Below are positions 1-64,000 of a DNA stretch of 64,000 nucleotides, piece after piece; position 1 is the first letter of the stretch; every line of letters starts with the position of its first letter. Under the pieces are notes generated by a model. It was not told the origin of the DNA and ran no database searches. It saw only the letters and a program-made list of their open reading frames with translations. The stretch spans positions 6,407,738 through 6,471,737 of the forward strand of contig NZ_LR593886.1 in the NCBI RefSeq assembly GCF_901538265.1, given 5' to 3'. Position numbers and translations under genes: made by a program. The DNA comes from Gemmata massiliana (lineage in GTDB: Bacteria > Planctomycetota > Planctomycetia > Gemmatales > Gemmataceae).

Positions 1-1290
1 ACCCCGTTCTCGGCGGACCTCCGGGTGACCGCCACCGGACCGGTCTCGGCCACGAGCGGGGCCACCGTCACTTACACGGTCACGGTGACCAACACCGGGC
101 CTCAAACGGCCGCGCTCGTCGGGTTCGCAGCCCCCCTGCCCGCGGGCCTGACTGGGGTCGCGTTCACCAGTGTCGCCGCCGGTGGTGCAAGTGGCAACAC
201 GGCCGGCTCCGGGGCCGTCAACGACACCCTCATGCTCCCCGTCGGAGCCACCGTTACCTACACGATCCAGGGCGCTTTCAACGCGGCCAGCGTCACCCTC
301 ACGGCCACCGCGACCCCGCCCGCGGGTGTCACCGATCCCACACTCACGGACGCCACCGCTACCGCCTCCACGTTTCTCGCCACAATCCGGACCTCACCCT
401 CATCGCCACTGCCCCCGCCGCTGCCCGCGATGCCTACAGTACCGGGTCGCCTGTTCGCGGTGGGTTCGGGGGCCGGCGCCGAGGCCCGGGTCAACGTGTA
501 CAACCCGGCCGGTTCCCTGCGCTTCACCCTCGTGCCCTACGCCGGGTTCACAGGCGGCGCCCGCGTCGCGGTGGGAGACGTGAACAACGACGGCACACCG
601 GACATCGTGACCGGGGCCGGACCCGGAGCCGGGCCGCACGTCAAAGTGTTCGACGGGGCGACCGGGGTCGAACTCGCGAGCTTCTTCGCGTTCGATCCCG
701 GGTTTCACGGCGGGGTCAACGTGGGCGCCGCGGACCTCGACGGGGACGGGCGCGCCGAGATCCTCATCGGGGCCGGAGCCGGGGCTGATCCCCACGTTAC
801 GGTGTTCCGGTTCGCGGACCTCACCCGGATCGCCAGCTTCCTGGCCTTCGACGCCGGGTTCCGAGGTGGAGTTACCGTTGCCGGCGACACGGGCCGAATC
901 ATCGTCGGTGCGGGCGCGGGTGGGGCTTCCAACGTGAAGGTGTTCAACGCCACCTCGCTCGCGGTCGAATCGAGCTTCCTGGCGTTCGCGCCCGGGTTCG
1001 CGGGCGGAATCAGTGTCGGCGCCGATCAGGGCAAGGTCGTGGTCGGTGCGAGCACAGGCTCTCACGTGAAGGTGTTCTCCCAATCCGGGACCGAGCAGGC
1101 GAGCTTCCTGGCGTTCGACGCCGGGTTCACGGGCGGGGTCAAAGTGAGCGCCGGCGGATCGACACTCGTGGTCGGTGCCGGCGCGGGAACGGCACCGACG
1201 GTGCGCCGGTTCGACCTGTTCACGCTCGAACCGGTTGACTCGTTCTTCGCGACCGGAATCACAACGACCGGAGGCGTTTTCGTGGGATGA
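1..1290 (+). CDS. DUF11 / FG-GAP repeat surface protein, 5' partial
   Basis: The reading frame is open to the first base of the window, so the gene starts upstream and only the last 429 codons are present. The N-terminal part (GATVTYTVTVTNTG) matches the DUF11 conserved repeat found in secreted adhesin-like proteins. The rest consists of about six or seven repeats with a G-AGAG-A-HVKVF pattern followed by SFLAFD-GF-GGV, and two carry the calcium-binding-like DVNNDGTPDI and DLDGDGRAEI loops of FG-GAP/VCBS propeller blades. A Pro-rich linker separates the two halves. Such proteins are secreted or surface-bound in planctomycetes; binding partners cannot be read from the sequence. The last codons are echoed about 2.8 kb downstream. 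Confidence 0.8.
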   Translation, partial: TPFSADLRVTATGPVSATSGATVTYTVTVTNTGPQTAALVGFAAPLPAGLTGVAFTSVAAGGASGNTAGSGAVNDTLMLPVGATVTYTIQGAFNAASVTLTATATPPAGVTDPTLTDATATASTFLATIRTSPSSPLPPPLPAMPTVPGRLFAVGSGAGAEARVNVYNPAGSLRFTLVPYAGFTGGARVAVGDVNNDGTPDIVTGAGPGAGPHVKVFDGATGVELASFFAFDPGFHGGVNVGAADLDGDGRAEILIGAGAGADPHVTVFRFADLTRIASFLAFDAGFRGGVTVAGDTGRIIVGAGAGGASNVKVFNATSLAVESSFLAFAPGFAGGISVGADQGKVVVGASTGSHVKVFSQSGTEQASFLAFDAGFTGGVKVSAGGSTLVVGAGAGTAPTVRRFDLFTLEPVDSFFATGITTTGGVFVG

Positions 1291-1420
1291 CGAAGCGATA
1301 GCCCAACCGAACGACGCATCGCCCGGTTGGGCGCCCTGGTGCCGGGCTAATCCGGTTGACAGCTCCCGGTGCGCCACTAATACTCAGATCACTTCCGCTT
1401 TCCCCAACCGGACACTACAT

Positions 1421-4033
1421 ATGCCCCGCGCCCTGTTGTTTGTGGCCGCCCTCGTTGTCGGCACGTTGAGCACGCGGGCCGACGAGGGGCTCACACCGGA
1501 AACGGTTACCGCGGTCAAACGGGCCGCGGTGTTCGTGCGGGTCGAGGGCACCGATTGGGGCGCGTCCGGGTCCGGGTTCGTCGTCGCGGCCGACAAGGAG
1601 CGCGTACTCATTGTCACCAACCACCACGTCGCCCTGAAGCGGCCCGCGGGGCGCCCGAAGCCGCCCGAACTCAGTGTGGTGTTCGGCAGCGGCACGGCCG
1701 CCGAGCGCGAGTACCCGGCGACCGTGGTCGGGGCGGACGAGGAGCGCGACCTGGCGGTGCTGCGGGTGACCGGGGTGAAAGATCCGCCCGAACCGATCGC
1801 CTACGCGAACCCGCCCAAACCGGTCGAAACGATGGGAGTGTTCTCGTTCGGGTACCCCCTCGGACAGGCACTGGCGGTCCGCAAGGGGTTCCCGGCCGTG
1901 ACCGTCGGCAAGGCATCGGTTTCCAGTCTCCGCGAGGGTGACGACGGCGAACTGGCCGTCATCCAGATCGACGGGAACCTGAACCCGGGGAACAGTGGCG
2001 GGCCGGTGGTGGACTCGAAGGGGCGGCTCGTTGGTGTGGCAGTCGCCCGGGCGCGCGACGGCCAGGGGATCGGGTTCGTCATCCCGGGGGCCGAGGTCAC
2101 CCGGTTAATGGCAGGCCGCATCGGGGCGGTTCGGGTCGTCCCGGGCAAGCGGGGCGACGGGAAGCCGAGCGCCCGGATCGAGGCCGAACTCGTTGACCCG
2201 GCGGGCGCGCTCCGGACCGCGACCGCGTACTACGTGATCGTCCCCCCGAACGAAAAGGGGCCGGGCGCGGCCGCGCTCGACACGCACCCGGGCGCCCGCA
2301 AACTCGAATTGAAGGTGGATAAGGGCACCGCGACGGGCGAGCTCGCGCTCGAGAAAGCGGAAGGGTCGGTCGTGGTGCAAGTGGTGGGCGCCCGGGCGCA
2401 CGGGGCGGGTCCGGTCGCCACGCGCGCCCGGGCGTTCGCGCTCGCGCCCGGGGTGCGGCCCGAAGACCTCACCGGTCCGGCCCCGGCCGGGTGGAAGGCG
2501 TACAGTCCGCTGGGGCGCCCGTTCACGGTCTGGCTCCCGGAGCGCCCGGCCCAACAGAACGAGGACCGGCGGCAGGTCTCCTTGCTCGGGGAAACGGTCC
2601 GCACACGGGGAGTGGCCGGGAAGACGGAGGACGGGTTGCTCTACCGGGCCGAAATCCTCGACCTGTCGCCGGACCTCGGCCGGCTCGGGGCCAGGCTTTA
2701 TTCGGCTTACCGCACGACCCTGCGGGACGAAACCAAGGGGCGCATAACCGAGTCCGTCGAGGCCCGGGCCGGGGATCTCACCGGGGCCGAGTACCGGCTC
2801 GAATCCGGGTCCGAAGTGACCCGGGCGCGGGTGTACGTTCAGGGGCAGCGCATTTACGTGGTCCGGGTAACCGGGACCGCGGACCAGGTGGCAGGACTCA
2901 GCGCCGAAACGATTCTGATGTCCTTCCAGCGCCCCGGCGAGGTCCGAGCACAAGTGCCGCCCACAACCCCCGCGGCGCCGAAGGTGCTGGGCGTGGGCAA
3001 GGAGCCGCACATCCTCGGGTCCATCGAGCACGACCCGAAGTTCAAGACCGTCGGACCCGCCGGGGGCGTACTCATCGGGCTCGAGGCCCGGTTCGCCAAG
3101 TTCGGGGACCTCGACATCGTCCGCGCGGTCCGGCCCATCTACCGGGTCAACGGCAAGGAGGAGACCGGCACCCAGTTCGGCAACGACCTCACCGGGGCCG
3201 TCACGCTCAAGGCCAAGGACGGGTACGCGGTCGGGGCCATCAGCGGAAAGGCCGGGTGGTGGTGCAACGGGTTCTCCCTCACCTTCATGAAGGTCAAGCC
3301 CGACGGCACCCTCGACCCCAAGGACCAGTACGAGAGCACCTGGGTCGGGTTCAACGGCAAGGGCGACGTCACGCAGGTCGTCAGCGACGGCACGCCCGTC
3401 GTCGGAATCGTCGGCAAGATCGTCGGCACCGAGACCACCGCACTCGGGCTCCTCTTCAAGGGACAAGAAAAATTCGAGGTCAACGCGGCCCCGAACACTC
3501 CCGGCGCGCCCGCGGCGCCGAAGGTGCTGGGCGTGGGCAAGGAGCCGCACATCCTCGGGTCCATCGAGCACGACCCGAAGTTCAAGACCGTCGGACCCGC
3601 CGGGGGCGTACTCATCGGGCTCGAGGCCCGGTTCGCCAAGTTCGGGGACCTCGACATCGTCCGCGCGGTCCGGCCCATCTACCGGGTCAACGGCAAGGAG
3701 GAGACCGGCACCCAGTTCGGCAACGACCTCACCGGGGCCGTCACGCTCAAGGCCAAGGACGGGTACGCGGTCGGGGCCATCAGCGGAAAGGCCGGGTGGT
3801 GGTGCAACGGGTTCTCCCTCACCTTCATGAAGGTCAAGCCCGACGGCACCCTCGACCCCAAGGACCAGTACGAGAGCACCTGGGTCGGGTTCAACGGCAA
3901 GGGCGACGTCACGCAGGTCGTCAGCGACGGCACGCCCGTCGTCGGAATCGTCGGCAAGATCGTCGGCACCGAGACCACCGCACTCGGGCTCCTCTTCAAG
4001 GGACAAGAAAAATTCGACCCGGAAAAGAAGTGA
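1421..4033 (+). CDS. Secreted S1C trypsin-like serine protease with duplicated C-terminal domain
   Basis: The start is the ATG at 1421, giving 870 residues that open with a signal peptide (MPRALLFVAALVVGTLSTRA). The frame also runs open upstream into the previous gene, but that part has no coding character. The protease domain resembles DegP/HtrA: catalytic His in TNHHV (about residue 69), Asp in EERDLAVL (about 110) and Ser in NPGNSGGP (about 192). No PDZ domain is evident. A middle region (about 330-510) is followed by two identical 170-residue domains (about 517-686 and 697-866) beginning APKVLGVGKEPHILGS. They are encoded by a perfect 509-bp tandem duplication. Substrate unknown; probably acts outside the cytoplasm. 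Confidence 0.85.
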   Translation: MPRALLFVAALVVGTLSTRADEGLTPETVTAVKRAAVFVRVEGTDWGASGSGFVVAADKERVLIVTNHHVALKRPAGRPKPPELSVVFGSGTAAEREYPATVVGADEERDLAVLRVTGVKDPPEPIAYANPPKPVETMGVFSFGYPLGQALAVRKGFPAVTVGKASVSSLREGDDGELAVIQIDGNLNPGNSGGPVVDSKGRLVGVAVARARDGQGIGFVIPGAEVTRLMAGRIGAVRVVPGKRGDGKPSARIEAELVDPAGALRTATAYYVIVPPNEKGPGAAALDTHPGARKLELKVDKGTATGELALEKAEGSVVVQVVGARAHGAGPVATRARAFALAPGVRPEDLTGPAPAGWKAYSPLGRPFTVWLPERPAQQNEDRRQVSLLGETVRTRGVAGKTEDGLLYRAEILDLSPDLGRLGARLYSAYRTTLRDETKGRITESVEARAGDLTGAEYRLESGSEVTRARVYVQGQRIYVVRVTGTADQVAGLSAETILMSFQRPGEVRAQVPPTTPAAPKVLGVGKEPHILGSIEHDPKFKTVGPAGGVLIGLEARFAKFGDLDIVRAVRPIYRVNGKEETGTQFGNDLTGAVTLKAKDGYAVGAISGKAGWWCNGFSLTFMKVKPDGTLDPKDQYESTWVGFNGKGDVTQVVSDGTPVVGIVGKIVGTETTALGLLFKGQEKFEVNAAPNTPGAPAAPKVLGVGKEPHILGSIEHDPKFKTVGPAGGVLIGLEARFAKFGDLDIVRAVRPIYRVNGKEETGTQFGNDLTGAVTLKAKDGYAVGAISGKAGWWCNGFSLTFMKVKPDGTLDPKDQYESTWVGFNGKGDVTQVVSDGTPVVGIVGKIVGTETTALGLLFKGQEKFDPEKK
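2969..3477 (+). repeat. Direct repeat, copy 1 (509 bp)
   Basis: This block recurs at 3509-4017 with no mismatch seen, an offset of exactly 540 bp. The offset is a multiple of three, so the protease frame is kept. Identity at synonymous sites implies a very recent duplication or gene conversion. Confidence 0.95.
3509..4017 (+). repeat. Direct repeat, copy 2 (509 bp)
   Basis: Second identical copy of 2969-3477, ending seven codons before the stop codon region of the protease gene. The 31-bp linker between the copies encodes a short Asn/Ala/Pro-rich stretch. Confidence 0.95.
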
Positions 4034-4043
4034 CGGTGTGCCG

Positions 4044-4129
4044 GTGCGACGCGACCTGATTACACTCGAACCGATCGCCCCATTCTTCGCCGCCGGAAGC
4101 TAACGACCGGCAGCGTTTTCGTGGGATGA
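4044..4129 (+). pseudogene. Decayed remnant of the 3' end of an FG-GAP gene
   Basis: Directly after the protease stop, the DNA reads as a degenerate version of the last 28 or so codons of the gene ending at 1290. VRR-DLITLEPIAPFFAAG aligns with VRRFDLFTLEPVDSFFATG, and the segment ends with the same CGTTTTCGTGGGATGA as the gene at 1-1290. A TAA stop and a one-base shift have been acquired inside it. It is a fossil of a second gene copy or of a duplication that brought the protease here. Confidence 0.7.
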
Positions 4130-4240
4130 CGGGATCCGGGAGGCGTTCTACGAACAGTGCCCCCCCGCGTGCGCCGGCCCGAACCGGCGACTCAGTGGAA
4201 TTAGGGCACACGGAACCATCTCCCGCACCGAGGATCTACC

Positions 4241-5062
4241 GTGTCCCGGTCCACTCGCCACGGATTCAGCCTGATCGAAGTTCTGGTCATCTTTGCCATC
4301 ATCGCGATCCTGTTCGCTCTCACGCTCCCCGCGACCCGGCGAGTCCAGGGAGCGGCCTCGCGCATGAAGTGCTCGAATAATCTCAAGCAACTGATGCTGG
4401 CTGTACACTCTTACTCAGACCGCTATTCGGTGATGCCCCCGTTGACCGAGCGCCCGGCCACCTCCACCGACCCATATCTCCCCGCAGGGTATTTTGGACC
4501 GGGCAAGTCCCCCGATGAGCGGCTCAGTTGGTCGGTCGCGCTGCTACCGTACCTCGAACAGGACAATTTGTTTAAGAGGTTTGATGTCGAGCAGGGCTAC
4601 GCGGAGAATCTCCCGACAGCCCAGACGACCGTCCCGGTGTTCCTGTGCCCCAGTTCGCCTGAAAGTTCGACAAACCACACTTTGACCAATTACGTCGCGC
4701 CGTCCGGTATCGGCCTTGGGGCCGCCGAGCAACCGGCCGGTACTGCCGGTAACGGCTTCATGGGGTACGACCGCCGGACCTCGTTCGCGATGATTAAAGA
4801 CGGGACGAGTAACACGATCGCGCTGATGGAAACGCGCGCCGGTCTCGGACCGTGGGCACGCGGCGGGCCATCGACCGTGCGCGGGTTCGACCCGGCCGAC
4901 GCGCCGCCGATCGGCGACGGCCGACCGTTCGGGGAGCACGGTGGCGGGGCGAACGTGGCGATGGTCGACGGGAGCGTGCGCTTCGTTAGCGGCAAAGTTG
5001 CACCCCACAACCTGGCCGCCGCGATCACCATTGCCGGCGGGGAACCGTTCGACCTGGATTGA
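4241..5062 (+). CDS. DUF1559 domain-containing prepilin-like protein
   Basis: Starts at a GTG and gives 273 residues. The N-terminus GFSLIEVLVIFAIIAILFAL is a type IV prepilin N-methylation site plus hydrophobic helix (cleavage after Gly, methylated Phe). CSNNLKQLMLAVHSY and the C-terminal HGGGANVAMVDGSVRF are the DUF1559 hallmarks (H-x9-DG). Planctomycete genomes carry very many paralogues. They resemble type II secretion pseudopilins, but their role is not established. The stop overlaps a possible TTG start of the next gene, so the two may be co-transcribed. Confidence 0.9.
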   Translation: MSRSTRHGFSLIEVLVIFAIIAILFALTLPATRRVQGAASRMKCSNNLKQLMLAVHSYSDRYSVMPPLTERPATSTDPYLPAGYFGPGKSPDERLSWSVALLPYLEQDNLFKRFDVEQGYAENLPTAQTTVPVFLCPSSPESSTNHTLTNYVAPSGIGLGAAEQPAGTAGNGFMGYDRRTSFAMIKDGTSNTIALMETRAGLGPWARGGPSTVRGFDPADAPPIGDGRPFGEHGGGANVAMVDGSVRFVSGKVAPHNLAAAITIAGGEPFDLD

Positions 5063-5070
5063 GCACTACC

Positions 5071-5721
5071 GTGAGACACCGAATTCTCGCGACCGCTCTC
5101 CGCTGGCTCGCGGCCGTGCTGGTCGTGCGGGTACTGGTCACGATTCTGTCGAACTACCCCGATTACTTCCCGCCCGACTTCGACTCGCTGTTCCTCCAGG
5201 GGCGCGAGTCCACGTTCGTCGGGAGCTATCGGCCCGCGTTCTACGTTCACATCCTGTCCAGCCCGTTCGTGCTACTCAACGGCCTGTTCCTGGTGGTCGT
5301 GCCTCCGCGCCGGCGCCACGACCGGTTGCACCGCGTGCTGGGCCGGGTGCAGGTCGTCGTACTACTGGCGCTCGTGTTGCCGAGCAGCGTGCTAATGTCC
5401 CGACACGCATTCGGCGGCTGGCGCGCGGGTCTGAGTTTCGTCGCGCTGGCCGGGGCGACTGCGACCTGCGCGGTCCTCGGCGTCGTTCGCGCGCGCCGGC
5501 GCCACTTCGACCGGCACCGGCGGTGGATGACGCGCTGCTTCGTGCTGATTTGTTCGGCCGTGGTTCTGCGCCTGACCTCGGGGGCCGCGAGCGTGATCGG
5601 CGTGCCGAACCCCGAGGGAGCGTACATCGTCGCGGCGTGGTGCAGTTGGCTCGTCCCGCTGACGGTCTACGAACTCGTGGAGCGCTTACCGACCCGGGCG
5701 AGCGCGCCGGTTTCGAGGTAA
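5071..5721 (+). CDS. DUF2306-like membrane protein
   Basis: A 216-residue, strongly hydrophobic protein starting at a GTG 8 bases after the pseudopilin stop. A TTG at 5059 overlapping that stop is an alternative start. It contains RPAFYVHILSSPFVLLNG, RRRHDRLHRVLGR and RHFDRHRRWMTRCF, the His/Arg-rich loops between membrane helices typical of DUF2306 predicted membrane proteins. About six membrane segments are expected. No biochemical function is known for the family. Confidence 0.7.
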   Translation: MRHRILATALRWLAAVLVVRVLVTILSNYPDYFPPDFDSLFLQGRESTFVGSYRPAFYVHILSSPFVLLNGLFLVVVPPRRRHDRLHRVLGRVQVVVLLALVLPSSVLMSRHAFGGWRAGLSFVALAGATATCAVLGVVRARRRHFDRHRRWMTRCFVLICSAVVLRLTSGAASVIGVPNPEGAYIVAAWCSWLVPLTVYELVERLPTRASAPVSR

Positions 5722-5751
5722 GCGCCCCGTCTCTGACAGATCAGCGCGACT

Positions 5752-6423
5752 TCAAACGGTCGAAATCGCCCGCGAGCGGAACCGGCGTACCGCGCCCCAG
5801 AAGGCAGCGCCAGTAAGTGCGAGAACCGCCCCCGCGGGCGCCGGTGTGGGCGTCACTCCACTCGCGCGGATGTCTAGCGTCCCCGTTCCGGCGGACGAAT
5901 CGACGGGGTTCAGCGCGGGATCGTAGAAGAACGTGAACGCACTCCCGATGACGGAAATCTGGTACTTGTCGCCCGCGACGGTGGAACTCGTGTCGAGGTC
6001 GAGAACCGCGAGGAGCCGCGGGTTCGTGCCGACGGTCGCACCGGACCCACTCATCGTCCCGTCGCCCCCGAGGTACGTGTCATTGGTGGTTGTGTTCGTG
6101 GTAATCAGCACGCTGGAGACGCCGGGATTTGCAGCGTTAACGCTGTCTGCCCCGAACACGTATTTGGAACTCAACAGTTCCGCGGACGATTGGGGATCGG
6201 TGAACCGGAGTTCGCCCGTCCCGCTCACTCGCGCGATTCGGAGTTCGAGCCCGAACACATCCAACAACTCACCCCCAGGGGCGTCACTGGTGATAGTCAC
6301 ATTGAGCTGCGCGGGAGCACCGACCGCGACCGTGTCACTGGAGATCGAAACGGTGAATGCGGATTGAGCTTGGGTCGCCGAGAACAAGCAAACGAGCAGA
6401 GCAAAAATATGTGCGATGCGCAC
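5752..6423 (-). CDS. PEP-CTERM-like exported protein
   Basis: The start is set at the GTG at 6423 because AAGAGGAA lies just upstream and the product then begins with a clean signal peptide (MRIAHIFALLVCLFSATQAQSA). The 223-residue protein has an extracellular beta-rich body resembling cohesin-like domains (VSISSDTVAVGAPAQLNVTI; GLELRIARVSG). It ends with PTPAPAGAVLALTGAAFWGA followed by RRFRSR: a Pro-rich motif, a membrane helix and a basic tail, as in PEP-CTERM sorting signals processed by exosortase. No exosortase is in the window. Convergent with the gene ending at 5721. Confidence 0.7.
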   Translation of the reverse strand: MRIAHIFALLVCLFSATQAQSAFTVSISSDTVAVGAPAQLNVTITSDAPGGELLDVFGLELRIARVSGTGELRFTDPQSSAELLSSKYVFGADSVNAANPGVSSVLITTNTTTNDTYLGGDGTMSGSGATVGTNPRLLAVLDLDTSSTVAGDKYQISVIGSAFTFFYDPALNPVDSSAGTGTLDIRASGVTPTPAPAGAVLALTGAAFWGAVRRFRSRAISTV

Positions 6424-6467
6424 GGAAATTCCTCTTGGGATTGTGTCTAAAGGTGTGTGCGTGATTC

Positions 6468-6501
6468 GTGGCGCGGGCCGAACCGAGCGGCCCTGCGCCA
6501 C
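6468..6501 (-). terminator. Strong hairpin after the beta-helix gene
   Basis: GTGGCGCGGGCCG and CGGCCCTGCGCCAC form a nearly perfect 13-bp stem with a short loop, 12 bases beyond the stop of the minus-strand surface-protein gene and upstream of the next minus-strand gene. There is no clear U-tract, so it is a hairpin terminator by position rather than by full consensus. Confidence 0.6.
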
Positions 6502-6512
6502 GAGAAATGACA

Positions 6513-8789
6513 TCAGTCATCGATCCAGAGGCCCGCGCCGAGGGCCGCACCGGTAACGCGCAGAGCGGACGTGCGGTCCAGGGCGTTGACCACCCCGTCC
6601 CCGTTCACGTCCCCTTCCAGGCTCGGCCCGAGTTGCCCGTAGGCGCCCAGAATGAACGCGCCGTCGGCCGCATCCACTTTCCGGTCGCCGTTCGCATCGC
6701 CGAACAGTCGGTAGAACGCGCGCGTGGTCTCGAACGTCCCGTTCCCGTCCAGGTCCATACTCAGCACGTAGTACCCGTCACCGGCGCTGGTGTTGCGGTT
6801 CCCGCCGATGCCCTGGGCACCGAAGTCGATCGACAGGCGCGCCCCGGTGACGCTGACCGGCCCCAGCCCGACCGCGACCCCGCCGGTACCGTCCAGGTTG
6901 TAACGAGTGAGTTGGATTCGCCCCGTGGAAACCACATCGATGGTGCTGGCGAAGTCCAGGTCCAGGTACCGCACGAACGAGCGCTCGGTCAGTCCCTTCT
7001 GAACGTCGAACCCGGTCACCTCGGCCACGTTCGTGACCGTGATCGTGAACGCGCGCTCGGTCCACCACCCGGCCGCGTTGGTCGTGCGCACCCGCACCGA
7101 GTAGCTCGACCGCGCCTCGAAGTCGAACACCGCGCCCGTGAGGAGTTGGTCGCCGGAGATCGTGAACAGTGCGTTGTCGGCACTCCCGGCCCCGCCCACG
7201 AGCGTGTATGTGAAGCTGCTCCCCGGGGTCGAAGCGGTGCTGCTCAGGTACCCGATCAGCGTTCCCACAGGTTGGTTCTCGGGCACCGCGTTGTTCGACA
7301 GTGCCACGTCCGTTGGTGCGTCGCTCACCTCGAACGCGCCGATGTCGACGGCCGGGCCGCCGATGCGAAGGTAACCGCGCTGGTCGGTGGTCAGACCGGC
7401 GCCGGTGGCGAGGGAACTGTCGCCCGCGTCGAGGGCGCGACTGCCGGGCAGGAGGGGCATGGTCTGTGTGGGGCCACCGTAGTTACCTAGCGGGGCCAGA
7501 TTGGGAGCACCGGTGATCGTGCCGATCAGCCCACCGCTGCCGTCCTGAACCAGGTTGTGGCTGCCAGTAGCGACAGAGGCCAGGACCGAAACGTCCACAC
7601 CGGTGCTGTGAGCCACGATCGTGTTGTTGATTATCAGCGCGCTCTGGTAGACGCTGATACCGCCGCCCAGGACACTGGCCGAGTTCCCGGAGATGGTGCT
7701 GTTCGTGATTGTCGCTGTGCTCTGTTCAATGTCGACACCGCCACCGATGCTTCCGGTGTTCCCGGCAACGGTACTATTCGCGACCGTCAGGACGCCGGAA
7801 AAGCTCCCGATACCGCCGCCGATCCGCCCCGTGTTCCCGGAGATGGTGCTTCCCGTAACGGTCAACGGCCCCTGGTAGCTCCGGATGCCCCCGCCCTGCT
7901 CGTTGGCCGTGTTACCGGAAACGGTGCTGTTCGTGACCGTCAGCGTACCGATGAAGTTATTGATGCCGCCCGCCCAGTTCGCGGCCGTATTGTTGGAGAC
8001 GGTACTGTTCGTGATGGTCAGCGCACCCTGGAAATTGCTGAAGCCCGCGCCCTGGTCGCTGGCCGTGTTCCCGGTGATGGTGCTGTTCGTAACCGTCGCC
8101 GTACCCCACTCGGTGTCAATGCCCCCACCGATCCAGGACTCGTTGTTGGACACGGTGCTGCCCGTGACCGTTAAGGTGGTGCGGTAGAGGCTCGCGATCC
8201 CCCCGCCCACGCTGCCGCTACCGTTCGCCTTGTTCCCGGAAACGGTGCTGTTCGTGACCGTCAGCGTGCCGCCGGAGAGGTTCGCGATCCCCCCGCCGTA
8301 GACGCTGGCGACGTTGTCCGAGATGGTGCTGTTCGCGACCGCGAGCGTCCCGAAGTTGACGACCGCGCCCCCGTTATCGGCGAACCCGTTAACGAGTTTC
8401 AAACTGTCCAGTGCGACACGGGCGCCGGAAAAGACCTCGAACACCCGGCTCAAACCGCCCCCACTGATCTGCGTGCCCGTGGACTGCCCCACGATCGTGG
8501 TCTCGGCCGAATCGGTGAGCAGGAGTTCGCCCCGGGTCAGCGTGATGGAGGACACGGAGGCGTCGAAATTAATCGTGTCGGCCCCGGGGGTGACGTTCGC
8601 CCGGTTGACCGCCCAGCGCAGGGAGCCGGTGCTGTTGTCGTCCGCTGACCTGGTGACGGTGAACGTCGACGGAACGGTGCGGTCCTCGAAGACCTCTGCG
8701 GCGAGGCGCGCCCGATTTGTCACGGGACGCGCCCGACGGATCGGGGACGGACTGGGGCGGAACAATCTCGAAATCCAGGACTTGAACAC
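6513..8789 (-). CDS. Surface protein: right-handed beta-helix, cadherin-like and dockerin-like domains
   Basis: Starts at GTG 8789 with AGGAG upstream; 758 residues. The N-terminus carries the planctomycete-specific AAEVFEDRTVPSTF motif in place of a normal signal peptide. Residues about 40-480 form many repeats of the type LTVTNSTVSGNTA--GGGI, a parallel beta-helix (choice-of-anchor Q-like) region. A cadherin-like segment follows (VALSNNAVPENQPVGTLIGY). The C-terminus has GDANGDRKVDAADGAFI and GDVNGDGVVNALD, two EF-hand-like dockerin type I loops. Likely a large calcium-binding exported protein; ligand unknown. Confidence 0.85.
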   Translation of the reverse strand: MFKSWISRLFRPSPSPIRRARPVTNRARLAAEVFEDRTVPSTFTVTRSADDNSTGSLRWAVNRANVTPGADTINFDASVSSITLTRGELLLTDSAETTIVGQSTGTQISGGGLSRVFEVFSGARVALDSLKLVNGFADNGGAVVNFGTLAVANSTISDNVASVYGGGIANLSGGTLTVTNSTVSGNKANGSGSVGGGIASLYRTTLTVTGSTVSNNESWIGGGIDTEWGTATVTNSTITGNTASDQGAGFSNFQGALTITNSTVSNNTAANWAGGINNFIGTLTVTNSTVSGNTANEQGGGIRSYQGPLTVTGSTISGNTGRIGGGIGSFSGVLTVANSTVAGNTGSIGGGVDIEQSTATITNSTISGNSASVLGGGISVYQSALIINNTIVAHSTGVDVSVLASVATGSHNLVQDGSGGLIGTITGAPNLAPLGNYGGPTQTMPLLPGSRALDAGDSSLATGAGLTTDQRGYLRIGGPAVDIGAFEVSDAPTDVALSNNAVPENQPVGTLIGYLSSTASTPGSSFTYTLVGGAGSADNALFTISGDQLLTGAVFDFEARSSYSVRVRTTNAAGWWTERAFTITVTNVAEVTGFDVQKGLTERSFVRYLDLDFASTIDVVSTGRIQLTRYNLDGTGGVAVGLGPVSVTGARLSIDFGAQGIGGNRNTSAGDGYYVLSMDLDGNGTFETTRAFYRLFGDANGDRKVDAADGAFILGAYGQLGPSLEGDVNGDGVVNALDRTSALRVTGAALGAGLWIDD

Positions 8790-8999
8790 GATAGCGATCT
8801 CCTGAGCGACGGCAGCGCGAGCCGGCTCTCAGCCAACCGGGAGAGCGTGCGGACTCTTTGAGGGGGACGTCGGTTACGTCGCGCTGCGCACCCAATGCGA
8901 GATCTCGCCCCGAAGCTGGCCAAAAATGTGCGATCTTTTTTCGCGAGAGGTGTGACTTTAGCTGACGCGCGAAAAGTCGGTGAAGCCACCGCGGATGAA

Positions 9000-9296
9000 A
9001 TCAAGCAAAAATCCGCCGCGGATAAACGCAGATCACACGGATCAAGACAAGAAACAGAAGAGTATTTGACAGGATTAACGGGATCGACGGGATTCCAAAT
9101 TCCAATCCTGTCCAAAATTTCCGCAATTTTGATCTGCGTGATCTGTGTTCATCCGTGGCAGATTTGTGACTTCTCACGCGAAGTCCACCAGGGGTTGCGC
9201 GTCACCCCCGGCTACTCGCTGCTGCCCCTGACGGGACTTAAAGCGGTTTCTCTGTCTGACCCGCGTGATCTGCGTTCATCCGCGGCGGATTTGTGA
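9000..9296. repeat. Intergenic palindromic repeat cluster
   Basis: The gap between thiC and the beta-helix gene holds three related arms: CCGCGGATAAACGCAGATCA near 9018, GATCTGCGTGATCTGTGTTC near 9131 and GATCTGCGTTCATCCGCGG near 9268. The first is inverted relative to the others, and GACAGGATT and AATCCTGTC lie inside. The same family occurs between hslV and hslU. The remaining sequence in 8790-9303 shows no gene. Confidence 0.75.
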
Positions 9297-9303
9297 CTTC
9301 GGA

Positions 9304-10707
<1,404 letters not shown>

Positions 10708-10716
10708 TTAAGTGTG

Positions 10717-10798
10717 TCGCCTTCTTGGGCGGCATGACCCGCCCAAGTTCCGAGGGTGTGTTCTCAGCCCGCGCAGCCGGCGCGAGCACCCCTGGCGA
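10717..10798 (-). promoter_or_regulatory. TPP riboswitch (THI element)
   Basis: On the minus strand, 85-165 bases before the thiC start, the leader contains AGGGGTGC, GGGCTGAGA, ACACCCTC, GGAACTT, and GGCGGGTCATGCCGCCC closing a stem, in the order and spacing of the thiamine pyrophosphate aptamer (GGGGUGC...GGCUGAGA...ACCC...GAAC...GG-UAAUGCC). The terminal pairing is TCGCC with GGCGA. Its position before thiC makes the assignment firm; whether it acts on transcription or translation cannot be told. Confidence 0.9.
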
Positions 10799-10840
10799 TC
10801 TCCTATTTGTACGCGGACACCGCGCGCCCTTCAATGAGAA

Positions 10841-10871
10841 CGACCCCGCGATGCGATGCATCGCGGGGTCG
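10841..10871 (-). terminator. Hairpin after the BBP7 gene
   Basis: CGACCCCGCGATG and CATCGCGGGGTCG form a perfect 13-bp stem around a 5-base loop, about 40 bases past the BBP7 stop and upstream of the thiC leader. It insulates thiC from the gene before it. Only a weak T-rich run follows on the minus strand. Confidence 0.7.
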
Positions 10872-10909
10872 CGCCGGAGCGTCCCCCAAACACTCCGACT
10901 TTGGTCACA

Positions 10910-11923
10910 TCAGAACCGGAACCCGGTCGTGAACTGGAGGTTCAGGTTGTGCAGGTTCCCCTGCACCGGCGGCACCAGGTTCGTCCAGTCGTAGCCGTAC
11001 TCGAACCGGATGCCGTTCGTCCAGATCCACGAGCCCATCGGGATGTCGAAGGTCGTGTGCGCCCCGATGAAGACGCCCTGGTACACGTTCTGGCGGCGCG
11101 AGTACCCGTTCGTCTCGTCGAGCGGGACCATGTCCACGTGGGCGGTACCGTACCGCCCGCCGACCCACGCGCCGACGCGCCAGTTCGTGCCGTTCTGCCC
11201 GGCCGTGCTCCCGTCGCCCCGGAGCCACACGTCGCGGCCGAAGGCGTAGTTGAAACTCGATCGGCTGATCCCGCGCACCGCGGTCAGCACGAACCGGTCC
11301 GGTTGCACCTGGAACCCTTGGTTCTGCTGGTTCTGTACGGGCTGGCTCCGCAGGAACAGGAACGTCGGCTCGTTCTCGCCCTGCCCGCGGTTGTACGTGT
11401 AGCTCCCGCCGAGGTCGACGGTCCACGCGGCCGTGTGCGTCGGGTCGAAGAACAGCGTGCGGACGCCGCCCCCGACGGTCCACCCGGTGGTCTTCAACAG
11501 GTCCGGCAGCCCGTTACCGATCGTGAAGTTCAGACCGGCGTAGCTGTACCCTTCGTACCCGATGCGCCCGGCCCGTTCGAGCGGCGAGCAGCACCCGGGG
11601 CCGTCCGTGTAATAAGGGCTCGGGTAGCTCCCCGGCGGCAGCGAGCCCGGGGCCGGTTGCCCGGTGAGCGTGCCCATCGGGTCGCCCCCGCCGGAACCGG
11701 GCATCCCGCCCATTTGTTCCAGGTTCGTGACCGCGGCCGGCGGGCGCCCCGGGGGCATCGATGAGCCCGTAAACGCCGGTTCTTCGGCCCCGGCCGGCCG
11801 CACCGACGGCACCAGACCGGGGTGGTCAGACCAGGCTCCGCCGCGAGATTGAGGTTGGGCCAAAGCCGGCCCGACGCTCAACGCCACCACGAACCCGGGA
11901 AGAAGGAATCGCGTGATCCTCAT
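10910..11923 (-). CDS. BBP7-type outer-membrane beta-barrel protein
   Basis: A 337-residue protein starting at ATG 11923 with GAGGGG upstream, and a signal peptide (MRITRFLLPGFVVALSVGPALA). A Pro/Gly-rich segment (about 25-115) precedes alternating polar/hydrophobic strands such as GWTVGGGVRTLFF, AAWTVDLGGSYTYN and NWRVGAWVGGRYG, and the protein ends in GFRF with a terminal Phe, as barrel proteins do. This architecture is typical of the BBP7 family of planctomycete outer-membrane proteins. Probably in the outer membrane; cargo or role unknown. Confidence 0.75.
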   Translation of the reverse strand: MRITRFLLPGFVVALSVGPALAQPQSRGGAWSDHPGLVPSVRPAGAEEPAFTGSSMPPGRPPAAVTNLEQMGGMPGSGGGDPMGTLTGQPAPGSLPPGSYPSPYYTDGPGCCSPLERAGRIGYEGYSYAGLNFTIGNGLPDLLKTTGWTVGGGVRTLFFDPTHTAAWTVDLGGSYTYNRGQGENEPTFLFLRSQPVQNQQNQGFQVQPDRFVLTAVRGISRSSFNYAFGRDVWLRGDGSTAGQNGTNWRVGAWVGGRYGTAHVDMVPLDETNGYSRRQNVYQGVFIGAHTTFDIPMGSWIWTNGIRFEYGYDWTNLVPPVQGNLHNLNLQFTTGFRF

Positions 11924-12383
11924 GCGCCCCTCGCCCGGCCACCGCGAACACCGCCACGCGACAGCCGTAAACAGTTCGATCCCAATCCACGTCGCTAACT
12001 TGATCGGCGCGGGGCACGGAAAACTTTAACGACCTGCGCGATTGCTCCGATTGGAACGAATACACGACTATTGCCGCCACATGTCTGCGAACCACGGATG
12101 CCCCATCGGGGTCGTTGAATTCTGGTGGTTGCATCGTGCCACCCGCGCGTTAACACTCGCAGTGGTAGCTGAGTGGGCCGTTGTTGCGAGCGGTCGGCTT
12201 CGAGTCTCACCGGCCGGCTCCCACCGACCGTTCGCCAAGACGCTTCCGGTCGCGAGCGTGAAGTTTTCCGTGCCCTCCCGCGTTCCCCAACTAAATGGTT
12301 CCGGGCGCCCGGTAACGGGGTTTGGTACAACGCGGTCTACGCGATATAAGTGAGTGGGAGAAATTGCGAACCCTGGAAAGCTA
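11924..12383. other. Intergenic region without recognised gene
   Basis: About 460 bp between divergent genes. The only distinct element is the perfect 12-bp palindrome CCGGGCGCCCGG at 12301-12312, some 70 bp before the next gene. It must hold both promoters, but none is clear by eye. Confidence 0.4.
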
Positions 12384-13877
12384 ATGGACCCGATCGAACT
12401 GCGCGACCTCGACGCGGCCCGCCGGTACATCCTCGACGGGCTGCTGCTCCAGCGCGCCCTCAAACCCACCGCGAAAACCGTCCGCCCGGCGCTCGAATGG
12501 GCAATGGAAATCGCGTCCAGCGGGCACCCGCTCCCGCCCATCGGGTTCGTCGCGGACGTGGGCAATGTTGCCCTCGGGGTGGACGCCGAACAGCGCGTGC
12601 GGGACGCGCACCCGGTTCCGGGCTGGCCCCCCGCGCTCGGCCGCAGTTACGAGGACCACGTTCTCGGTAAACTCTACGCCGACTGGACCTTCGAGCGCGC
12701 CGGGGACGCCCTGCGCAAGTACAAGGAAAAGGACCGCGTGCGCGGGCTGGCGTACATCGTGAACCAGTTCTGCGAGCACGCGGGGATTGCCGGCGTCCTG
12801 CTGCCGCCCGCGGTGATCCGGGCGCTCCAGTCGACCAACCCCGACGAAGTGGTTCAAACCGCCTACGACGGGCTGGTACGCGACGGCCCCTCCCCCCTGC
12901 TCGTGCAGATGTACGAGGCGCTCGTGTCCGCGGGGCGCCGGCTCGCGGAGGTGCTCGCGCCCGAGGACGTGATCGCGCTCGAACAGGGCACCGCGCTCGC
13001 CGACATGGGCCAGTACGTCGCGCACCGCCAGATCCTACAAACCACGGCGCGGATCGAAGCGCGGCTCCCGGCGCGCCCGGTCAAACCACTCGTCGGGCGC
13101 AAGGAAGTCCCCACGCGCGTGCTCGACGAGGACCAGTACCCGGTCGGCGGGTACACCTCGATCTCCACGAAAGGCTCGATCGAGAGCCTGTTGCACTCGC
13201 AACTCGCGTACATGGAGGACGAGAGCCCGGACCTCTTCGACATGAAGTTCGTGCGCGACGAGCTGTTCTACTACTCGCGCGACGAGAACCAGTTCCTGCG
13301 GCGCCGGCGGGCGTTCGTGTTCGTCGTCTTCCCGGACCTGATCGCGGCCCGGTTCAAGGACAGCGAACTGCCCTACCAGCGCATCGTGATGCTCCAGTCC
13401 ACGATTCTGGCGCTCGTGCGCAAGCTGACCGACTGGCTCAGCACGGACGCGATCCGGTTTGAAGTGCTGTTCGTGCAGGATGGGGGGAAGGCACCGCTCG
13501 CGGAAGAGGCCGCACTGCTGCGGCTACTGCTCCGCGAGCCGATCGAGCGCGGGGACGGCCTCGTCGCAACCGGCGACCGAGCCGCGTCCGGCAAGAACAC
13601 CCCGGAACAGGAGGCCGCGGAGCGAGCCACCGAGAGCCGGGAAGCCGTGGTGACCTATCTGAACCGGCTGTCGCGGAACTCCCAGGTTCATTGCCTCGCC
13701 ACCGCGACCGAGCCGTTCGACATGGAAATGGAGAACGTGGTGGTCACGGAACTGGTCGTGGCCGGCCCGCGCCCGGAGATCGGGGCCGGCGACGGGGCGG
13801 TCGCGGCCCTCGACGGCGAGGAACCGTTCGACGTGTGGCAGGAATCCGTGATGCGCGTGCTGCAATTGTGGGTGTGA
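12384..13877 (+). CDS. Uncharacterised protein, possibly with a vWA-like C-terminal domain
   Basis: Start at ATG 12384 with GGAAAG just upstream; 497 residues, no signal peptide or membrane segment, so cytoplasmic. The N-terminal half is helical. The second half has SIESLLHSQLAYMEDESPDL, FDMKFVRDELFYYSRDENQF and RRRRAFVFVVFPDLIAARF, which resemble the start of vWA-like domains found with MoxR-type ATPases, but there is no clear MIDAS DxSxS motif. I do not recognise a named family with confidence. It precedes an ABC permease and an ABC exporter on the same strand, separated by more than 100 bp. Confidence 0.6.
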   Translation: MDPIELRDLDAARRYILDGLLLQRALKPTAKTVRPALEWAMEIASSGHPLPPIGFVADVGNVALGVDAEQRVRDAHPVPGWPPALGRSYEDHVLGKLYADWTFERAGDALRKYKEKDRVRGLAYIVNQFCEHAGIAGVLLPPAVIRALQSTNPDEVVQTAYDGLVRDGPSPLLVQMYEALVSAGRRLAEVLAPEDVIALEQGTALADMGQYVAHRQILQTTARIEARLPARPVKPLVGRKEVPTRVLDEDQYPVGGYTSISTKGSIESLLHSQLAYMEDESPDLFDMKFVRDELFYYSRDENQFLRRRRAFVFVVFPDLIAARFKDSELPYQRIVMLQSTILALVRKLTDWLSTDAIRFEVLFVQDGGKAPLAEEAALLRLLLREPIERGDGLVATGDRAASGKNTPEQEAAERATESREAVVTYLNRLSRNSQVHCLATATEPFDMEMENVVVTELVVAGPRPEIGAGDGAVAALDGEEPFDVWQESVMRVLQLWV

Positions 13878-14003
13878 GGCGCACGCGGGTTCCGAAGAAG
13901 CGGCTGTTGGGCGCGTCGGTTGGTTCGTGTTCGGCGTGAAACTCTGGAACTTATCGCCGGGAACTCCTAAACAGAGTGCGAACCGCCGGGCCGGGCGCGG
14001 CGT

Positions 14004-15341
14004 ATGGCGGGTAACGTCTCGATTCGCACCGACCCCCGGACCCCGCGCATGTTTTCGACGCTGTTCAACGACCCGACCGTTCTGTTGGCCGGCGTGGTAC
14101 TCGCTACCATACAGTTCGTCGCGGCCCTGCCGTGGCTCTGGGCCATCGACCCGAAGGGCTTCAAGTCCGCTGCGGCCAGTCCCGTGTCGCTCGGGTACGC
14201 GGTCCTAGGGTTACTCGTAGTCGGCGGGGGCGCGGGCGCGTTCCTCGTCTACAAGGGCGACCCCGCCAACCTCACGGTCAACGGGCGTTACATCTACGGC
14301 GGGCTGCTCCACTTGCAGCTCATCGTGGACCTGTTCCTGCTCCTGCCGCAAATCGTGATGGTCCTTTGGCCAAAGGGCGGGGTGGTCGCGTTCGCCGCGT
14401 ACCGCGAGAGCTGCCGGCAGCCGATGTTCTGGCTCATCACCCTCGGGGCCACGGTCGCCATCTGGATCTCGGTCGCGATCCCGTACTTCACGTTCGGCGA
14501 CGACTACAAGTTCATGAAGCAGATCGGGTTCGACCTCGTGATGCTGGCAGCGACCCTGTTCGGGGTGCTGGCCGCGACCATGTCGATCAGCGAGGAAATC
14601 GAGGGGCGCACGGCGGTCACGCTGATGAGCAAGCCGGTGAACCGGCGCCAGTTTCTCGTCGGCAAGTTTCTCGGCATCGTGATGGCCTGCCTCATCATGT
14701 CGATGCTCCTGAACTGGTCGCTGACCTACGCCCTCCGGGCGAGCCGTGAGTTCGACACGATCAACAACGCCGCGGACCCCACCGACCCGCTCGCCGCGCC
14801 CGCGGACAAGATCGTGGACCCGATGACCTACCAGGCGCAGAAGACCGTGGTCCCGCCGTTCAAGCGGATCGTGCCGAGCGTGCCGGGCAAGGCCATCGCC
14901 ACCGGCGCCGGGCTGTGGTTCTCCGACGCCGTCGCGCACACGTTCGGCGTCATGCTCGGGTTCGGCCAGGTCATGATCCTGGTCGCGATCGCGTCGGCCC
15001 TGGCCACGCGGTTGACGTTCATCGTGAACCTCGTCTTGTGCCTCCTGGTGTTCTTCCTGGGGCACCTCGCGCCCGTCATCGTGCAGGTGACGCAGCAGGT
15101 CCAGTCGCAGGGCGGCGCCGGGGTGGGGGTGGGACTCGTCGGGTTCCTCGGGCGCCTGTTCGACGCGCTCCTCCCGTCGCTCGAGTCCTTCAACATGAGC
15201 CGCGCCATCATCCGCGAGACCGAGCTCGACCTGTGGCAGTTCGGCGTGTACGTGCTGACCGTGACCGGGTACTCGCTGATCTACACCGTCATCGCGCTCA
15301 TCGTCGGGTTGCTCCTGTTTGAGGACCGCGACCTCGCGTAA
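14004..15341 (+). CDS. ABC-2 type transporter permease
   Basis: A 445-residue integral membrane protein with about nine or ten hydrophobic segments. The key feature is ISEEIEGRTAVTLMSKPVNRRQFLVGKF, the cytoplasmic coupling loop of ABC-2 permeases (E-E---GT-----SKPV-R), seen also in copper (NosY-like) and sodium exporters. A large non-membrane loop lies at about 245-310. ATG 14049 is an alternative start giving MFSTLFNDPTV. The ATPase partner is not adjacent. Substrate unknown. Confidence 0.75.
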   Translation: MAGNVSIRTDPRTPRMFSTLFNDPTVLLAGVVLATIQFVAALPWLWAIDPKGFKSAAASPVSLGYAVLGLLVVGGGAGAFLVYKGDPANLTVNGRYIYGGLLHLQLIVDLFLLLPQIVMVLWPKGGVVAFAAYRESCRQPMFWLITLGATVAIWISVAIPYFTFGDDYKFMKQIGFDLVMLAATLFGVLAATMSISEEIEGRTAVTLMSKPVNRRQFLVGKFLGIVMACLIMSMLLNWSLTYALRASREFDTINNAADPTDPLAAPADKIVDPMTYQAQKTVVPPFKRIVPSVPGKAIATGAGLWFSDAVAHTFGVMLGFGQVMILVAIASALATRLTFIVNLVLCLLVFFLGHLAPVIVQVTQQVQSQGGAGVGVGLVGFLGRLFDALLPSLESFNMSRAIIRETELDLWQFGVYVLTVTGYSLIYTVIALIVGLLLFEDRDLA

Positions 15342-15504
15342 CGCGGGGGTGGGGTGGGAACGGGGCCGGGTGCAGTTTTCTCCGGCTTCGTTCGGACTCG
15401 CGCTCACCCGCGCGCAGGTTCTCTGCTAGTCTGAACTTCGTGGCCCTCACGATCGGCGCGGGGGTCGCGGCTCCGACCCGCCCATCCCTGCACCGAGGGC
15501 ACAC

Positions 15505-17730
15505 GTGGGCAGCACTGCACTCGCGCAAATCCACAACAGTTTCGTGAAATCGCCCAGCGCCCGCTGGGGGTCACTCGTCTGTTCCGCAGGGGCCGCCGTC
15601 ACATACGTGCTCCTGCTCCTGCTCCTCTACCTCTTCGTCGACCTGCTCGTCTGGCGGGGCGAGATCCCGACCTACGCACAGCTCTCGGCCGCGCGCAAGC
15701 GCGAGTTCGCCGACGAATGGGCCGCGCGATCGGACGCGGACCGGGCCGAAGCGGTCGCGCGCCTGGGGTGGCCGGTCCACCGGGCCAAGCGGCTCGAAAC
15801 CCGCACGGACGACGACCTGAAGCCGCTCGCGAAGGCTCCGGGCGAAGAGCACCTGTTCGCCGACGAGTGGGACGCGCGGTGGACGGCGGGCGTGTACCTC
15901 GCGCTGCGGACCCGCGTGAACCAGTCCGCGGCCGATAATTATCTGCCCCCCCCGGGCTGGGAGCGGACGGACAAGGCCGAGGGCGCGGACCCAGAAGCGC
16001 GCCCGCAATTCGGGGTACTGAGCCTCGTGGTCCGCGAGCGCAACCGGTGGACCGGTCCGGTCCTCGGCTGGATCGCATCGTGGAACCCGTGGACCTGGGC
16101 GCCGGGATCGAGAGGTTCCGCCAACGTGCCCTACCTGACCGGGTTGTTCATCCTGGCGTTCGGCATTGCAACGGTGCGCGGGATACTCGTTAACGCGCTC
16201 ACCTATCTCTCGGCCGCGGTCACCCTCGACGCAGTCATCCGGCTCCGGCGGGCGGTCTATTTCCACTCGTATCGGCTCGGGCCGATTACGATGCAAACCC
16301 TTGGTACGGAAGAGGTTGCGAATCTCATGACGCGCCGCGTCGAGGAGATCGGCGCCGCGATCCAGGCCCAATTCGCGTCCACGGTCCGGTACCGGCTGCT
16401 CGTGGTTCTGCTGATCGGGCTGATTGTGCTGGTGAACTTCTGGTTGGCCATTAGTTTCCTCGCTCTGGCCGCACTCGTGTGGCTGGTCGGGGGGCAAGTG
16501 GCCGCTCACTTCCGGCGCGAGGGGCGGATCGGCGAGCGCCAGGCCGCGGTCACGCTCGCACTCCTGAAGGAAAGTATGTCGCTGTTCCGACTGGTGAAGT
16601 GCTTCCAGATGGAACGCTTCAACCAAAACCGGGTGGAGCGCCAACTCGCGGAATCGGCGCGGGCGAACTGGCGCCGGCTCCGCGGCGGAGAAATGGCCGG
16701 CCCGCTGCTCAACTCTGTTGTGGTACTCACAGGGGTCGCGCTCCTCTACCTCGCCGCACGCGGAGTTTTGGCCGGTGGGTTCTCGGTCGCAGGACTGGCG
16801 ATTCTGACGGTCGCGCTGGTTTCACTCGCGATCCCGATCGCGGCGCTGTTCGATCGTGCTCTGAAGGTCCGGCGCGGGCGCGAGGCGGCCGACGCGGTCT
16901 TCGAGTTCCTCGAACGGCGCGGCGAAGCGGCCGAGGCCGCCGATGCGGAGTTCCTCCCCGGCCTGACGACCCGCATGGAGTTCCGGCACGTCACGCTCAA
17001 CGACCCGGCGACCGGGCAGACGATCCTGAAGGACGTGACGTTCGCGGTCCCCGCCGGTGCGAGCGTCGCCATCGTGGGCCAGAACGCGGCCGAGAAGCAC
17101 GCGCTCGTGTCGATGATCCCGCGGTTCCTCGACCCGACCGCCGGCGAGATCCGGATCGAGGACAAGAACATCCGCTGGGTGACGCACGAATCGCTCCGCA
17201 CGCAGGTCGCGCTCGTGATGCAGGACGACCTCACGTTCACCGACACCGCGGCTAACAACATCGGCGTCGGCGACTCGTCGCACAACCTGCCGCAAATCAT
17301 TGAGGCCGCGAAACTCGCGCACGCCCACCAGTTCATCGAGAAGCTGCCGTTCGGCTACGAAACGCTCGTCGGCAACGGCGGGCACTCGCTCACCCCGGGC
17401 GAGCGATTCCGGATCGCACTGGCGCGTGCGCTGCTCCGCGATCCGTCGATCCTCATCATTGAGGAACCGACCGGCCCCGTGGACGAAGACACGCTCGCAC
17501 TGCTCGACGACACCTTGGTGCGCGTGTCCGCGGGGCGCACCGTGCTCTTCCTCGCACAGCGGCTCTCGACGCTCCGCAACGTGGACCGTGTGTTCCTCCT
17601 GAAGGACGGGTTGCTCGAGGCCGACGGCGCGCACGACGACCTCTGGAAGTCCAACGACAGTTACCGCCGGCTACAAATTCTCGCCGACGCGACCGCCACC
17701 GAACACCCCGTACTGAAGACCGATTCGTAA
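15505..17730 (+). CDS. ABC exporter (fused TMD-NBD) with degenerate ATPase motifs
   Basis: GTG start; 741 residues. A first membrane helix (about 30-50) is followed by a large soluble insert (about 50-200), then the remaining membrane domain (about 200-450), then a nucleotide-binding domain from about 490. Expected catalytic motifs are altered: Walker A reads GQNAAEKHA instead of GxxGxGKS/T, the signature LSGGQ is LTPGE, Walker B ends LIIEEP with Glu for the usual Asp, and the switch His in the H-loop is Gln (FLAQRLSTL). The Q-loop Gln (VMQDD) remains. The fold is an ABC exporter, but ATP hydrolysis may be lost or weakened. Cargo unknown. Confidence 0.8.
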   Translation: MGSTALAQIHNSFVKSPSARWGSLVCSAGAAVTYVLLLLLLYLFVDLLVWRGEIPTYAQLSAARKREFADEWAARSDADRAEAVARLGWPVHRAKRLETRTDDDLKPLAKAPGEEHLFADEWDARWTAGVYLALRTRVNQSAADNYLPPPGWERTDKAEGADPEARPQFGVLSLVVRERNRWTGPVLGWIASWNPWTWAPGSRGSANVPYLTGLFILAFGIATVRGILVNALTYLSAAVTLDAVIRLRRAVYFHSYRLGPITMQTLGTEEVANLMTRRVEEIGAAIQAQFASTVRYRLLVVLLIGLIVLVNFWLAISFLALAALVWLVGGQVAAHFRREGRIGERQAAVTLALLKESMSLFRLVKCFQMERFNQNRVERQLAESARANWRRLRGGEMAGPLLNSVVVLTGVALLYLAARGVLAGGFSVAGLAILTVALVSLAIPIAALFDRALKVRRGREAADAVFEFLERRGEAAEAADAEFLPGLTTRMEFRHVTLNDPATGQTILKDVTFAVPAGASVAIVGQNAAEKHALVSMIPRFLDPTAGEIRIEDKNIRWVTHESLRTQVALVMQDDLTFTDTAANNIGVGDSSHNLPQIIEAAKLAHAHQFIEKLPFGYETLVGNGGHSLTPGERFRIALARALLRDPSILIIEEPTGPVDEDTLALLDDTLVRVSAGRTVLFLAQRLSTLRNVDRVFLLKDGLLEADGAHDDLWKSNDSYRRLQILADATATEHPVLKTDS

Positions 17731-17827
17731 AGAAACACCACCCGTTCGTTAACACTCACGGTTCGCCCGGAGCTTTCTTGGCGAACCGCGAGTGTTTGCA
17801 AGCGGGCGGCACAACTTCGGAGTGACG

Positions 17828-18631
17828 ATGACGTTTCAGGACGAACTGGCAGCGGCGCGTGAAGCGGCGGCACGAGCGAGCGACCTGCTCCGGCGCGAGT
17901 ACGAGAACTTCACCGCGATCCCCGATGCCCCCGTGACGATCAGCACGCACGCGGACAAGGCGTCGCAAGAGCTGATCCTGGCCTACCTCCACGACCGCTT
18001 CCCGGCCGACGCGCTGTGCGCGGAGGAATCCACCCCCGCGTTCGATTCGATCCCAAAATCCGGGCGCCGGGCGTGGGTGGTCGATCCGATCGACGGCACA
18101 CGCGGGTTCGCCAAGAAAGTCGGGCAGTTCTCGGTAATGATCGGGTTCCTTGTCGACGGGAAACCGGTCGTTGGCGTAGTCGCGGAACCCGCCCAGAACC
18201 GAACGACGTTCGCATCCGTTGGCAGCGGGTGCTGGACCCACACGGGCACGGCGGAACCGACCCGGTGCCACGTGTCCGCGCGCGGGTTCAGCGAACTGGT
18301 ACTAGTGCAGAGTTGGGCGAGAACGGGCATGTCGCCGAAGCCGGTTCAGGCGCTCGCTCCGGCCCGCGTGGTCGAGACGTACTCCGGCGGCGTAAAGCTC
18401 GCCCACGTCGCTCGCGGTGAGGCCGACGTGTACGCGAACACCTACGAAGCGTTCGCCGACTGGGATATTTGCGCTGGGCACCTGCTCGTGACCGAGGCCG
18501 GCGGAACGGTCACCGACCTGAGCGGGAACCCGATCGTCTACCAAGGCGAGAACTTCAAACAAACGCGCGGGCTGATCGCGACCAACGGCCCCATCCACGC
18601 CGAAGCCGTCAAGCGGCTCGCTGCAGTGTGA
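17828..18631 (+). CDS. Inositol monophosphatase / histidinol-phosphatase family enzyme
   Basis: ATG 17828 is chosen because GGAG lies six bases before it; GTG codons upstream would lengthen it by up to 12 residues. 267 residues, cytoplasmic. The magnesium-binding motifs of the IMPase superfamily are present: CAEES, DPIDGTRGFAKKVGQFSVMI and DWDICAGHLLVTEAGG. Such enzymes remove phosphate from inositol phosphate, histidinol phosphate or PAP; the DPIDGTRGF form resembles the histidinol-phosphatase and CysQ branches. The exact substrate cannot be fixed from sequence alone. Confidence 0.85.
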   Translation: MTFQDELAAAREAAARASDLLRREYENFTAIPDAPVTISTHADKASQELILAYLHDRFPADALCAEESTPAFDSIPKSGRRAWVVDPIDGTRGFAKKVGQFSVMIGFLVDGKPVVGVVAEPAQNRTTFASVGSGCWTHTGTAEPTRCHVSARGFSELVLVQSWARTGMSPKPVQALAPARVVETYSGGVKLAHVARGEADVYANTYEAFADWDICAGHLLVTEAGGTVTDLSGNPIVYQGENFKQTRGLIATNGPIHAEAVKRLAAV

Positions 18632-18776
18632 TTCCCCTGAGCCGACACCACAACGAGACGAAAAAAGCCTCGCGCGTCGGGAATTTTCGCCACTGGGTCG
18701 GTTCATACCACGTTGCCCAGAGAGCGCAAATCCGTTAATGTCATGTCGTCCCGGTCGGCCGCCGGAGAATTGCCCG

Positions 18777-19535
18777 ATGACTGACGCCGAACTCGACGCC
18801 GCCCTCGATCGCGCCGCCCACTGGCTCCGCCTCGCTGAGCGCGTGTGCGTACTGACCGGTGCCGGTGTGTCCGCGGAAAGTGGGGTGCCCACCTTTCGCG
18901 CAAGTGACGGCTTGTGGGAGGGGCACCGAATTGAAGACGTGGCGAGTCCCGACGGGTGGGACCGCAATCCCCTACTGGTGTGGCAGTTCTACAACGCCCG
19001 CCGCGCGAACGTCGCGACCGTAAAGCCGAACCCCGGCCACTTCGCCCTTGTTGCGATGGAAGACCGGTGGCGCGAACGATTCGCGCTGGTAACTCAGAAC
19101 GTGGACGGGCTGCACCTGGACGCGGGCAGCACCAACGTTCTGGAAATTCACGGGAGCCTTCGGCAAACTCGTTGCACCGTGTGCGAGTCGGTCGCGAACC
19201 GCGGACTGGAGCCGCTCGGTGACGCGCCCGAATGTCCGCAGTGCCGCGGCCGGCTCCGCCCGCACATCGTGTGGTTCGGTGAGGGACTGCCCCAGGACAT
19301 CTGGTCCGCGGCTCGGCTTGCGGCGTACCAGTGCCACGTGCTGCTCGTGGTCGGCACGTCGGCGGTCGTTCATCCGGCCGCGTCACTGATTCCGCTCGCC
19401 AAACGTGGCGAAGTGACTCCCGCAAAGGTGATCGAAGTGAACCTGACGCCCACCGAGGCCAGCGCCTACGCGGACGTCGGGCTGTACGGACCGTCTGGCG
19501 CGGTGCTCCCGAAGTTGCTACAGCGGTTGGGGTGA
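18777..19535 (+). CDS. Sirtuin NAD-dependent protein deacylase
   Basis: 252 residues from ATG 18777 with GGAG upstream; an in-frame ATG at 18738 is possible. It removes acyl groups from lysines using NAD+. Visible motifs are GAGVSAESGVPTFR (NAD binding), TQNVDGLH (catalytic His), a zinc ribbon made of CTVC and CPQC, PHIVWFGEGLP and VVGTSAVVHPA. Its closest functional type is CobB. It is followed only 7 bases later by folD, so the two are probably one operon. Confidence 0.93.
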   Translation: MTDAELDAALDRAAHWLRLAERVCVLTGAGVSAESGVPTFRASDGLWEGHRIEDVASPDGWDRNPLLVWQFYNARRANVATVKPNPGHFALVAMEDRWRERFALVTQNVDGLHLDAGSTNVLEIHGSLRQTRCTVCESVANRGLEPLGDAPECPQCRGRLRPHIVWFGEGLPQDIWSAARLAAYQCHVLLVVGTSAVVHPAASLIPLAKRGEVTPAKVIEVNLTPTEASAYADVGLYGPSGAVLPKLLQRLG

Positions 19536-19542
19536 GGACGAT

Positions 19543-20418
19543 ATGGCGGCTCAACGACTCGATGGAAAAGCCCTGGCCGCGACGATGCGGTCAGAAATCG
19601 CCGCGCGCGTGGCCGAACGCGCGCGCGCCGGTAAGCGCGCGCCCGGACTGGCGGCCGTGCTCGTCGGCGAAGACCCGGCCAGCCAGCAGTACGTGAAGAA
19701 CAAGCATAAGGCGTGTCAGGACGCCGGACTCGCCACCACGGTCCACCGGCTCTCCGCCTCCACGACGCAAGCGGAACTGCTCGAACTCGTCGGGCGCCTG
19801 AACGCGGACCCGGCCGTTCACGGCATCTTGGTGCAGCTCCCGCTCCCGAAGCAGATCGACGACGGCGCGATCATCCGCGCGGTGTCCCCGAACAAGGACG
19901 TGGACTGCTTCCACCCGGAAAACGTCGGCCTCCTGATGACCGGGTACCCGCGGTTCTACCCGTGTACGCCGCACGGCGTGCTGCAGTTGCTAACGCGCAA
20001 CGGCATCGCGCTTGCGGGGAAAGAAATCGTCGTGCTCGGGCGAAGTAACATCGTGGGCAAACCGGTCGCGGTCATGCTGATGCAAAAAGCGACCGCGACG
20101 AACCCCGCGGCCGGCGATGCAACCGTGACCGTGGCCCACACTCGGACGAAAAACCTCGCGGACGTGTGCCGGCGCGCGGACGTCCTCATCGCGGCAGCGG
20201 GCGTTCCGGGGGTCATCACGCCGGACATGGTGAAGCCGGGGGCCGCGGTCGTGGACGTGGGCACGAATAATGTGGACGGGCGCTGGCTCGGCGACGTTCA
20301 TAAGGACGTGGAATCTGTGGCCGGGTGGCTCTCCCCGGTGCCGGGCGGCGTCGGACCGATGACGATCACGATGCTGCTCTACAACACGCTGGACGCGGCC
20401 AAGCAGATCGACGGGTAA
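19543..20418 (+). CDS. folD: Bifunctional methylenetetrahydrofolate dehydrogenase/cyclohydrolase FolD
   Basis: 291 residues; interconverts 5,10-methylene-, methenyl- and 10-formyl-tetrahydrofolate with NADP. Diagnostic blocks are VGEDPASQQYVKNKHKAC with the catalytic Lys, VHGILVQLPLPKQID, PNKDVDCFHPENVG, VVLGRSNIVGKPVA, HTRTKNLADVCRRADVLIAA and PVPGGVGPMTITMLL. Full length for the family. Lies 7 bases after the sirtuin stop and about 50 bases before a membrane permease. Confidence 0.97.
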   Translation: MAAQRLDGKALAATMRSEIAARVAERARAGKRAPGLAAVLVGEDPASQQYVKNKHKACQDAGLATTVHRLSASTTQAELLELVGRLNADPAVHGILVQLPLPKQIDDGAIIRAVSPNKDVDCFHPENVGLLMTGYPRFYPCTPHGVLQLLTRNGIALAGKEIVVLGRSNIVGKPVAVMLMQKATATNPAAGDATVTVAHTRTKNLADVCRRADVLIAAAGVPGVITPDMVKPGAAVVDVGTNNVDGRWLGDVHKDVESVAGWLSPVPGGVGPMTITMLLYNTLDAAKQIDG

Positions 20419-20471
20419 CGTGACCTCGGCCCGGTGCTCGCGCCGGGAGCCCCAGCGGGTACGAACTCACG

Positions 20472-21764
20472 ATGAATCTGAACCTCACGCTCGCGACGCG
20501 CATCGGGCTGAATCTGTGCGCCATCTTCGGCATCACCGCCGCACTGTACCTGGGCAGCAGCATCTTCATCCCGATCGTGTTCTCGGTGCTGCTCGCGTCG
20601 GTCCTGTTCCCGCTCGCGAAATTCATCCACGAGCAGTTGCGCGTGCCGTGGTTCTTCTCGTGTCTCACTGCCCTGCTGGGATTGGTCGCGCTACACCTGG
20701 TGGTGATCGGCGCGTTCACATGGGCGATCCCGAAGACCATCGTCGGGCTGCCGCAAACCGAGCAGGCGTGGATCGCCCAGTACAACACGATCCAGTCGAA
20801 CCTGAGCCAGCTCTTTCCCGTTAAAGACGACGACGAGTTCTTCGGCCGGTACGACCCGAACCGGTACCCGGACCGCCAGCCCCCGAAAGCCATCTCGCTG
20901 GTCCGCAAGCAATTGACCGAAGAGCAACTATCGAGCGGGCTGGTCAAGCTGTCCGTGCTCGGCCTGGACCACTTGTGGCAGGCGATCCTGGTTCTGTTCA
21001 TCACACTGTTCCTACTCCTTGAAGGGCAGATGCTGGCCGACAAGGTGAAGGCCATCTTCGGTCCGTCGATCGAGATCCGCGGGCGCGTGACGTTCGCGCT
21101 GGCGGAAATGACGGAAGCGATCCGCACGTACCTCGTGTGGCGCACGATCGTAAACCTGGGCCTCGCGCTGGTGCTCGGGAGCGCGTACTGGTACCTGGGG
21201 TTGAAACACTGGTACCTGTGGGCGCTCCTGGTCGCGGTGCTCAGTTACGTGCCGTACATCGGGACGATCGCGGCCGGCATCCCGCCACTCGTGGACGCGC
21301 TGCTGTTCGTGGACCCGTCCACCGCGCCGCTCGGCAGCGCGCTGCTCACCGCGTTCTTCATCTCGATCTTCTACACGTGCGTGGTCACGTTCGAGGGCTA
21401 CATCATCGTGCCGTGGGTGATGGGCCGGAGCATGGACCTGAACGCCACCACGGTCCTGCTCGCGTGCTTGTACTGGCACCAGGTCTGGGGCATCGCGGGG
21501 CTGTTCCTGGCGATGCCGCTCATGGCGGCGCTCAAGGCGATCTGCATGCAGGTCGAGGGGTGGCAGGGGTGGGGCCACCTGATGGGGTCCGGCCCCGCGG
21601 TGGAACTGAAGCTCGACGACGCCGCGACGGAAAAGGCGCGCCTCAAGGCCATCGAGAACGCGATCGGGGATAACGGCGAGCAAACGGTCGTGATAGACCC
21701 GAACGAAGATAGGAAAGGTGCAGCCCAGTCGGGCGACACCAAAAGCGACGGATACCCCTCCTGA
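20472..21764 (+). CDS. AI-2E family transporter
   Basis: A 430-residue membrane protein of the AI-2E (TqsA/PerM) family: two helices at the start (AIFGITAALYLGSSIFIPIVFSVLLASVL), a soluble loop at about 100-165, then five or six helices with LVAVLSYVPYIGTIAAGIPP and VMGRSMDLNATTVLLACLYW. Members export autoinducer-2 or act as Na+/H+ antiporters, so the family name should not be taken as a function. The C-terminal 60 residues are hydrophilic. Confidence 0.88.
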   Translation: MNLNLTLATRIGLNLCAIFGITAALYLGSSIFIPIVFSVLLASVLFPLAKFIHEQLRVPWFFSCLTALLGLVALHLVVIGAFTWAIPKTIVGLPQTEQAWIAQYNTIQSNLSQLFPVKDDDEFFGRYDPNRYPDRQPPKAISLVRKQLTEEQLSSGLVKLSVLGLDHLWQAILVLFITLFLLLEGQMLADKVKAIFGPSIEIRGRVTFALAEMTEAIRTYLVWRTIVNLGLALVLGSAYWYLGLKHWYLWALLVAVLSYVPYIGTIAAGIPPLVDALLFVDPSTAPLGSALLTAFFISIFYTCVVTFEGYIIVPWVMGRSMDLNATTVLLACLYWHQVWGIAGLFLAMPLMAALKAICMQVEGWQGWGHLMGSGPAVELKLDDAATEKARLKAIENAIGDNGEQTVVIDPNEDRKGAAQSGDTKSDGYPS

Positions 21765-22153
21765 GATCGTCCTCGTCGCCCGCGCGGTCGGGCGCGCGGT
21801 GCGGTGGGCGTTCACTCGAATCGCGCGCCTGCTCGGCGACGCGCTCGCTTCCGATCGCAAGAACCGGCAGAGCCACCGAAAGAACGCCCCCGAAGAGCGA
21901 ACCGATCGCGAAAAATGAACCGAGTCATGCAGCTCGGCCAACAAATCGCAAGCGCGGGAGTGACCAGCACTCCTGTGATTCGCAATTACGCGCCGCGCAA
22001 TACGCCATTGCACGGCGGCCCAGGACCGCTCCCGATGCACTCCCTTCCCGCCCTGCAGCGCCAAGTGCTCGCCGCCGTTCTACTCGTCGCCGGGTTCGTC
22101 TGTGTGGTGGGCGTGAAGGTCACGCGCGCACCGGGCGGCCAGCCCCCGAGCGC

Positions 22154-22417
22154 GTGGCCGCTGCGTTCCCGAATTTGGTGTGTGCTGCGCTGGTGCCGGT
22201 GGTCGTATTCGTCGGGCCGCGCGTCGTCACTGCGCGCGACTATCTGGTACTAGACCTGTTCGTGCTGGTGGGGTTGTGCGTGTACGAGGTCGCGCAGATC
22301 TGGATGCCCCGGCGCACCTTCTCGTGGGACGACATCGGGGCATCGGTGCTCGGTGCCGGGATCGCGGCCGTGCTCGGTTTCGCGCTGTTCCTGCGCCCCG
22401 TGCGGCGAGACAATTGA
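22154..22417 (+). CDS. Small VanZ-like membrane protein, possibly frameshifted
   Basis: An 87-residue reading frame from GTG with three hydrophobic segments. YEVAQIWMPRRTFSWDDIGA and a following GAGIAAVLG resemble the E--Q---P-R--D--D---N--G end of VanZ-like proteins. Just upstream, in another frame, ATG 22035 encodes MHSLPALQRQVLAAVLLVAG, a fitting first membrane helix, so the gene may once have been a single frame of about 125 residues. Treat the start as uncertain. Confidence 0.45.
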   Translation: MAAAFPNLVCAALVPVVVFVGPRVVTARDYLVLDLFVLVGLCVYEVAQIWMPRRTFSWDDIGASVLGAGIAAVLGFALFLRPVRRDN

Positions 22418-22493
22418 GATGCTGTCGCCATTATAAACAGACGATATCGATTTCATAAACACCTTGTGCTGTATTGAGCCAAAGTAATCGCCC

Positions 22494-24023
22494 TTACGAC
22501 GACGTTCGGACGAACAGCGCGAGCGAGCTGATGACCGTCTGGAACACGCCCCACGCGAGCGGTATCCCGACCCACCCCCACCGGAACCCGAGCGTGAGCC
22601 AGTTGAACGCGACCGGCGTGGCCGCTTCCAACGGCGCGGCCACGGTTTCTGCTGTGGTGCCCACCGCGGCCAGTTGAACGGGCGCCACGCGGCGGACGAA
22701 CAGGTTGCACGCGAACCCGACGATGAGCAGCCCGGCCATCAGGTACATCGTCAGCGTGTACGCATCCGCCTTCGGCACACCGCTGTTGATCTGGTGCTCG
22801 CGAATGTAGTTCACCAGTACCGGACCGGCCACGCCCGCCAGTGACCACGCGGTCAGCAGCCGGCCGTGGATCGCGCCCACCTGCGCCGTACCGAACTGGT
22901 CACGGAGGTACGCAGGAATCGTCGCGAACCCGCCGCCGTACATGCTGATGATGATGCCGTAACACAGCACGAACAGCGCCACGTTCCCCAAATGCCCAGT
23001 CGTGGGCGTGAGCGCATACAGCACCGCGCCGAGCGCGAAGAAGATCGCATACGTGGGCTTGCGGCCGATCGCGTCGGACGTGGACGACCACACAAACCGC
23101 CCGGCCATGTTGAAGAGGCTCAGCAGCCCCACGAACCCGGTCGCCGCCTTCTCCCACACCTCGGGGGAGAACAGTTGCGGGAACATCTCCTGGATCATCG
23201 GCGACGCCTGTTCCAGCACGCCGATTCCGGCTGTGACGTTCAGCAGCAGCACGGCCCACAGGAGCCAGAACGCCCGCGTGCGGATCGCGTCGTTCGGGGT
23301 GGCGCTCGCAACGTTCGATATGGCCTTCTTCACCGCACCGGGCGGCTTCCAGCCGGGGGCCGGGATGCGCACCGTCAGCACGCCGAACATCATGAAGGCG
23401 AAGTACACGACGCCCATCACCAGGAACGTTTCCTGTACGCCCGCGGATTCCGGCGTGCGGAAGTGGGCCATCAGCACGCGCGAGAGCGGCGCGCCGATCA
23501 TGGACCCGCCGCCGAACCCCATGATTGCCAACCCGGTTGCCATCCCGGGCCGGTCCGGGAACCACTTGATGAGCGTGGATACCGGAGAGATGTACCCCAA
23601 CCCCAAACCGATGCCACCGAGCACACCGTAACCCAAATACAGCAGCCAGAGTTGGTGAACCCACACCCCGACCGCGGACACCAGGAACCCGCTCGCGAAA
23701 CAGACCGCCGACGCGAACATCGCCTTGCGCGGCCCGACCCGATCGAGCCACGAGCCGAACAGCGCCGCGGAGAGCCCGAGGAACACGATGGCGATGCTGA
23801 ACACCCACGCCACGTCCGGCTGGCTCCAGTCGCCTTGCGCGGGCGCCTTAATTCCGATGAGTTGCGTGAGCGGGAGCTTGAACACACTGAACGCATAGGC
23901 TTCGCCGATGGCCAGGTGGATCGCCAGCGCCGCGGGCGGAACGAGCCACCGGTTGAAGCCCGGCGGGGCGACGGTGCGCTGGCGGTCAAAGAAGCCTGGT
24001 GCGGAAGTGACCAAAGTGGACAT
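22494..24023 (-). CDS. MFS transporter, OFA (oxalate/formate antiporter-like) family
   Basis: 509 residues starting at MSTLVTSAPGFF (24023); a longer frame to 24074 has no support. Twelve or so membrane helices are evident, with the MFS loop motif GSWLDRVGPRKAMFA between helices 2 and 3, GEAYAFSVFKLPL in helix 1, and GRFVWSSTSDAIGRKPTYA before helix 8. This matches the OFA family, whose members exchange small carboxylates such as oxalate or formate. A long periplasmic loop around 270-300 is typical. Substrate unproven. Confidence 0.85.
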   Translation of the reverse strand: MSTLVTSAPGFFDRQRTVAPPGFNRWLVPPAALAIHLAIGEAYAFSVFKLPLTQLIGIKAPAQGDWSQPDVAWVFSIAIVFLGLSAALFGSWLDRVGPRKAMFASAVCFASGFLVSAVGVWVHQLWLLYLGYGVLGGIGLGLGYISPVSTLIKWFPDRPGMATGLAIMGFGGGSMIGAPLSRVLMAHFRTPESAGVQETFLVMGVVYFAFMMFGVLTVRIPAPGWKPPGAVKKAISNVASATPNDAIRTRAFWLLWAVLLLNVTAGIGVLEQASPMIQEMFPQLFSPEVWEKAATGFVGLLSLFNMAGRFVWSSTSDAIGRKPTYAIFFALGAVLYALTPTTGHLGNVALFVLCYGIIISMYGGGFATIPAYLRDQFGTAQVGAIHGRLLTAWSLAGVAGPVLVNYIREHQINSGVPKADAYTLTMYLMAGLLIVGFACNLFVRRVAPVQLAAVGTTAETVAAPLEAATPVAFNWLTLGFRWGWVGIPLAWGVFQTVISSLALFVRTSS

Positions 24024-24184
24024 GGAGTTGTCTCGTTCGCCCGGCGCTGGGCGTACCCACCAGCACCCTTCCAAACGCAGGCGCCAGCAGGCATTTGTTG
24101 CATTACATGTGATCCCTCACCAGAAGATAGCGAACCCCGTGCCCCTCTATTACAAGTACAGGCATTTCTGAATCGCCCGCGCGT

Positions 24185-24295
24185 GTGCATGGATTTCACC
24201 GCGGAGAGCACGAGAGGGCGCGGAGGAAAACCGGATCGGAAACGATCGCAGCCGCCGTTGCCTTTCCTCCACCCTCTGCGGTGAAATCCATGCAC
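24185..24295. repeat. Long palindromic intergenic repeat
   Basis: GTGCATGGATTTCACCGCGG at the left and its inverse ending CCGCAGAGGG-type at the right (CTGCGGTGAAATCCATGCAC) pair over about 24 bases with two mismatches. Inner arms AGGGCGCGGAGGAAA and TTTCCTCCACCCT extend the stem. The whole could fold into one hairpin. It ends 6 bases before the stop of the next minus-strand gene, where it could also end transcription. No protein is encoded. Confidence 0.75.
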
Positions 24296-24300
24296 CGTGC

Positions 24301-24993
24301 CTACTGCTTCCCCAACAGCAGATCAATGACCCAGCACCCGCGTGCGTGCTCGCCGCGTTCGCGGCAGTGTGCCAGGATGACCTCATCGTCACAACCCGCG
24401 TCCTGGAGCGCGTCTGCCAGAATCGGCATCCGGTCAAACGCGCGGTCCGAGTAGATGCCGCGTGCAAGCGAGAGCACTGTTTCTGTGAGCCATTCGAGCT
24501 GAATTTCGAGTGAACCAAACGGATTACCGAATATATCTCGCATGAGATCGGCCTGTGCCGCGAGTTCACTCACGTATTCGGGGAGGTATTCGTCACCGGG
24601 TTCCGGTCCCGTTATCGGCAGATCGGCCGCAGCGTTGGCTGCAGCTTGCCGCGCGTTGCCGGCGACGGTGATGAACTTGGAAGTGACGTTAACTGCGCAG
24701 ATTTCAATGTGGGCGAGATAGCCCAATGTGTCGGAAGATTCGGTCCGCACATCGTGCCAGGCCGCTCGTGCCGCGGAGTGGAGGCGGGCCAGCTCCTCGT
24801 CATTGATCTCGCCGTCCGCGAAGGCTTCCGCGGCGGTAACAATTCGGATGATGTGCGGGGGTACGAAAGCGTTCCAGACTCGTCGGCAACACGCGCACCC
24901 GAACAATCGTTGTTTCCGCTTGCTCGCATTGCCCTGTAGAAACTTCAACATCTCCCGCGGATTGGTACCGGTCAACCATTGGTGTTCGTCCAT
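24301..24993 (-). CDS. Gemmataceae paralogous-family protein (CACCRR motif)
   Basis: 230 residues, no signal peptide. The N-terminus (EHQWLTGTNPREMLKFLQGN followed by KRKQRLFGCACCRRVW) and C-terminus (ARGIYSDRAFDRMPILADAL, then a CDD---AHCR segment and GCWVIDLLLGK) are those of a large paralogue family common in Gemmata genomes. The Cys-rich FGCACCRR block is its best marker. No biochemical role is known. The gene lies alone, with DedA behind it on the same strand. Confidence 0.75.
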   Translation of the reverse strand: MDEHQWLTGTNPREMLKFLQGNASKRKQRLFGCACCRRVWNAFVPPHIIRIVTAAEAFADGEINDEELARLHSAARAAWHDVRTESSDTLGYLAHIEICAVNVTSKFITVAGNARQAAANAAADLPITGPEPGDEYLPEYVSELAAQADLMRDIFGNPFGSLEIQLEWLTETVLSLARGIYSDRAFDRMPILADALQDAGCDDEVILAHCRERGEHARGCWVIDLLLGKQ

Positions 24994-25040
24994 CTCTCCA
25001 CAATATCGCGCGCGTGAGTCGGTTCGCTACGGCACTCGCG

Positions 25041-25664
25041 CTACGCGGGCGGGGTCGGTTCGGGCACGCTCCCCTTTCGGAAGTACACGCTCACGCGCCA
25101 CGCCACGAACCCCACGGCGACCACGGCCAATACTACCCATGCCGCGTGCCCGAGCCGGTTCTGCATCGCTTCCCAAGCGTGCCCCGCGAAGTGCCCGACG
25201 AGCGCCATCGCCACCGCCCACACGAGCGCCCCGGCCGCGTTCGCAGGAAGGAACCGCCCCCAGCGCATCCCGGACGCGCCCGCGGCCGGTCCTGCAATGA
25301 CGCGCAGCCCCGTAATGAACCGCGCGATGAACACCGTGAGCGTGCCGTACTTCGCGAAGTACCGCTCCGCAATCTTCATGCGCTCGGGGGTGAGGAACAG
25401 GAACCGGCGCCCCGCGTCGAGGCGCCGGCGCGCGACCCGGCGCCCCAACCAGAAGCCCAGGTTGTCGCCCGCGATCGCCGCGACGAACGCGACCGCCACT
25501 ACCACCCAGATGTGGAGGTGCGAGCCTCCATCTGGGCTGGTGAGGTACCCTGCGGCCAGAAGCGCGGTCTCGCCGGGCACCGGTATCCCGGCGTTCTCTA
25601 GCAACACAACAAGCCCGAGCACCCAGTACCCGTGGCCGCGGACCAGTGCAACGATGTCCGGCAT
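25041..25664 (-). CDS. DedA family membrane protein
   Basis: Start at ATG 25664, where GGAGG sits six bases upstream; 207 residues. LLENAGIPVPGETALLAAGY is the re-entrant VTT/DedA motif, followed by GDNLGFWLGRRVARRRLDA, FAKYGTLTVFIARFITGLRV and a C-terminal membrane helix. DedA proteins belong to the VTT superfamily and are implicated in flipping undecaprenyl phosphate or phospholipids; some affect envelope integrity. Divergent from the sigma-factor gene across about 450 bp. Confidence 0.9.
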   Translation of the reverse strand: MPDIVALVRGHGYWVLGLVVLLENAGIPVPGETALLAAGYLTSPDGGSHLHIWVVVAVAFVAAIAGDNLGFWLGRRVARRRLDAGRRFLFLTPERMKIAERYFAKYGTLTVFIARFITGLRVIAGPAAGASGMRWGRFLPANAAGALVWAVAMALVGHFAGHAWEAMQNRLGHAAWVVLAVVAVGFVAWRVSVYFRKGSVPEPTPPA

Positions 25665-25959
25665 GATTTCCTCCACGTATCCGAGCACGCAGAGAAGAGA
25701 ATGGAAACAGCGTGCCAACCACAATGGTCGGCACGTTACCAAGACTTGCGAGGTAAAGGTTACAACTTACACACCCAGCGCCTCAAAAGTTCAAACCGCG
25801 AAAACGCTGGAAATCACAGACATTCGTGCCCCTCACGCGCAGAAAGCGAGCTTTGGCACACCGCGTGCTTTTCTCTTTGTCGACGAACACGAGTCGGGCC
25901 GAACTTCCCCCCGGCCCACCCCACATACCTGATTGCATTTCAATCAACCTATCCACGAG

Positions 25960-25996
25960 AGCCGGCGACTTCGGTCGTCGGCTTCATCTTTTTTGT
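25960..25996 (+). terminator. Rho-independent terminator upstream of the sigma-factor gene
   Basis: AGCCGGCGAC-TTCG-GTCGTCGGCT is a 10-bp stem (one G-U) with a stable TTCG loop, followed by TCATCTTTTTTG. It is a textbook terminator pointing right, but no plus-strand gene precedes it: the neighbour DedA reads away. It therefore ends either a short leader of the sigma-factor transcript or a small RNA arising in 25665-25960. No other gene is seen in 25665-26111. Confidence 0.75.
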
Positions 25997-26111
25997 GCTT
26001 CGGAATCCGCCCACAACGAGCGGGTGGAGCATCCCATCGGTGAATCGGAATCCCGAAAATAAACGAGCACGCGCGAACGCGACCGGGAACTATGGGGTTG
26101 AGGAGGCACAC

Positions 26112-29100
26112 ATGGCCGATGCGCACGCACTCGCGCGACTCGCGACTCTGGCCCACACCGGGCTTCCCGATCACGCGCTGTTGAACCGGTTTGCATCGGA
26201 CCGCGACGAATGCGCGTTCGCGACCCTGGTGGAACGCCACGGGCCGGTCGTACTTGATGTCGCACGTGCCGTACTGCGTCACGCCCAGGATGCAGAAGAC
26301 GTGTTCCAAGCGTCGTTCCTGGTGCTCGCGCGCAACGCCAGCACGATCCGCACACGCACCTCGATCGGGTGCTGGTTGCACGGGGTTGCACGGCGAATCG
26401 CACTGAAAGCCCGGCGCTCGCGTATGAGGCGCGCGCGTCACGAGGCCGTCCCGCACGCAACAGTGTCGGTGCCCGGGGATGAGTTGACATGGGGCGAAGT
26501 CCGCGTGCTGATCCACGACGAACTCGCGCGACTCCCCGACGCGCTCCGCGCGCCCGTGCTCTTGTGCCACCTGGAAGGGCTCACGCTCGACGAAGCCGCC
26601 GCGCGCCTGGAACTCTCGCGCAGCACCCTGCGGCGGCACCTGGACCGGGCGCGTGCGGTTCTGCGTCAGCGGCTCGCGCGGCGCGGACTGGCCGCGGCCG
26701 CGATCACCTTCCCGACATCGATTTCCAACGCGGTTCCGCCGCTGACCGTTCTCGAAACGGCCCGGTCCGCTGTTCGATTCGCCGCCGGGTTCGCGGAACC
26801 CACGCGCGCCGTCGAACTCGCTAACGGAGCAATGTCCGCTATGACCGCCATGCGAATGAAGCTCGGGCTGCTACTCGTCGCCACTTTCAGCACTGTGGGG
26901 GTTGTACTGGCCGGTATCCAGATGGGAACCGGCCCTCAAAAAGCAGACCTCCCGACCGCGCCCGCTCCCGTGGCCAAACCCGCAGACAAACCACTTGCCA
27001 AGTCCGAAACCGACGACGAGAAACTGCAAGGCGCATGGACCGTCACCGGCGACGACAGCCCGTTTGAGGTGGGCGCGAAGTGGGTGTTCAAGAACGGCCG
27101 GCTCGAGAGACCCGGGGAGAAGAATGCGCCCAAGCCAGAGGCGGAGCTCAACACGTGGTACAAACTCGACCCCAAGCAAAATCCCAGAACGATTGATCTC
27201 ACGTATCAGCTGGGAACCGATGGTCCGGTCGTGTTCACCGAGAAGGGTATCTACGCGATTGAGGGAAATGAACTGAAGTTCTGTACGGTCGCTAGTGGCA
27301 AAGAACGGCCAAAGTCGTTCTCGAAGGCGATGGGGCGCACGCTGATACTCAAGCGCGAGCCACCCGCCAAAGCAACCTTCCTGGAACAGCGCGAGGGCAA
27401 GCCGCCGATGCGCACCGTGTTCGTGTCCCTGGAATTGACCAACACGCGGAGCGAACCGGTTTGGCTGCTCATCCGGTATTCGGGGGACAAACCGCTCCCG
27501 GAATCGGGTAAGTTCTTGGCGACCGAGAACATCCCGCAGGCATTCGTCGGGGATCGCTACGCAATTGCCAAAGGCAGTGAGACGAGTGAAGTGGTTCGCG
27601 TGAGCTTCATCGGCGGCTTCCAAGCCTTCTACCTCGCTCCCGAATCGACCGTGCGCTTCGACCGATACCCGATCGAGTGCTGGAAAGATGTGGATCAGAT
27701 CGAAGTCTGGGAAGTGCCTGCACTCCGCGTGAACGGAAATACGGTGCTCGAAGAGTGGCTCCCCTACCGAACAAAGAGCGACATAAACGTCCGTGTCCCC
27801 GCGGACGCGCCCGCGACCAACCTCGACTGGGACGCGCGGACGGCCAAGTCGCGCACCGACTACCCGAAGGAGCGCGTCGAGTTCGTGCGCGCCGAACCGG
27901 TCCGGAAATGGCTCCTGCCAATCAAAAAGCCCGAAAAAACACCGCTCGAAGCGCTTCAGGGCACCTGGTACCCGATTGCCCTTGAGTTCGACGGTCTGCA
28001 AAAGACCGGAGACGCTCTCAACGCTTCTTTGGGCGAGATGGAGATCAAAGGCGATACGATCGCGCAATCGTTCGGGGATTACGAGCGACAATCGAAAATC
28101 AAGATCGACGCCACTACGAACCCCAAGTCCTTCGATCTACTCGAGCACCCGACCGACGCCGAGGAGAAGAGGGGTGGTAAGCGAACCGGGTTGGGAATCT
28201 ATGACCTCACCGGCGACACGCTGACAATGGCCGTATCGGGCGAAGGAGTGCGGCCAACCGGGTTCAAGACCACCGCCGACTCCAAGTTCGCCGTTTACAC
28301 CTACACGCGCAAGCCGCCTGCGAAGCCCGAAAAGGCGCCGCCGGAATTCGTCTCGGGGGAAGCTACGCTCTACTTGGGGCGCGAGGGTTTAGACGGCGCA
28401 CCGGAAGACACGGCGAAGAAACAGATCCCGGACAAAGCCGTGCTCGCCAAGTTTTTGGCCTGCTTCCCGGAGTTGGGGCGCGGGAAGGAAGCACCTAATC
28501 CTGGTGGCTTGAAGGCGAACATCACCTTCCGATTTACAGATAAAGAAGGCAAATCGATCACGGTCTACAGCACGTGGACGGAATGGAGCGAGGGCCAGGG
28601 CGTCTGGCCGGTGAAAACTAATCTCATGAAGCTCACCGGGGAACTGTTCGAGCGGCCGATCCTCATCGACCGGGGAACCATCACGGGCCTGTGGGAGTTC
28701 GTGAAAGCCGAAAAGGGTGGACAGAACGAAAATCTGCCACTCATCGTACTTCGTGCAATCGGCGACAAACTGATACTCGGTGGTAACGACAAGCTTGTTT
28801 GGGATAACAAGTGGGGGATTAATTACGCGATCGACCCGAGCAAGTCGCCGAAAGAGATCGATTTAGTCTTCCTGGATGGAGCGGAGAGACGGCTCAGGCA
28901 CGGCATCTACACGGTGAAGGACAACGCCCTGATGATTTGCTTTGACACTAACGGCAAAAATCGGCCCACCGAGTTCAACACCACTAAAAGTCGCGACCAT
29001 TCCTTGTGGGTCTTCAAACGCTGGAGCACCGAAACAACACCGGCATCCGCCACAGGCGACCTCGACAAGCTGAGGAAGAAGCTCCGGAGCGGCACGCCCG

Positions 29101-29411
29101 AAGAGAAGCTACGCGCGCTGACCACGATTCACGATCTGCAAGCTATCAAGCTGATTCCGGACGTGATCGAGGCCATCGCCGATCCGACCGCGCTCCCACG
29201 CGAGAGCGACACGGGGTGGGGGTTTGTCGGGCACCAAGCGGCGACCGTAATGTGCGAGCTGGCACGAGTGCTGGACGGTACCGACCGGCGCGGGCGCCGG
29301 GACTACACGTTCCACGACGACCAGTACAAGGGCGGCGAGAAGCTCAAGGAACTCGGGCGCTTGGAAGAGGTCCGCAAGAACTGGTCACGCTGGCACATCG
29401 ACCGGAAGTGA
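26112..29411 (+). CDS. ECF-type sigma factor fused to membrane anchor and TIGR03067 domains
   Basis: ATG 26112 follows GGAGG by five bases; the open frame upstream is non-coding. 1,099 residues. Residues about 15-185 are a sigma-70 protein: region 2 (FATLVERHGPVVLDVARAVL, DAEDVFQASFLVLAR) and region 4 (LPDALRAPVLLCHLEGLTLD, AAARLELSRSTLRRHLDRAR). One membrane helix follows (MKLGLLLVATFSTVGVVLAG, about 257-279). The rest should be outside the cytoplasm: three TIGR03067-like units (LQGAWTVTGDD, LQGTWYPIALEFDG, ITGLWEFVKAEKG) and a HEAT-like tail. This is a sigma factor with built-in sensor architecture, known from Gemmata-type planctomycetes; signal unknown. Confidence 0.85.
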   Translation: MADAHALARLATLAHTGLPDHALLNRFASDRDECAFATLVERHGPVVLDVARAVLRHAQDAEDVFQASFLVLARNASTIRTRTSIGCWLHGVARRIALKARRSRMRRARHEAVPHATVSVPGDELTWGEVRVLIHDELARLPDALRAPVLLCHLEGLTLDEAAARLELSRSTLRRHLDRARAVLRQRLARRGLAAAAITFPTSISNAVPPLTVLETARSAVRFAAGFAEPTRAVELANGAMSAMTAMRMKLGLLLVATFSTVGVVLAGIQMGTGPQKADLPTAPAPVAKPADKPLAKSETDDEKLQGAWTVTGDDSPFEVGAKWVFKNGRLERPGEKNAPKPEAELNTWYKLDPKQNPRTIDLTYQLGTDGPVVFTEKGIYAIEGNELKFCTVASGKERPKSFSKAMGRTLILKREPPAKATFLEQREGKPPMRTVFVSLELTNTRSEPVWLLIRYSGDKPLPESGKFLATENIPQAFVGDRYAIAKGSETSEVVRVSFIGGFQAFYLAPESTVRFDRYPIECWKDVDQIEVWEVPALRVNGNTVLEEWLPYRTKSDINVRVPADAPATNLDWDARTAKSRTDYPKERVEFVRAEPVRKWLLPIKKPEKTPLEALQGTWYPIALEFDGLQKTGDALNASLGEMEIKGDTIAQSFGDYERQSKIKIDATTNPKSFDLLEHPTDAEEKRGGKRTGLGIYDLTGDTLTMAVSGEGVRPTGFKTTADSKFAVYTYTRKPPAKPEKAPPEFVSGEATLYLGREGLDGAPEDTAKKQIPDKAVLAKFLACFPELGRGKEAPNPGGLKANITFRFTDKEGKSITVYSTWTEWSEGQGVWPVKTNLMKLTGELFERPILIDRGTITGLWEFVKAEKGGQNENLPLIVLRAIGDKLILGGNDKLVWDNKWGINYAIDPSKSPKEIDLVFLDGAERRLRHGIYTVKDNALMICFDTNGKNRPTEFNTTKSRDHSLWVFKRWSTETTPASATGDLDKLRKKLRSGTPEEKLRALTTIHDLQAIKLIPDVIEAIADPTALPRESDTGWGFVGHQAATVMCELARVLDGTDRRGRRDYTFHDDQYKGGEKLKELGRLEEVRKNWSRWHIDRK

Positions 29412-29418
29412 GCACTTG

Positions 29419-29508
29419 GTGAACCCCGCCCACAAGGGCGGTGGGTGTAAGCACGCAACCGAACCCGCCCTGCTGCGTTCCACCCCCACCCTCGCGGGCG
29501 GGGTTCAC
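29419..29508. repeat. Palindromic repeat between convergent genes
   Basis: GTGAACCCCGCC (29419-29430) and GGCGGGGTTCAC (29497-29508) are perfect inverted arms. Inner arms GGTGGGTG and CACCCCCACC add to the fold. Placed between the convergent sigma-factor and hemC genes it could act as a two-way terminator, but there is no U-tract. Confidence 0.65.
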
Positions 29509-29550
29509 GGGCTTCATGACCGCCAGCCGGCCACTCGCCCGAGCAATTCC

Positions 29551-30462
29551 CTACAGAACCTCGTTCGCGCCCTCGGCCAGCAGCATCGCGGCGAGTTCCT
29601 GACCGAGCGCGAGCGGGGCGCTCGCCAGCCCGGAGTGCGTCGCGACGATCCGGCGCTTCCCGTCGGTCGAGAGCACGGCCCCGCGCACCGTGAGCACGCC
29701 GTCGAGCACCTTCGACGTGGTCCCGATGGGCACGAGGCACCCGCCCCCGAGTGCGTAGAGCATCGCGCGCTCGGCCTGCACCCGGGCGAGCGTGTCCGGG
29801 CAGCGCAACTGCGTGACGAGGCTCTTCGTTTCCGCGTCGTCGGTGCGGCACTCCAACCCGATGGCCCCCTGCCCCACCGCCGGCAGCATCCAGCCCGCGT
29901 CGAGGATCTCGGTGATCCGGTCCGCCAGCCCGAGCCGCACGAGACCCGCCTCAGCGAGGATGATGGCGTCGAGGTTCTGCTCGTCGAGCTTCCGCAACCG
30001 CGTGTCGACGTTCCCGCGCAGGTCGAGCAGGTTCAGGTCCGGGCGCCGGTTCAGCACCTGTGCCCGGCGCCGCAAACTGCTCGTGCCCACGGTCGCGCCG
30101 CGCGGCAGGTCGTCGAACCGCTTGTGCTTCCGCGAGACGAAGGCGTCCCCGGTCGGTCCGCGTGCCGGCACCGCGACGAGTTCGAGTTGCGGTTCGGGGA
30201 TCGTGGGGAGGTCTTTGAGGCTGTGGACGGCCACGTCCGCGCGCCCGTCGAGCAGCGCGCTCTGAATGGCCTTCGTGAACACCCCGAACCCGCCCATCGC
30301 GGAGAGCGCGGACGCCTGATCGCGGTCGCCGTGCGTCTCGATCAGCACCAACTCGACCGCACGCGGCGCGGCAACGGGTCGCAGTTTGTCGGCGATGTAG
30401 TTGGCCTGCCAGAGCGCGAGCGGGCTGCCGCGCGTGCCGAGTCGAAGGGGGGCGGTACTCAT
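29551..30462 (-). CDS. hemC: Hydroxymethylbilane synthase (porphobilinogen deaminase)
   Basis: 303 residues from ATG 30462. It joins four porphobilinogens into hydroxymethylbilane in tetrapyrrole synthesis. Motifs: LRLGTRGSPLALWQAN, HGDRDQ, GVFTKAIQSALLDGRADVAV, HSLKDLPT, VGTSSLRRRAQ, LRGNVDTRLRKL, LPAVGQGAIGLE, and the dipyrromethane-cofactor Cys in ALGGGCLVPIG. Its ATG overlaps the stop of the upstream HIT gene (ATGA), so the two are translationally coupled. Confidence 0.97.
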   Translation of the reverse strand: MSTAPLRLGTRGSPLALWQANYIADKLRPVAAPRAVELVLIETHGDRDQASALSAMGGFGVFTKAIQSALLDGRADVAVHSLKDLPTIPEPQLELVAVPARGPTGDAFVSRKHKRFDDLPRGATVGTSSLRRRAQVLNRRPDLNLLDLRGNVDTRLRKLDEQNLDAIILAEAGLVRLGLADRITEILDAGWMLPAVGQGAIGLECRTDDAETKSLVTQLRCPDTLARVQAERAMLYALGGGCLVPIGTTSKVLDGVLTVRGAVLSTDGKRRIVATHSGLASAPLALGQELAAMLLAEGANEVL

Positions 30463-30938
30463 GCGCTCGGCGCTCCGTTGGTCGTGAACCAGGTGCGGAG
30501 CCGGGCGACCGCCTCGGCGCGCGGCACGGTGCCCGTTTCCAGGCGCTGTTTTTCGTCCGCACTGGTGTCGGCCCCGGCGAGCGCGAACCACACCGGCCGC
30601 AGGCGCTCGGGGTCGCTGATGTCGCGCGGGAAGATGTGCCAGTGCAGGTGCCGCACCTGGTTCCCGAGCAGTTCGTAGTTCAGCTTGTGCGGGCGGAAGC
30701 AGGCCTCGATCGCTTCGGCGAGCCGGGCCATCTCGTCAAGAAACGCGGTTCGCTTCGGACCGAGCTGACTGAGTTCGCTCGCGTGCTCGCGCGCGACGAG
30801 GAGGCAGTACCCGGTGTAGTGCTGCCACGGCCCGAGGAGCGCGACAGAATTGGGGAACTGCCAGACGATTTCGCCTTCCGGCCAGCCCTTCGGGTCGGCA
30901 AGCTTCTGGCAAAAGGGGCAGGTCGGATCGTGTGCCAT
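30459..30938 (-). CDS. HIT domain protein
   Basis: 159 residues from ATG 30938. It belongs to the histidine-triad superfamily of nucleotide hydrolases/transferases: CPFCQKL near the N-terminus (a possible zinc site) and the active-site HLHWHIFPRD near residue 105. The substrate is probably a nucleoside phosphoramidate or dinucleotide. Overlaps hemC by four bases. There is no obvious pathway link to heme synthesis. Confidence 0.88.
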   Translation of the reverse strand: MAHDPTCPFCQKLADPKGWPEGEIVWQFPNSVALLGPWQHYTGYCLLVAREHASELSQLGPKRTAFLDEMARLAEAIEACFRPHKLNYELLGNQVRHLHWHIFPRDISDPERLRPVWFALAGADTSADEKQRLETGTVPRAEAVARLRTWFTTNGAPSA

Positions 30939-30969
30939 GCGGTTATCGTAATGGGGGCACACAAAGAAG

Positions 30970-30997
30970 AAAGCCCCGGTCAAGCGACCGGGGCTTT
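30970..30997 (-). terminator. Rho-independent terminator after the TPM gene
   Basis: AAAGCCCCGGTC-AAGC-GACCGGGGCTTT is a perfect 12-bp stem with a 4-base loop; on the minus strand it continues into CTTCTTTGTG. It closes the TPM transcription unit before the HIT-hemC pair. Confidence 0.9.
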
Positions 30998-31025
30998 CAC
31001 AGTTAGTCGTTACCAGCGGACGGGG

Positions 31026-32102
31026 TTAGAAGTCGCCACCACCGAAATCACCACCGCCGCCACCGAAATCACCACCGCCGCCGTAGTCACCGCCCCCACC
31101 GTAATCGCCACCACCGCCGTAGTCACCACCACCACCACTGTAGTCCCCGCCACCGTCGTAATCACCACCAGCGCCCGCGTCGCCACTGAAGTCACCGTCG
31201 CCGGCCGCGGTGTCGTTACCACCATAGTCATTGTTCGAGTAGCCGTCGTTCGCGTAGGCGTCGCTCCCGTGGCTGTAGTGGGTGCCGAACATGCTGTCGT
31301 AGAGGTACATCCCGGCCATCGCGCCGAACAACCCACCGAACAGCGCGGTTCCGAACCCGCCACCGCCGCCGTAGTACCCGCCACCGCCGCCGTAGTACCC
31401 GCCGCCACCGGTGAGCGCGCGAATCAGGCCCACGACCAGCCAGATACAGAGCAGAACGCACAGACCCAAGCAGATCCAGCCCCCGATGCTCATACCGGCC
31501 TTCTTTGCTGTTTGATGATTTGTGGTCGTGGTCCCGGTCGCCCCGGCCACGACGGTATCCTTCAGGTCGCTGATGACGTAATCAATCGCCGACGCCAGCG
31601 CCTCATCGCGGAGCTTGAACTGCTCCGTCTCGGGCTTGTCCTTGGCCCCGCGGAACGAATTCAGGAAGAGGTCGCGGAGCTTCTGTTCATTGTCGTTAGA
31701 GAACCCGCGGTCGCGGGTCGTCTTGTCCGCGATCACTTCGACGTGACCGGGACTACGGCACACGAGGACGTAAATTCCCTTGGCCTTATCGCCCGTTGCT
31801 AGCTCTTCGGCCCATTTCCGAAAGAATTTGGCCTTTTCGCCCTTTTCCTCCGGCAGTGTTTTGCCCGCGGGAAGAGTCGAATGTGTGTCAATGGTGACCA
31901 TCAACCCGTGGTCGAATTGGGTGTTACCCATTCGGGATTTTGCTTTATCGATTCCGCTGCTCGTGAACAACGAGCCGCCGTCGTACACGTGCAGCGTGCC
32001 CGCTTTCGGCGCCGTCTTTGAAGCGAGCGCTGTGGTCGGGGTCGCGAGCAGCCCGCCGACCAGCGCGGCCGCTGTCGCCAAACTCGTCGTCAACCTGTTC
32101 AT
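31026..32102 (-). CDS. TPM domain membrane protein with Gly/Asp-rich tail
   Basis: ATG 32102 follows AAGGAG; 358 residues with a signal peptide (MNRLTTSLATAAALVGGLLA). Residues about 35-185 form a TPM (TLP18.3/Psb32/MOLO-1) domain: [49 protein letters not shown] membrane helix at about 205-230 (GWICLGLCVLLCIWLVVGLI) leads to a tail of repeats such as GGGDYGGGG ending GGDFGGGDF, as in YgcG-type proteins. Likely anchored in the membrane with the TPM domain outside; function not established. Tandem paralogue of the next gene. Confidence 0.85.
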   Translation of the reverse strand: MNRLTTSLATAAALVGGLLATPTTALASKTAPKAGTLHVYDGGSLFTSSGIDKAKSRMGNTQFDHGLMVTIDTHSTLPAGKTLPEEKGEKAKFFRKWAEELATGDKAKGIYVLVCRSPGHVEVIADKTTRDRGFSNDNEQKLRDLFLNSFRGAKDKPETEQFKLRDEALASAIDYVISDLKDTVVAGATGTTTTNHQTAKKAGMSIGGWICLGLCVLLCIWLVVGLIRALTGGGGYYGGGGGYYGGGGGFGTALFGGLFGAMAGMYLYDSMFGTHYSHGSDAYANDGYSNNDYGGNDTAAGDGDFSGDAGAGGDYDGGGDYSGGGGDYGGGGDYGGGGDYGGGGDFGGGGGDFGGGDF

Positions 32103-32171
32103 TGCGTCTCCTTGTGGTAGCGGGGCGGTGCATGGCAAGCGACCAGCCACAAGCTCCGTATCACATTCTAC

Positions 32172-32747
32172 CTACTTGGCCGTTCCCTTCAGGACGCTCG
32201 ACACGTAATCAGCCGCGCCCGAAAGGGCCTTGTCTCGGATCTTGAACTGCTCCTCGTCGGACTTCCCGTCCTTCTTTGCTTGGCCCGCTTCTTTGAACGA
32301 TGCCAGCAGGATGTCGCGGAGCTTCTGCTCGTTCTCGTTCGTGAACCCGCGGTCCCGCGTGGCCTTGTCCACGAGAACCGTCACGTACCCCGGGCTGCGG
32401 CACACGAGAACGTAGACGCCCTTCGCCTTATCCAGTGCCGCTTCGGACTTCGCCCAGTTCGTGAAGAATTTGGCCTCTTCGCCCTTTTCCGGGGGCGTCT
32501 TGTCTTTCGGGATCGATGCAAACGTTTCAACCGTCAGAGCCGTTTCGCGCTCGAAGACCGTTTTGCCCACCGCGGCCTTTGCCCTGTCGATGGCGCCGTT
32601 GGTAAACAGCGATCCGCCGTCGTACACGTGCAGCGCGCCGGGCTTCTTTGCCGGCTCTTTTCTCGGCTGTGCCGATACGGGAAGCGTCAGCAACCCGCCC
32701 ACCAGCACGGCAAAAACGGGTCCGAGACCGCCGAAAAGCTGAATCAT
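32172..32747 (-). CDS. TPM domain secreted protein
   Basis: 191 residues, ATG preceded by GAGGGGG, with a signal peptide ([16 protein letters not shown]). It shares [40 protein letters not shown] and [19 protein letters not shown] with its neighbour, from which it differs by lacking the membrane helix and Gly-rich tail. A soluble periplasmic partner or diverged duplicate of that protein. Divergent from hslV. Confidence 0.85.
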
Positions 32748-32950
32748 CGGACCCCCTCAAGTTCGCGACGGTCGAACGACTCCTCAAGAGCCTGTCGCAT
32801 TCTATCTCATCGCGGGCCGCGTGCGGTGGCAAATCGCCCCGGGTTTCGCGGCCCGTATCATATCCTGAACGCCCCGCGAGGATGAGGCCCGTTGCCGTCC
32901 CCTCGTTTGTGGGTCTGAGTTGTATTCGCCGCCCCCGGAGCAATCTTAAC

Positions 32951-33487
32951 GTGTCCCGAATTCGCGCTACAACTATTTTAGCAGTTAGAACTTCCAGCGG
33001 GGCCGCGATCGGCGGCGACGGGCAGGTTACGCTCGGCAACATCGTCATGAAGGCCGACGCCCGCAAGGTCCGCAAACTGTACGACGGCCAGGTGCTCGCC
33101 GGGTTCGCGGGTGCCGCCGCGGACGCTTTCAGCCTGCTCGATCGGTTCGAGCAAAAACTCCGCGATTTCCAGGGTTCCGTGCCAAAAGCCGCGACCGAAC
33201 TGGCGAAGGAATGGCGGACGGACCGCGTGCTGCGCCGACTGGAAGCGATGCTCGTGGTCCTCGATCGCGAACACTTGCTACTCGTGAGCGGCACCGGCGA
33301 CGTGATCGCGCCGACCGACAACGTCCTGGCGATCGGGTCCGGCGGCCCCTACGCGCTGGCCGCGGCCCGTGCGCTGATGGCACACACGCAACTGAAGCCG
33401 GCCGAATTGGTGCGAGCCGGACTGGAGATCGCGGGCGACTTGTGCATCTACACGAACCGGAACATCGACGTACAGGAACTCAATTAA
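32951..33487 (+). CDS. hslV: ATP-dependent protease subunit HslV
   Basis: GTG start; 178 residues. Peptidase of the HslVU proteasome-like complex; the catalytic Thr is exposed after removal of a short leader, here MSRIRA before TTILAVR. Other marks: [44 protein letters not shown] and [14 protein letters not shown]. The six-residue leader is longer than the single Met of the E. coli enzyme. hslU follows after a 148-bp gap filled by a palindromic repeat. Confidence 0.95.
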
Positions 33488-33507
33488 GAGCCAGGCAGCG
33501 AAGACAG

Positions 33508-33602
33508 CCACGGATGAACGCGGATCAGCGCAGATTAGAACAGAAGAGTGAATTCAACGTAATCTGTTTCTTGAATCTGCGTTTATCTGCGTTCATCCGC
33601 GG
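33508..33602. repeat. Palindromic repeat inside the hslV-hslU gap
   Basis: CCACGGATGAACGCGGATCA at the left and TATCTGCGTTCATCCGCGG at the right form inverted arms of about 29 bases with about four or five mismatches. They are the same family as the arms at 9000-9296. A transcript through it would form a hairpin in the operon. Confidence 0.8.
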
Positions 33603-33635
33603 CGCGTTTTGCTTCTTGCTTTCGGAAGGAACGGC

Positions 33636-34982
33636 ATGGCTGATTCAATGACCCCGAAGCAGATCGTGGCCGAGTTGGACAAGTACATCGTCGGGCAGGC
33701 GGCCGCGAAGAAGGCCGTCGCGGTGGCGATCCGCAACCGCTGGCGCCGGCAGCAGCTCCCGGCCGAGTTGCGGGCCGACGTGACGCCCAAAAACATCATC
33801 CTCATCGGGCCGACCGGCGTCGGCAAAACCGAGATCGCCCGGCGCCTCGCGTCGCTCGTGGGTGCGCCGTTCATCAAGGTCGAGGCGACCAAGTTCACCG
33901 AGGTCGGCTACGTCGGGCGCGACGTGGAGAGCATCATCCGCGACCTGACCGAGGCCGCGATCGGGCTCGTGCGCCAGGAGATGCGCGGCACTGTGCGCGA
34001 GAAGGCGCAGGAGAAGGTCACCGAGCGCCTGCTCGATCTGCTCGTTCCGATGCCGAAGAACACCCCGTGGGAACCGGAGCAGGAAAAAGAGGAACTGGAG
34101 CGCCGGCAGCGTACACGCGACAAGATGAAGGCGAAGCTCGAAGCGGGCGAATTGGAAGACCGCGTGGTTGAACTAACCGTCGAGCAAAAGGCCACGCCGG
34201 TACAGATCTTCTCCAACCTCGGCATGGAGAACATGGACGTCGACTTGCAGGGCATGTTCGACAAGATGATGCCGAAGAACACGCAGCCGCGCCAGCTCCC
34301 AGTGAAGGACGCACGCAAGGTGCTGCTCGAACAGGAAACCGAGTTACTCATCGACCGCGCCGCGGTGGTCGAGCAAGCGGTGGACCGCGTCGAGAACCAC
34401 GGCATCGTCTTCCTCGACGAAATCGACAAGGTGTGTGCCCCGGGAGCGGGTCACGGGCCGGACGTGTCGCGCCAGGGCGTGCAGCGCGACCTGCTCCCCG
34501 TGGTCGAGGGCACCACCGTGAACACGAAGCACGGTCCGGTGCGCACGGACCACATCCTGTTCATCGCGGCCGGGGCGTTTCACGTGTCGAAGCCCGCGGA
34601 CCTGATGCCCGAACTCCAGGGCCGGTTCCCGATCCGCGTGGAACTCACCGACCTCACGAAACCGGACTTCCTCCGCGTGCTTACGGAACCGAAGCACGCG
34701 CTCCCGAAACAGTACGCGGAGCTACTCAAAACCGAGGGCGTGGACCTGGAGTTCACACGCGACGGACTGGAAGCACTGGCGGACATCGCGTTTGATGTGA
34801 ACCGCTCGAACCAGAACATCGGCGCGCGCCGGCTCCACACGGTCATCGAGAAAGTGGTGGAGGAGGTGAGTTTCAACGGCCCGGACCTGGCCGACAAGCG
34901 CGTGGTGATTGATGGCAAGTTCGTCCGCGACAAGCTCGGCCCCGTGGTCCAGCGCGAAGACCTGAGCAAGTTCATCCTGTGA
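33636..34982 (+). CDS. hslU: HslU, ATPase subunit of HslVU
   Basis: ATG 33636 follows GGAAGGA; an upstream ATG at 33609 is less likely. 448 residues. AAA+ unfoldase feeding HslV: MTPKQIVAELDKYIVGQ, Walker A GPTGVGKTE, GYVGRDVESIIRDL, an I-domain with coiled-coil-rich charged residues (about 110-240), Walker B IVFLDEIDK, sensor region PELQGRFPIRVEL, and the C-terminal LSKFIL that docks into HslV. Complete and intact. Confidence 0.97.
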   Translation: MADSMTPKQIVAELDKYIVGQAAAKKAVAVAIRNRWRRQQLPAELRADVTPKNIILIGPTGVGKTEIARRLASLVGAPFIKVEATKFTEVGYVGRDVESIIRDLTEAAIGLVRQEMRGTVREKAQEKVTERLLDLLVPMPKNTPWEPEQEKEELERRQRTRDKMKAKLEAGELEDRVVELTVEQKATPVQIFSNLGMENMDVDLQGMFDKMMPKNTQPRQLPVKDARKVLLEQETELLIDRAAVVEQAVDRVENHGIVFLDEIDKVCAPGAGHGPDVSRQGVQRDLLPVVEGTTVNTKHGPVRTDHILFIAAGAFHVSKPADLMPELQGRFPIRVELTDLTKPDFLRVLTEPKHALPKQYAELLKTEGVDLEFTRDGLEALADIAFDVNRSNQNIGARRLHTVIEKVVEEVSFNGPDLADKRVVIDGKFVRDKLGPVVQREDLSKFIL

Positions 34983-34989
34983 GCGCCAG

Positions 34990-35014
34990 CGCCCCGGCGC
35001 GCTTGGCCGGGGCG
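34990..35014. terminator. Hairpin between convergent genes
   Basis: CGCCCCGG and CCGGGGCG form an 8-bp GC stem 8 bases after hslU and 10 bases beyond the convergent neighbour's stop. No U-tract; bidirectional hairpin by position. Confidence 0.5.
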
Positions 35015-35023
35015 AAAGGGACA

Positions 35024-35692
35024 CTACCGCGGCCGGGAGAGGAGACGCTGAAGTTCCTTTAGGTTCTTCAGCCGGTCGGCCCGGTCCTCGTCCTTACAAC
35101 CGGGCACCCGCGTAGGCATTTGTTCGGTGACCAGTTCCGCCTCAACGAGTACCAGCGCCCGGTCCCGGTTCGCCACCATATTGTCGCTGTAGCGACTGGC
35201 TCCGAGTGAGCATTCGAGAACACCCGCGTAGGCTGTTAATTCGCTCTCAGTCCGCGGCTTCCCGACCGCGCGAAGAACTGCCTGGGCGGGATTCCAGTCG
35301 TCACCGTCCACGTCCCACCCGGGCTGGTGCGTCCTCAGCACCCAGTAGCACGGCTCGTCCAGACCGAGATCCTCGCTCCGAAACGGGTTGGGGTTTCTCA
35401 GCCGTAGCCGAATGTGTTCGACCAGGTATTCGGTGGCGGTGCGCCCGCCCACATCCCCCAGGGTCACGACTGCCTGCCACCGTTTCCCCTCGGGCAGCGA
35501 CTTGTCCTCGATGACGGCGATGAGCCGTTCTGCCAACTGGCGCCGGTCCTTCCGGAGTTCCCGGGCGATCTTGGCGAAGTCGGGCTCGGCGCGAGCCGGA
35601 ACGGGTGCCGGAGTCGCGGTTCCGACCACGAACCAACCCGCCACCAGAACGACGGCCAAACCGACCGCTGCACACCACGCTGTCCGACTCAT
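35024..35692 (-). CDS. Hypothetical membrane-anchored or secreted protein
   Basis: 222 residues, ATG with GGGAGG upstream. One N-terminal hydrophobic segment (AAVGLAVVLVAGWFVVGTAT) serves as signal or anchor, followed by a Pro/Ala linker and a helical domain (FAKIARELRKDRRQLAERLI; GKRWQAVVTLGDVGGRTATE) that looks HEAT-like. No family recognised. Four Cys residues could matter outside the cytoplasm. Single gene convergent with hslU. Confidence 0.65.
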   Translation of the reverse strand: MSRTAWCAAVGLAVVLVAGWFVVGTATPAPVPARAEPDFAKIARELRKDRRQLAERLIAVIEDKSLPEGKRWQAVVTLGDVGGRTATEYLVEHIRLRLRNPNPFRSEDLGLDEPCYWVLRTHQPGWDVDGDDWNPAQAVLRAVGKPRTESELTAYAGVLECSLGASRYSDNMVANRDRALVLVEAELVTEQMPTRVPGCKDEDRADRLKNLKELQRLLSRPR

Positions 35693-35897
35693 TGAAGCCT
35701 CCCTCGTCCCTGGAGCAGTGCCCTCAAAATGCGGCTAACCGCCTCTTGATTTCAGAGCGAACCCATCTTGTACCGCTCGACGCGGGATTATCCACAGCGA
35801 CCGCTCGACAATCAGGCACATTCCGCAAATCTTCTTCATTTCTTTTCGATCGCAACTGCACCGTCACGAAGACCTCAATTCGATCCCACAAAAAAAA

Positions 35898-35919
35898 AAG
35901 CAGGCACACGTGCCTGCTT
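35898..35919 (-). terminator. Rho-independent terminator
   Basis: AAGCAGGCAC-AC-GTGCCTGCTT followed on the minus strand by a run of about ten T. It ends the transcript of the gene at 35955-36491. Confidence 0.93.
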
Positions 35920-35954
35920 GCGGTACCGAGTTGTAACTGGCTCAACAGCGCCCG

Positions 35955-36491
35955 CTAGCGCAGTGACTTCACCCACTTCTCCAGCGCCTTCGCGTGCTCG
36001 GCCACGGTCACCGACGGCCCGCTGAGGCGGATGTGGTGCGTTTCGTCCTTCTCCTCAACGATCACCCAGATCACGCGCCAGTCTTCGAGTAGCGTCTCCT
36101 TCTTGTCCAGTGGGCGCTCCTTGTACTTCCATGTCCCGGTCACGTCGAGCACGTTCACGGTCGCGCCGGGCACCTCCCACTTCGCGGTCTTGCTGATGTC
36201 GTCGACCGTCTTGCCCTCGGGCGGCACGAACGTCGCCTTCCACTTGGGGAAGTTCTTGTCCGTACCCGGCAAGCTCTCGTTCATGATGCTCAGTTCGGCG
36301 TCCGGATGGTCCTTCGCGCCCGGAAGCTTGAACTGGTACGTGCGGAGCCGGTTCGACGGCTTCTCACTCTTCCAGTCGGCCGGGGCCGGCGCGGAGAGCT
36401 TGATGAGTTTCACCACGACGGGCTTGTCCTCGGCGCGGGCGCCTCCGGCGAGCACGAATATGGCAGCGAGACTGTATGTGGCACAGCGCAT
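35955..36491 (-). CDS. Secreted hypothetical protein
   Basis: 178 residues from ATG 36491 with AGAGG upstream; the longer frame upstream overlaps a terminator and is rejected. Signal peptide MRCATYSLAAIFVLAGGARA. The mature part (LSAPAPADWKSEKPSNRLRT, YQFKLPGAKDHPDAELSI, DVTGTWKYKERPLDKKE) resembles short planctomycete secreted proteins that have no assigned role. Lies between strong hairpins on both sides, so it is a single-gene unit. Confidence 0.7.
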   Translation of the reverse strand: MRCATYSLAAIFVLAGGARAEDKPVVVKLIKLSAPAPADWKSEKPSNRLRTYQFKLPGAKDHPDAELSIMNESLPGTDKNFPKWKATFVPPEGKTVDDISKTAKWEVPGATVNVLDVTGTWKYKERPLDKKETLLEDWRVIWVIVEEKDETHHIRLSGPSVTVAEHAKALEKWVKSLR

Positions 36492-36524
36492 GGTGAACCT
36501 CTGAGGTGATCGGGCACATTGAAC

Positions 36525-36554
36525 CGTACCACGGACCCACCGGTCCGTGGTACG
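36525..36554 (-). terminator. Hairpin after the CxxCH gene
   Basis: CGTACCACGGACC and GGTCCGTGGTACG form a perfect 13-bp stem with a 4-base loop, 16 bases after the stop of the large minus-strand gene. No marked U-tract. Confidence 0.75.
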
Positions 36555-36570
36555 AAACCCAAAATTGGCG

Positions 36571-39500
36571 TCACGGTTTCGGCACGACCTTCGTTTCGTC
36601 CGCCGAGGTGAGGCTGAAATAGAACCCGTGCGGGTTGTTGCCATTCGCGATCTTGAGCAGCACGGTGTTCTTTCCCTTGATGAGTTTCACGGGCACCTTT
36701 TGCGCTTCCGGCGCCGCGGCCTTTGATTCGCGCGAAACGAACACGTCCTTGCCGTTCACCCAAACCCGCGCGCCGTCGTCCGGCCCGAGCAGGATCTCCG
36801 CCGACTGGTCGCTCGGCGATTCGATCTCCACGTACATGTACGAGGCCGAATTGGTCGAGCCGCTGCCGTGGTTCGCGGCGAGGTCGAAGTACCCCTTTCC
36901 GTCCGGGCGAATGGTCTTCCACTCACCAATAGCAAACTCGCCGATCGTCTTCGGGAGTTGCAACCGGAACGTGGCCTTCGGGTCGAACGCGCCCTTCTCC
37001 GGACCGTATTCCGTGTCGAGCGCCTCGTCCATGCCCTTCGCAGGGAATGGCCCGACGATCCGGAAGCTGTCCGGCGTGAGCGCCGCGGTCTTCAGCGTTT
37101 CGAGGTACGCGACGAGGTCCACCAGTTCGTCCTCGTTCAGCGCCGCGACAATGTCCTCGGGCATGATGGAGGTCTTCAGTTTGCGGACCTGACCCTCGAT
37201 GTCCTTTTTAAGAACAGTCGTGTCCTTACCGTTCGCGTCGCGGAGCGTGATCGCGGCGGGCGTGTCCGAAACGAGCAGCCCGCTCACGGTGACGTCCGCG
37301 GTGGTGGTCACGGAGTGCTGAATGTACTGGTCCGCGATCGCCTTCGACGGCGTCAGCAGCGACTCGTACAGGTTCTCGCGGCTGATCTTCTTGCCAATCA
37401 TCGACAGGTCCGGGCCGACCTGCCCGCCGGTTCCGCGAACCATGTGGCACTTCGCGCACTGGGCCGCCCCGGTGAGGCTCGCGGTCCACACAGCCTTCCC
37501 GCGTGCCACATCACCGCCGCGCCGAGCCAGTTCTGCGACCGCGGGGAGGCTCTTGGGGTTCAACTTGCCCGGCGCCGGGAACGCGAGCTTCGCCCGGTTC
37601 GCGAGGTCCGCGTAGGGCGAGTTCCGCAACAGGCGCCCGGCTTCGGCGAGCAGTTCTTTCGGGAGATCGCCCTTCGCGTGGGCGTCGAGTAACCACTGAC
37701 TCCCGGCGCGGTTACCGGCCAGCGCCGCCAAGCACGCAGACTTGAGTTCGGGCGTTCCACGGTCGCCGGCATTGATGCCGCGCACGAGTGAATCGAGGGC
37801 CACGGCCGCGAACTTGGGCGGTTGTTGCCCCTTCGGGAGCAGGTCGCCGAGCGCCTGAATGCACGCGACCGAAAGCGGGTTCTCCGGGCTGCCTGCCTCA
37901 ACGAGTGCAGACACGCTCTTGTCGTCCGGCAGTTTGCCGAGCGTGCGAACCGCTTCTTTGCGCAGGTCGAGCGCGGCGTCCTTGTTCTTGGCGATCGCGG
38001 CCACTGCGTCGACGCGACTCACTGCGTTCGCAGCGGCAACGAGTTGAAGCCCCGTGACAACCGTCTTCTCGTTGGCGAGTAGTGTGTCGAGCGCCGATGC
38101 GAGTGCCGGGCCGGTTTGCAGATCCTTCCACTTCGTCGGGAGGAAGAGTTTCAGGCTCTCGATGGCGCGAGCCTTCATTTCCGGTGCCGCGTCGCTCTTC
38201 AGCACGTCTAACATCGTGACGCCGGCCGCGAGTTCGTCGCTCGTGGCGAGGATGTCGACCACGCGGGCCTTCTGCGCCGCGGTCAGTTTGGGATCGGTGA
38301 GCAGCTTGCCGAGCCGCGGGAGCACGGACTTCGGCCGCAGTTCCCACACGAGGTCCGCGACCTTGTCGTTCCACTCCGGGAAGTGCTTGTCGAAGTCCGC
38401 GAGGATCGCGTCGCGCCGCTTCGGATCGGTCCCGCACGCGATGTTGAGAGCGGCACGGTAGAAGTGGTCCTGGCCGTCGTAGAGTTTGGCTCCCGCGAAA
38501 ATAAAAGGCATGGCGAAAGTTGGCTTTGCATTGCGAAGCGAGAGCAGCAATTCTCGCCGAACTTCGGGGGTATTCGCGTCGAATGTTTTCTGCAACGGGA
38601 CGTGAAATTTCTCCGGAATGGTGCTGAAGTCCGGGTAGAACTGTGAAATTTGGCGAACTTGGAACGGATGCGAGATTTTCTGATCCGCTGGATCCTTTTC
38701 GTCGAGCAAAGACCAACCATACATATCGATGGACGCCTCGCTTAGCAGCCACAGTGCTCGCGTTTGTGTAACACCTGCACTTTGCCCGTGCCGCTTTGCT
38801 GCATTCGCGAGGATATCATCGAGCATGTCCTTCTGCCGAATTGCACCGAGAGGCTGCGCGATTTCGGCGGCGTAAAATCGAGTAGCGATGCACGGCGATC
38901 CGAGACCGTCGATAAAGTCTTCAAACTTATTCCGGTCGAAGGCCGGCACCTTGTACCCCTTGTGGCCCTTCGGTGTAATTCGGTAGATGCGGCCGTCGGT
39001 GGGGTCGCCCATGCCGTGCCCACCGACACCGCGGTCGTACCAGTCGGCCACGAAGATGCTGCCGTCCGGGGCCACGCACACGTCCGACGGCCGGAACCAC
39101 GGGTCGCTGCTCGTTAAGAGCAGTTCCTTATCGAGTTCGTACCCCGCGCCCTTCGGCTTCGGGAAGAACCAGCGGACTTCCGACGGCGCGCAGTCACAGT
39201 GCAGTAGCGCGCCTTGGTACTTCTTGGGGAACAGCGCACCTTCGTAGAACGTGATCCCGGTCGGGCTGCCCTGCCCCGTTCGCAGCGTCTTGTGAACGAT
39301 CCCGGGTTGCTCCTCGTGCCAGTGCGACTGACCGGGACCGCGCGGACCGTAGCCGTAGTTTCCGCCCGGCATCACGAAACAGATGCGAGTTTGCTGATTA
39401 CCATCGTCGTCATTGTCCGAGAGCCACACTTCGCCAAAACTGTTGACACAGCACTCGTAGTTGTTGCGGAAGTTGTGCGCGATCAGTTCCAGGTTGGTGC

Positions 39501-40179
39501 CGCCAGCGTCGCAGCGCCACACGGTCCCCTTCTGGCAGTCGGTGGTGTTAGTCACCCACTTCTTGCCCTTCCCGTCGCTCGACTGAAGCCCGGTCAGGCC
39601 GCCGTCGCCGACGGTGAAGTACAACTTGCCATCCGGTCCGATGTTCAGCCCGTGAACGCCGTGGTCGTGGTCGAACCCGCCGAAACCGGTGAGGAACTTC
39701 TTCGGCGGGCCGTCGGCCTTCAGGTCGCCGTCCTTGTCCTCGAACACGAGGATGTCGGGCGACTGGCACACAAACACGCGCTGTCCCTTGCCGTCCGCGT
39801 AAGGCGCGACGCACACACCGAGCGGGCCGTACAGTTCCTCGCCCTGGTAGAACGTCTTCGCCTCGGTCGCTTTCCCCTCCCCCTTCGCATCAACCAGCAC
39901 AACGATCCGGTCGCCCTCCTTCCGAATGATCGGCCGGCCAAAGTTTTTGCGCCGATAATTCACGGCCTCTGCGACCCACACGCGCCCCTTGTGATCGACA
40001 TCAATGCTCGTGGGGTTAATCAGCATCGGTTCCGCGGCAAACAGTTCCACCTGGAAACCGTCCGCGACCTTGAGCGCGGCAAGCGCCTTTTCGGGCGGGA
40101 GCGGCCCGGCGCCCTTCGGTTGGGCGAACACCGGCCCGGCGAACGCGATCAATGCGGCCAGGGAAATGAGTCGGGGCAT
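36571..40179 (-). CDS. PVC-type heme-binding CxxCH protein with dehydrogenase-like and HEAT domains
   Basis: 1,202 residues from MPRLISLAALIAFAGPVFAQ (signal peptide). Order: an N-terminal propeller with PTSIDVDHKGRVWVAEAVNY, GLNIGPDGKLYFTVGDGG and FVADWYDRGVGGHG, typical of the membrane-bound dehydrogenase domain TIGR02604; HEAT-like repeats (about 500-860); a c-type heme site CAKCH at about 907 with QVGPDLSMIGKKISRENLYE (TIGR02603); then a C-terminal beta domain (VWVNGKDVFVSRE) like a carbohydrate- or PA14-type module. Likely periplasmic redox protein, perhaps a sugar or alcohol dehydrogenase. Substrate unknown; the family is hugely expanded in Planctomycetes. Confidence 0.9.
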   Translation of the reverse strand: MPRLISLAALIAFAGPVFAQPKGAGPLPPEKALAALKVADGFQVELFAAEPMLINPTSIDVDHKGRVWVAEAVNYRRKNFGRPIIRKEGDRIVVLVDAKGEGKATEAKTFYQGEELYGPLGVCVAPYADGKGQRVFVCQSPDILVFEDKDGDLKADGPPKKFLTGFGGFDHDHGVHGLNIGPDGKLYFTVGDGGLTGLQSSDGKGKKWVTNTTDCQKGTVWRCDAGGTNLELIAHNFRNNYECCVNSFGEVWLSDNDDDGNQQTRICFVMPGGNYGYGPRGPGQSHWHEEQPGIVHKTLRTGQGSPTGITFYEGALFPKKYQGALLHCDCAPSEVRWFFPKPKGAGYELDKELLLTSSDPWFRPSDVCVAPDGSIFVADWYDRGVGGHGMGDPTDGRIYRITPKGHKGYKVPAFDRNKFEDFIDGLGSPCIATRFYAAEIAQPLGAIRQKDMLDDILANAAKRHGQSAGVTQTRALWLLSEASIDMYGWSLLDEKDPADQKISHPFQVRQISQFYPDFSTIPEKFHVPLQKTFDANTPEVRRELLLSLRNAKPTFAMPFIFAGAKLYDGQDHFYRAALNIACGTDPKRRDAILADFDKHFPEWNDKVADLVWELRPKSVLPRLGKLLTDPKLTAAQKARVVDILATSDELAAGVTMLDVLKSDAAPEMKARAIESLKLFLPTKWKDLQTGPALASALDTLLANEKTVVTGLQLVAAANAVSRVDAVAAIAKNKDAALDLRKEAVRTLGKLPDDKSVSALVEAGSPENPLSVACIQALGDLLPKGQQPPKFAAVALDSLVRGINAGDRGTPELKSACLAALAGNRAGSQWLLDAHAKGDLPKELLAEAGRLLRNSPYADLANRAKLAFPAPGKLNPKSLPAVAELARRGGDVARGKAVWTASLTGAAQCAKCHMVRGTGGQVGPDLSMIGKKISRENLYESLLTPSKAIADQYIQHSVTTTADVTVSGLLVSDTPAAITLRDANGKDTTVLKKDIEGQVRKLKTSIMPEDIVAALNEDELVDLVAYLETLKTAALTPDSFRIVGPFPAKGMDEALDTEYGPEKGAFDPKATFRLQLPKTIGEFAIGEWKTIRPDGKGYFDLAANHGSGSTNSASYMYVEIESPSDQSAEILLGPDDGARVWVNGKDVFVSRESKAAAPEAQKVPVKLIKGKNTVLLKIANGNNPHGFYFSLTSADETKVVPKP

Positions 40180-40482
40180 GCTGGGAAGGCTCCGAGAGCG
40201 AGGGAGAGTCGAGGCAGGTGCGGCCAGTGTACCGCGAACTGGCGCCGAGCGAAACAGCCTGAAACGAACCGCGTGCATTCGGTGAACCTCCGCGAAATCA
40301 GAGTGTGTGCGTGTCAGAATTCACGCCGCGCCCTCATTTTTTCTCGCAAGCCCTTAACTTCCGTTCACGCCTGAATCGGCTGCCGACACAGATGTGACAA
40401 CTGCGTTGGCCTGGGGCGAGTTTGCGACCTAGAGTTGGACGCCACACCCCGTCCCGGTTGGGACGTCGAGCGAGCGCAATCA

Positions 40483-41907
40483 ATGATCGGCCGCGTATTC
40501 ATGGGGCGTTACGAGACCAGGAGGCAGCTCGGCGAGGGCGGCATGGGGAAGGTGTACCTCGCGCGCCAGATCGACCTGGGACGCGAGGTCGTCGTTAAGG
40601 TGATGCACGAGCAGATCGCGGCGGACCCGAAATTCCGCGACCGGTTCCAGCGCGAAACACTTCTCATGGCCCGGTTCCAGCACCCCGGTGCGGTCACGCT
40701 CTACGACGCGACCCTCGACGACCCGCTCGGGCCGTGCATCGTGATGGAATACGTGAAGGGCGTGAACCTCGAATCGCTGCTCGCAAAGAACAAGCGCATG
40801 AGCGCGCCACGCGTGGGCCGCATCATCGGCGAACTGTGCGAGGTGCTCCAGGCCGCGCACGAAGAGGGCATCATCCACCGCGACCTGAAGCCCGCGAACC
40901 TCATGATCCTCGACGCGGACACCCCGCGCGAGCGCATCAAGGTGATGGACTTCGGCCTCGCGAAGCTGGTCGAGGGCGAGCCGACCTCGCACAAGGTGAC
41001 CGACACGAACGTGGACTTCGCCGTCGGCACGCCCGGGTACATTTGCCCGGAGCAGGTGCGCGGCGAAGAAATGGACCACCGCGGCGACCTGTACAGCGTC
41101 GGCGTGATGATGTACGAACTGCTCACCGGCCGGCTCCCGTTCAACGGGCCGACCAGCATGGACATCCTGCTCGCGCACGCGACCGAGTTCGCCCCCACGT
41201 TCGCGGAACTGGGGCTGAGCGGGTGGGTTCCCGGCGAAATCGAGGAACTGGTCTTCGACACGCTCGCCAAAGATCCGGACGACCGACCGCAAACCGCCCG
41301 CGCCCTCGCCGAGCGGTTCGACACGGCCCTGAACCGGGCACAGGTGAAAGCGGAAGCGCGCGGGTCGCGCCTCGTATCGATCCCGGCCCCCGGTTCGGGC
41401 GTCAAAACTCCTGGTTCGGGCCTCAAGGCCCCGGGGCCAAAGTCCTCGTACCCCGGGTTGCCGACCTCCGCGGTCAACACCCCGCCGCCCGCGACGTCCG
41501 CGACGCCGACGCACATCAGCGGTTCGCGCGAACAGGCCGCGCTGCCGTTCCACATGGAAGCGTGGATGCCGGAGCAGATCGCTATTGTGAAACTCCGCGG
41601 GTTCGTTCACGACGCCGGCGGCGAAGTGGTGGAAAGCGTCCCGGGGCTGATCAAGGTCCGGCTCGGTGGCCAGAAGGCCCCGGCCGGCGGAGCACTGTCG
41701 TGGCTCGGGCTGCGCCGCGCGTCCAACCCGATCGACGTGGAACTGCACCTGCACCACCTGGACCCGACGAAAGAGAACCACCTCACGGTTCACGTTCTGT
41801 TCCGCCCGTCGCACCCGGCGCTACTCACCGACCGCAACTGGCGCCAGCGCTGCACACAGGTGTTCGTCGAACTCCGGTCGTACCTGATGGGCCGCTCCCC
41901 CGAGTAA
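40483..41907 (+). CDS. Serine/threonine protein kinase
   Basis: 474 residues from ATG 40483; a TTG at 40435 would add 16. The Hanks-type kinase domain (about 10-270) is intact: LGEGGMGKVYLAR, VVVKVMHE with the ATP Lys, HRDLKPANLM, DFGLAKL, GTPGYICPEQ and HRGDLYSVGVMMYELLTGRL. After it comes a Pro/Ser/Gly linker (about 305-355, with PGSG-type repeats) and a C-terminal domain of about 120 residues that I do not recognise. No membrane helix, so cytoplasmic, unlike many PASTA kinases. Confidence 0.92.
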   Translation: MIGRVFMGRYETRRQLGEGGMGKVYLARQIDLGREVVVKVMHEQIAADPKFRDRFQRETLLMARFQHPGAVTLYDATLDDPLGPCIVMEYVKGVNLESLLAKNKRMSAPRVGRIIGELCEVLQAAHEEGIIHRDLKPANLMILDADTPRERIKVMDFGLAKLVEGEPTSHKVTDTNVDFAVGTPGYICPEQVRGEEMDHRGDLYSVGVMMYELLTGRLPFNGPTSMDILLAHATEFAPTFAELGLSGWVPGEIEELVFDTLAKDPDDRPQTARALAERFDTALNRAQVKAEARGSRLVSIPAPGSGVKTPGSGLKAPGPKSSYPGLPTSAVNTPPPATSATPTHISGSREQAALPFHMEAWMPEQIAIVKLRGFVHDAGGEVVESVPGLIKVRLGGQKAPAGGALSWLGLRRASNPIDVELHLHHLDPTKENHLTVHVLFRPSHPALLTDRNWRQRCTQVFVELRSYLMGRSPE

Positions 41908-42332
41908 CGGGCACATCACTCTCCCCACAGTTCACGCCCACCTCCTCGCGCCCCTTTCGATCGCTCCCGCAGCCGGACAGCAACCGGCTCGGTGCGTTCG
42001 TCACACGTGGCACTCTTCCTTAATTTCCCAACGAGACCGAAGTGCCTGGCGCTCTACGCGGAAGGTCCGTTGCATCGCGCGCTCGTTTTGTGTTTGGGTA
42101 ATGCAACACCACCGAACAATGCCCTTCTGTCGCTCGGTGACCGACTCGCCCATAACGGGACCAACAGCTTCGAGTCGATGCACACGGCGCAAAGTGCTCG
42201 GGAGACGGAGTCCGTCCTGATTGGGAGCAAAACAGTGCAGATCGGCGCGAAATCGAGTAAATAAGACGGCACCACGGTACTCACCTGATTTCCGCCCGCT
42301 CCTGCCACAAGAAAGACACACCGAGGGACTTC
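41908..42332. other. Intergenic region without recognised gene
   Basis: A gap of 425 bp, less GC-rich than the flanks. Short open frames exist but none has coding character or a ribosome site. It should contain the promoter of the esterase gene; no terminator hairpin was found behind the kinase. Confidence 0.4.
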
Positions 42333-43439
42333 ATGTTCAAGCTGTGGATGGCTGTTCTGATTACCGCTTTTGCGTGTTCCAGTTCGTCGGCCGCGCCACC
42401 GGTGCGCAAGTACGACGACAAGGGCGCACCGCCGTTCAAGGTGCTAAAAGAGGGCGAGAACCCGCCACTCGACGCCAACGACAACTTCGTCACCGGGCCG
42501 AAGTACGTGTCCGCGCCGGAGCGCAAGAAGGGCGAGGGCGTTCCCGAAGGGAAGGTGGAGCAGTTCGTGATCGACTCGAAGGAAACCAAACTCTTTAACC
42601 CCGGCATCGCCCGCAAGGAGTTCGGGAAAGTCGATCCGAAGAACCCGAAGGCCCTGATCGTCGAGACCCACGCCATCGACTACAAGCGCGCGATCACGGT
42701 CTACGTTCCCGCACAATATAAGTCGGGCGACGAGGCGCCGTTCATGGTCGTTCACGACGGCCCCGGCCCCAGCAAGAACCCCTCGTCGGGTATGCGAACC
42801 GTCCTCGATAACCTGATCGCCCAGAAGCGCATTCCCCCCATCGTCGTCATCCACATCGCCAACGGCGGGGGCGACGCTCAGGGGCACGAGCGCGGCAAAG
42901 AGTACGACAACATGAACGGCGACTTCGCCACGTACATCGAAGACGAGGTGCTGCCGCGCGTGGAGAAGAACTACAAGGTGAAGCTGACCAAAGACCCCGA
43001 CGGCCGAGCGGCGATGGGGAACAGCTCGGGCGGCTCGGCCGCGCTCATCATGGCGTGGTTCCGTACCGACCTGTACCACCGGGTGCTGACCACCTCGGGC
43101 ACGTTCGTGAACCAGGCGTGGCCGTTCGATGAGAAGTACCCCGACGGGGCCTGGGGGTTCCACGAAACACTCATCCCCAAAGAGCCCAAGAAGCCGATCC
43201 GCATCTTCCTGTCCGTCGGCGATTCGGACCTGCTCAACCCCAACGTGATGCGCGACGACATGCACGACTGGGTGGAAGCAAATCACCGGATGGCCAAAGT
43301 GCTCAAGGAGAAGGGGTACGAGTATCAGTACCTGTTCTGCCGCGGGCAGGGGCACAGCATCGGTGGCGCCCAGCAGCAGTTCCTCCCGCACGCCATCGAA
43401 TGGGTGTGGAAGGGCTACGCCCCGAAGCAGGGCAAATAG
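42333..43439 (+). CDS. Secreted esterase, alpha/beta-hydrolase fold (Fes/IroE-like)
   Basis: 368 residues with a signal peptide (MFKLWMAVLITAFACSSSSA). From about residue 110 it is a putative-esterase (PF00756-type) domain: YKRAITVYVPAQYKSGDEAP, FMVVHDGPGP, nucleophile Ser in MGNSSGGSAALIM, acidic residue in GDSDLL and His in GQGHSIGG. Such enzymes cleave siderophores, acetyl-xylan or similar esters outside the cell. Substrate open. A clear hairpin follows. Confidence 0.85.
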   Translation: MFKLWMAVLITAFACSSSSAAPPVRKYDDKGAPPFKVLKEGENPPLDANDNFVTGPKYVSAPERKKGEGVPEGKVEQFVIDSKETKLFNPGIARKEFGKVDPKNPKALIVETHAIDYKRAITVYVPAQYKSGDEAPFMVVHDGPGPSKNPSSGMRTVLDNLIAQKRIPPIVVIHIANGGGDAQGHERGKEYDNMNGDFATYIEDEVLPRVEKNYKVKLTKDPDGRAAMGNSSGGSAALIMAWFRTDLYHRVLTTSGTFVNQAWPFDEKYPDGAWGFHETLIPKEPKKPIRIFLSVGDSDLLNPNVMRDDMHDWVEANHRMAKVLKEKGYEYQYLFCRGQGHSIGGAQQQFLPHAIEWVWKGYAPKQGK

Positions 43440-43458
43440 TCGACCGGCCCGACGTCAT

Positions 43459-43499
43459 GATGGCACCCCGGCACGCGCTTCCGCCGCTGGGGTGCCATC
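43459..43499 (+). terminator. Hairpin after the esterase gene
   Basis: GATGGCACCCC and GGGGTGCCATC form a perfect 11-bp stem around a 19-base loop, 20 bases after the stop. The following ACGATTC is not U-rich. Confidence 0.65.
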
Positions 43500-43577
43500 A
43501 ACGATTCTGCGGCGCGGATTGAGGATGGCCGGAACCGTGTGAGTTCGATTACCCGGCTCCGCTTTCGTGATAGACCA

Positions 43578-44297
43578 TCAGCTCCGCTCGATCTCGCCGG
43601 CAGCGCGGTCCAGGGCCGCGGTGATGGCGTTCAGCGCCTCCGTCGTTAGCGGCCCCTTGCCGAGCCGGACCTGGAGCGCGGCTCGCAGGTTGCCCATCGC
43701 ACGCATTAACTCGGGGGCTGGCGCCCCGCCAAACCGGGTGTTCGCCTCTGCGAGACGCGCTTTGGCCGCCTGGATGTCGGCCGCGTGCGATTCCACTTCG
43801 GCCCGCCCCTCGTCGGTGAGCCGGTACAGCTTCTTCGGCCCCTGCGCTTCGCTCGCGATTAGCCCGGTCTCTTCTAGCAGTGTGAGCGTCGGATAGATGA
43901 CGCCGGGGCTCGGGGCGTAGTGCCCGCTCAGCGCGTCGGCGATGGCCTTGATGATCTCGTACCCGTGCCGCGGCTGGGCGGCGATCAGGTCCAGCGTGAG
44001 CCAGCGCAGGTCGCCCTGTTCGAGCGGGCGCCCGGCGGGCCCGCGCCCCCGGTGCCCACCGTTCCAGCCGAACCCCCAACCGTCCCGGCCGCGGCCGCCG
44101 TGGTGACCGTGACGCCCCATCTCGTCGCCTCCGTCCTCAAAGGGTGTGAACTCCGCCCCCTCGTCCGGTTCGTACCGGTACTCGCCGTGGCCGAAGTGCC
44201 GCCCACCCCGCCCGCGGCAGAAGTGGGCACGGTTCACCATCTCGGCCGTGCCCCTGGGGTCGCCTCCGCGTCCATGTTTGAAATAGCCACCGAACAT
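43578..44297 (-). CDS. PadR family transcriptional regulator
   Basis: 239 residues, ATG 44297 with GGAGG nine bases upstream. The first 90 residues are rich in Gly, His and Arg (GRHGHHGGRGRDGWGFGWNG) and might bind metal. Residues about 95-175 form the PadR winged helix: LTLDLIAAQPRHGYEIIKAI, YAPSPGVIYPTLTLLEETGL and KKLYRLTDEGRAEVE. A helical dimerisation tail follows. Twin GATATATC palindromes about 105-150 bp upstream are candidate binding sites, so autoregulation is likely. No efflux gene is adjacent. Confidence 0.88.
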   Translation of the reverse strand: MFGGYFKHGRGGDPRGTAEMVNRAHFCRGRGGRHFGHGEYRYEPDEGAEFTPFEDGGDEMGRHGHHGGRGRDGWGFGWNGGHRGRGPAGRPLEQGDLRWLTLDLIAAQPRHGYEIIKAIADALSGHYAPSPGVIYPTLTLLEETGLIASEAQGPKKLYRLTDEGRAEVESHAADIQAAKARLAEANTRFGGAPAPELMRAMGNLRAALQVRLGKGPLTTEALNAITAALDRAAGEIERS

Positions 44298-44402
44298 TCA
44301 AATGCCTCCATTTTGGGAGCCGGGTACCGCATGTCGCGGTCCCAAGCACTCGCTCAGAAAGGCCCGTCGACAACCTCTTTGAGCAGTTTAAGCGCCAACT
44401 TA

Positions 44403-44444
44403 GATATATCTTTTAATGACCTGCGGAATCAAGCCCGATATATC
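44403..44444. promoter_or_regulatory. Twin GATATATC palindromes upstream of padR
   Basis: TTAGATATATCTTT (core 44403-44410) and CCGATATATCGAA (core 44437-44444) are identical 8-bp palindromes 34 bp apart, close to three helical turns, in an AT-rich stretch. Inferred operator for the PadR regulator; it may overlap the promoter. Confidence 0.5.
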
Positions 44445-44569
44445 GAATTGCCAGTTCTATTCTGGGCGTCTCGTTGCAAAGTGTTAATGGAAATCACTTT
44501 GTGGCGCAAACAAAACCGATCAGCTCGCTAATCCGGGATCACTCTTAGCTCTGGCGCGGTGGTTCAGTG

Positions 44570-45190
44570 TCACGCCTCGCCGTCACGTTTCCTGGTTCGG
44601 TGCGCCGCCGCTTTCGCCCGATTCCCGCACACCGCCATACTGCACCACCTCCGGGCGTGGGACTTGGTGCGATCGAGGAACACCAGGGTGCAAGCGTACC
44701 CCTCACACGCCCGAACCAGCCGGAAGTCCGCGTTGCAAATCAGATCGGAGACGGTCTCGGCGAGGGGCAGCAGTAGCTCGCTCGGCCCCGACCACCGCCG
44801 GACCCGGCGCACCTGAACAGCCTGTCCTTCGTTGCCGACCTCGACCACGGGGTAACTGGTGTCGCCCGCGAGGATCTCGTTCAACGGTCCGAGGTTCCTG
44901 ACTGCACTGGGGGTGATCGGTTTCCCCATGTGACGGGTGACGAACCCCCGCAGCCAATCCCGTAACTCCCGCGCGCAATCGGCCACGTCGTCGAGCGCCC
45001 GGCGCTCCTTCGACGCCCGGAACCGGGACGCGACACTCGGGTCGATCAAGTGCGCTCGTTCCAACCAGTCGAGCAGGTCGTGCCCGTTCCGGAGCCACTC
45101 AACCGGGACGTCGACCGGCGTGGCGACGGTGTTGAGGAAGTCGAGCGCCGGGTGGTCTCCGACGAAGAACGGGGCCGATCGATCTGGCAT
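44570..45190 (-). CDS. CGNR zinc finger (ABATE domain) transcriptional regulator
   Basis: 206 residues; ATG 45190 has GGAGG seven bases upstream. The N-terminus (FFVGDHPALDFLNTVATPVD) and middle form the ABATE stress-sensing domain. The C-terminus CEGYACTLVFLDRTKSHARR followed by WCSMAVCGNRAKAAAHRTRK is the CGNR zinc finger. Family members are thought to be stress-responsive DNA-binding proteins. It is divergent from an oxidoreductase gene, which it probably controls through shared GGTTAC sites. Confidence 0.88.
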   Translation of the reverse strand: MPDRSAPFFVGDHPALDFLNTVATPVDVPVEWLRNGHDLLDWLERAHLIDPSVASRFRASKERRALDDVADCARELRDWLRGFVTRHMGKPITPSAVRNLGPLNEILAGDTSYPVVEVGNEGQAVQVRRVRRWSGPSELLLPLAETVSDLICNADFRLVRACEGYACTLVFLDRTKSHARRWCSMAVCGNRAKAAAHRTRKRDGEA

Positions 45191-45218
45191 CGCGGGCCTC
45201 CAAAAGGCACGATTCATT

Positions 45219-45264
45219 GTAACCAGTAAAAACACTGAAAGAAGGTTACTCCTGCATGGTAACC
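45219..45264. promoter_or_regulatory. Three GGTTAC/GTAACC sites in a divergent promoter
   Basis: GTAACC at 45219, GGTTAC at 45244 and GGTAACC at 45258 lie in the 120-bp gap between the CGNR regulator and the oxidoreductase. The last two face each other. Candidate binding sites for the CGNR protein; inferred from repetition and position only. Confidence 0.4.
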
Positions 45265-45310
45265 GCTGTAGATTGATTTCGGAGGTTGTTAAACTTCGAG
45301 GGCAACGATC

Positions 45311-46282
45311 ATGCGGGCAATCACGCGGAAGCACTTCGGCGGCCCGGACGTGCTGGAGATCCGGGACATTCCGGAACCCGAGCCGAGGGCGGGTCACGCG
45401 GTGATCGAGGTGAAGGCGTTCGGGATCAACCACGCCGAGAAGCACATGCGTGAGGGTAACTGGGCCGAGATCGCCGACGTGAGTGGCATCGAGTGCGTCG
45501 GGGTCGTGAAGTCCTGCCCGGGCGGGGAATTCACACCGGGGACCAAGGTGGCGGCCCTGATGGGCGGGTTGGGGCGGACCATCAACGGGAGCTACGCCGA
45601 GTTCACCCGCGCCCCGGCCACCAACGTCGCGAGTATCGAGTCGGATCTCTCGTGGGCCGAGCTAGCGGCCATCCCCGAAACCTACGCCACGGCGTGGACG
45701 TGCCTGTTCCGCAACCTCGAAGTCACTCGGGGGCAGACGCTCGTCGTCCGCGGTGCGACGTCCTCGTTCGGGCAGGCGGCCGTCAACATGGCGGTGAGCG
45801 CCGGGGTGAAGGTCATCGCGACCACACGAACCCGCGATCGGTTTGGGGCGCTGGAGGCGCTCGGGGCGAGCCGGGTCGAGGTCGAGGGGCCGGACCTGTC
45901 CCAGCGGATCGCGGAGGCGAAGACGGTCGACGCGGTGCTGGACCTGGTCGGCAACAGCACGATCCTCGACTCGTTGAACGTGCTCCGGCGCGGCGGTCGC
46001 GCGTGCCTGGCCGGGTGGCTCGGCGGGCTGGACTCGATCCCCGATTTCAACCCGCTGTCGCAGATGGCGAGCGGGGTACACCTCACGTTCTTCGGGAGCT
46101 TCGTGTTCGGCACGCCCGGCTTCCCCCTATCGGACGTGCCACTCCAGGCGATCGCAGCCGACGTCGCAGCCGGGCGGTATCAGGCGAAGCCCTCCCGGGT
46201 GTTCCGGTTCGAGGACATCCGCGAGGCGCACCGGGTCATGGACGCGAACCAGGCCAACGGGAAAATGGTGGTCGTTATCTGA
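45311..46282 (+). CDS. Quinone-reductase-like medium-chain dehydrogenase
   Basis: 323 residues. MDR superfamily: MRAITRKHFGGPDVLEIRDI, AFGINHAEKHMREGNW, IECVGVV, then the Rossmann fold with VVRGATSSFGQAAVNMAVSA and AVLDLVGNSTILDSLNVLRR. The catalytic and structural zinc Cys/His sites of alcohol dehydrogenases are missing, so it resembles zinc-free NADPH:quinone reductases. Divergent from the CGNR regulator; a flavin reductase follows 116 bp later, suggesting a redox-stress cluster. Confidence 0.88.
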   Translation: MRAITRKHFGGPDVLEIRDIPEPEPRAGHAVIEVKAFGINHAEKHMREGNWAEIADVSGIECVGVVKSCPGGEFTPGTKVAALMGGLGRTINGSYAEFTRAPATNVASIESDLSWAELAAIPETYATAWTCLFRNLEVTRGQTLVVRGATSSFGQAAVNMAVSAGVKVIATTRTRDRFGALEALGASRVEVEGPDLSQRIAEAKTVDAVLDLVGNSTILDSLNVLRRGGRACLAGWLGGLDSIPDFNPLSQMASGVHLTFFGSFVFGTPGFPLSDVPLQAIAADVAAGRYQAKPSRVFRFEDIREAHRVMDANQANGKMVVVI

Positions 46283-46398
46283 ACCGTTCCGATACACATG
46301 CCCCTATCCGATCGGGCGCTTGATGTGATCCGTTACCGTTCGGTCGGGCTATACCCGGATGACCTGGGACTCTTCCCCAACTTACAAGCGAGACCATC

Positions 46399-47757
46399 AT
46401 GATCGAAGACTATGACCTCGTCGTGCTCGGGAGCGGGGCGGGCGGCAAACTGCTGTCGTGGACGCTGGCCTCGAAGGGACAGCGGGTCGCGGTGATCGAG
46501 CGGAGGTACGTCGGCGGGTCGTGCCCGAACATCGCGTGCCTGCCGAGCAAAAACGTCGCCCACTCCGCGAAGGTCGCCTCCTACCTCGGGCGCCCGGAGT
46601 TCGGGCTGAGCGGCACGATCGACGTGGCGGCGGTACGAGAGCGGAAGCGCCGGATGGTGGACGGGCTGGTCGCGATCCACTTGCAAAAGTATCAGGAGAG
46701 TGGTGCGGAACTTGTCATGGGCAGCGGCCGGTTCATCGGCCCGAAAACCCTAGATGTGACTCTCAACGCGGGCGGCACGCGCACCCTTCGGGGGAAGAAC
46801 GTCGTCATCAACACTGGTTCGCGTGCGCGGCTCGACGACACGCCCGGGCTGTCGGCGTCACAACCACTGACCCACGTCGAGGCCCTCGAAGTGGACCGCG
46901 CGCCGGAGCACCTGATCGTTCTGGGTGGGGGCTATGTGGGGTTGGAACTGGCCCAGGCACTGCGCCGGCTCGGGAGCCGGGTGACGGTCGTGGAGCGGAA
47001 CGGCGCGCTGCTTCACCGGGAAGACCCGGACGTGACGGAAGCGGTCGGTCAACTCTTCCGGGACGAGGGAATCGACGTCCGGACCGGGACGGCGGTGCAA
47101 ACGATCGAGGGCAAGTCGGGGGAAACAGTCAGGCTCCAGACTACCAGCGGAGCGCTCGAAGGAACGCACCTGCTCGTCGCCGGTGGGCGCACCCCGAACA
47201 CGGACGGGATCGGGCTGGATCTGGCCGGAGTAGAACTCAACGGACAGGGGCACGTGAAGGTCGACGAGCGGCGGCGAACCTCGGCCGCGGGCGTCTGGGC
47301 CGTGGGCGACTGCGCGGGCGGTCCGTACTTCACGCACATCTCCGCCGACGACTTCCGCGTCGTGCTCGATAACCTCGCTGGCGGGAATCGGGTCACGACC
47401 GGCCGGCAGGTGCCGTTCTGCCTGTTCACCGACCCCGAGTTGGCCCGGATCGGCCTCAGCGAGCGGGAGGCGCGGGAGCGCGGCATCCCGTACCGGCTGG
47501 CGAAACTGCCGATGGCGCACGTGCTGAGGACGCACACACTTTCCGAGCCGCGTGGGTTCATGAAGGCACTGGTCGAGAAGGACGGCGACCGGGTGTTGGG
47601 CTTCACTGCGTTCGGACCCGAGGCCGGGGAGATCATGACCACGGTTCAGGTGGTGATTGCGGGGCAGCTCCCGTTCACGGTGCTGCGCGACGCGGTCATC
47701 GCGCACCCCACAATGGCCGAAGGGCTCGGCGACCTGTTTGCTGGAGTGCCCGCTTGA
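46399..47757 (+). CDS. FAD-dependent pyridine nucleotide-disulfide oxidoreductase
   Basis: 452 residues. Class I disulfide reductase related to mercuric reductase and dihydrolipoyl dehydrogenase: FAD site VLGSGAGGKLLSWTLASKG, redox-active disulfide GGSCPNIACLPSK, NAD(P) site VLGGGYVGLELAQALRRLGS, second FAD site VWAVGDCAGG, and a C-terminal dimerisation domain ending with the HPTMAEGL active-site His motif. It lacks an N-terminal heavy-metal domain and the C-terminal Cys pair of MerA, so mercury reduction is unlikely. Physiological disulfide unknown. Confidence 0.9.
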   Translation: MIEDYDLVVLGSGAGGKLLSWTLASKGQRVAVIERRYVGGSCPNIACLPSKNVAHSAKVASYLGRPEFGLSGTIDVAAVRERKRRMVDGLVAIHLQKYQESGAELVMGSGRFIGPKTLDVTLNAGGTRTLRGKNVVINTGSRARLDDTPGLSASQPLTHVEALEVDRAPEHLIVLGGGYVGLELAQALRRLGSRVTVVERNGALLHREDPDVTEAVGQLFRDEGIDVRTGTAVQTIEGKSGETVRLQTTSGALEGTHLLVAGGRTPNTDGIGLDLAGVELNGQGHVKVDERRRTSAAGVWAVGDCAGGPYFTHISADDFRVVLDNLAGGNRVTTGRQVPFCLFTDPELARIGLSEREARERGIPYRLAKLPMAHVLRTHTLSEPRGFMKALVEKDGDRVLGFTAFGPEAGEIMTTVQVVIAGQLPFTVLRDAVIAHPTMAEGLGDLFAGVPA

Positions 47758-47850
47758 TGCCGGTCCGAGCGGTGAGGCCGCACTCGATACCCTTCACGGC
47801 AGTCGAGACCGAACGGCAGCATAGGCCAGGACGCGCCGCAACGCTGCATC

Positions 47851-48255
47851 CTACGGCTCGTCGGTCTCGACCGTCCGGCCCTGATTGAACCAGTTACAGT
47901 ACTTCTTTACGACGTGCCTCGTCCCGTCGAGATTTGGGGTGCGGCTTTCCATCCACTGTTGCTCCCGGCTGGCGGCTTGCAGGAATAGTCCCAGGAGAAT
48001 GACTCCGGTCACAGCCATCAGCCTGCCCTCGGTTCTCGTCATCCCCGGGCGGTAGAGGCAGAGGCCAACGCCGCCCATCATCCCCGCTATTAGGATGAAG
48101 GTCTCCGGTGCCTCGAACATCGCTCCGAGGACCGTCGGCCACCACTCCGGGGCACCCCTTTCCAGGCCACCCGCCGAGAGCGTGGCGAAGGCGAAGCCCA
48201 TGAGCAGCAGACACGCGGTGCCCAGCATGAGCAGCACGCCAATGAAAATTCGCAT
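47851..48255 (-). CDS. Small hypothetical membrane protein
   Basis: 134 residues from ATG 48255 (a GTG three codons earlier is possible). Three hydrophobic segments: MRIFIGVLLMLGTACLLLMG, FILIAGMMGGVGLCLY and LMAVTGVILLGLFLQAA; the C-terminal 40 residues are hydrophilic. No family recognised. Convergent with the flavin reductase. Confidence 0.6.
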   Translation of the reverse strand: MRIFIGVLLMLGTACLLLMGFAFATLSAGGLERGAPEWWPTVLGAMFEAPETFILIAGMMGGVGLCLYRPGMTRTEGRLMAVTGVILLGLFLQAASREQQWMESRTPNLDGTRHVVKKYCNWFNQGRTVETDEP

Positions 48256-48445
48256 GGCTCTCACGGCCGCACCTCACGGGTGTCGAGACCGTACCGTCGT
48301 TTGGGCCGGTGGATAGTTGTTCGCCTGCCCGCGGCAAATTTCCCCGTGCAACTGTTCTGGCCGTATCCGCTATCACCGTATTTACAGCGACAGCGAACGC
48401 GGTTTCCTCGTCCGCACGATAGGCGGCCTACGGCCGCGTTGGTGG

Positions 48446-48883
48446 TTACGCAACGGCGGGTGCGAGAGCCACCCGCGGAGCGCGCCCGAACCGGAACCAC
48501 CGCGGCGGGTACATGATCAGCGCCTGGACGACAAGCACCAGCATGGCGAGGTGGACCGTCGTGAAGAAGATGTCGGGTTTGCCATCAATGAACAGCAGGT
48601 CGTGCATCAGCCGACCCATGAACGTCTCGCTGACGTTGTAAGTCTGGCCCGCGAGGGCGCGGAGCTGTTCTTCCCACACAGTCAACGGGCACCGGAGGCC
48701 GCGGATTTCCTCGTACCCGACGACGGCGATCGCGGTGAGGTGGGAGAACCGGAACCACGGGTTCCGCGCCCACTGCCACCGGAACGGCGCGGCTACGATG
48801 ACGGCCACTTGGCCGAGAACCACATACGCGACGTAAGCAACGTGAACGGCGACGACGGTGTCGGCGGCAAGGCCGTACCACAT
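48446..48883 (-). CDS. DUF2784 domain membrane protein
   Basis: 145 residues; ATG with GAGAGGTG upstream. VAVHVAYVAYVVLGQVAVIV, NPWFRFSHLTAIAVVGYEEI and GLRCPLTVWEEQLR are the hallmarks of DUF2784, whose members have three or four membrane helices and no assigned role. Confidence 0.8.
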   Translation of the reverse strand: MWYGLAADTVVAVHVAYVAYVVLGQVAVIVAAPFRWQWARNPWFRFSHLTAIAVVGYEEIRGLRCPLTVWEEQLRALAGQTYNVSETFMGRLMHDLLFIDGKPDIFFTTVHLAMLVLVVQALIMYPPRWFRFGRAPRVALAPAVA

Positions 48884-49093
48884 AGGGCACCTCTCGTATC
48901 GTTGACTGTTGCGTGAGCAGACGTGTGCTGTCTGTTAGATATGATCCGGGCCGAACGGATTTATTCCCGTGAAGCGCAACACTATTGGACATTAGCAGGG
49001 TCTGTACGGTCCGTAGGTAAGCAAAGCTACCCGTTTGAAGGTTCTGGGAACGGGCGTTCGGATCCGTCCCAGAGCGCTCTCAACAAGGTGGCG

Positions 49094-50002
49094 TTACACT
49101 TCAATCGGATGAGCCGGTCGAGGATCCGGTCGTTCCGATGGCCGGGTCCCGGAAACGAAGTCGGACCGTTGGGCGTACTTCAACCCGCGGATCACGAGCT
49201 TGACCGGGTTCCGTTCGAGCGCGTCGGGCGGGAGCCGGCCCAGGTGCATCCGCGTGTTGCGGCGCAAGAACGCGCGGATCACCGGGCCCTCGTGAGCGGG
49301 GCCACCGTCCCACACTACAAGCATGTTCCCCGGAGCGGCCGCAGTCGGTGCCGGAGAAACGCGACCACTTCACCGACCCCGAAGTACCCGTCGATGCGGT
49401 GGCGACACGCCACGGCCCCAAGCACCGATACCTTGTGGCGCCGCCCCGCGCATCACCGGGTGCGCCCGCGCGGGCCCAACGGATTGAGGAACAAACCGGT
49501 CTCGTCGATCGGGACCAGGTGGGCACTCGGCCCGGGCCTTTTTTGAATCCGCTCCCGGTCCCGGGCCACCCACCGGTCGATCCCCGATTGGTCCCGTTGC
49601 CGGGCCGGGCGCGCGGGCTTCTGCGGGGAGTCGTTGCGCGCCGAGAGCCACTCGCGCAGGTCGCTCGGGTGGAACCGGACCCCGAACCGCGTGTGGATCC
49701 GCTCGGGCACCCGGCGCGCGGTCCACAGGTCCGTATCGAACCCGTACGCGGTCGGGGGCCGATCGAGGCACCCGAGTACCTGGCACTCCGGGGCACCGGT
49801 CAGGAACCCCGGGCCACCCACGTGGGCTTGGCCTTCAGGCCCGGTCGCCCGGGGTTCTTGACCGGGCCACCCACGTGGCCGCGGTGACCCGATGCACACC
49901 CCGGAACGCGACCACGTCCTTCTGTGACCACCCCGCGGAGACGCCCGGTACCCCCACCCGGCGACGCGCCTCCAACTCGGCTGACGTTCCTTTGCTCCTC
50001 AT
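49094..50002 (-). pseudogene. Broken IS630-type transposase
   Basis: Reading leftwards from ATG 50002 (MRSKGTSAELEARRRVGVPG) there is an HTH start (AGWSQKDVVAFRGVHRVTAA) with an early stop. In other frames come a DNA-binding segment (DTDLWTARRVPERIHTRFGV), the first DDE Asp region (LVPIDETGLFLNPLGPRGRT) and the second (LVVWDGGPAHEGPVIRAFLR). The usual PELNPVE motif is degraded to LERNPVK. At least two or three frameshifts separate the pieces, so it cannot make an active enzyme. Confidence 0.8.
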
Positions 50003-50280
50003 ACCCAGCTACTTATAAACACGCCCGCAACTGAGGAGCTTTGCGCTCCTGCGCGGCATTAGGTCTGAAGTTATTCGCAACGAAGAATTGTTCCGCCAAC
50101 GCCTCGTTGCTCGAAACGCCTACTTGCCTATCAAACAAACATTAATGTTATCAATAATATATATACTTATCACAACGAAACTGCAACTCCCAAAATCCGA
50201 TCCGAAGACTCTGCGATATTATGAATGAAAACATCAATTATTTGTTTAATAAATAAACTATTTTCCATTTACTCAAATAT
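50003..50280. other. AT-rich spacer between the dead IS and the BREX remnant
   Basis: Most of 50080-50300 is strongly AT-rich, with runs such as ATCAATAATATATATACTTA, against a background near two thirds GC. No gene, hairpin or inverted repeat recognised. It begins exactly where homology to pglX stops, so it marks a foreign insertion or a deletion endpoint. Confidence 0.6.
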
Positions 50281-50905
50281 TTATATAAATATCTCATTCG
50301 GAATGGTAACCATGCCGACGAAGCCGTTCGACTTTGCAAAGTCGCAGTCTCGCTGCACGAAGCAGGCATACAAATCGGCCTTCGCGTCCTCGTACTCCTT
50401 GTTCACGAACCCCTTCAGCCCCGGTTCGTAATACTTGCGGCCCATGTACGGAGGGTTGGCGACGACGTAATCGTACTGCCGGTCCAGTAACCAACCGCAA
50501 AAACTTCTCGGCCGTTTCGGGCGTAAAGAGATCGTCGGCCTTCCGCGCGACGAGTCGAGTGCGGGCTTCGATAGTGGACAATTTAGCTGACAATGCTTCG
50601 GGGATGCGAATCATCGATCCGGTGCAGTGCGTGTTCTCGAACGACTTCAGAAGGACTGTCACGTTGGACGCCGTGACCTCTCCCGCTACACCCAGGTTTG
50701 ACTTCGAGTACAGGTCATCGTCCACGTCGAACAGCCGACCGCTGTGCGGAAATTCGACTTCCACCACTGGCGCGTTCAGTATGTCCGCGATGTCTTCGCC
50801 GGCCATGTCGCCCAACCCGCACCGCCGCGTCGGAAGCAGGGCCATGACACGCGGCTGTACCCCGCACGTGAAGATGCGGTCGTCGTCGGCGCGGGCCTTC
50901 ATCAT
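50281..50905 (-). pseudogene. pglX: Internal fragment of pglX (BREX DNA methyltransferase)
   Basis: PglX is the adenine methyltransferase of BREX phage-defence systems, normally about 1,200 residues. Here only about 200 remain. KARADDDRIFTCGVQP matches an internal part of PglX just after the AdoMet-binding region. After a frameshift near 50490 the frame reads YDYVVANPPYMGRKYYEPGL with the catalytic NPPY motif, then KADLYACFVQRDCDFAKSNG. It stops at TAA 50281 in AT-rich DNA. The start (ATG 50905) overlaps the end of the brxC remnant by chance. Confidence 0.8.
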
Positions 50906-53900
50906 GAGTGTGAACGATGCGAGTTGCGCCGCCCGTTCACCTTCGCAACGTCGGCCGTGAGCGTGCCGACCAGTTGGTCAATCCGCGCGGTCGCCTTCGC
51001 CCGGCTCGCGTCGATGAGCGGCTGGTTGATCGCGGCAACGGTGGCGACGAGGTTCTCGCCCTGCGGGATCATCCCGAACGGGGCCGCGTTCGACAGGATG
51101 GCGTCGATCTGCTCCAGGGCGGGGCCGGCCGCCGCGTGCCGCTCCAGTTCGAGCCGGCTCTTGGTGCAGCGGTCGCGGGCCTTGCGGAGCTTGTCCCACG
51201 CGGCCTTCTGGTGGCCGTAAAAGTGGGACAGGTCGCGGTAGTCCTCGCCGAGGTCTTCGAGGTCTTTCTTCAGCAGGTTGAACTGCTCGATGAACTTGGC
51301 ACTGTCGGCGATGCCGAGCAGCTTCTTGACGACCGCGAGGCCGTCGTCAATCGGCTCCAGCCGGGGCAGTCGCCGGTGTCCGCGAGCGGCTTGAAGGTGC
51401 CGAGGGCGTCGTGCCAGCCGCGGAGCTTGTTTTCAGGTACGCGACCAGCCCCTCCTCGCCGTCCGGCCCCATCTCGGCGAACAGTGTCTTGCCGAGGTCC
51501 GGGCGTTGGACACGGCCTTCGGGTCGGCGGTCTGCTGCTTCACGACGATGACCTTTCGCCGCTTCGCTGGCGTGGTGTTCGAGGCGATCACCACGCCGGT
51601 CGGGATCTGCGCGCCGTCGAGCAGCAGTACCTCGTCGTCCGGCCAGCCGTAGGGCCGCAGCGAGTACCGCTTCTCGATCAGGTCGTGCAGCACCACCTGC
51701 CGGCTCGCCTTCGCGGACAGGGCGATGTGGCTGCGGAGGTCTTCGAGGGCGTCCGGGTTACTCTCCCCCTTCTCGAACAGCATTTGCTCTTTGGCGATGT
51801 CGTTGGACCGGATGACCGCCTGGATCTCCTTGAGCGGCTCGGCCGCCAGCCGCTTGAGAAACCCCATCTTGTGGAACGTGTTGGCGATCAGGTACTCCAG
51901 CGACTCCTCAGCATGCCCTCGGGCTTCCCGGCCTTCGGTTTCAGCGGCTCGCCGGCCGCGTACACCTCGGCCCCGGCCAGCATGTCGCCGAGCAGTTTGA
52001 CCAGCCGCTCGCGGCGGTGCTGGTTGTCCTGCCCGCGCTCGCTCAGGATGCGGAGCGTGGACTGCGGCAACGTGCCGTCGTTCTTTTGCTTCAGGTACTT
52101 GTCGGTCTGGATGTACGCCCGCAGTTCACGGCCCAGGCCATCGTCGTTGCCGAGCCGGAAGATGACGTGGCCGCCCTCGCCGCTACTCTCCAGAAGGCAG
52201 CGGGACTTCTCGTAGGCGTCGTACTCGTCGGCGAGCGGGGTGACGACCGACACCAGCAGTCCGCCCTCCACACGGTTGCCGACCGGGTGCAGATCGCACA
52301 GGCGGTTGAAGGCGAAGTCCACCTTGTTGGCCGAGTAGCGGTGCTTCCGCTGCCCCTTCAGCACGTCCTCGAACACGATCTCGCCAAGCAGCTTCGCCTC
52401 CTCGCCGCCGGTCAGATCGACTTGCTTGATCTCCTTGTTGATGTCCCGCTCTTCGTTGGTCATGAAGAAGTAGCCCCCCCGCTCGGCTGATGAGCGTTTC
52501 CTTCTCCAGCCGGGCGAGGCTCTCCTCGATCTTCCGCTTCAGGGCCAGCCGGTCGGCGTCGATGCGGTCGAGGCAGAGGGTGACGAGGTTGTCGATGTTC
52601 GATTTGAACTCCTCGACGTACCGGACGAGGAGCAGCACTTGAAGGAGCTGGATGTCGTACTTCTGGAGGCTCGGGTTCGCCCCCGCCTGATCGATGGTCT
52701 TCTTCACCGACGTGTCGAGGAAGCTCTCGATGGACGGGTAGAACCGGAAGAGCGGCACCAGCACCTCGACGCCGTCGGATACGGCCTTTGCCGCCGACTG
52801 GAAGGCGCCGAGCATCGACCACTCGCCGCGAGCGAGGTGCATGCCCGTGGCCCCGGCCTTGCGGATCGCCTCGAACACCTTCTGGACCAGTTGGAACTGG
52901 TACGGCGCGAACGGGTAGTTGCGACCGAAGTCGTCGGCGTCCTTGAACGGGCGGAACGTCATCCCGCACCGGCGGAACATGAGTTGGTGCTTCAGGATGT
53001 CGCCCTTCGCGGCGTACACCTGGGCCAGCACCGGCCCGGTCTCCTTCGTCTTGGCGAGCAACCGGGCCTGGATCACCTCGTCCACGTTCGCGCTGGACAG
53101 CGACAGCGGGGGGAAGAACCGGCCTGGATCTTCGAGAAGTCGTTCCGCTTCGCCTTCGTCATGTCGCCCAGGACCGTGTCCATGTCCTCCTGGAGGTGAC
53201 GACGACCCAGGCCCGCCGCCGGCAGATCGTGCCGAGTTCTTCGGTGATCGTCTGGAGGTTGAGCATGAGGTGCGAGTCGACCCCGATGAACTGACCGACC
53301 TCGTCAACGAGGAAGACGAGCCGGTGGTGCGGCCCCTTCGAGTCGAGGTACTCCGTGACCCACTTGCAGAAGCTCTCGACGGTCGGCGAGAAGTTCTCCT
53401 CCGCGCCGTCGATCCACTTCTCAGCAGCCGGCTTGCTCTGCCCGAGCGTCTCGCTCAGGGCTTGCACCACCTCGTCGCGGTTGAACTGGTAGGCGTCCCG
53501 CTCGGCCAGCCAGTCGGTGCCGGAGATCCGCTTGTAAGCGTCGTGGAACGCGGAGAGCTTCCCCCTCGACTGGAAGTGCCGCTCCATGTGCGCGATGTGC
53601 GGGCGGTCGCCGCTGTACCCCTGGAGTTCGTTCAGTACCTTCAGGAACACGCGGAGGATCAGGTCGCGGCCCGTCCGGTGGTCGGCCTTCGAGTCGATGT
53701 TGAACAGCACCACGGCGGCGTCCGCCACCGCCCGCTGCACGTCGGCGAAGAACATCGCGTCCGGCACCTTCGCCCGGAAGAACTCGACGGCGCGGTCCTG
53801 GGAGGCGTGCGTGTGGGTGCGGTTGCGAAGCAGGTACGACAGGACTTTGAGGAAGTGCGACTTGCCACTGTCGAAGAAGCCCGAGATCCAGACGCCCATC

Positions 53901-54100
53901 TTCCCGGCCGGGCTGCCCGCCTTCTGGTCCACGCCTTCCAAATACCAGCCGACGAACTTGCGGAAGTGCTGATCGAGTTCGCGGGTGATGACGAACTCGT
54001 CAAGCTCCTGCCACACCAAGTCGTCATCGAGTTGGTCGGCCTTCACCATGCCGTTGATCGGGCGGGCGATGTCGTGGTCGAAGAGGTTTTTGATCTGCAT
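50902..54100 (-). pseudogene. brxC: brxC (BREX P-loop ATPase), multiply frameshifted
   Basis: ATG 54100 begins MQIKNLFDHDIARPINGMVK, the standard BrxC start. Then ELDEFVITRELDQHFRKFVG, Walker A region VWISGFFDSGKSHFLKVLSY and LVFLVDEVGQFIGVD are in one frame to about 53170. Coding continues in other frames: NVDEVIQARLLAKTKETGPV, then VDLTGGEEAKLLGEIVFEDV, then GFLKRLAAEPLKEIQAVIRS, then DDGLAVVKKLLGIADSAKFI. At least four frameshifts occur. The 3' end is cut off and joined to pglX. BrxC is a large AAA+-like protein essential for BREX; this copy cannot be functional. Confidence 0.88.
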
Positions 54101-54687
54101 GGGGCGTTCCGACTCAGGGACCAACTTAAAGGCCCGGTAGTAGTTCGCGCGCTTTACCTTCCCGAACAGGCGAAGCGACTGCCCGTCGTACCGGCCGGGG
54201 TAGAACAGCACCAGGGGTCTTGCCCATCACCGGGTGGAGGTTGTTCAGGAGGGTGTGAGACCGCAACAGCGGCCACACGCTGCCGGCCCGGACACGACGA
54301 CGAGGTCATGCTCGCCGGGCCGGACGACTCGGCGAAATGGGCAGCGATCTTGCTTTCGTGCAGCATGCCGGCCAACGCCTTCAGCAGAGCCGCGTCCCCC
54401 TTTCCCTTCTCCTTCTGCATCTGGAGGGCTTTGTCCGGCAGTTTGCGGCTGCGGAGGTAGCCCAGTACGAAGTCGAACAGGTTGACGTGCCGGACCTTCA
54501 TCCCGGCCCGCTTCTTCGGCATCTGGTCGAGCAGGAAGGTAACGTGGTCGCGGACGCGGAGTTCATCCTCCGGCGGATAGTCGAAGACGTAGAAGGCGAT
54601 CTCGTTGCCGATCCCGCTGCCGCTCAGGAACTCGTCCGAGACGATCCGGGGCAGAATCTGATTCAGGCGGCTGGTCAGCGTGGTCAT
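54101..54687 (-). pseudogene. brxB: brxB (DUF1788), frameshifted
   Basis: ATG 54687 overlaps the brxA stop (ATGA). The start MTTLTSRLNQILPRIVSDEF and GIGNEIAFYVFDYPPEDELR match BrxB. After HFAESSGPA the frame is lost. HDLVVVSG, SVWPLLRSHTLLNNLHPVMG and PLVLFYPGRYDGQSLRLFGK appear successively in three frames, so there are at least three frameshifts. The last piece runs without a stop into the brxC start codon. Confidence 0.85.
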
Positions 54688-55291
54688 GCGGTCACCCGGA
54701 AGCAGCGGAGGACGTACTCCTCGTCGTAATCTTCGAGGTAGGCTACCACCGGGCGGGCGAGGTGGACGGTTTGCAGGCCCAGCGTCCGGGTGCCGTCGAT
54801 GTACCCGGCCTGGGCCAGGGTCTGAAAAACGGACAACTGCAGCCGCTTGCGGGTGGACTCGTTCCACTGAGGCATCTCGGCGTCCCGCTCGCAGCACTGC
54901 CCGAGGTACTCGTCCCAGAGCCGGTTGGACGGCGTCTTGGCGAAGAGTCGGTGCTGCTCACGGACGACGTGGTCGAGGAAGTCGCCGATCAGCGGGCTGT
55001 GCTTGACGGCGGCGGCGAGTGTAGCGTGCGCGGCAACCGCCCCTTGCCGTCCCGCACCAGCTTCCAAAGATCGGCACCCATCGTCTCCAGCCGCCCCCGG
55101 ATCAACTTCACAAGCCGGGTCGCGGTGGATGCACTGCGGGCCTGGAGGACGTTTCGCTTGACGACCGCGTCGGTCCACTCCTTCGCATCGAGTCCCTTCA
55201 GGAGCAGGCCGGCGACGATGCGGCTCTCCGCGACCTTCAACGCGCCGGCAGTGATGTCGACCTTGTACCGACCTTCGGTTAGCTCCGCCAT
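54684..55291 (-). pseudogene. brxA: brxA (DUF1819), one frameshift
   Basis: Likely start ATG 55291 (MAELTEGRYKVDITAGALKV). ESRIVAGLLLKGLDAKEWTD and LQARSASTATRLVKLIRGRL are BrxA features. The frame breaks near 55040 at a CCCC run; the next frame gives HATLAAAVKHSPLIGDFLDH, WDEYLGQCCERDAEM and YLEDYDEEYVLRCFRVTA to the stop. BrxA is a small DNA-binding protein of BREX. First gene of the operon. Confidence 0.85.
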
Positions 55292-55525
55292 CCGCACGTC
55301 CGTGAAAAGCAGTGGGGCGGTAGCCACAGCGTTCTGGTTCACGCAGAAGAGATTCTGGCGTTCGGCCGACCCACCTTGAGTGAGATAGCGTACCGCTTTA
55401 CGACCAAGCCGCATAGGTTGTTTGTAAGCCGACAACTGCTACCAAAATTGCGAATTTTCCGCCGCTGTGGTTCGCCATAGATGGCAGACGACATCGGCCA
55501 ATCGAAAGTGATCACACGAAAACAA

Positions 55526-55560
55526 AAAAGGCCGGTCGGGTTTCGCACCCGCCGGCCTAC
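55526..55560 (-). terminator. Rho-independent terminator after tRNA-Arg
   Basis: On the minus strand AGGCCGGCGGGTGCGAAACC pairs back with CGACCGGCCT and is followed by TTTTTTG. It lies about 60 bases downstream of the tRNA 3' end and upstream of the BREX remnants. Confidence 0.85.
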
Positions 55561-55616
55561 CAATTTACCCCAGTATCTTTCCCCAACACAAACTCTTACG
55601 GGACAATGGCTTAAAG

Positions 55617-55690
<74 letters not shown>

Positions 55691-55841
55691 AAGTTCTTGC
55701 AGCTTCAGGACTTAAGTATCACCTCTCGTCCCGCTTTCCCCGAGTTTGACACCAGATAAGACACCCGGTATCCTCGGCCGACCTTAAGCGGTTGCAACGC
55801 TTTAGGTCGCAATCACGTATCCGTTTCTGAGGAACAGAGCC

Positions 55842-57047
55842 GTGTCTGAGGGGAATTCTACAGCGCCCGGTCCCGACGGCAAGCCGAACAAACCGCACCC
55901 CGATTTCCCGCTATTTCCGCACGCTACGAAGCGTTGGGCGAAGAAAATCCGCGGGAAGATGCACTACTTCGGGCCTTGGGACGATCCCGACGGCGCCCTC
56001 AAGAAGTACCACGCTCAGAAAGAAGCTCTACACGCCGGCCGGAAGCCGCGGGAGGTGTCAGAAGGTGTCACGATCAAGGATCTGTGCAACGCGTTCCTGA
56101 ACCACAAGAAGGCCCTGCTCGACGCCGGGGACATCGCCGCGCGCACCTGGCTCAACTACGTCGAAACGACCAAGATGGTTGTGGAGCAGTTCGGCAAGAA
56201 CCGCCTGGCCGTGGACGTCAGCCAGGACGACTTCGCCAAGTTGCGCACCGTGATGTCGAAGAAGTGGGGGCCGGTCCGGGTGCGGAACTTCATCCAGCAG
56301 ACCCGGAGCGTGTTCAAGTACGGGTACGATTCGGAGCTGCTCGCCGCACCGCTGAGATTCGGTCCGGGATTCGCCCGGCCCACGAAGAAGACTCTACGGC
56401 TCGAGCGCGCGAAGAAGGGGCCGCGGATGTTCGAGGCCGCCGAGGTGCGGGCGCTCATCAACGGCGCGGAAGTTCAGAAGAAAGACGGACCGCGGCTCGT
56501 GCGCCCGACCACGTCCATGAAGGCGATGATCCTGCTCGGGGTGAACTGCGGGTTCGGGAACGCGGACTGTGGCACCCTACCCCGCTCCGCGCTCGACCTT
56601 GAGGGCGGATGGGTGAACTATCACCGCCCCAAGACCGGGATCACGCGCCGGTGCCCTCTCTGGCCCGAGACCATCGAATCGCTCCGAGCCGTGCTCGCCG
56701 ACCGCCGCGAACCGAGAGATCCGGCTGATTCTGATCTGGTGTTCATCACCGCGATTGGGCTGAGTTGGCACAAGGAGACCGGGGACAACCCGATCTCCAA
56801 GGAGATGCGTAAGTTTCTCAACGTGCTCGAGCTGGACGGTCACCGGAACTTTTACGCGCTGCGGCACACGTTCGAGACGATCGGCGGGGAAGCGAAGGAC
56901 CAGGTCGCGGTAGACCACATCATGGGACACGCGCGCGACGACATGGCCAGCGTGTACCGCGAGCGCATCAGCGACGAGCGCCTCAAGGCCGTCAGCGACT
57001 TCGTGCGGAAGTGGGGGTTCGGGGCGGCGCTCGCAGCGTCAGAGTAG
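55842..57047 (+). CDS. Tyrosine recombinase / integrase
   Basis: 401 residues. N-terminal Arm/core-binding domain (about 15-185, RWAKKIRGKMHYFGPWDDPD), catalytic domain after about 200. The usual first catalytic Arg box (G-R--E) reads CGFGNADCGTLP, with no Arg. The later residues are present: Lys in RPKTGITRRC, HRNFYALRHTFETIG with the second Arg, MGHARDD and Tyr in ASVYRERI. This variant box recurs in planctomycete integrases as far as I recall. 150 bp from a tRNA gene and followed by phage-like genes, it probably inserted the element. Confidence 0.85.
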   Translation: MSEGNSTAPGPDGKPNKPHPDFPLFPHATKRWAKKIRGKMHYFGPWDDPDGALKKYHAQKEALHAGRKPREVSEGVTIKDLCNAFLNHKKALLDAGDIAARTWLNYVETTKMVVEQFGKNRLAVDVSQDDFAKLRTVMSKKWGPVRVRNFIQQTRSVFKYGYDSELLAAPLRFGPGFARPTKKTLRLERAKKGPRMFEAAEVRALINGAEVQKKDGPRLVRPTTSMKAMILLGVNCGFGNADCGTLPRSALDLEGGWVNYHRPKTGITRRCPLWPETIESLRAVLADRREPRDPADSDLVFITAIGLSWHKETGDNPISKEMRKFLNVLELDGHRNFYALRHTFETIGGEAKDQVAVDHIMGHARDDMASVYRERISDERLKAVSDFVRKWGFGAALAASE

Positions 57048-57066
57048 GGCCGCTTCGGAACGAGCC

Positions 57067-57372
57067 TCACTCGTCTTCGTCTGTTGGGTAATGTTCGGTG
57101 GTGTTGTATGCGATGTAAGTCACTCGCATCTCATCACCTTCGTGTGCGAACAAAACCGAGAACGCGTACTCGGTTTGTTGCGAATCCATCACGCGAAAGG
57201 CGCACAGGAGTCGCCCCGGTCGATGTGGCGGGGACAGGGCTGGTTCCGTGAATTGGTCGGGGTCTGCAGCGGCCCGTTCGAGGCACATGCGAACCGCAGA
57301 TAGCAAATCGCGGTCGCGCGGCAGCCTCTCGAAGTCGAGTCGAGCAACGTGGGAGAAGGTAAGGCGAGCCAT
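57067..57372 (-). CDS. Candidate PanT-like toxin of a Panacea toxin-antitoxin pair
   Basis: 101 residues, acidic C-terminus (EHYPTDEDE). It starts 21 bases after the stop of the Panacea-domain gene on the same strand, the usual spacing of a toxin-antitoxin operon. Predicted alpha-beta pattern: one helix with SAVRMCLERAAADPDQF, then strands RLLCAFRVMD, YAFSVLFAH, MRVTYIAYN. That order is compatible with a RelE/ParE-like fold but shows no diagnostic catalytic residues. Toxin role inferred from context alone. Confidence 0.6.
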   Translation of the reverse strand: MARLTFSHVARLDFERLPRDRDLLSAVRMCLERAAADPDQFTEPALSPPHRPGRLLCAFRVMDSQQTEYAFSVLFAHEGDEMRVTYIAYNTTEHYPTDEDE

Positions 57373-57393
57373 CCTTGGACGCCGGGCGCTGCG

Positions 57394-58008
57394 CTATTCG
57401 CCCGCCTCCGTAAACATCCCTGCGAACACTTCGTCAGCCGAAGCCGCCGGAATGCCGGAACGGTCGTGTTCCTCTTCCGCCATCCACACGGCTACAGGGT
57501 CAAGAACCGGGTAACCGGGCCGGGCCGCACGTGCGGCCCGTTGCTGACCGAGCCCTCGAAAGAATTGTTCCATCGTCTTGGTCGAAATTACCGCGTCAGA
57601 CTTGGAATCCGGCGGGAGATCCCCCCAGGCTTCCACCCACGCCGGTTCTGCGTGCGTCATATCGCACAGTTCTTCGGGTGTGTACTTCGCGTACTCCCGC
57701 CACACCATCTCCACGAGAGCGGAATCTGAGGCCGGGAGTGGTGCGGCACATGCGCCCACGCGGTCTGGGGTGAGGCCGTCTCGAGTTTTCTGGAACTTCT
57801 CGTAAACCTCGACTACCACCGGGCCGTGTCGCCAAGCCTGAAGGGACTGGCGAAACAAGGGTCGGCCGAGAAGCGCGAGTGACCATCCTTGGCAGTAATA
57901 GAGCAGTTTCTGAAGCCGGAGCGGGGAAATAAGAACCGACTCGTCCGGGCGTTCGGGATCGTACCCGAGCCGGACCAGATGTCGGGCGACGTCCATTGCG
58001 TCGAACAT
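57394..58008 (-). CDS. Panacea (SocA/DUF4065) domain antitoxin
   Basis: 204 residues. The Panacea domain covers about residues 5-135: AMDVARHLVRLGYD, ISPLRLQKLLYYCQGWSLAL, PLFRQSLQAWRHGPVV and YAKYTPEELCDMTHAEPAWV. Panacea proteins (PanA) neutralise many unrelated toxins in PanAT systems and are common on prophages. The C-terminal 60 residues (to ADEVFAGMFTEAGE) may be the toxin-specific part. Its promoter carries several palindromes. ATG 57996 is an alternative start. Confidence 0.88.
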   Translation of the reverse strand: MFDAMDVARHLVRLGYDPERPDESVLISPLRLQKLLYYCQGWSLALLGRPLFRQSLQAWRHGPVVVEVYEKFQKTRDGLTPDRVGACAAPLPASDSALVEMVWREYAKYTPEELCDMTHAEPAWVEAWGDLPPDSKSDAVISTKTMEQFFRGLGQQRAARAARPGYPVLDPVAVWMAEEEHDRSGIPAASADEVFAGMFTEAGE

Positions 58009-58030
58009 GAGAGGACCGTGTAGTGAGTTA

Positions 58031-58118
58031 GTGTGTCACACACTGCACATGTGATTCGGTGTACAAATTGTGCATTCTTGTACACCGTATACCGTGTACA
58101 GTACCGCGCGTACTGTAC
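58031..58118. promoter_or_regulatory. Cluster of palindromes upstream of the Panacea antitoxin
   Basis: Three inverted repeats: GTGTGTCACACAC (58031-58043); GGTGTACAA with TTGTACACC separated by 11 bases (58058-58086); GTACAGTAC-CGCGC-GTACTGTAC (58096-58118). All lie within 110 bp of the antitoxin start. They are probable operators for autoregulation by the toxin-antitoxin complex or an HTH protein of the element. Confidence 0.6.
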
Positions 58119-58210
58119 CGTGTCACGTCCAGTTATGACATTTGGACTCACATTCAACGCGATCAGGCGCAACTAGCTACGTGCAAATAGGTTCAGACGG
58201 CAGCACGGAT

Positions 58211-58723
58211 TCACGCTTGCGGCTCTTGGGCGTGCCGCTTTTTGCGACGTGACGGCCCCTTCGATTGGCCACATATTGCCATAGCTTCAAGTCGCGAAGC
58301 AGCCCCCCGTCTATCGAATTGAGCAGCTGTTTCGATTATCTGTGGTGTCGTCTCGCCGACTCTTTTCTTCAAAAATTGAAGAAGAGCAGCCGGAGTGATC
58401 CGGATGTCACGCGGACCGACTCGCCGGTGTGCTAACTGAGGCATACCGCCGTTCTTTGAAGAGCACCACCTTGTGATGGTACAGGGCAGAGTGCCGAGAA
58501 TTATCGCGGCTTCTTTGGGAGTGAGTTCCATCGGGCCGAGACGAGTCCGCCAAGACTCAGTCCAACCAGCAGGAAATCTGATCGGAGCTACAGCCAAGAA
58601 GGCGATCTCATGACGGGTAAGATCTAGAAGATCTGCTAACGCGAATGGCTCGATGATCTCGAACTGGTCGATTTGGCTTCCTGTCTGGGTCCGCCTCATT
58701 CTCGCACTCCCTGCGAGGGTCAT
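58211..58723 (-). CDS. HTH protein with excisionase-like domain
   Basis: 170 residues; its ATG overlaps the stop of the XRE gene (ATGA). Residues about 65-120 read MELTPKEAAIILGTLPCTIT, RWCSSKNGG, RRVGPRDIRITPAALLQFLK, matching the MerR-like/excisionase winged HTH pattern (LT--EAA--LG----T---W-----LP---VG-R-I-----L--FL). The basic C-terminus (SRRKKRHAQEP) suits DNA binding. Could be the recombination directionality factor of the nearby integrase or a regulator. Confidence 0.65.
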   Translation of the reverse strand: MTLAGSARMRRTQTGSQIDQFEIIEPFALADLLDLTRHEIAFLAVAPIRFPAGWTESWRTRLGPMELTPKEAAIILGTLPCTITRWCSSKNGGMPQLAHRRVGPRDIRITPAALLQFLKKRVGETTPQIIETAAQFDRRGAASRLEAMAICGQSKGPSRRKKRHAQEPQA

Positions 58724-59037
58724 TTCTTCTTTGGCTTCTTCGGAGAGGGTTTCGCTTCGGACTCTGCGGGCGGCGTTACTTCCGACGGCGATTCCTGGGG
58801 CTCCCGCTGCAATTCCTCGGGCACATTCAGCTCAATACCGAGTGCGACACAGATGCGTCCGGCGGCATCCAACGTGATGGTTCGTTGTCCTCGAAGAAAG
58901 CGGGAAAGTCGGCTTGGGTCAACCTGGCAGTCGCGACTGATTTGATTCAAACTGCGACCACTCGCTCGGATCGCTCGACGAAGTTGCTCGACCATCGGGG
59001 GCTCACTTTTTTCAGGCTCGTCTTCGGACTTCGCCAT
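58720..59037 (-). CDS. XRE family repressor-like protein
   Basis: 105 residues from ATG 59037. HTH_3 domain at about 18-72: VEQLRRAIRASGRSLNQISR, DCQVDPSRLSRFLRGQRTIT and LDAAGRICVALGIEL. The tail is Pro/Glu/Lys-rich and ends KKPKKK. Position next to a divergent gene with repeated GGCTATTGT sites makes it the likely lysogeny-type repressor of the element. Confidence 0.85.
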   Translation of the reverse strand: MAKSEDEPEKSEPPMVEQLRRAIRASGRSLNQISRDCQVDPSRLSRFLRGQRTITLDAAGRICVALGIELNVPEELQREPQESPSEVTPPAESEAKPSPKKPKKK

Positions 59038-59067
59038 TCGCAACCCCGCCGATATTACCCACCTTCC

Positions 59068-59173
59068 GGCTATTGTCCATTACCAACTTCGGCAGAACGC
59101 TCGCGCGGGGTTGATCGGAAAGGTAAGTTTGGGGTTGTGGCGAATTGACAATAAAACCCAAACGGGCTATTGT
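59068..59173. promoter_or_regulatory. Repeated TATTGT sites in the divergent promoter
   Basis: GGCTATTGT occurs at 59068-59076 and 59165-59173, and the inverse GACAATA at 59147-59153. The last two form an inverted repeat with an 11-base spacer. Placed between the XRE gene and the rightward gene, they resemble a phage operator set; inference from repetition. Confidence 0.5.
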
Positions 59174-59282
59174 TGGCATCTGCCAATGGCCGAAGTGAAT
59201 TTCGGCATGAAGAGAAGCCAGGGAAGTTGGCGCGTCCCTGGCTTCGGAAGTCCTACACCCCTGCAAGAGGATTGAGAACCCC

Positions 59283-59669
59283 ATGCCCGCAACTGTACCC
59301 GGCTCCGCATCGCGGAGCAAGCCCCGTCGCGTACCCGCGCTCGATCTCGCCTATAGCCTCCGTGTGTGGCGGGCATTGGCGGAATCATCCTTCGTGACCG
59401 ACGCGAGCGTCATCACGAAGGCCGCGAAGGATCTGCTCCGAATGATCGAGCAGTTCCAGGACGAGCACAACTCCGGCTCGCTCATCCGTGAGTTGTCACG
59501 GGCCGGATTACAACCCATCTCTGACCGTGACACGACTGCCCTGGCGAAGAATGTGCTCAGTGACTTGGCGGGCATCGCCTGGTGTCTCGAGTCCGCCGTC
59601 GCGTTCCTCACCTCCGAACTGCCCGAAGCTCCCTCGGCCGATCTGAAGGAGGGCGCCCGTCATGGCTGA
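59283..59669 (+). CDS. Small hypothetical protein of the phage-like element
   Basis: 128 residues, ATG after AAGAGGA. No signal or membrane segment; helical (SVITKAAKDLLRMIEQFQDE, ALAKNVLSDLAGIAWCLESA). No family recognised. First rightward gene after the XRE switch. Its stop overlaps the start of a further gene that an IS has cut. Confidence 0.6.
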   Translation: MPATVPGSASRSKPRRVPALDLAYSLRVWRALAESSFVTDASVITKAAKDLLRMIEQFQDEHNSGSLIRELSRAGLQPISDRDTTALAKNVLSDLAGIAWCLESAVAFLTSELPEAPSADLKEGARHG

Positions 59670-59712
59670 CGTTCTCCCATTCGCCGGTGAGCCGAATGCG
59701 CCTTATACATGA
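59662..59712 (+). pseudogene. 5' stub of a gene interrupted by the IS element
   Basis: ATG 59662 overlaps the previous stop (ATGGCTGA) and encodes MADVLPFAGEPNAP before running into the IS630 inverted repeat, where TGA ends it. The overlap suggests a real operon gene whose remainder is missing or displaced. Confidence 0.5.
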
Positions 59713-60901
59713 ACCCGGAACGGGTGTCGCATCCTCCAACTGCTGGTAATCCCTTCTGTTGGAGGCGCCACGTTGATCCGCATCCAGTTACCGCCGGCGG
59801 AGGCCGAACATCTCGAGGCCTTGTTTCGCTCGACCACGGACCGTAAGCTCCGTGACCGGGTTCAGATCGTGCTCATGGCCCACCGCGGACGGGCGCGCCA
59901 GGACATTGCCACCGCCCCGGGCGTCGATCGGCGCACGGTCACCCGGTGGCTTAACACCTACTGCGCCAACGGGCTCAGCGGGCTTCGGCCCAAGAAGTCC
60001 AAGGGCAAATCCGGCCACATCCCCGCGGCGCTGGCCGACGAGGTCAAGACGTGGGTGCTCACCGGGCCGGCCGAACAGGGCCTGGACCGAGCGAACTGGA
60101 CGCACGCGGAGTTGGCCGACCATCTCCTGAAAACCAAGGGCGTCCGTACCTCCCGCAGCGCGGTCCAACGGTTCTGCTCCAAGATCGACATCCGCCTGTA
60201 CCGGCCGACCTACCACCACGAGCGCGGCGACCCGGTTCAGCAGGCCAAGGCCCGACCCGAGATCGCCGAACTGGGAAACGGGCAGGGACCGGGGAGCTCG
60301 TCCTCTTGAGTCAGGACGAGGCCCGGTTCCCGATGGTCCCGACCCTGTGTGCGACGCTCGGGGTCAAGGGCCACCGGCCCACGGTCGGAACCCGGGACTG
60401 CAAGGATCTGCTGCACGTGTTCGGGGTCGTCAACCGGACCACCGCGGCGGTCCACGCCAACACGTTGGAGAGCCCGAAGGGCGCCACGAAGAAGACCGGG
60501 CTGGGCAAGACCCGGCGGATGCAGGAGGGGTTCGCGGATCACCTGCGTCACGTGGGCCGGGTGTACCCACGGGAGAAGTGCCCGCGGGTCGTGCTGCTGA
60601 TCGACAACGCCCCGTGGCACCGGGGGAAACCGATCGACGAGGCCCTACGTGAGAACCCGCACCTGGAGTTCAAGCGACTCCCGAGCTACAGCCCGCAACT
60701 CAACCCGATCGAGCGGTTCTGGAAGAAGCTCCGGCGCCGGGCCACCCACAACCGCCTGTTCGACACCCTGGGCGACCTGAAGACCTCACTCCGAGCCAGT
60801 CTGCGTTACTTCCAGACCGTTCGGCACAAGGTCAAAAGCATCATCGAAGGACGAACCAAGCGCAAAACCACCAAATGACGCACCCGTTCCGGGTTCATGT
60901 A
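59706..60901 (+). mobile_element. IS630 family insertion sequence, complete
   Basis: Inverted ends: TACATGAACCCGGAACGGGT at the left and its inverse ACCCGTTCCGGGTTCATGTA at the right, each bordered by TA, the target of the IS630/Tc1 group. About 1.2 kb with the transposase in two overlapping frames. Confidence 0.92.
59773..60878 (+). CDS. IS630 family transposase, two frames (frameshift near 60290)
   Basis: Frame one (59773-60309) carries the HTH region: LRDRVQIVLMAHRGRARQDI, DRRTVTRWLNTYCANGLSGL and a winged-helix part ending ELGNGQGPG. A shift to the -1 frame near 60270-60300 gives ELVLLSQDEARFPMVPT (first catalytic Asp), VVLLIDNAPWHRGK (second) and YSPQLNPIERFWKKLRRR (Glu) to the stop at 60878. 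All DDE residues are intact. Many IS630 elements make transposase by -1 frameshifting, so the break may be programmed rather than a mutation. GTG/ATG chosen at 59773. Confidence 0.88.
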
Positions 60902-63533
60902 TCAGGCCCTCGAAGGTGTGCCGCTTTCCCAACTGGAAGGCGGATTCAACGCTCGTCAGCAGCGCCTGACCGGGGTTAACGACGACCGCGCGTTCGACCC
61001 GGCGTTCCTCGGACAGCAGCTCACGCGGACCCGCGCGCAAATCGGAGAAGCAGTCGACCGGCAGCAGTCTGCGTTCGAGCGACCGGACGGGGTGAAGAGC
61101 GGAGCGTTCACCGCCGCCGCCGAAGAGGTCCTGCGCCTCAAGACGAACGCCTCGAACCTCCAGCAGGCGCTCAAGAACCTGGCGGACACGAGCGAGCGGA
61201 GCGCGGTCCTCCAGGAGAAGCTGAACCGCCTTAAACAGGAAGAGGACGGGCGGCTCGGTCTGGCCGAACGGTTCGCGACCGCGGACCCGGCCGAACAGCT
61301 GCGCCTGAACCGCTCGGTGGTTCTGGCCAACGACGCGGCGAACAAGGGCAACCTCGATTCGTTCGGGAACGAGGACCGGCGCCAGATTCTCGATTTCTTG
61401 AACTCGGCCCGTGGGGTGACGCTCACCGGGTTCAAGGGCTCGCCGCGCGCCGAGGACCTCAAGAACAGCCTCCTTGCTAACAGCTTCGGGGGTCAGTTCC
61501 AGCTGAACCGCGACCAAAAGGCCGAAAACGCGAGTGTCCGGGGCACCATTCTTGAACGGAACAAGACCGGTGAAGCGGCTCAGAGCGAGCTAATTAAGTT
61601 CCAGGAGACCGGAACGAAGGAATTGCTCAGTGGCTTGAACGCTCAGCAGAACGTGTTTTTCGCGCGCCTCGAACGCCTCTTGTTGGCGAACAAGGCTACG
61701 GACGTGCAGAACCGCATCGCGGCCGTCGAGAGCCAGAAGGGGGCGCTGCTGGACAAGTCCCCGTCGCGCGATTTGCTGGCCCAGCTCGGCATCACGAAGA
61801 CCAGCCAGATTGAGGTGCTCGGGAAGAACACGGGAAAGATTGAGTCGCTCCGCGGTGCGATTGCGACCGAGCAGGCGCAGTACGCTCAGATTGACGCCGC
61901 CCGTGAAGGAATCAAGGGCGTTCGCTTCGACCAGGACGATAACCGGTTCGTCGCCGCGATTTCCCGGAGCGGGCTCAAAGAGGAGCAAGTCAACCGAGTT
62001 CAGAAGCGGGCTGAGGGCCTGTACGAGTTCAATGACTCGTTCCGCGCCAAGCTCTCGGGCGTGACGGAGACCACGGCCCGCGGCTCGAAAGAGCGCAATG
62101 ACGGTTACAACGACGTTCTGCGCCAGGCCTACGAACAGGCGCTCCGCGAGGAGAAGGCGCGGGACATCTCGGGGCCGGTCCAGGAGGCTCGCAGCAAACT
62201 CGCCGGTATTGAGGGCGTCGACCCGCTGAAGATTGAGGAGACGCTCCGCGACCCGAAGAAGGCCGACCCGTTCCTAAAAGCTCTGGGCTCGTTCGACAGC
62301 GGTTCCAACAAGATTGAGGACTTCGGCAAGAAGGTCGAGGCGGCGAACGCCGAACTGGACAAGCTCAAGGCCCAGCTCGCCGAAATCAACGCGACCTCGA
62401 AGATTGCGTCTGGCACGGTGACGCGCGCCCAGGGCGGGTCGATTTTCCGCCCGATGGGAACGGACACGGTCCCGGCAATGTTGACCCCGGGCGAGTTCGT
62501 TATCAACGCGCGGTCGGCATCGGCCAACTCGGCGCTGTTGCAGCGCATCAACGCAGCTCGTGGCCCGGTGGCCTACCGTGCCGGTGGCGGGTTCGTCGGC
62601 CAGACCCCGGAGACCATCGCCGAAGAGACGATGCGCGAGATTGAGGAGCGCCGGATTGCGAGCGAGAAATTCGTTCGGGACCGGAACATCAAGAAGCAGT
62701 TCGCGGCCAGTGGCGCGGCCAAAAACCCGTTCAACCGAGCGGCCCAGGTTCTGGCGGAAATCCGAGGCGGGAGCACCGCTGCGGGTCGGCTCGCGGTGAC
62801 GGCCCAGGCCACCAACTTCAATCGTTTGTCGTCCCTGGGTTCGGGCATCCGTCGCCCGGGCGATGACGGCCAGTTGGCCATTGCGTCGCGCGTGATTGGG
62901 GTCGAGCAGAAGGGGCTGGAAGAACGGTTCTCTAACGACAACGTCCTTCGCAAGTTCGTAGCGGAACAGCTCTCGCCCAAGAAGAAGGTCCGGAAGTTTG
63001 CCAGCGGCGGATACGTCGGACACGCGGGCGTCGGCGACACCGTGCCCGCTCTGCTTACTGGCGGGGAGTTCGTGCTGAACCAGGCCGTGGTTTCGCGGAT
63101 GGGGCCGCACAACGTTCAGCGGTTCAACGACGGTGGCCCGGTCGGCGGGAACTTCGTTGCCCCGGGTGCGGCGGCCGTGAACCGCGAGCAGGAGCGTCGG
63201 CAGGGCGCGGGGTTGAGCGAGGGGACGGTGAACCGGCTGTCGAGCAGCCTGACGTTCGCCCAGCAGGTGGGCGGGTTCAGCGAGTCGGCCGACCAACTGT
63301 CGCGAACTCTCAACTCCTTCGCCGGTTCGGCGCGGAACCTGAGCCAGGCCCTGAACAACATGCCGAGGACTTTGACGGGTCAGTTCAATCACAACGTCGT
63401 GGTGACCCACAACGGGGCGGAAGTGTTCAGTAAGCTGACGCCGGCGATTGAGCAGATGGTGACCGAGCGGGTGAACAGCACCATGACCCGGGTCTTCAAG
63501 GAGCACCTGCCCGACGCGGGCGTGCGCATTTAA
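60897..63533 (+). CDS. Phage tail tape-measure-like protein, 5'-truncated by the IS
   Basis: 878 codons remain; the apparent ATG lies inside the IS end, so the true N-terminus is lost. The body is helical and Gln/Arg/Lys-rich with coiled-coil character (LQQALKNLADTSERSAVLQE; ANAELDKLKAQLAEINATSK). The C-terminal half has the tape-measure hallmarks GTDTVPAMLTPGEFVINARS and GVGDTVPALLTGGEFVLNQA, each preceded by a Gly-rich turn (AQGGSIFRPM, ASGGYVGHA). Sets tail length and helps DNA entry in phages; a structural protein of a tailocin or other phage-like particle is also possible. Confidence 0.7.
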   Translation: MYQALEGVPLSQLEGGFNARQQRLTGVNDDRAFDPAFLGQQLTRTRAQIGEAVDRQQSAFERPDGVKSGAFTAAAEEVLRLKTNASNLQQALKNLADTSERSAVLQEKLNRLKQEEDGRLGLAERFATADPAEQLRLNRSVVLANDAANKGNLDSFGNEDRRQILDFLNSARGVTLTGFKGSPRAEDLKNSLLANSFGGQFQLNRDQKAENASVRGTILERNKTGEAAQSELIKFQETGTKELLSGLNAQQNVFFARLERLLLANKATDVQNRIAAVESQKGALLDKSPSRDLLAQLGITKTSQIEVLGKNTGKIESLRGAIATEQAQYAQIDAAREGIKGVRFDQDDNRFVAAISRSGLKEEQVNRVQKRAEGLYEFNDSFRAKLSGVTETTARGSKERNDGYNDVLRQAYEQALREEKARDISGPVQEARSKLAGIEGVDPLKIEETLRDPKKADPFLKALGSFDSGSNKIEDFGKKVEAANAELDKLKAQLAEINATSKIASGTVTRAQGGSIFRPMGTDTVPAMLTPGEFVINARSASANSALLQRINAARGPVAYRAGGGFVGQTPETIAEETMREIEERRIASEKFVRDRNIKKQFAASGAAKNPFNRAAQVLAEIRGGSTAAGRLAVTAQATNFNRLSSLGSGIRRPGDDGQLAIASRVIGVEQKGLEERFSNDNVLRKFVAEQLSPKKKVRKFASGGYVGHAGVGDTVPALLTGGEFVLNQAVVSRMGPHNVQRFNDGGPVGGNFVAPGAAAVNREQERRQGAGLSEGTVNRLSSSLTFAQQVGGFSESADQLSRTLNSFAGSARNLSQALNNMPRTLTGQFNHNVVVTHNGAEVFSKLTPAIEQMVTERVNSTMTRVFKEHLPDAGVRI

Positions 63534-63547
63534 GCGAAGAGGTGGCA

Positions 63548-64000
63548 ATGCAATCGAAAATAGTATTCCAATCGGAACGCGCCGCGGGGCTCGAATCGAC
63601 CATTCGCGCAAACACGCACGTGGCCCTCGCGTCGGTCGCACGCGTGGTCGAGCCCAAGGCTTTATCTCAGCAGGCGATGGCCCGCGCCCGTGAACTCGTC
63701 CCCCGTTTCGCGACCGGCTCCGTCAGCGACTCGGACCTGCACCACCTCTCCACCATTCTGGTGAGTGTGGGGTGGAACAAGAACGACGACGTGTTCGACC
63801 CGGTCGAGAGCTGGGTCGCGCGGCATACGCCGTCACACAAGCAGCTGAATTATGAGCACGACGACAGCAAAATCGTCGGGCACATCACGGCCAACTACGT
63901 GATGGACGTCGCGGGGAACGCGGTCGCGGACGAGACCTGTTCCGACTCGCTGCCGGCCAAGTTCCACATCGTCAGCGCTGGGGTGCTTTACAAGCACTGG
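63548..64000 (+). CDS. Probable phage morphogenesis protein, 3' partial
   Basis: ATG 63548 (MQSKIVFQSERAAGLESTIR) follows AGAGGTGG and stays open to the window end, 151 codons. It starts 14 bases after the tape-measure stop. SHKQLNYEHDDSKIVGHITA resembles the N--H-----IVGHI motif of phage prohead proteases, and FDPVESWVARHTP fits that family's start, but the assignment is weak. No signal peptide. The rest lies outside. Confidence 0.5.
   Translation, partial: MQSKIVFQSERAAGLESTIRANTHVALASVARVVEPKALSQQAMARARELVPRFATGSVSDSDLHHLSTILVSVGWNKNDDVFDPVESWVARHTPSHKQLNYEHDDSKIVGHITANYVMDVAGNAVADETCSDSLPAKFHIVSAGVLYKHW

Follow-up and report, generated by a model that had tools for sequence, protein, structure and literature searches.

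An exporter with an altered ATP site

How can a gene for an ABC exporter be kept when the motifs of its ATP site have all changed? The question is raised in Gemmata massiliana by an open reading frame at 15505–17730 (+ strand) of the window, the 64,000-nucleotide stretch of DNA analysed here. The 10.1 Mb host genome is close to Gemmata; with Gemmata sp. IIL30 it shares 96% identity at the protein level. The encoded protein of 741 residues, which has a GTG start, fuses a transmembrane domain (TMD; PF00664, ABC_membrane, residues 202–436) to a nucleotide-binding domain (NBD; PF00005, ABC_tran, residues 508–656) and has the fold of a type IV exporter. A long segment between TM1 and TM2 (15667–16119, residues 55–205), which varies in length among relatives, is followed by the core TMD (16120–16914, residues 206–470) and by the degenerate NBD (16957–17685, residues 485–727), which is more constrained than the rest of the protein. 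The span 16981–17730, to which an earlier note on this DNA had drawn attention, comprises the NBD and C-terminal tail. The long TM1–TM2 segment is unremarkable, because in the alignment many canonical planctomycete exporters share it. The best NCBIfam model is MsbA_lipidA (TIGR02203), and the score of 268.4 bits lies far below the equivalog cut-off of 602 bits for the MsbA lipid A flippase.

The earlier note had read Walker A, signature, Walker B and the switch histidine as departing from consensus together, and this proves correct; the A-loop aromatic is lost as well. On the + strand, the canonical A-loop tyrosine is an aspartate (D500, 17002–17004), and the Walker A remnant GQNAAEKH (17077–17100) has glutamate for the third glycine and histidine for the serine or threonine. 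The signature remnant is altered to LTPGE (17389–17403), Walker B (LIIEEP, 17452–17469) has glutamate for the Mg-binding aspartate, and the switch (H-loop) histidine is replaced by glutamine (17557–17559). The D-loop reads GPVD. Three residues of the site are retained: the Walker A lysine (K531), the Q-loop glutamine (Q573, in VMQDD at 17215–17229) and the catalytic glutamate (E654). Because Walker A, the signature, the Walker B aspartate and the H-loop are not intact, we class the protein as a pseudo-ATPase relative of these exporters and not as a functional exporter. The note had also proposed looking for a competent paralogue. The closest one in the genome (C1:7244770–7246314), with 31% identity, is an exporter of the canonical kind, and Walker A is intact in all 18 other ABC NBD proteins checked there.

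Fold and structural residues are retained

The exporter was modelled with AlphaFold2 from a 29-row alignment (pLDDT 82.5, pTM 0.67). The model keeps the NBD fold, with a helix at residues 528–536 that includes most of the old P-loop. Among the matches listed, the best by fold (Foldseek, VIA-align) are TmrAB, MsbA, TM287/288, CmABCB1 and P-glycoprotein, with VIA Z scores of about 30 and several hundred residues aligned at 3–8 Å rmsd. Together with the 741-residue frame and the two Pfam domains, this bears out the view that fold and frame are intact. Residues E356, R362, K365 and E370 of the intracellular loops, which lie in the core TMD, are conserved in the alignment as in canonical exporters, and coupling between NBD and TMD therefore looks preserved.

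To set the family against its canonical counterparts, distinct NBDs pulled by one profile were divided into 130 without a P-loop (degenerate) and 51 with one (canonical paralogues). Orthologues with canonical motifs, which the note had named as a refutation, did not turn up: none of the 130 relatives has a P-loop, and the departures recur in every orthologue read. The third P-loop glycine is present in 0 of 130 degenerate and 51 of 51 canonical domains, the P-loop serine or threonine in 2 against 51, the Walker B aspartate in 1 against 49, and the first signature glycine in 0 against 47. Loss is less complete for the signature serine (16/130 versus 49/51), the H-loop histidine (37/130 versus 48/51), the Walker A lysine (49/130 versus 51/51), the Q-loop glutamine (50/130 versus 50/51) and the second signature glycine (91/130 versus 49/51), and some degenerate lineages retain the Walker A lysine, the Q-loop glutamine or the H-loop histidine. 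The catalytic glutamate is kept in 118 of 130 degenerate domains (48/51 canonical), and 105 of them read EEP in Walker B, a combination seen in no canonical domain (0/51). A column comparison puts the frequency of the A-loop tyrosine at 0.96 in canonical and 0.00 in degenerate sequences and gives the same general picture: positions that contact nucleotide are lost, and structural positions are kept as in canonical exporters (R540, G547, R565, N585, G617, Y618, R641, P647, E654, D660, G702 and L713). An alignment artefact was rejected as the cause of the motif loss, since the same alignment positions the canonical paralogues as it should.

Distribution, origin and constraint

Orthologues are found in 62 of 95 Gemmataceae genomes and 28 of 39 genera (E ≤ 1e-100), and every NBD aligned among them is degenerate. 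A family profile built from 29 members finds degenerate exporters well outside the Gemmataceae; in a second large family they occur in 34 of 35 genomes. In this search the full-length degenerate proteins (E ≤ 1e-163, with one at 1e-128) are separated by a gap from canonical exporters (E ≥ 1e-125), with the exception of one degenerate fragment in genome G044. A sample of the class gave matches at E ≤ 1e-128 in 164 of 248 genomes, borderline cases having been checked by motif; one extra match, at 1e-129, is canonical, and its genome also has a degenerate copy. Nearly all degenerate copies have a full-length open frame, those in closed genomes included. Some Gemmataceae genomes without a hit in the first search have more eroded copies, which adjoin the permease described below. 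In one of these copies (L242:6658–8478) Pfam recognises no family, and in another (L243:3663–5600) a threshold ABC_tran match is the sole hit; erosion therefore continues in some lineages.

After removal of the motif columns, a tree was built from 52 degenerate and 28 canonical sequences by a quick search, with no bootstrap and a root for drawing only. In it, a branch with SH-aLRT 100 has every degenerate protein to the same side. This is consistent with a single loss of the motifs in the ancestor of a large part of the class. Against the two nearest orthologues, the NBD has dN/dS values of 0.016 (dN 0.007, dS 0.46) and 0.021 (dN 0.024, dS 1.13), below those of the TMD and of the TM1–TM2 segment; the comparison is based on these two, as dS of more distant pairs is saturated or unstable. 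Judged by these codon comparisons, the NBD is under strong purifying selection. Recent decay of the motifs was rejected on the grounds that the loss is found in every relative read, that the degenerate proteins are monophyletic and that nearly all frames are intact across the class. The proposal that the protein has been retained in a non-hydrolytic form is thus well supported by the antiquity and class-wide extent of the loss and by the constraint on the NBD, as far as sequence comparison can speak to it. The exporter is very probably a conserved pseudo-ATPase of the type IV (MsbA/ABCB-like) half-exporter kind.

In the literature searched, which covered few subscription journals, we found no description of a monophyletic, class-wide exporter family without a P-loop, and nothing on point for planctomycete pseudo-ABC exporters or for a pseudo-ATPase combined with an ABC transporter. 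Pseudo-ATPases as such are an already known kind.

Linkage to an ABC-2 permease

A gene for an ABC-2 permease of 445 residues (14004–15341, + strand; PF12730/PF12679) ends 163 bp before the exporter. The permease lies upstream of the exporter on the same strand at 39 of 58 loci, with a median gap of 160 bp, and this linked set includes each of the 14 loci that were initially drawn from other families; the 19 loci at which the two do not adjoin are all from the Gemmataceae. When loci were picked by the permease alone, 16 of 40 had the degenerate exporter directly after it. The permease is present in 90 of 95 Gemmataceae genomes and 242 of 248 genomes of the class and thus occurs also without the exporter; about a third of the sampled class genomes have a permease with no exporter above threshold. 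The five Gemmataceae genomes without a permease are also without an exporter, and all five are poor assemblies. In one genome (G646) an exporter but no permease was detected; the position of this exporter close to the end of its contig makes an assembly gap the probable cause.

The AlphaFold2 model of the permease has a pLDDT of 87.5. Its closest solved relative is NosY of the NosDFY complex, a weak but top-ranked match on which fold and profile agree (Foldseek E 2.8e-3; profile E 0.0045). NosDFY differs in having the ATPase NosF, whereas no such gene, nor any other ABC ATPase, lies beside the permease or exporter at nearly all loci examined. At class loci, the ABC gene adjoining the permease, where there is one, is the degenerate exporter. 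An ABC ATPase adjoins the permease only near two distant homologues in other classes (L327 and L330); among 30 loci of such permease homologues, two of which belong to the same class or lack a clear orthologue, 28 are free of ABC genes to a distance of about 1.5 kb. A canonical exporter considered as the permease neighbour at one locus (L274, genome G547) was rejected, being an unrelated exporter 1.9 kb away; the degenerate copy of that genome is on a different contig.

A proposed role and its alternatives

Because the same motif loss is seen in 130 of 130 relatives, often beside the same permease, the exporter has probably been kept for a task that does not use ATP. We propose that it is a functional partner of the permease, a claim that we hold to be evenly balanced; gene linkage is not interaction. 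The exporter would form the usual exporter dimer and would be unable to run an ATP cycle; as a non-hydrolytic subunit it would dock to or gate the permease, its NBDs acting as a platform for docking and coupling, and the ATPase that belongs to the permease, encoded in trans, would power the movement. Taken whole, the reading that the ABC-2 permease has in this pseudo-ATPase exporter a retained partner, non-hydrolytic but competent in coupling, stands, in our judgement, at about an even chance. More tentatively, and with the balance somewhat against it, the class-wide family might have given up ATP for good and serve as a non-hydrolytic partner of the permease that transmits movement; two types of ABC transporter would then share a single complex, in which the NBDs of the dead exporter are coupling parts. 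The family points to a possible link between these two types, and it provides a natural test of what exporter NBDs do besides burning ATP.

Comparison with known exporters sharpens what is unusual here. The domain order, the TMD and NBD folds and the intracellular coupling residues are those of homodimeric MsbA/ABCB-type exporters, from which the family differs in that its ATP-site motifs are all altered and an ABC-2 permease often adjoins. Where an ABC exporter has a degenerate ATP site, this is normally one of its two sites, and what such sites are for is under debate; in the present family the ATP-binding loop is lost in every member read. In heterodimers with one degenerate site (TM287/288, TmrAB, TAP, BmrCD and MsRv1273c/72c), one subunit likewise has an altered signature and H-loop. 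At such sites, however, it is the signature and the catalytic glutamate that change, Walker A being mostly retained (PMC7756269, PMC12038006), and one complete site remains, whereas in the present family Walker A is gone and the glutamate is kept. The family's pattern of loss is close to the reverse of the known one.

This difference bears on the suggestion in the earlier note that the protein is one half of a heterodimer, whose other half would then be a canonical exporter from another locus, such as the paralogue with 31% identity. Pairs in which one subunit is degenerate are common (PMC7756269, PMC12038006), and canonical exporters are present in nearly all genomes that have the degenerate one. 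Known degenerate halves, though, mostly retain Walker A and contribute to one complete composite site. A composite site combines Walker A of one subunit with the signature of the other; the exporter offers neither, so both composite sites would be incomplete, and no second exporter half is co-encoded at the loci read. The retention of the often-altered catalytic glutamate in 118 of 130 domains also speaks against this arrangement, which we regard as improbable. A slow but real ATPase, also raised by the note, would make use of the retained lysine and catalytic glutamate, and K531, Q573 and E654 are indeed present; with the third P-loop glycine and the A-loop tyrosine missing from the relatives compared, and the lysine and glutamine in 49 and 50 of 130 domains, it is very improbable, because the P-loop itself is gone. 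An exporter fold that presumably is no longer run by its own ATPase is found in the SbmA-like peptide transporters (SLiPTs), and for SbmA, which is proton-driven, an origin from the TMD of an ABC exporter has been proposed (PMC13316013). With the ATP site gone and the TMD kept, the planctomycete protein could similarly move a substrate by an ion gradient or passively. In SLiPTs, however, NBD and coupling helices are gone (PMC13316013), whereas here both are kept, the NBD being the most conserved part and the coupling-loop residues being retained. SbmA-like proteins use a conserved ladder of TMD glutamates; judged from the alignment alone, no conserved membrane-embedded acidic set is seen here, and D46 at the end of TM1 (0.71 acidic) is the sole position to reach that level. 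We consider ATP-independent transport unlikely.

If the strong constraint on the NBD reflected a new ligand, the remodelled domain might instead act as a sensor, a role that the note had named beside that of a scaffold, binding another molecule, or nucleotide in a non-P-loop way, and reporting to the TMD or the permease. Conserved residues specific to the degenerate family (E653, P655, D668, D669 and R673) adjoin the old ATP site and would suit such a function. The old P-loop segment, by contrast, is not conserved between families, reading GxDDxEKHAL in much of the Gemmataceae and SLDPLxxRA-like in the second large family, which means that the P-loop has not given way to any one new binding motif; a sensor is a fairly improbable alternative. 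That the gene is a decaying relic without function draws on the further eroded L242 and L243 copies. It is contradicted by the selection data, with NBD dN/dS of about 0.02, by frames intact nearly throughout and by conservation across the class, and is extremely improbable. The partnership with the permease is the reading that we carry forward.

Recurrent neighbours and surrounding genes

Other recurrent neighbours encode an acylphosphatase, NAD kinase (nadK), dxs, a polyprenyl synthetase, an HD protein and IMPase. In several Gemmataceae, the genes for polyprenyl synthetase, dxs and NAD kinase precede the permease and exporter (L245:9601–10641, L245:7510–9498 and L260:3996–5042). This isoprenoid-type gene cluster might hint at a lipid role, and the class is known for unusual membranes; a lipid-like substrate is only a guess. 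In the second large family, an HD-domain protein directly follows the degenerate exporter at about ten loci (for example, L116:10044–10667).

In the window itself, the permease is preceded by a gene (12354–13877, + strand) for an ivWA and ivWA-helical_N protein (PF19997, PF19996), the vWA part of so-called FtsH ternary systems, and by one on the − strand (10910–11923) for a protein of 337 residues that has a signal-like start and matches no Pfam family. Downstream of the exporter are genes for a Sir2 family protein (18738–19535), FolD (19543–20418), an AI-2E family transporter (20472–21764) and an MFS transporter (22494–24074).
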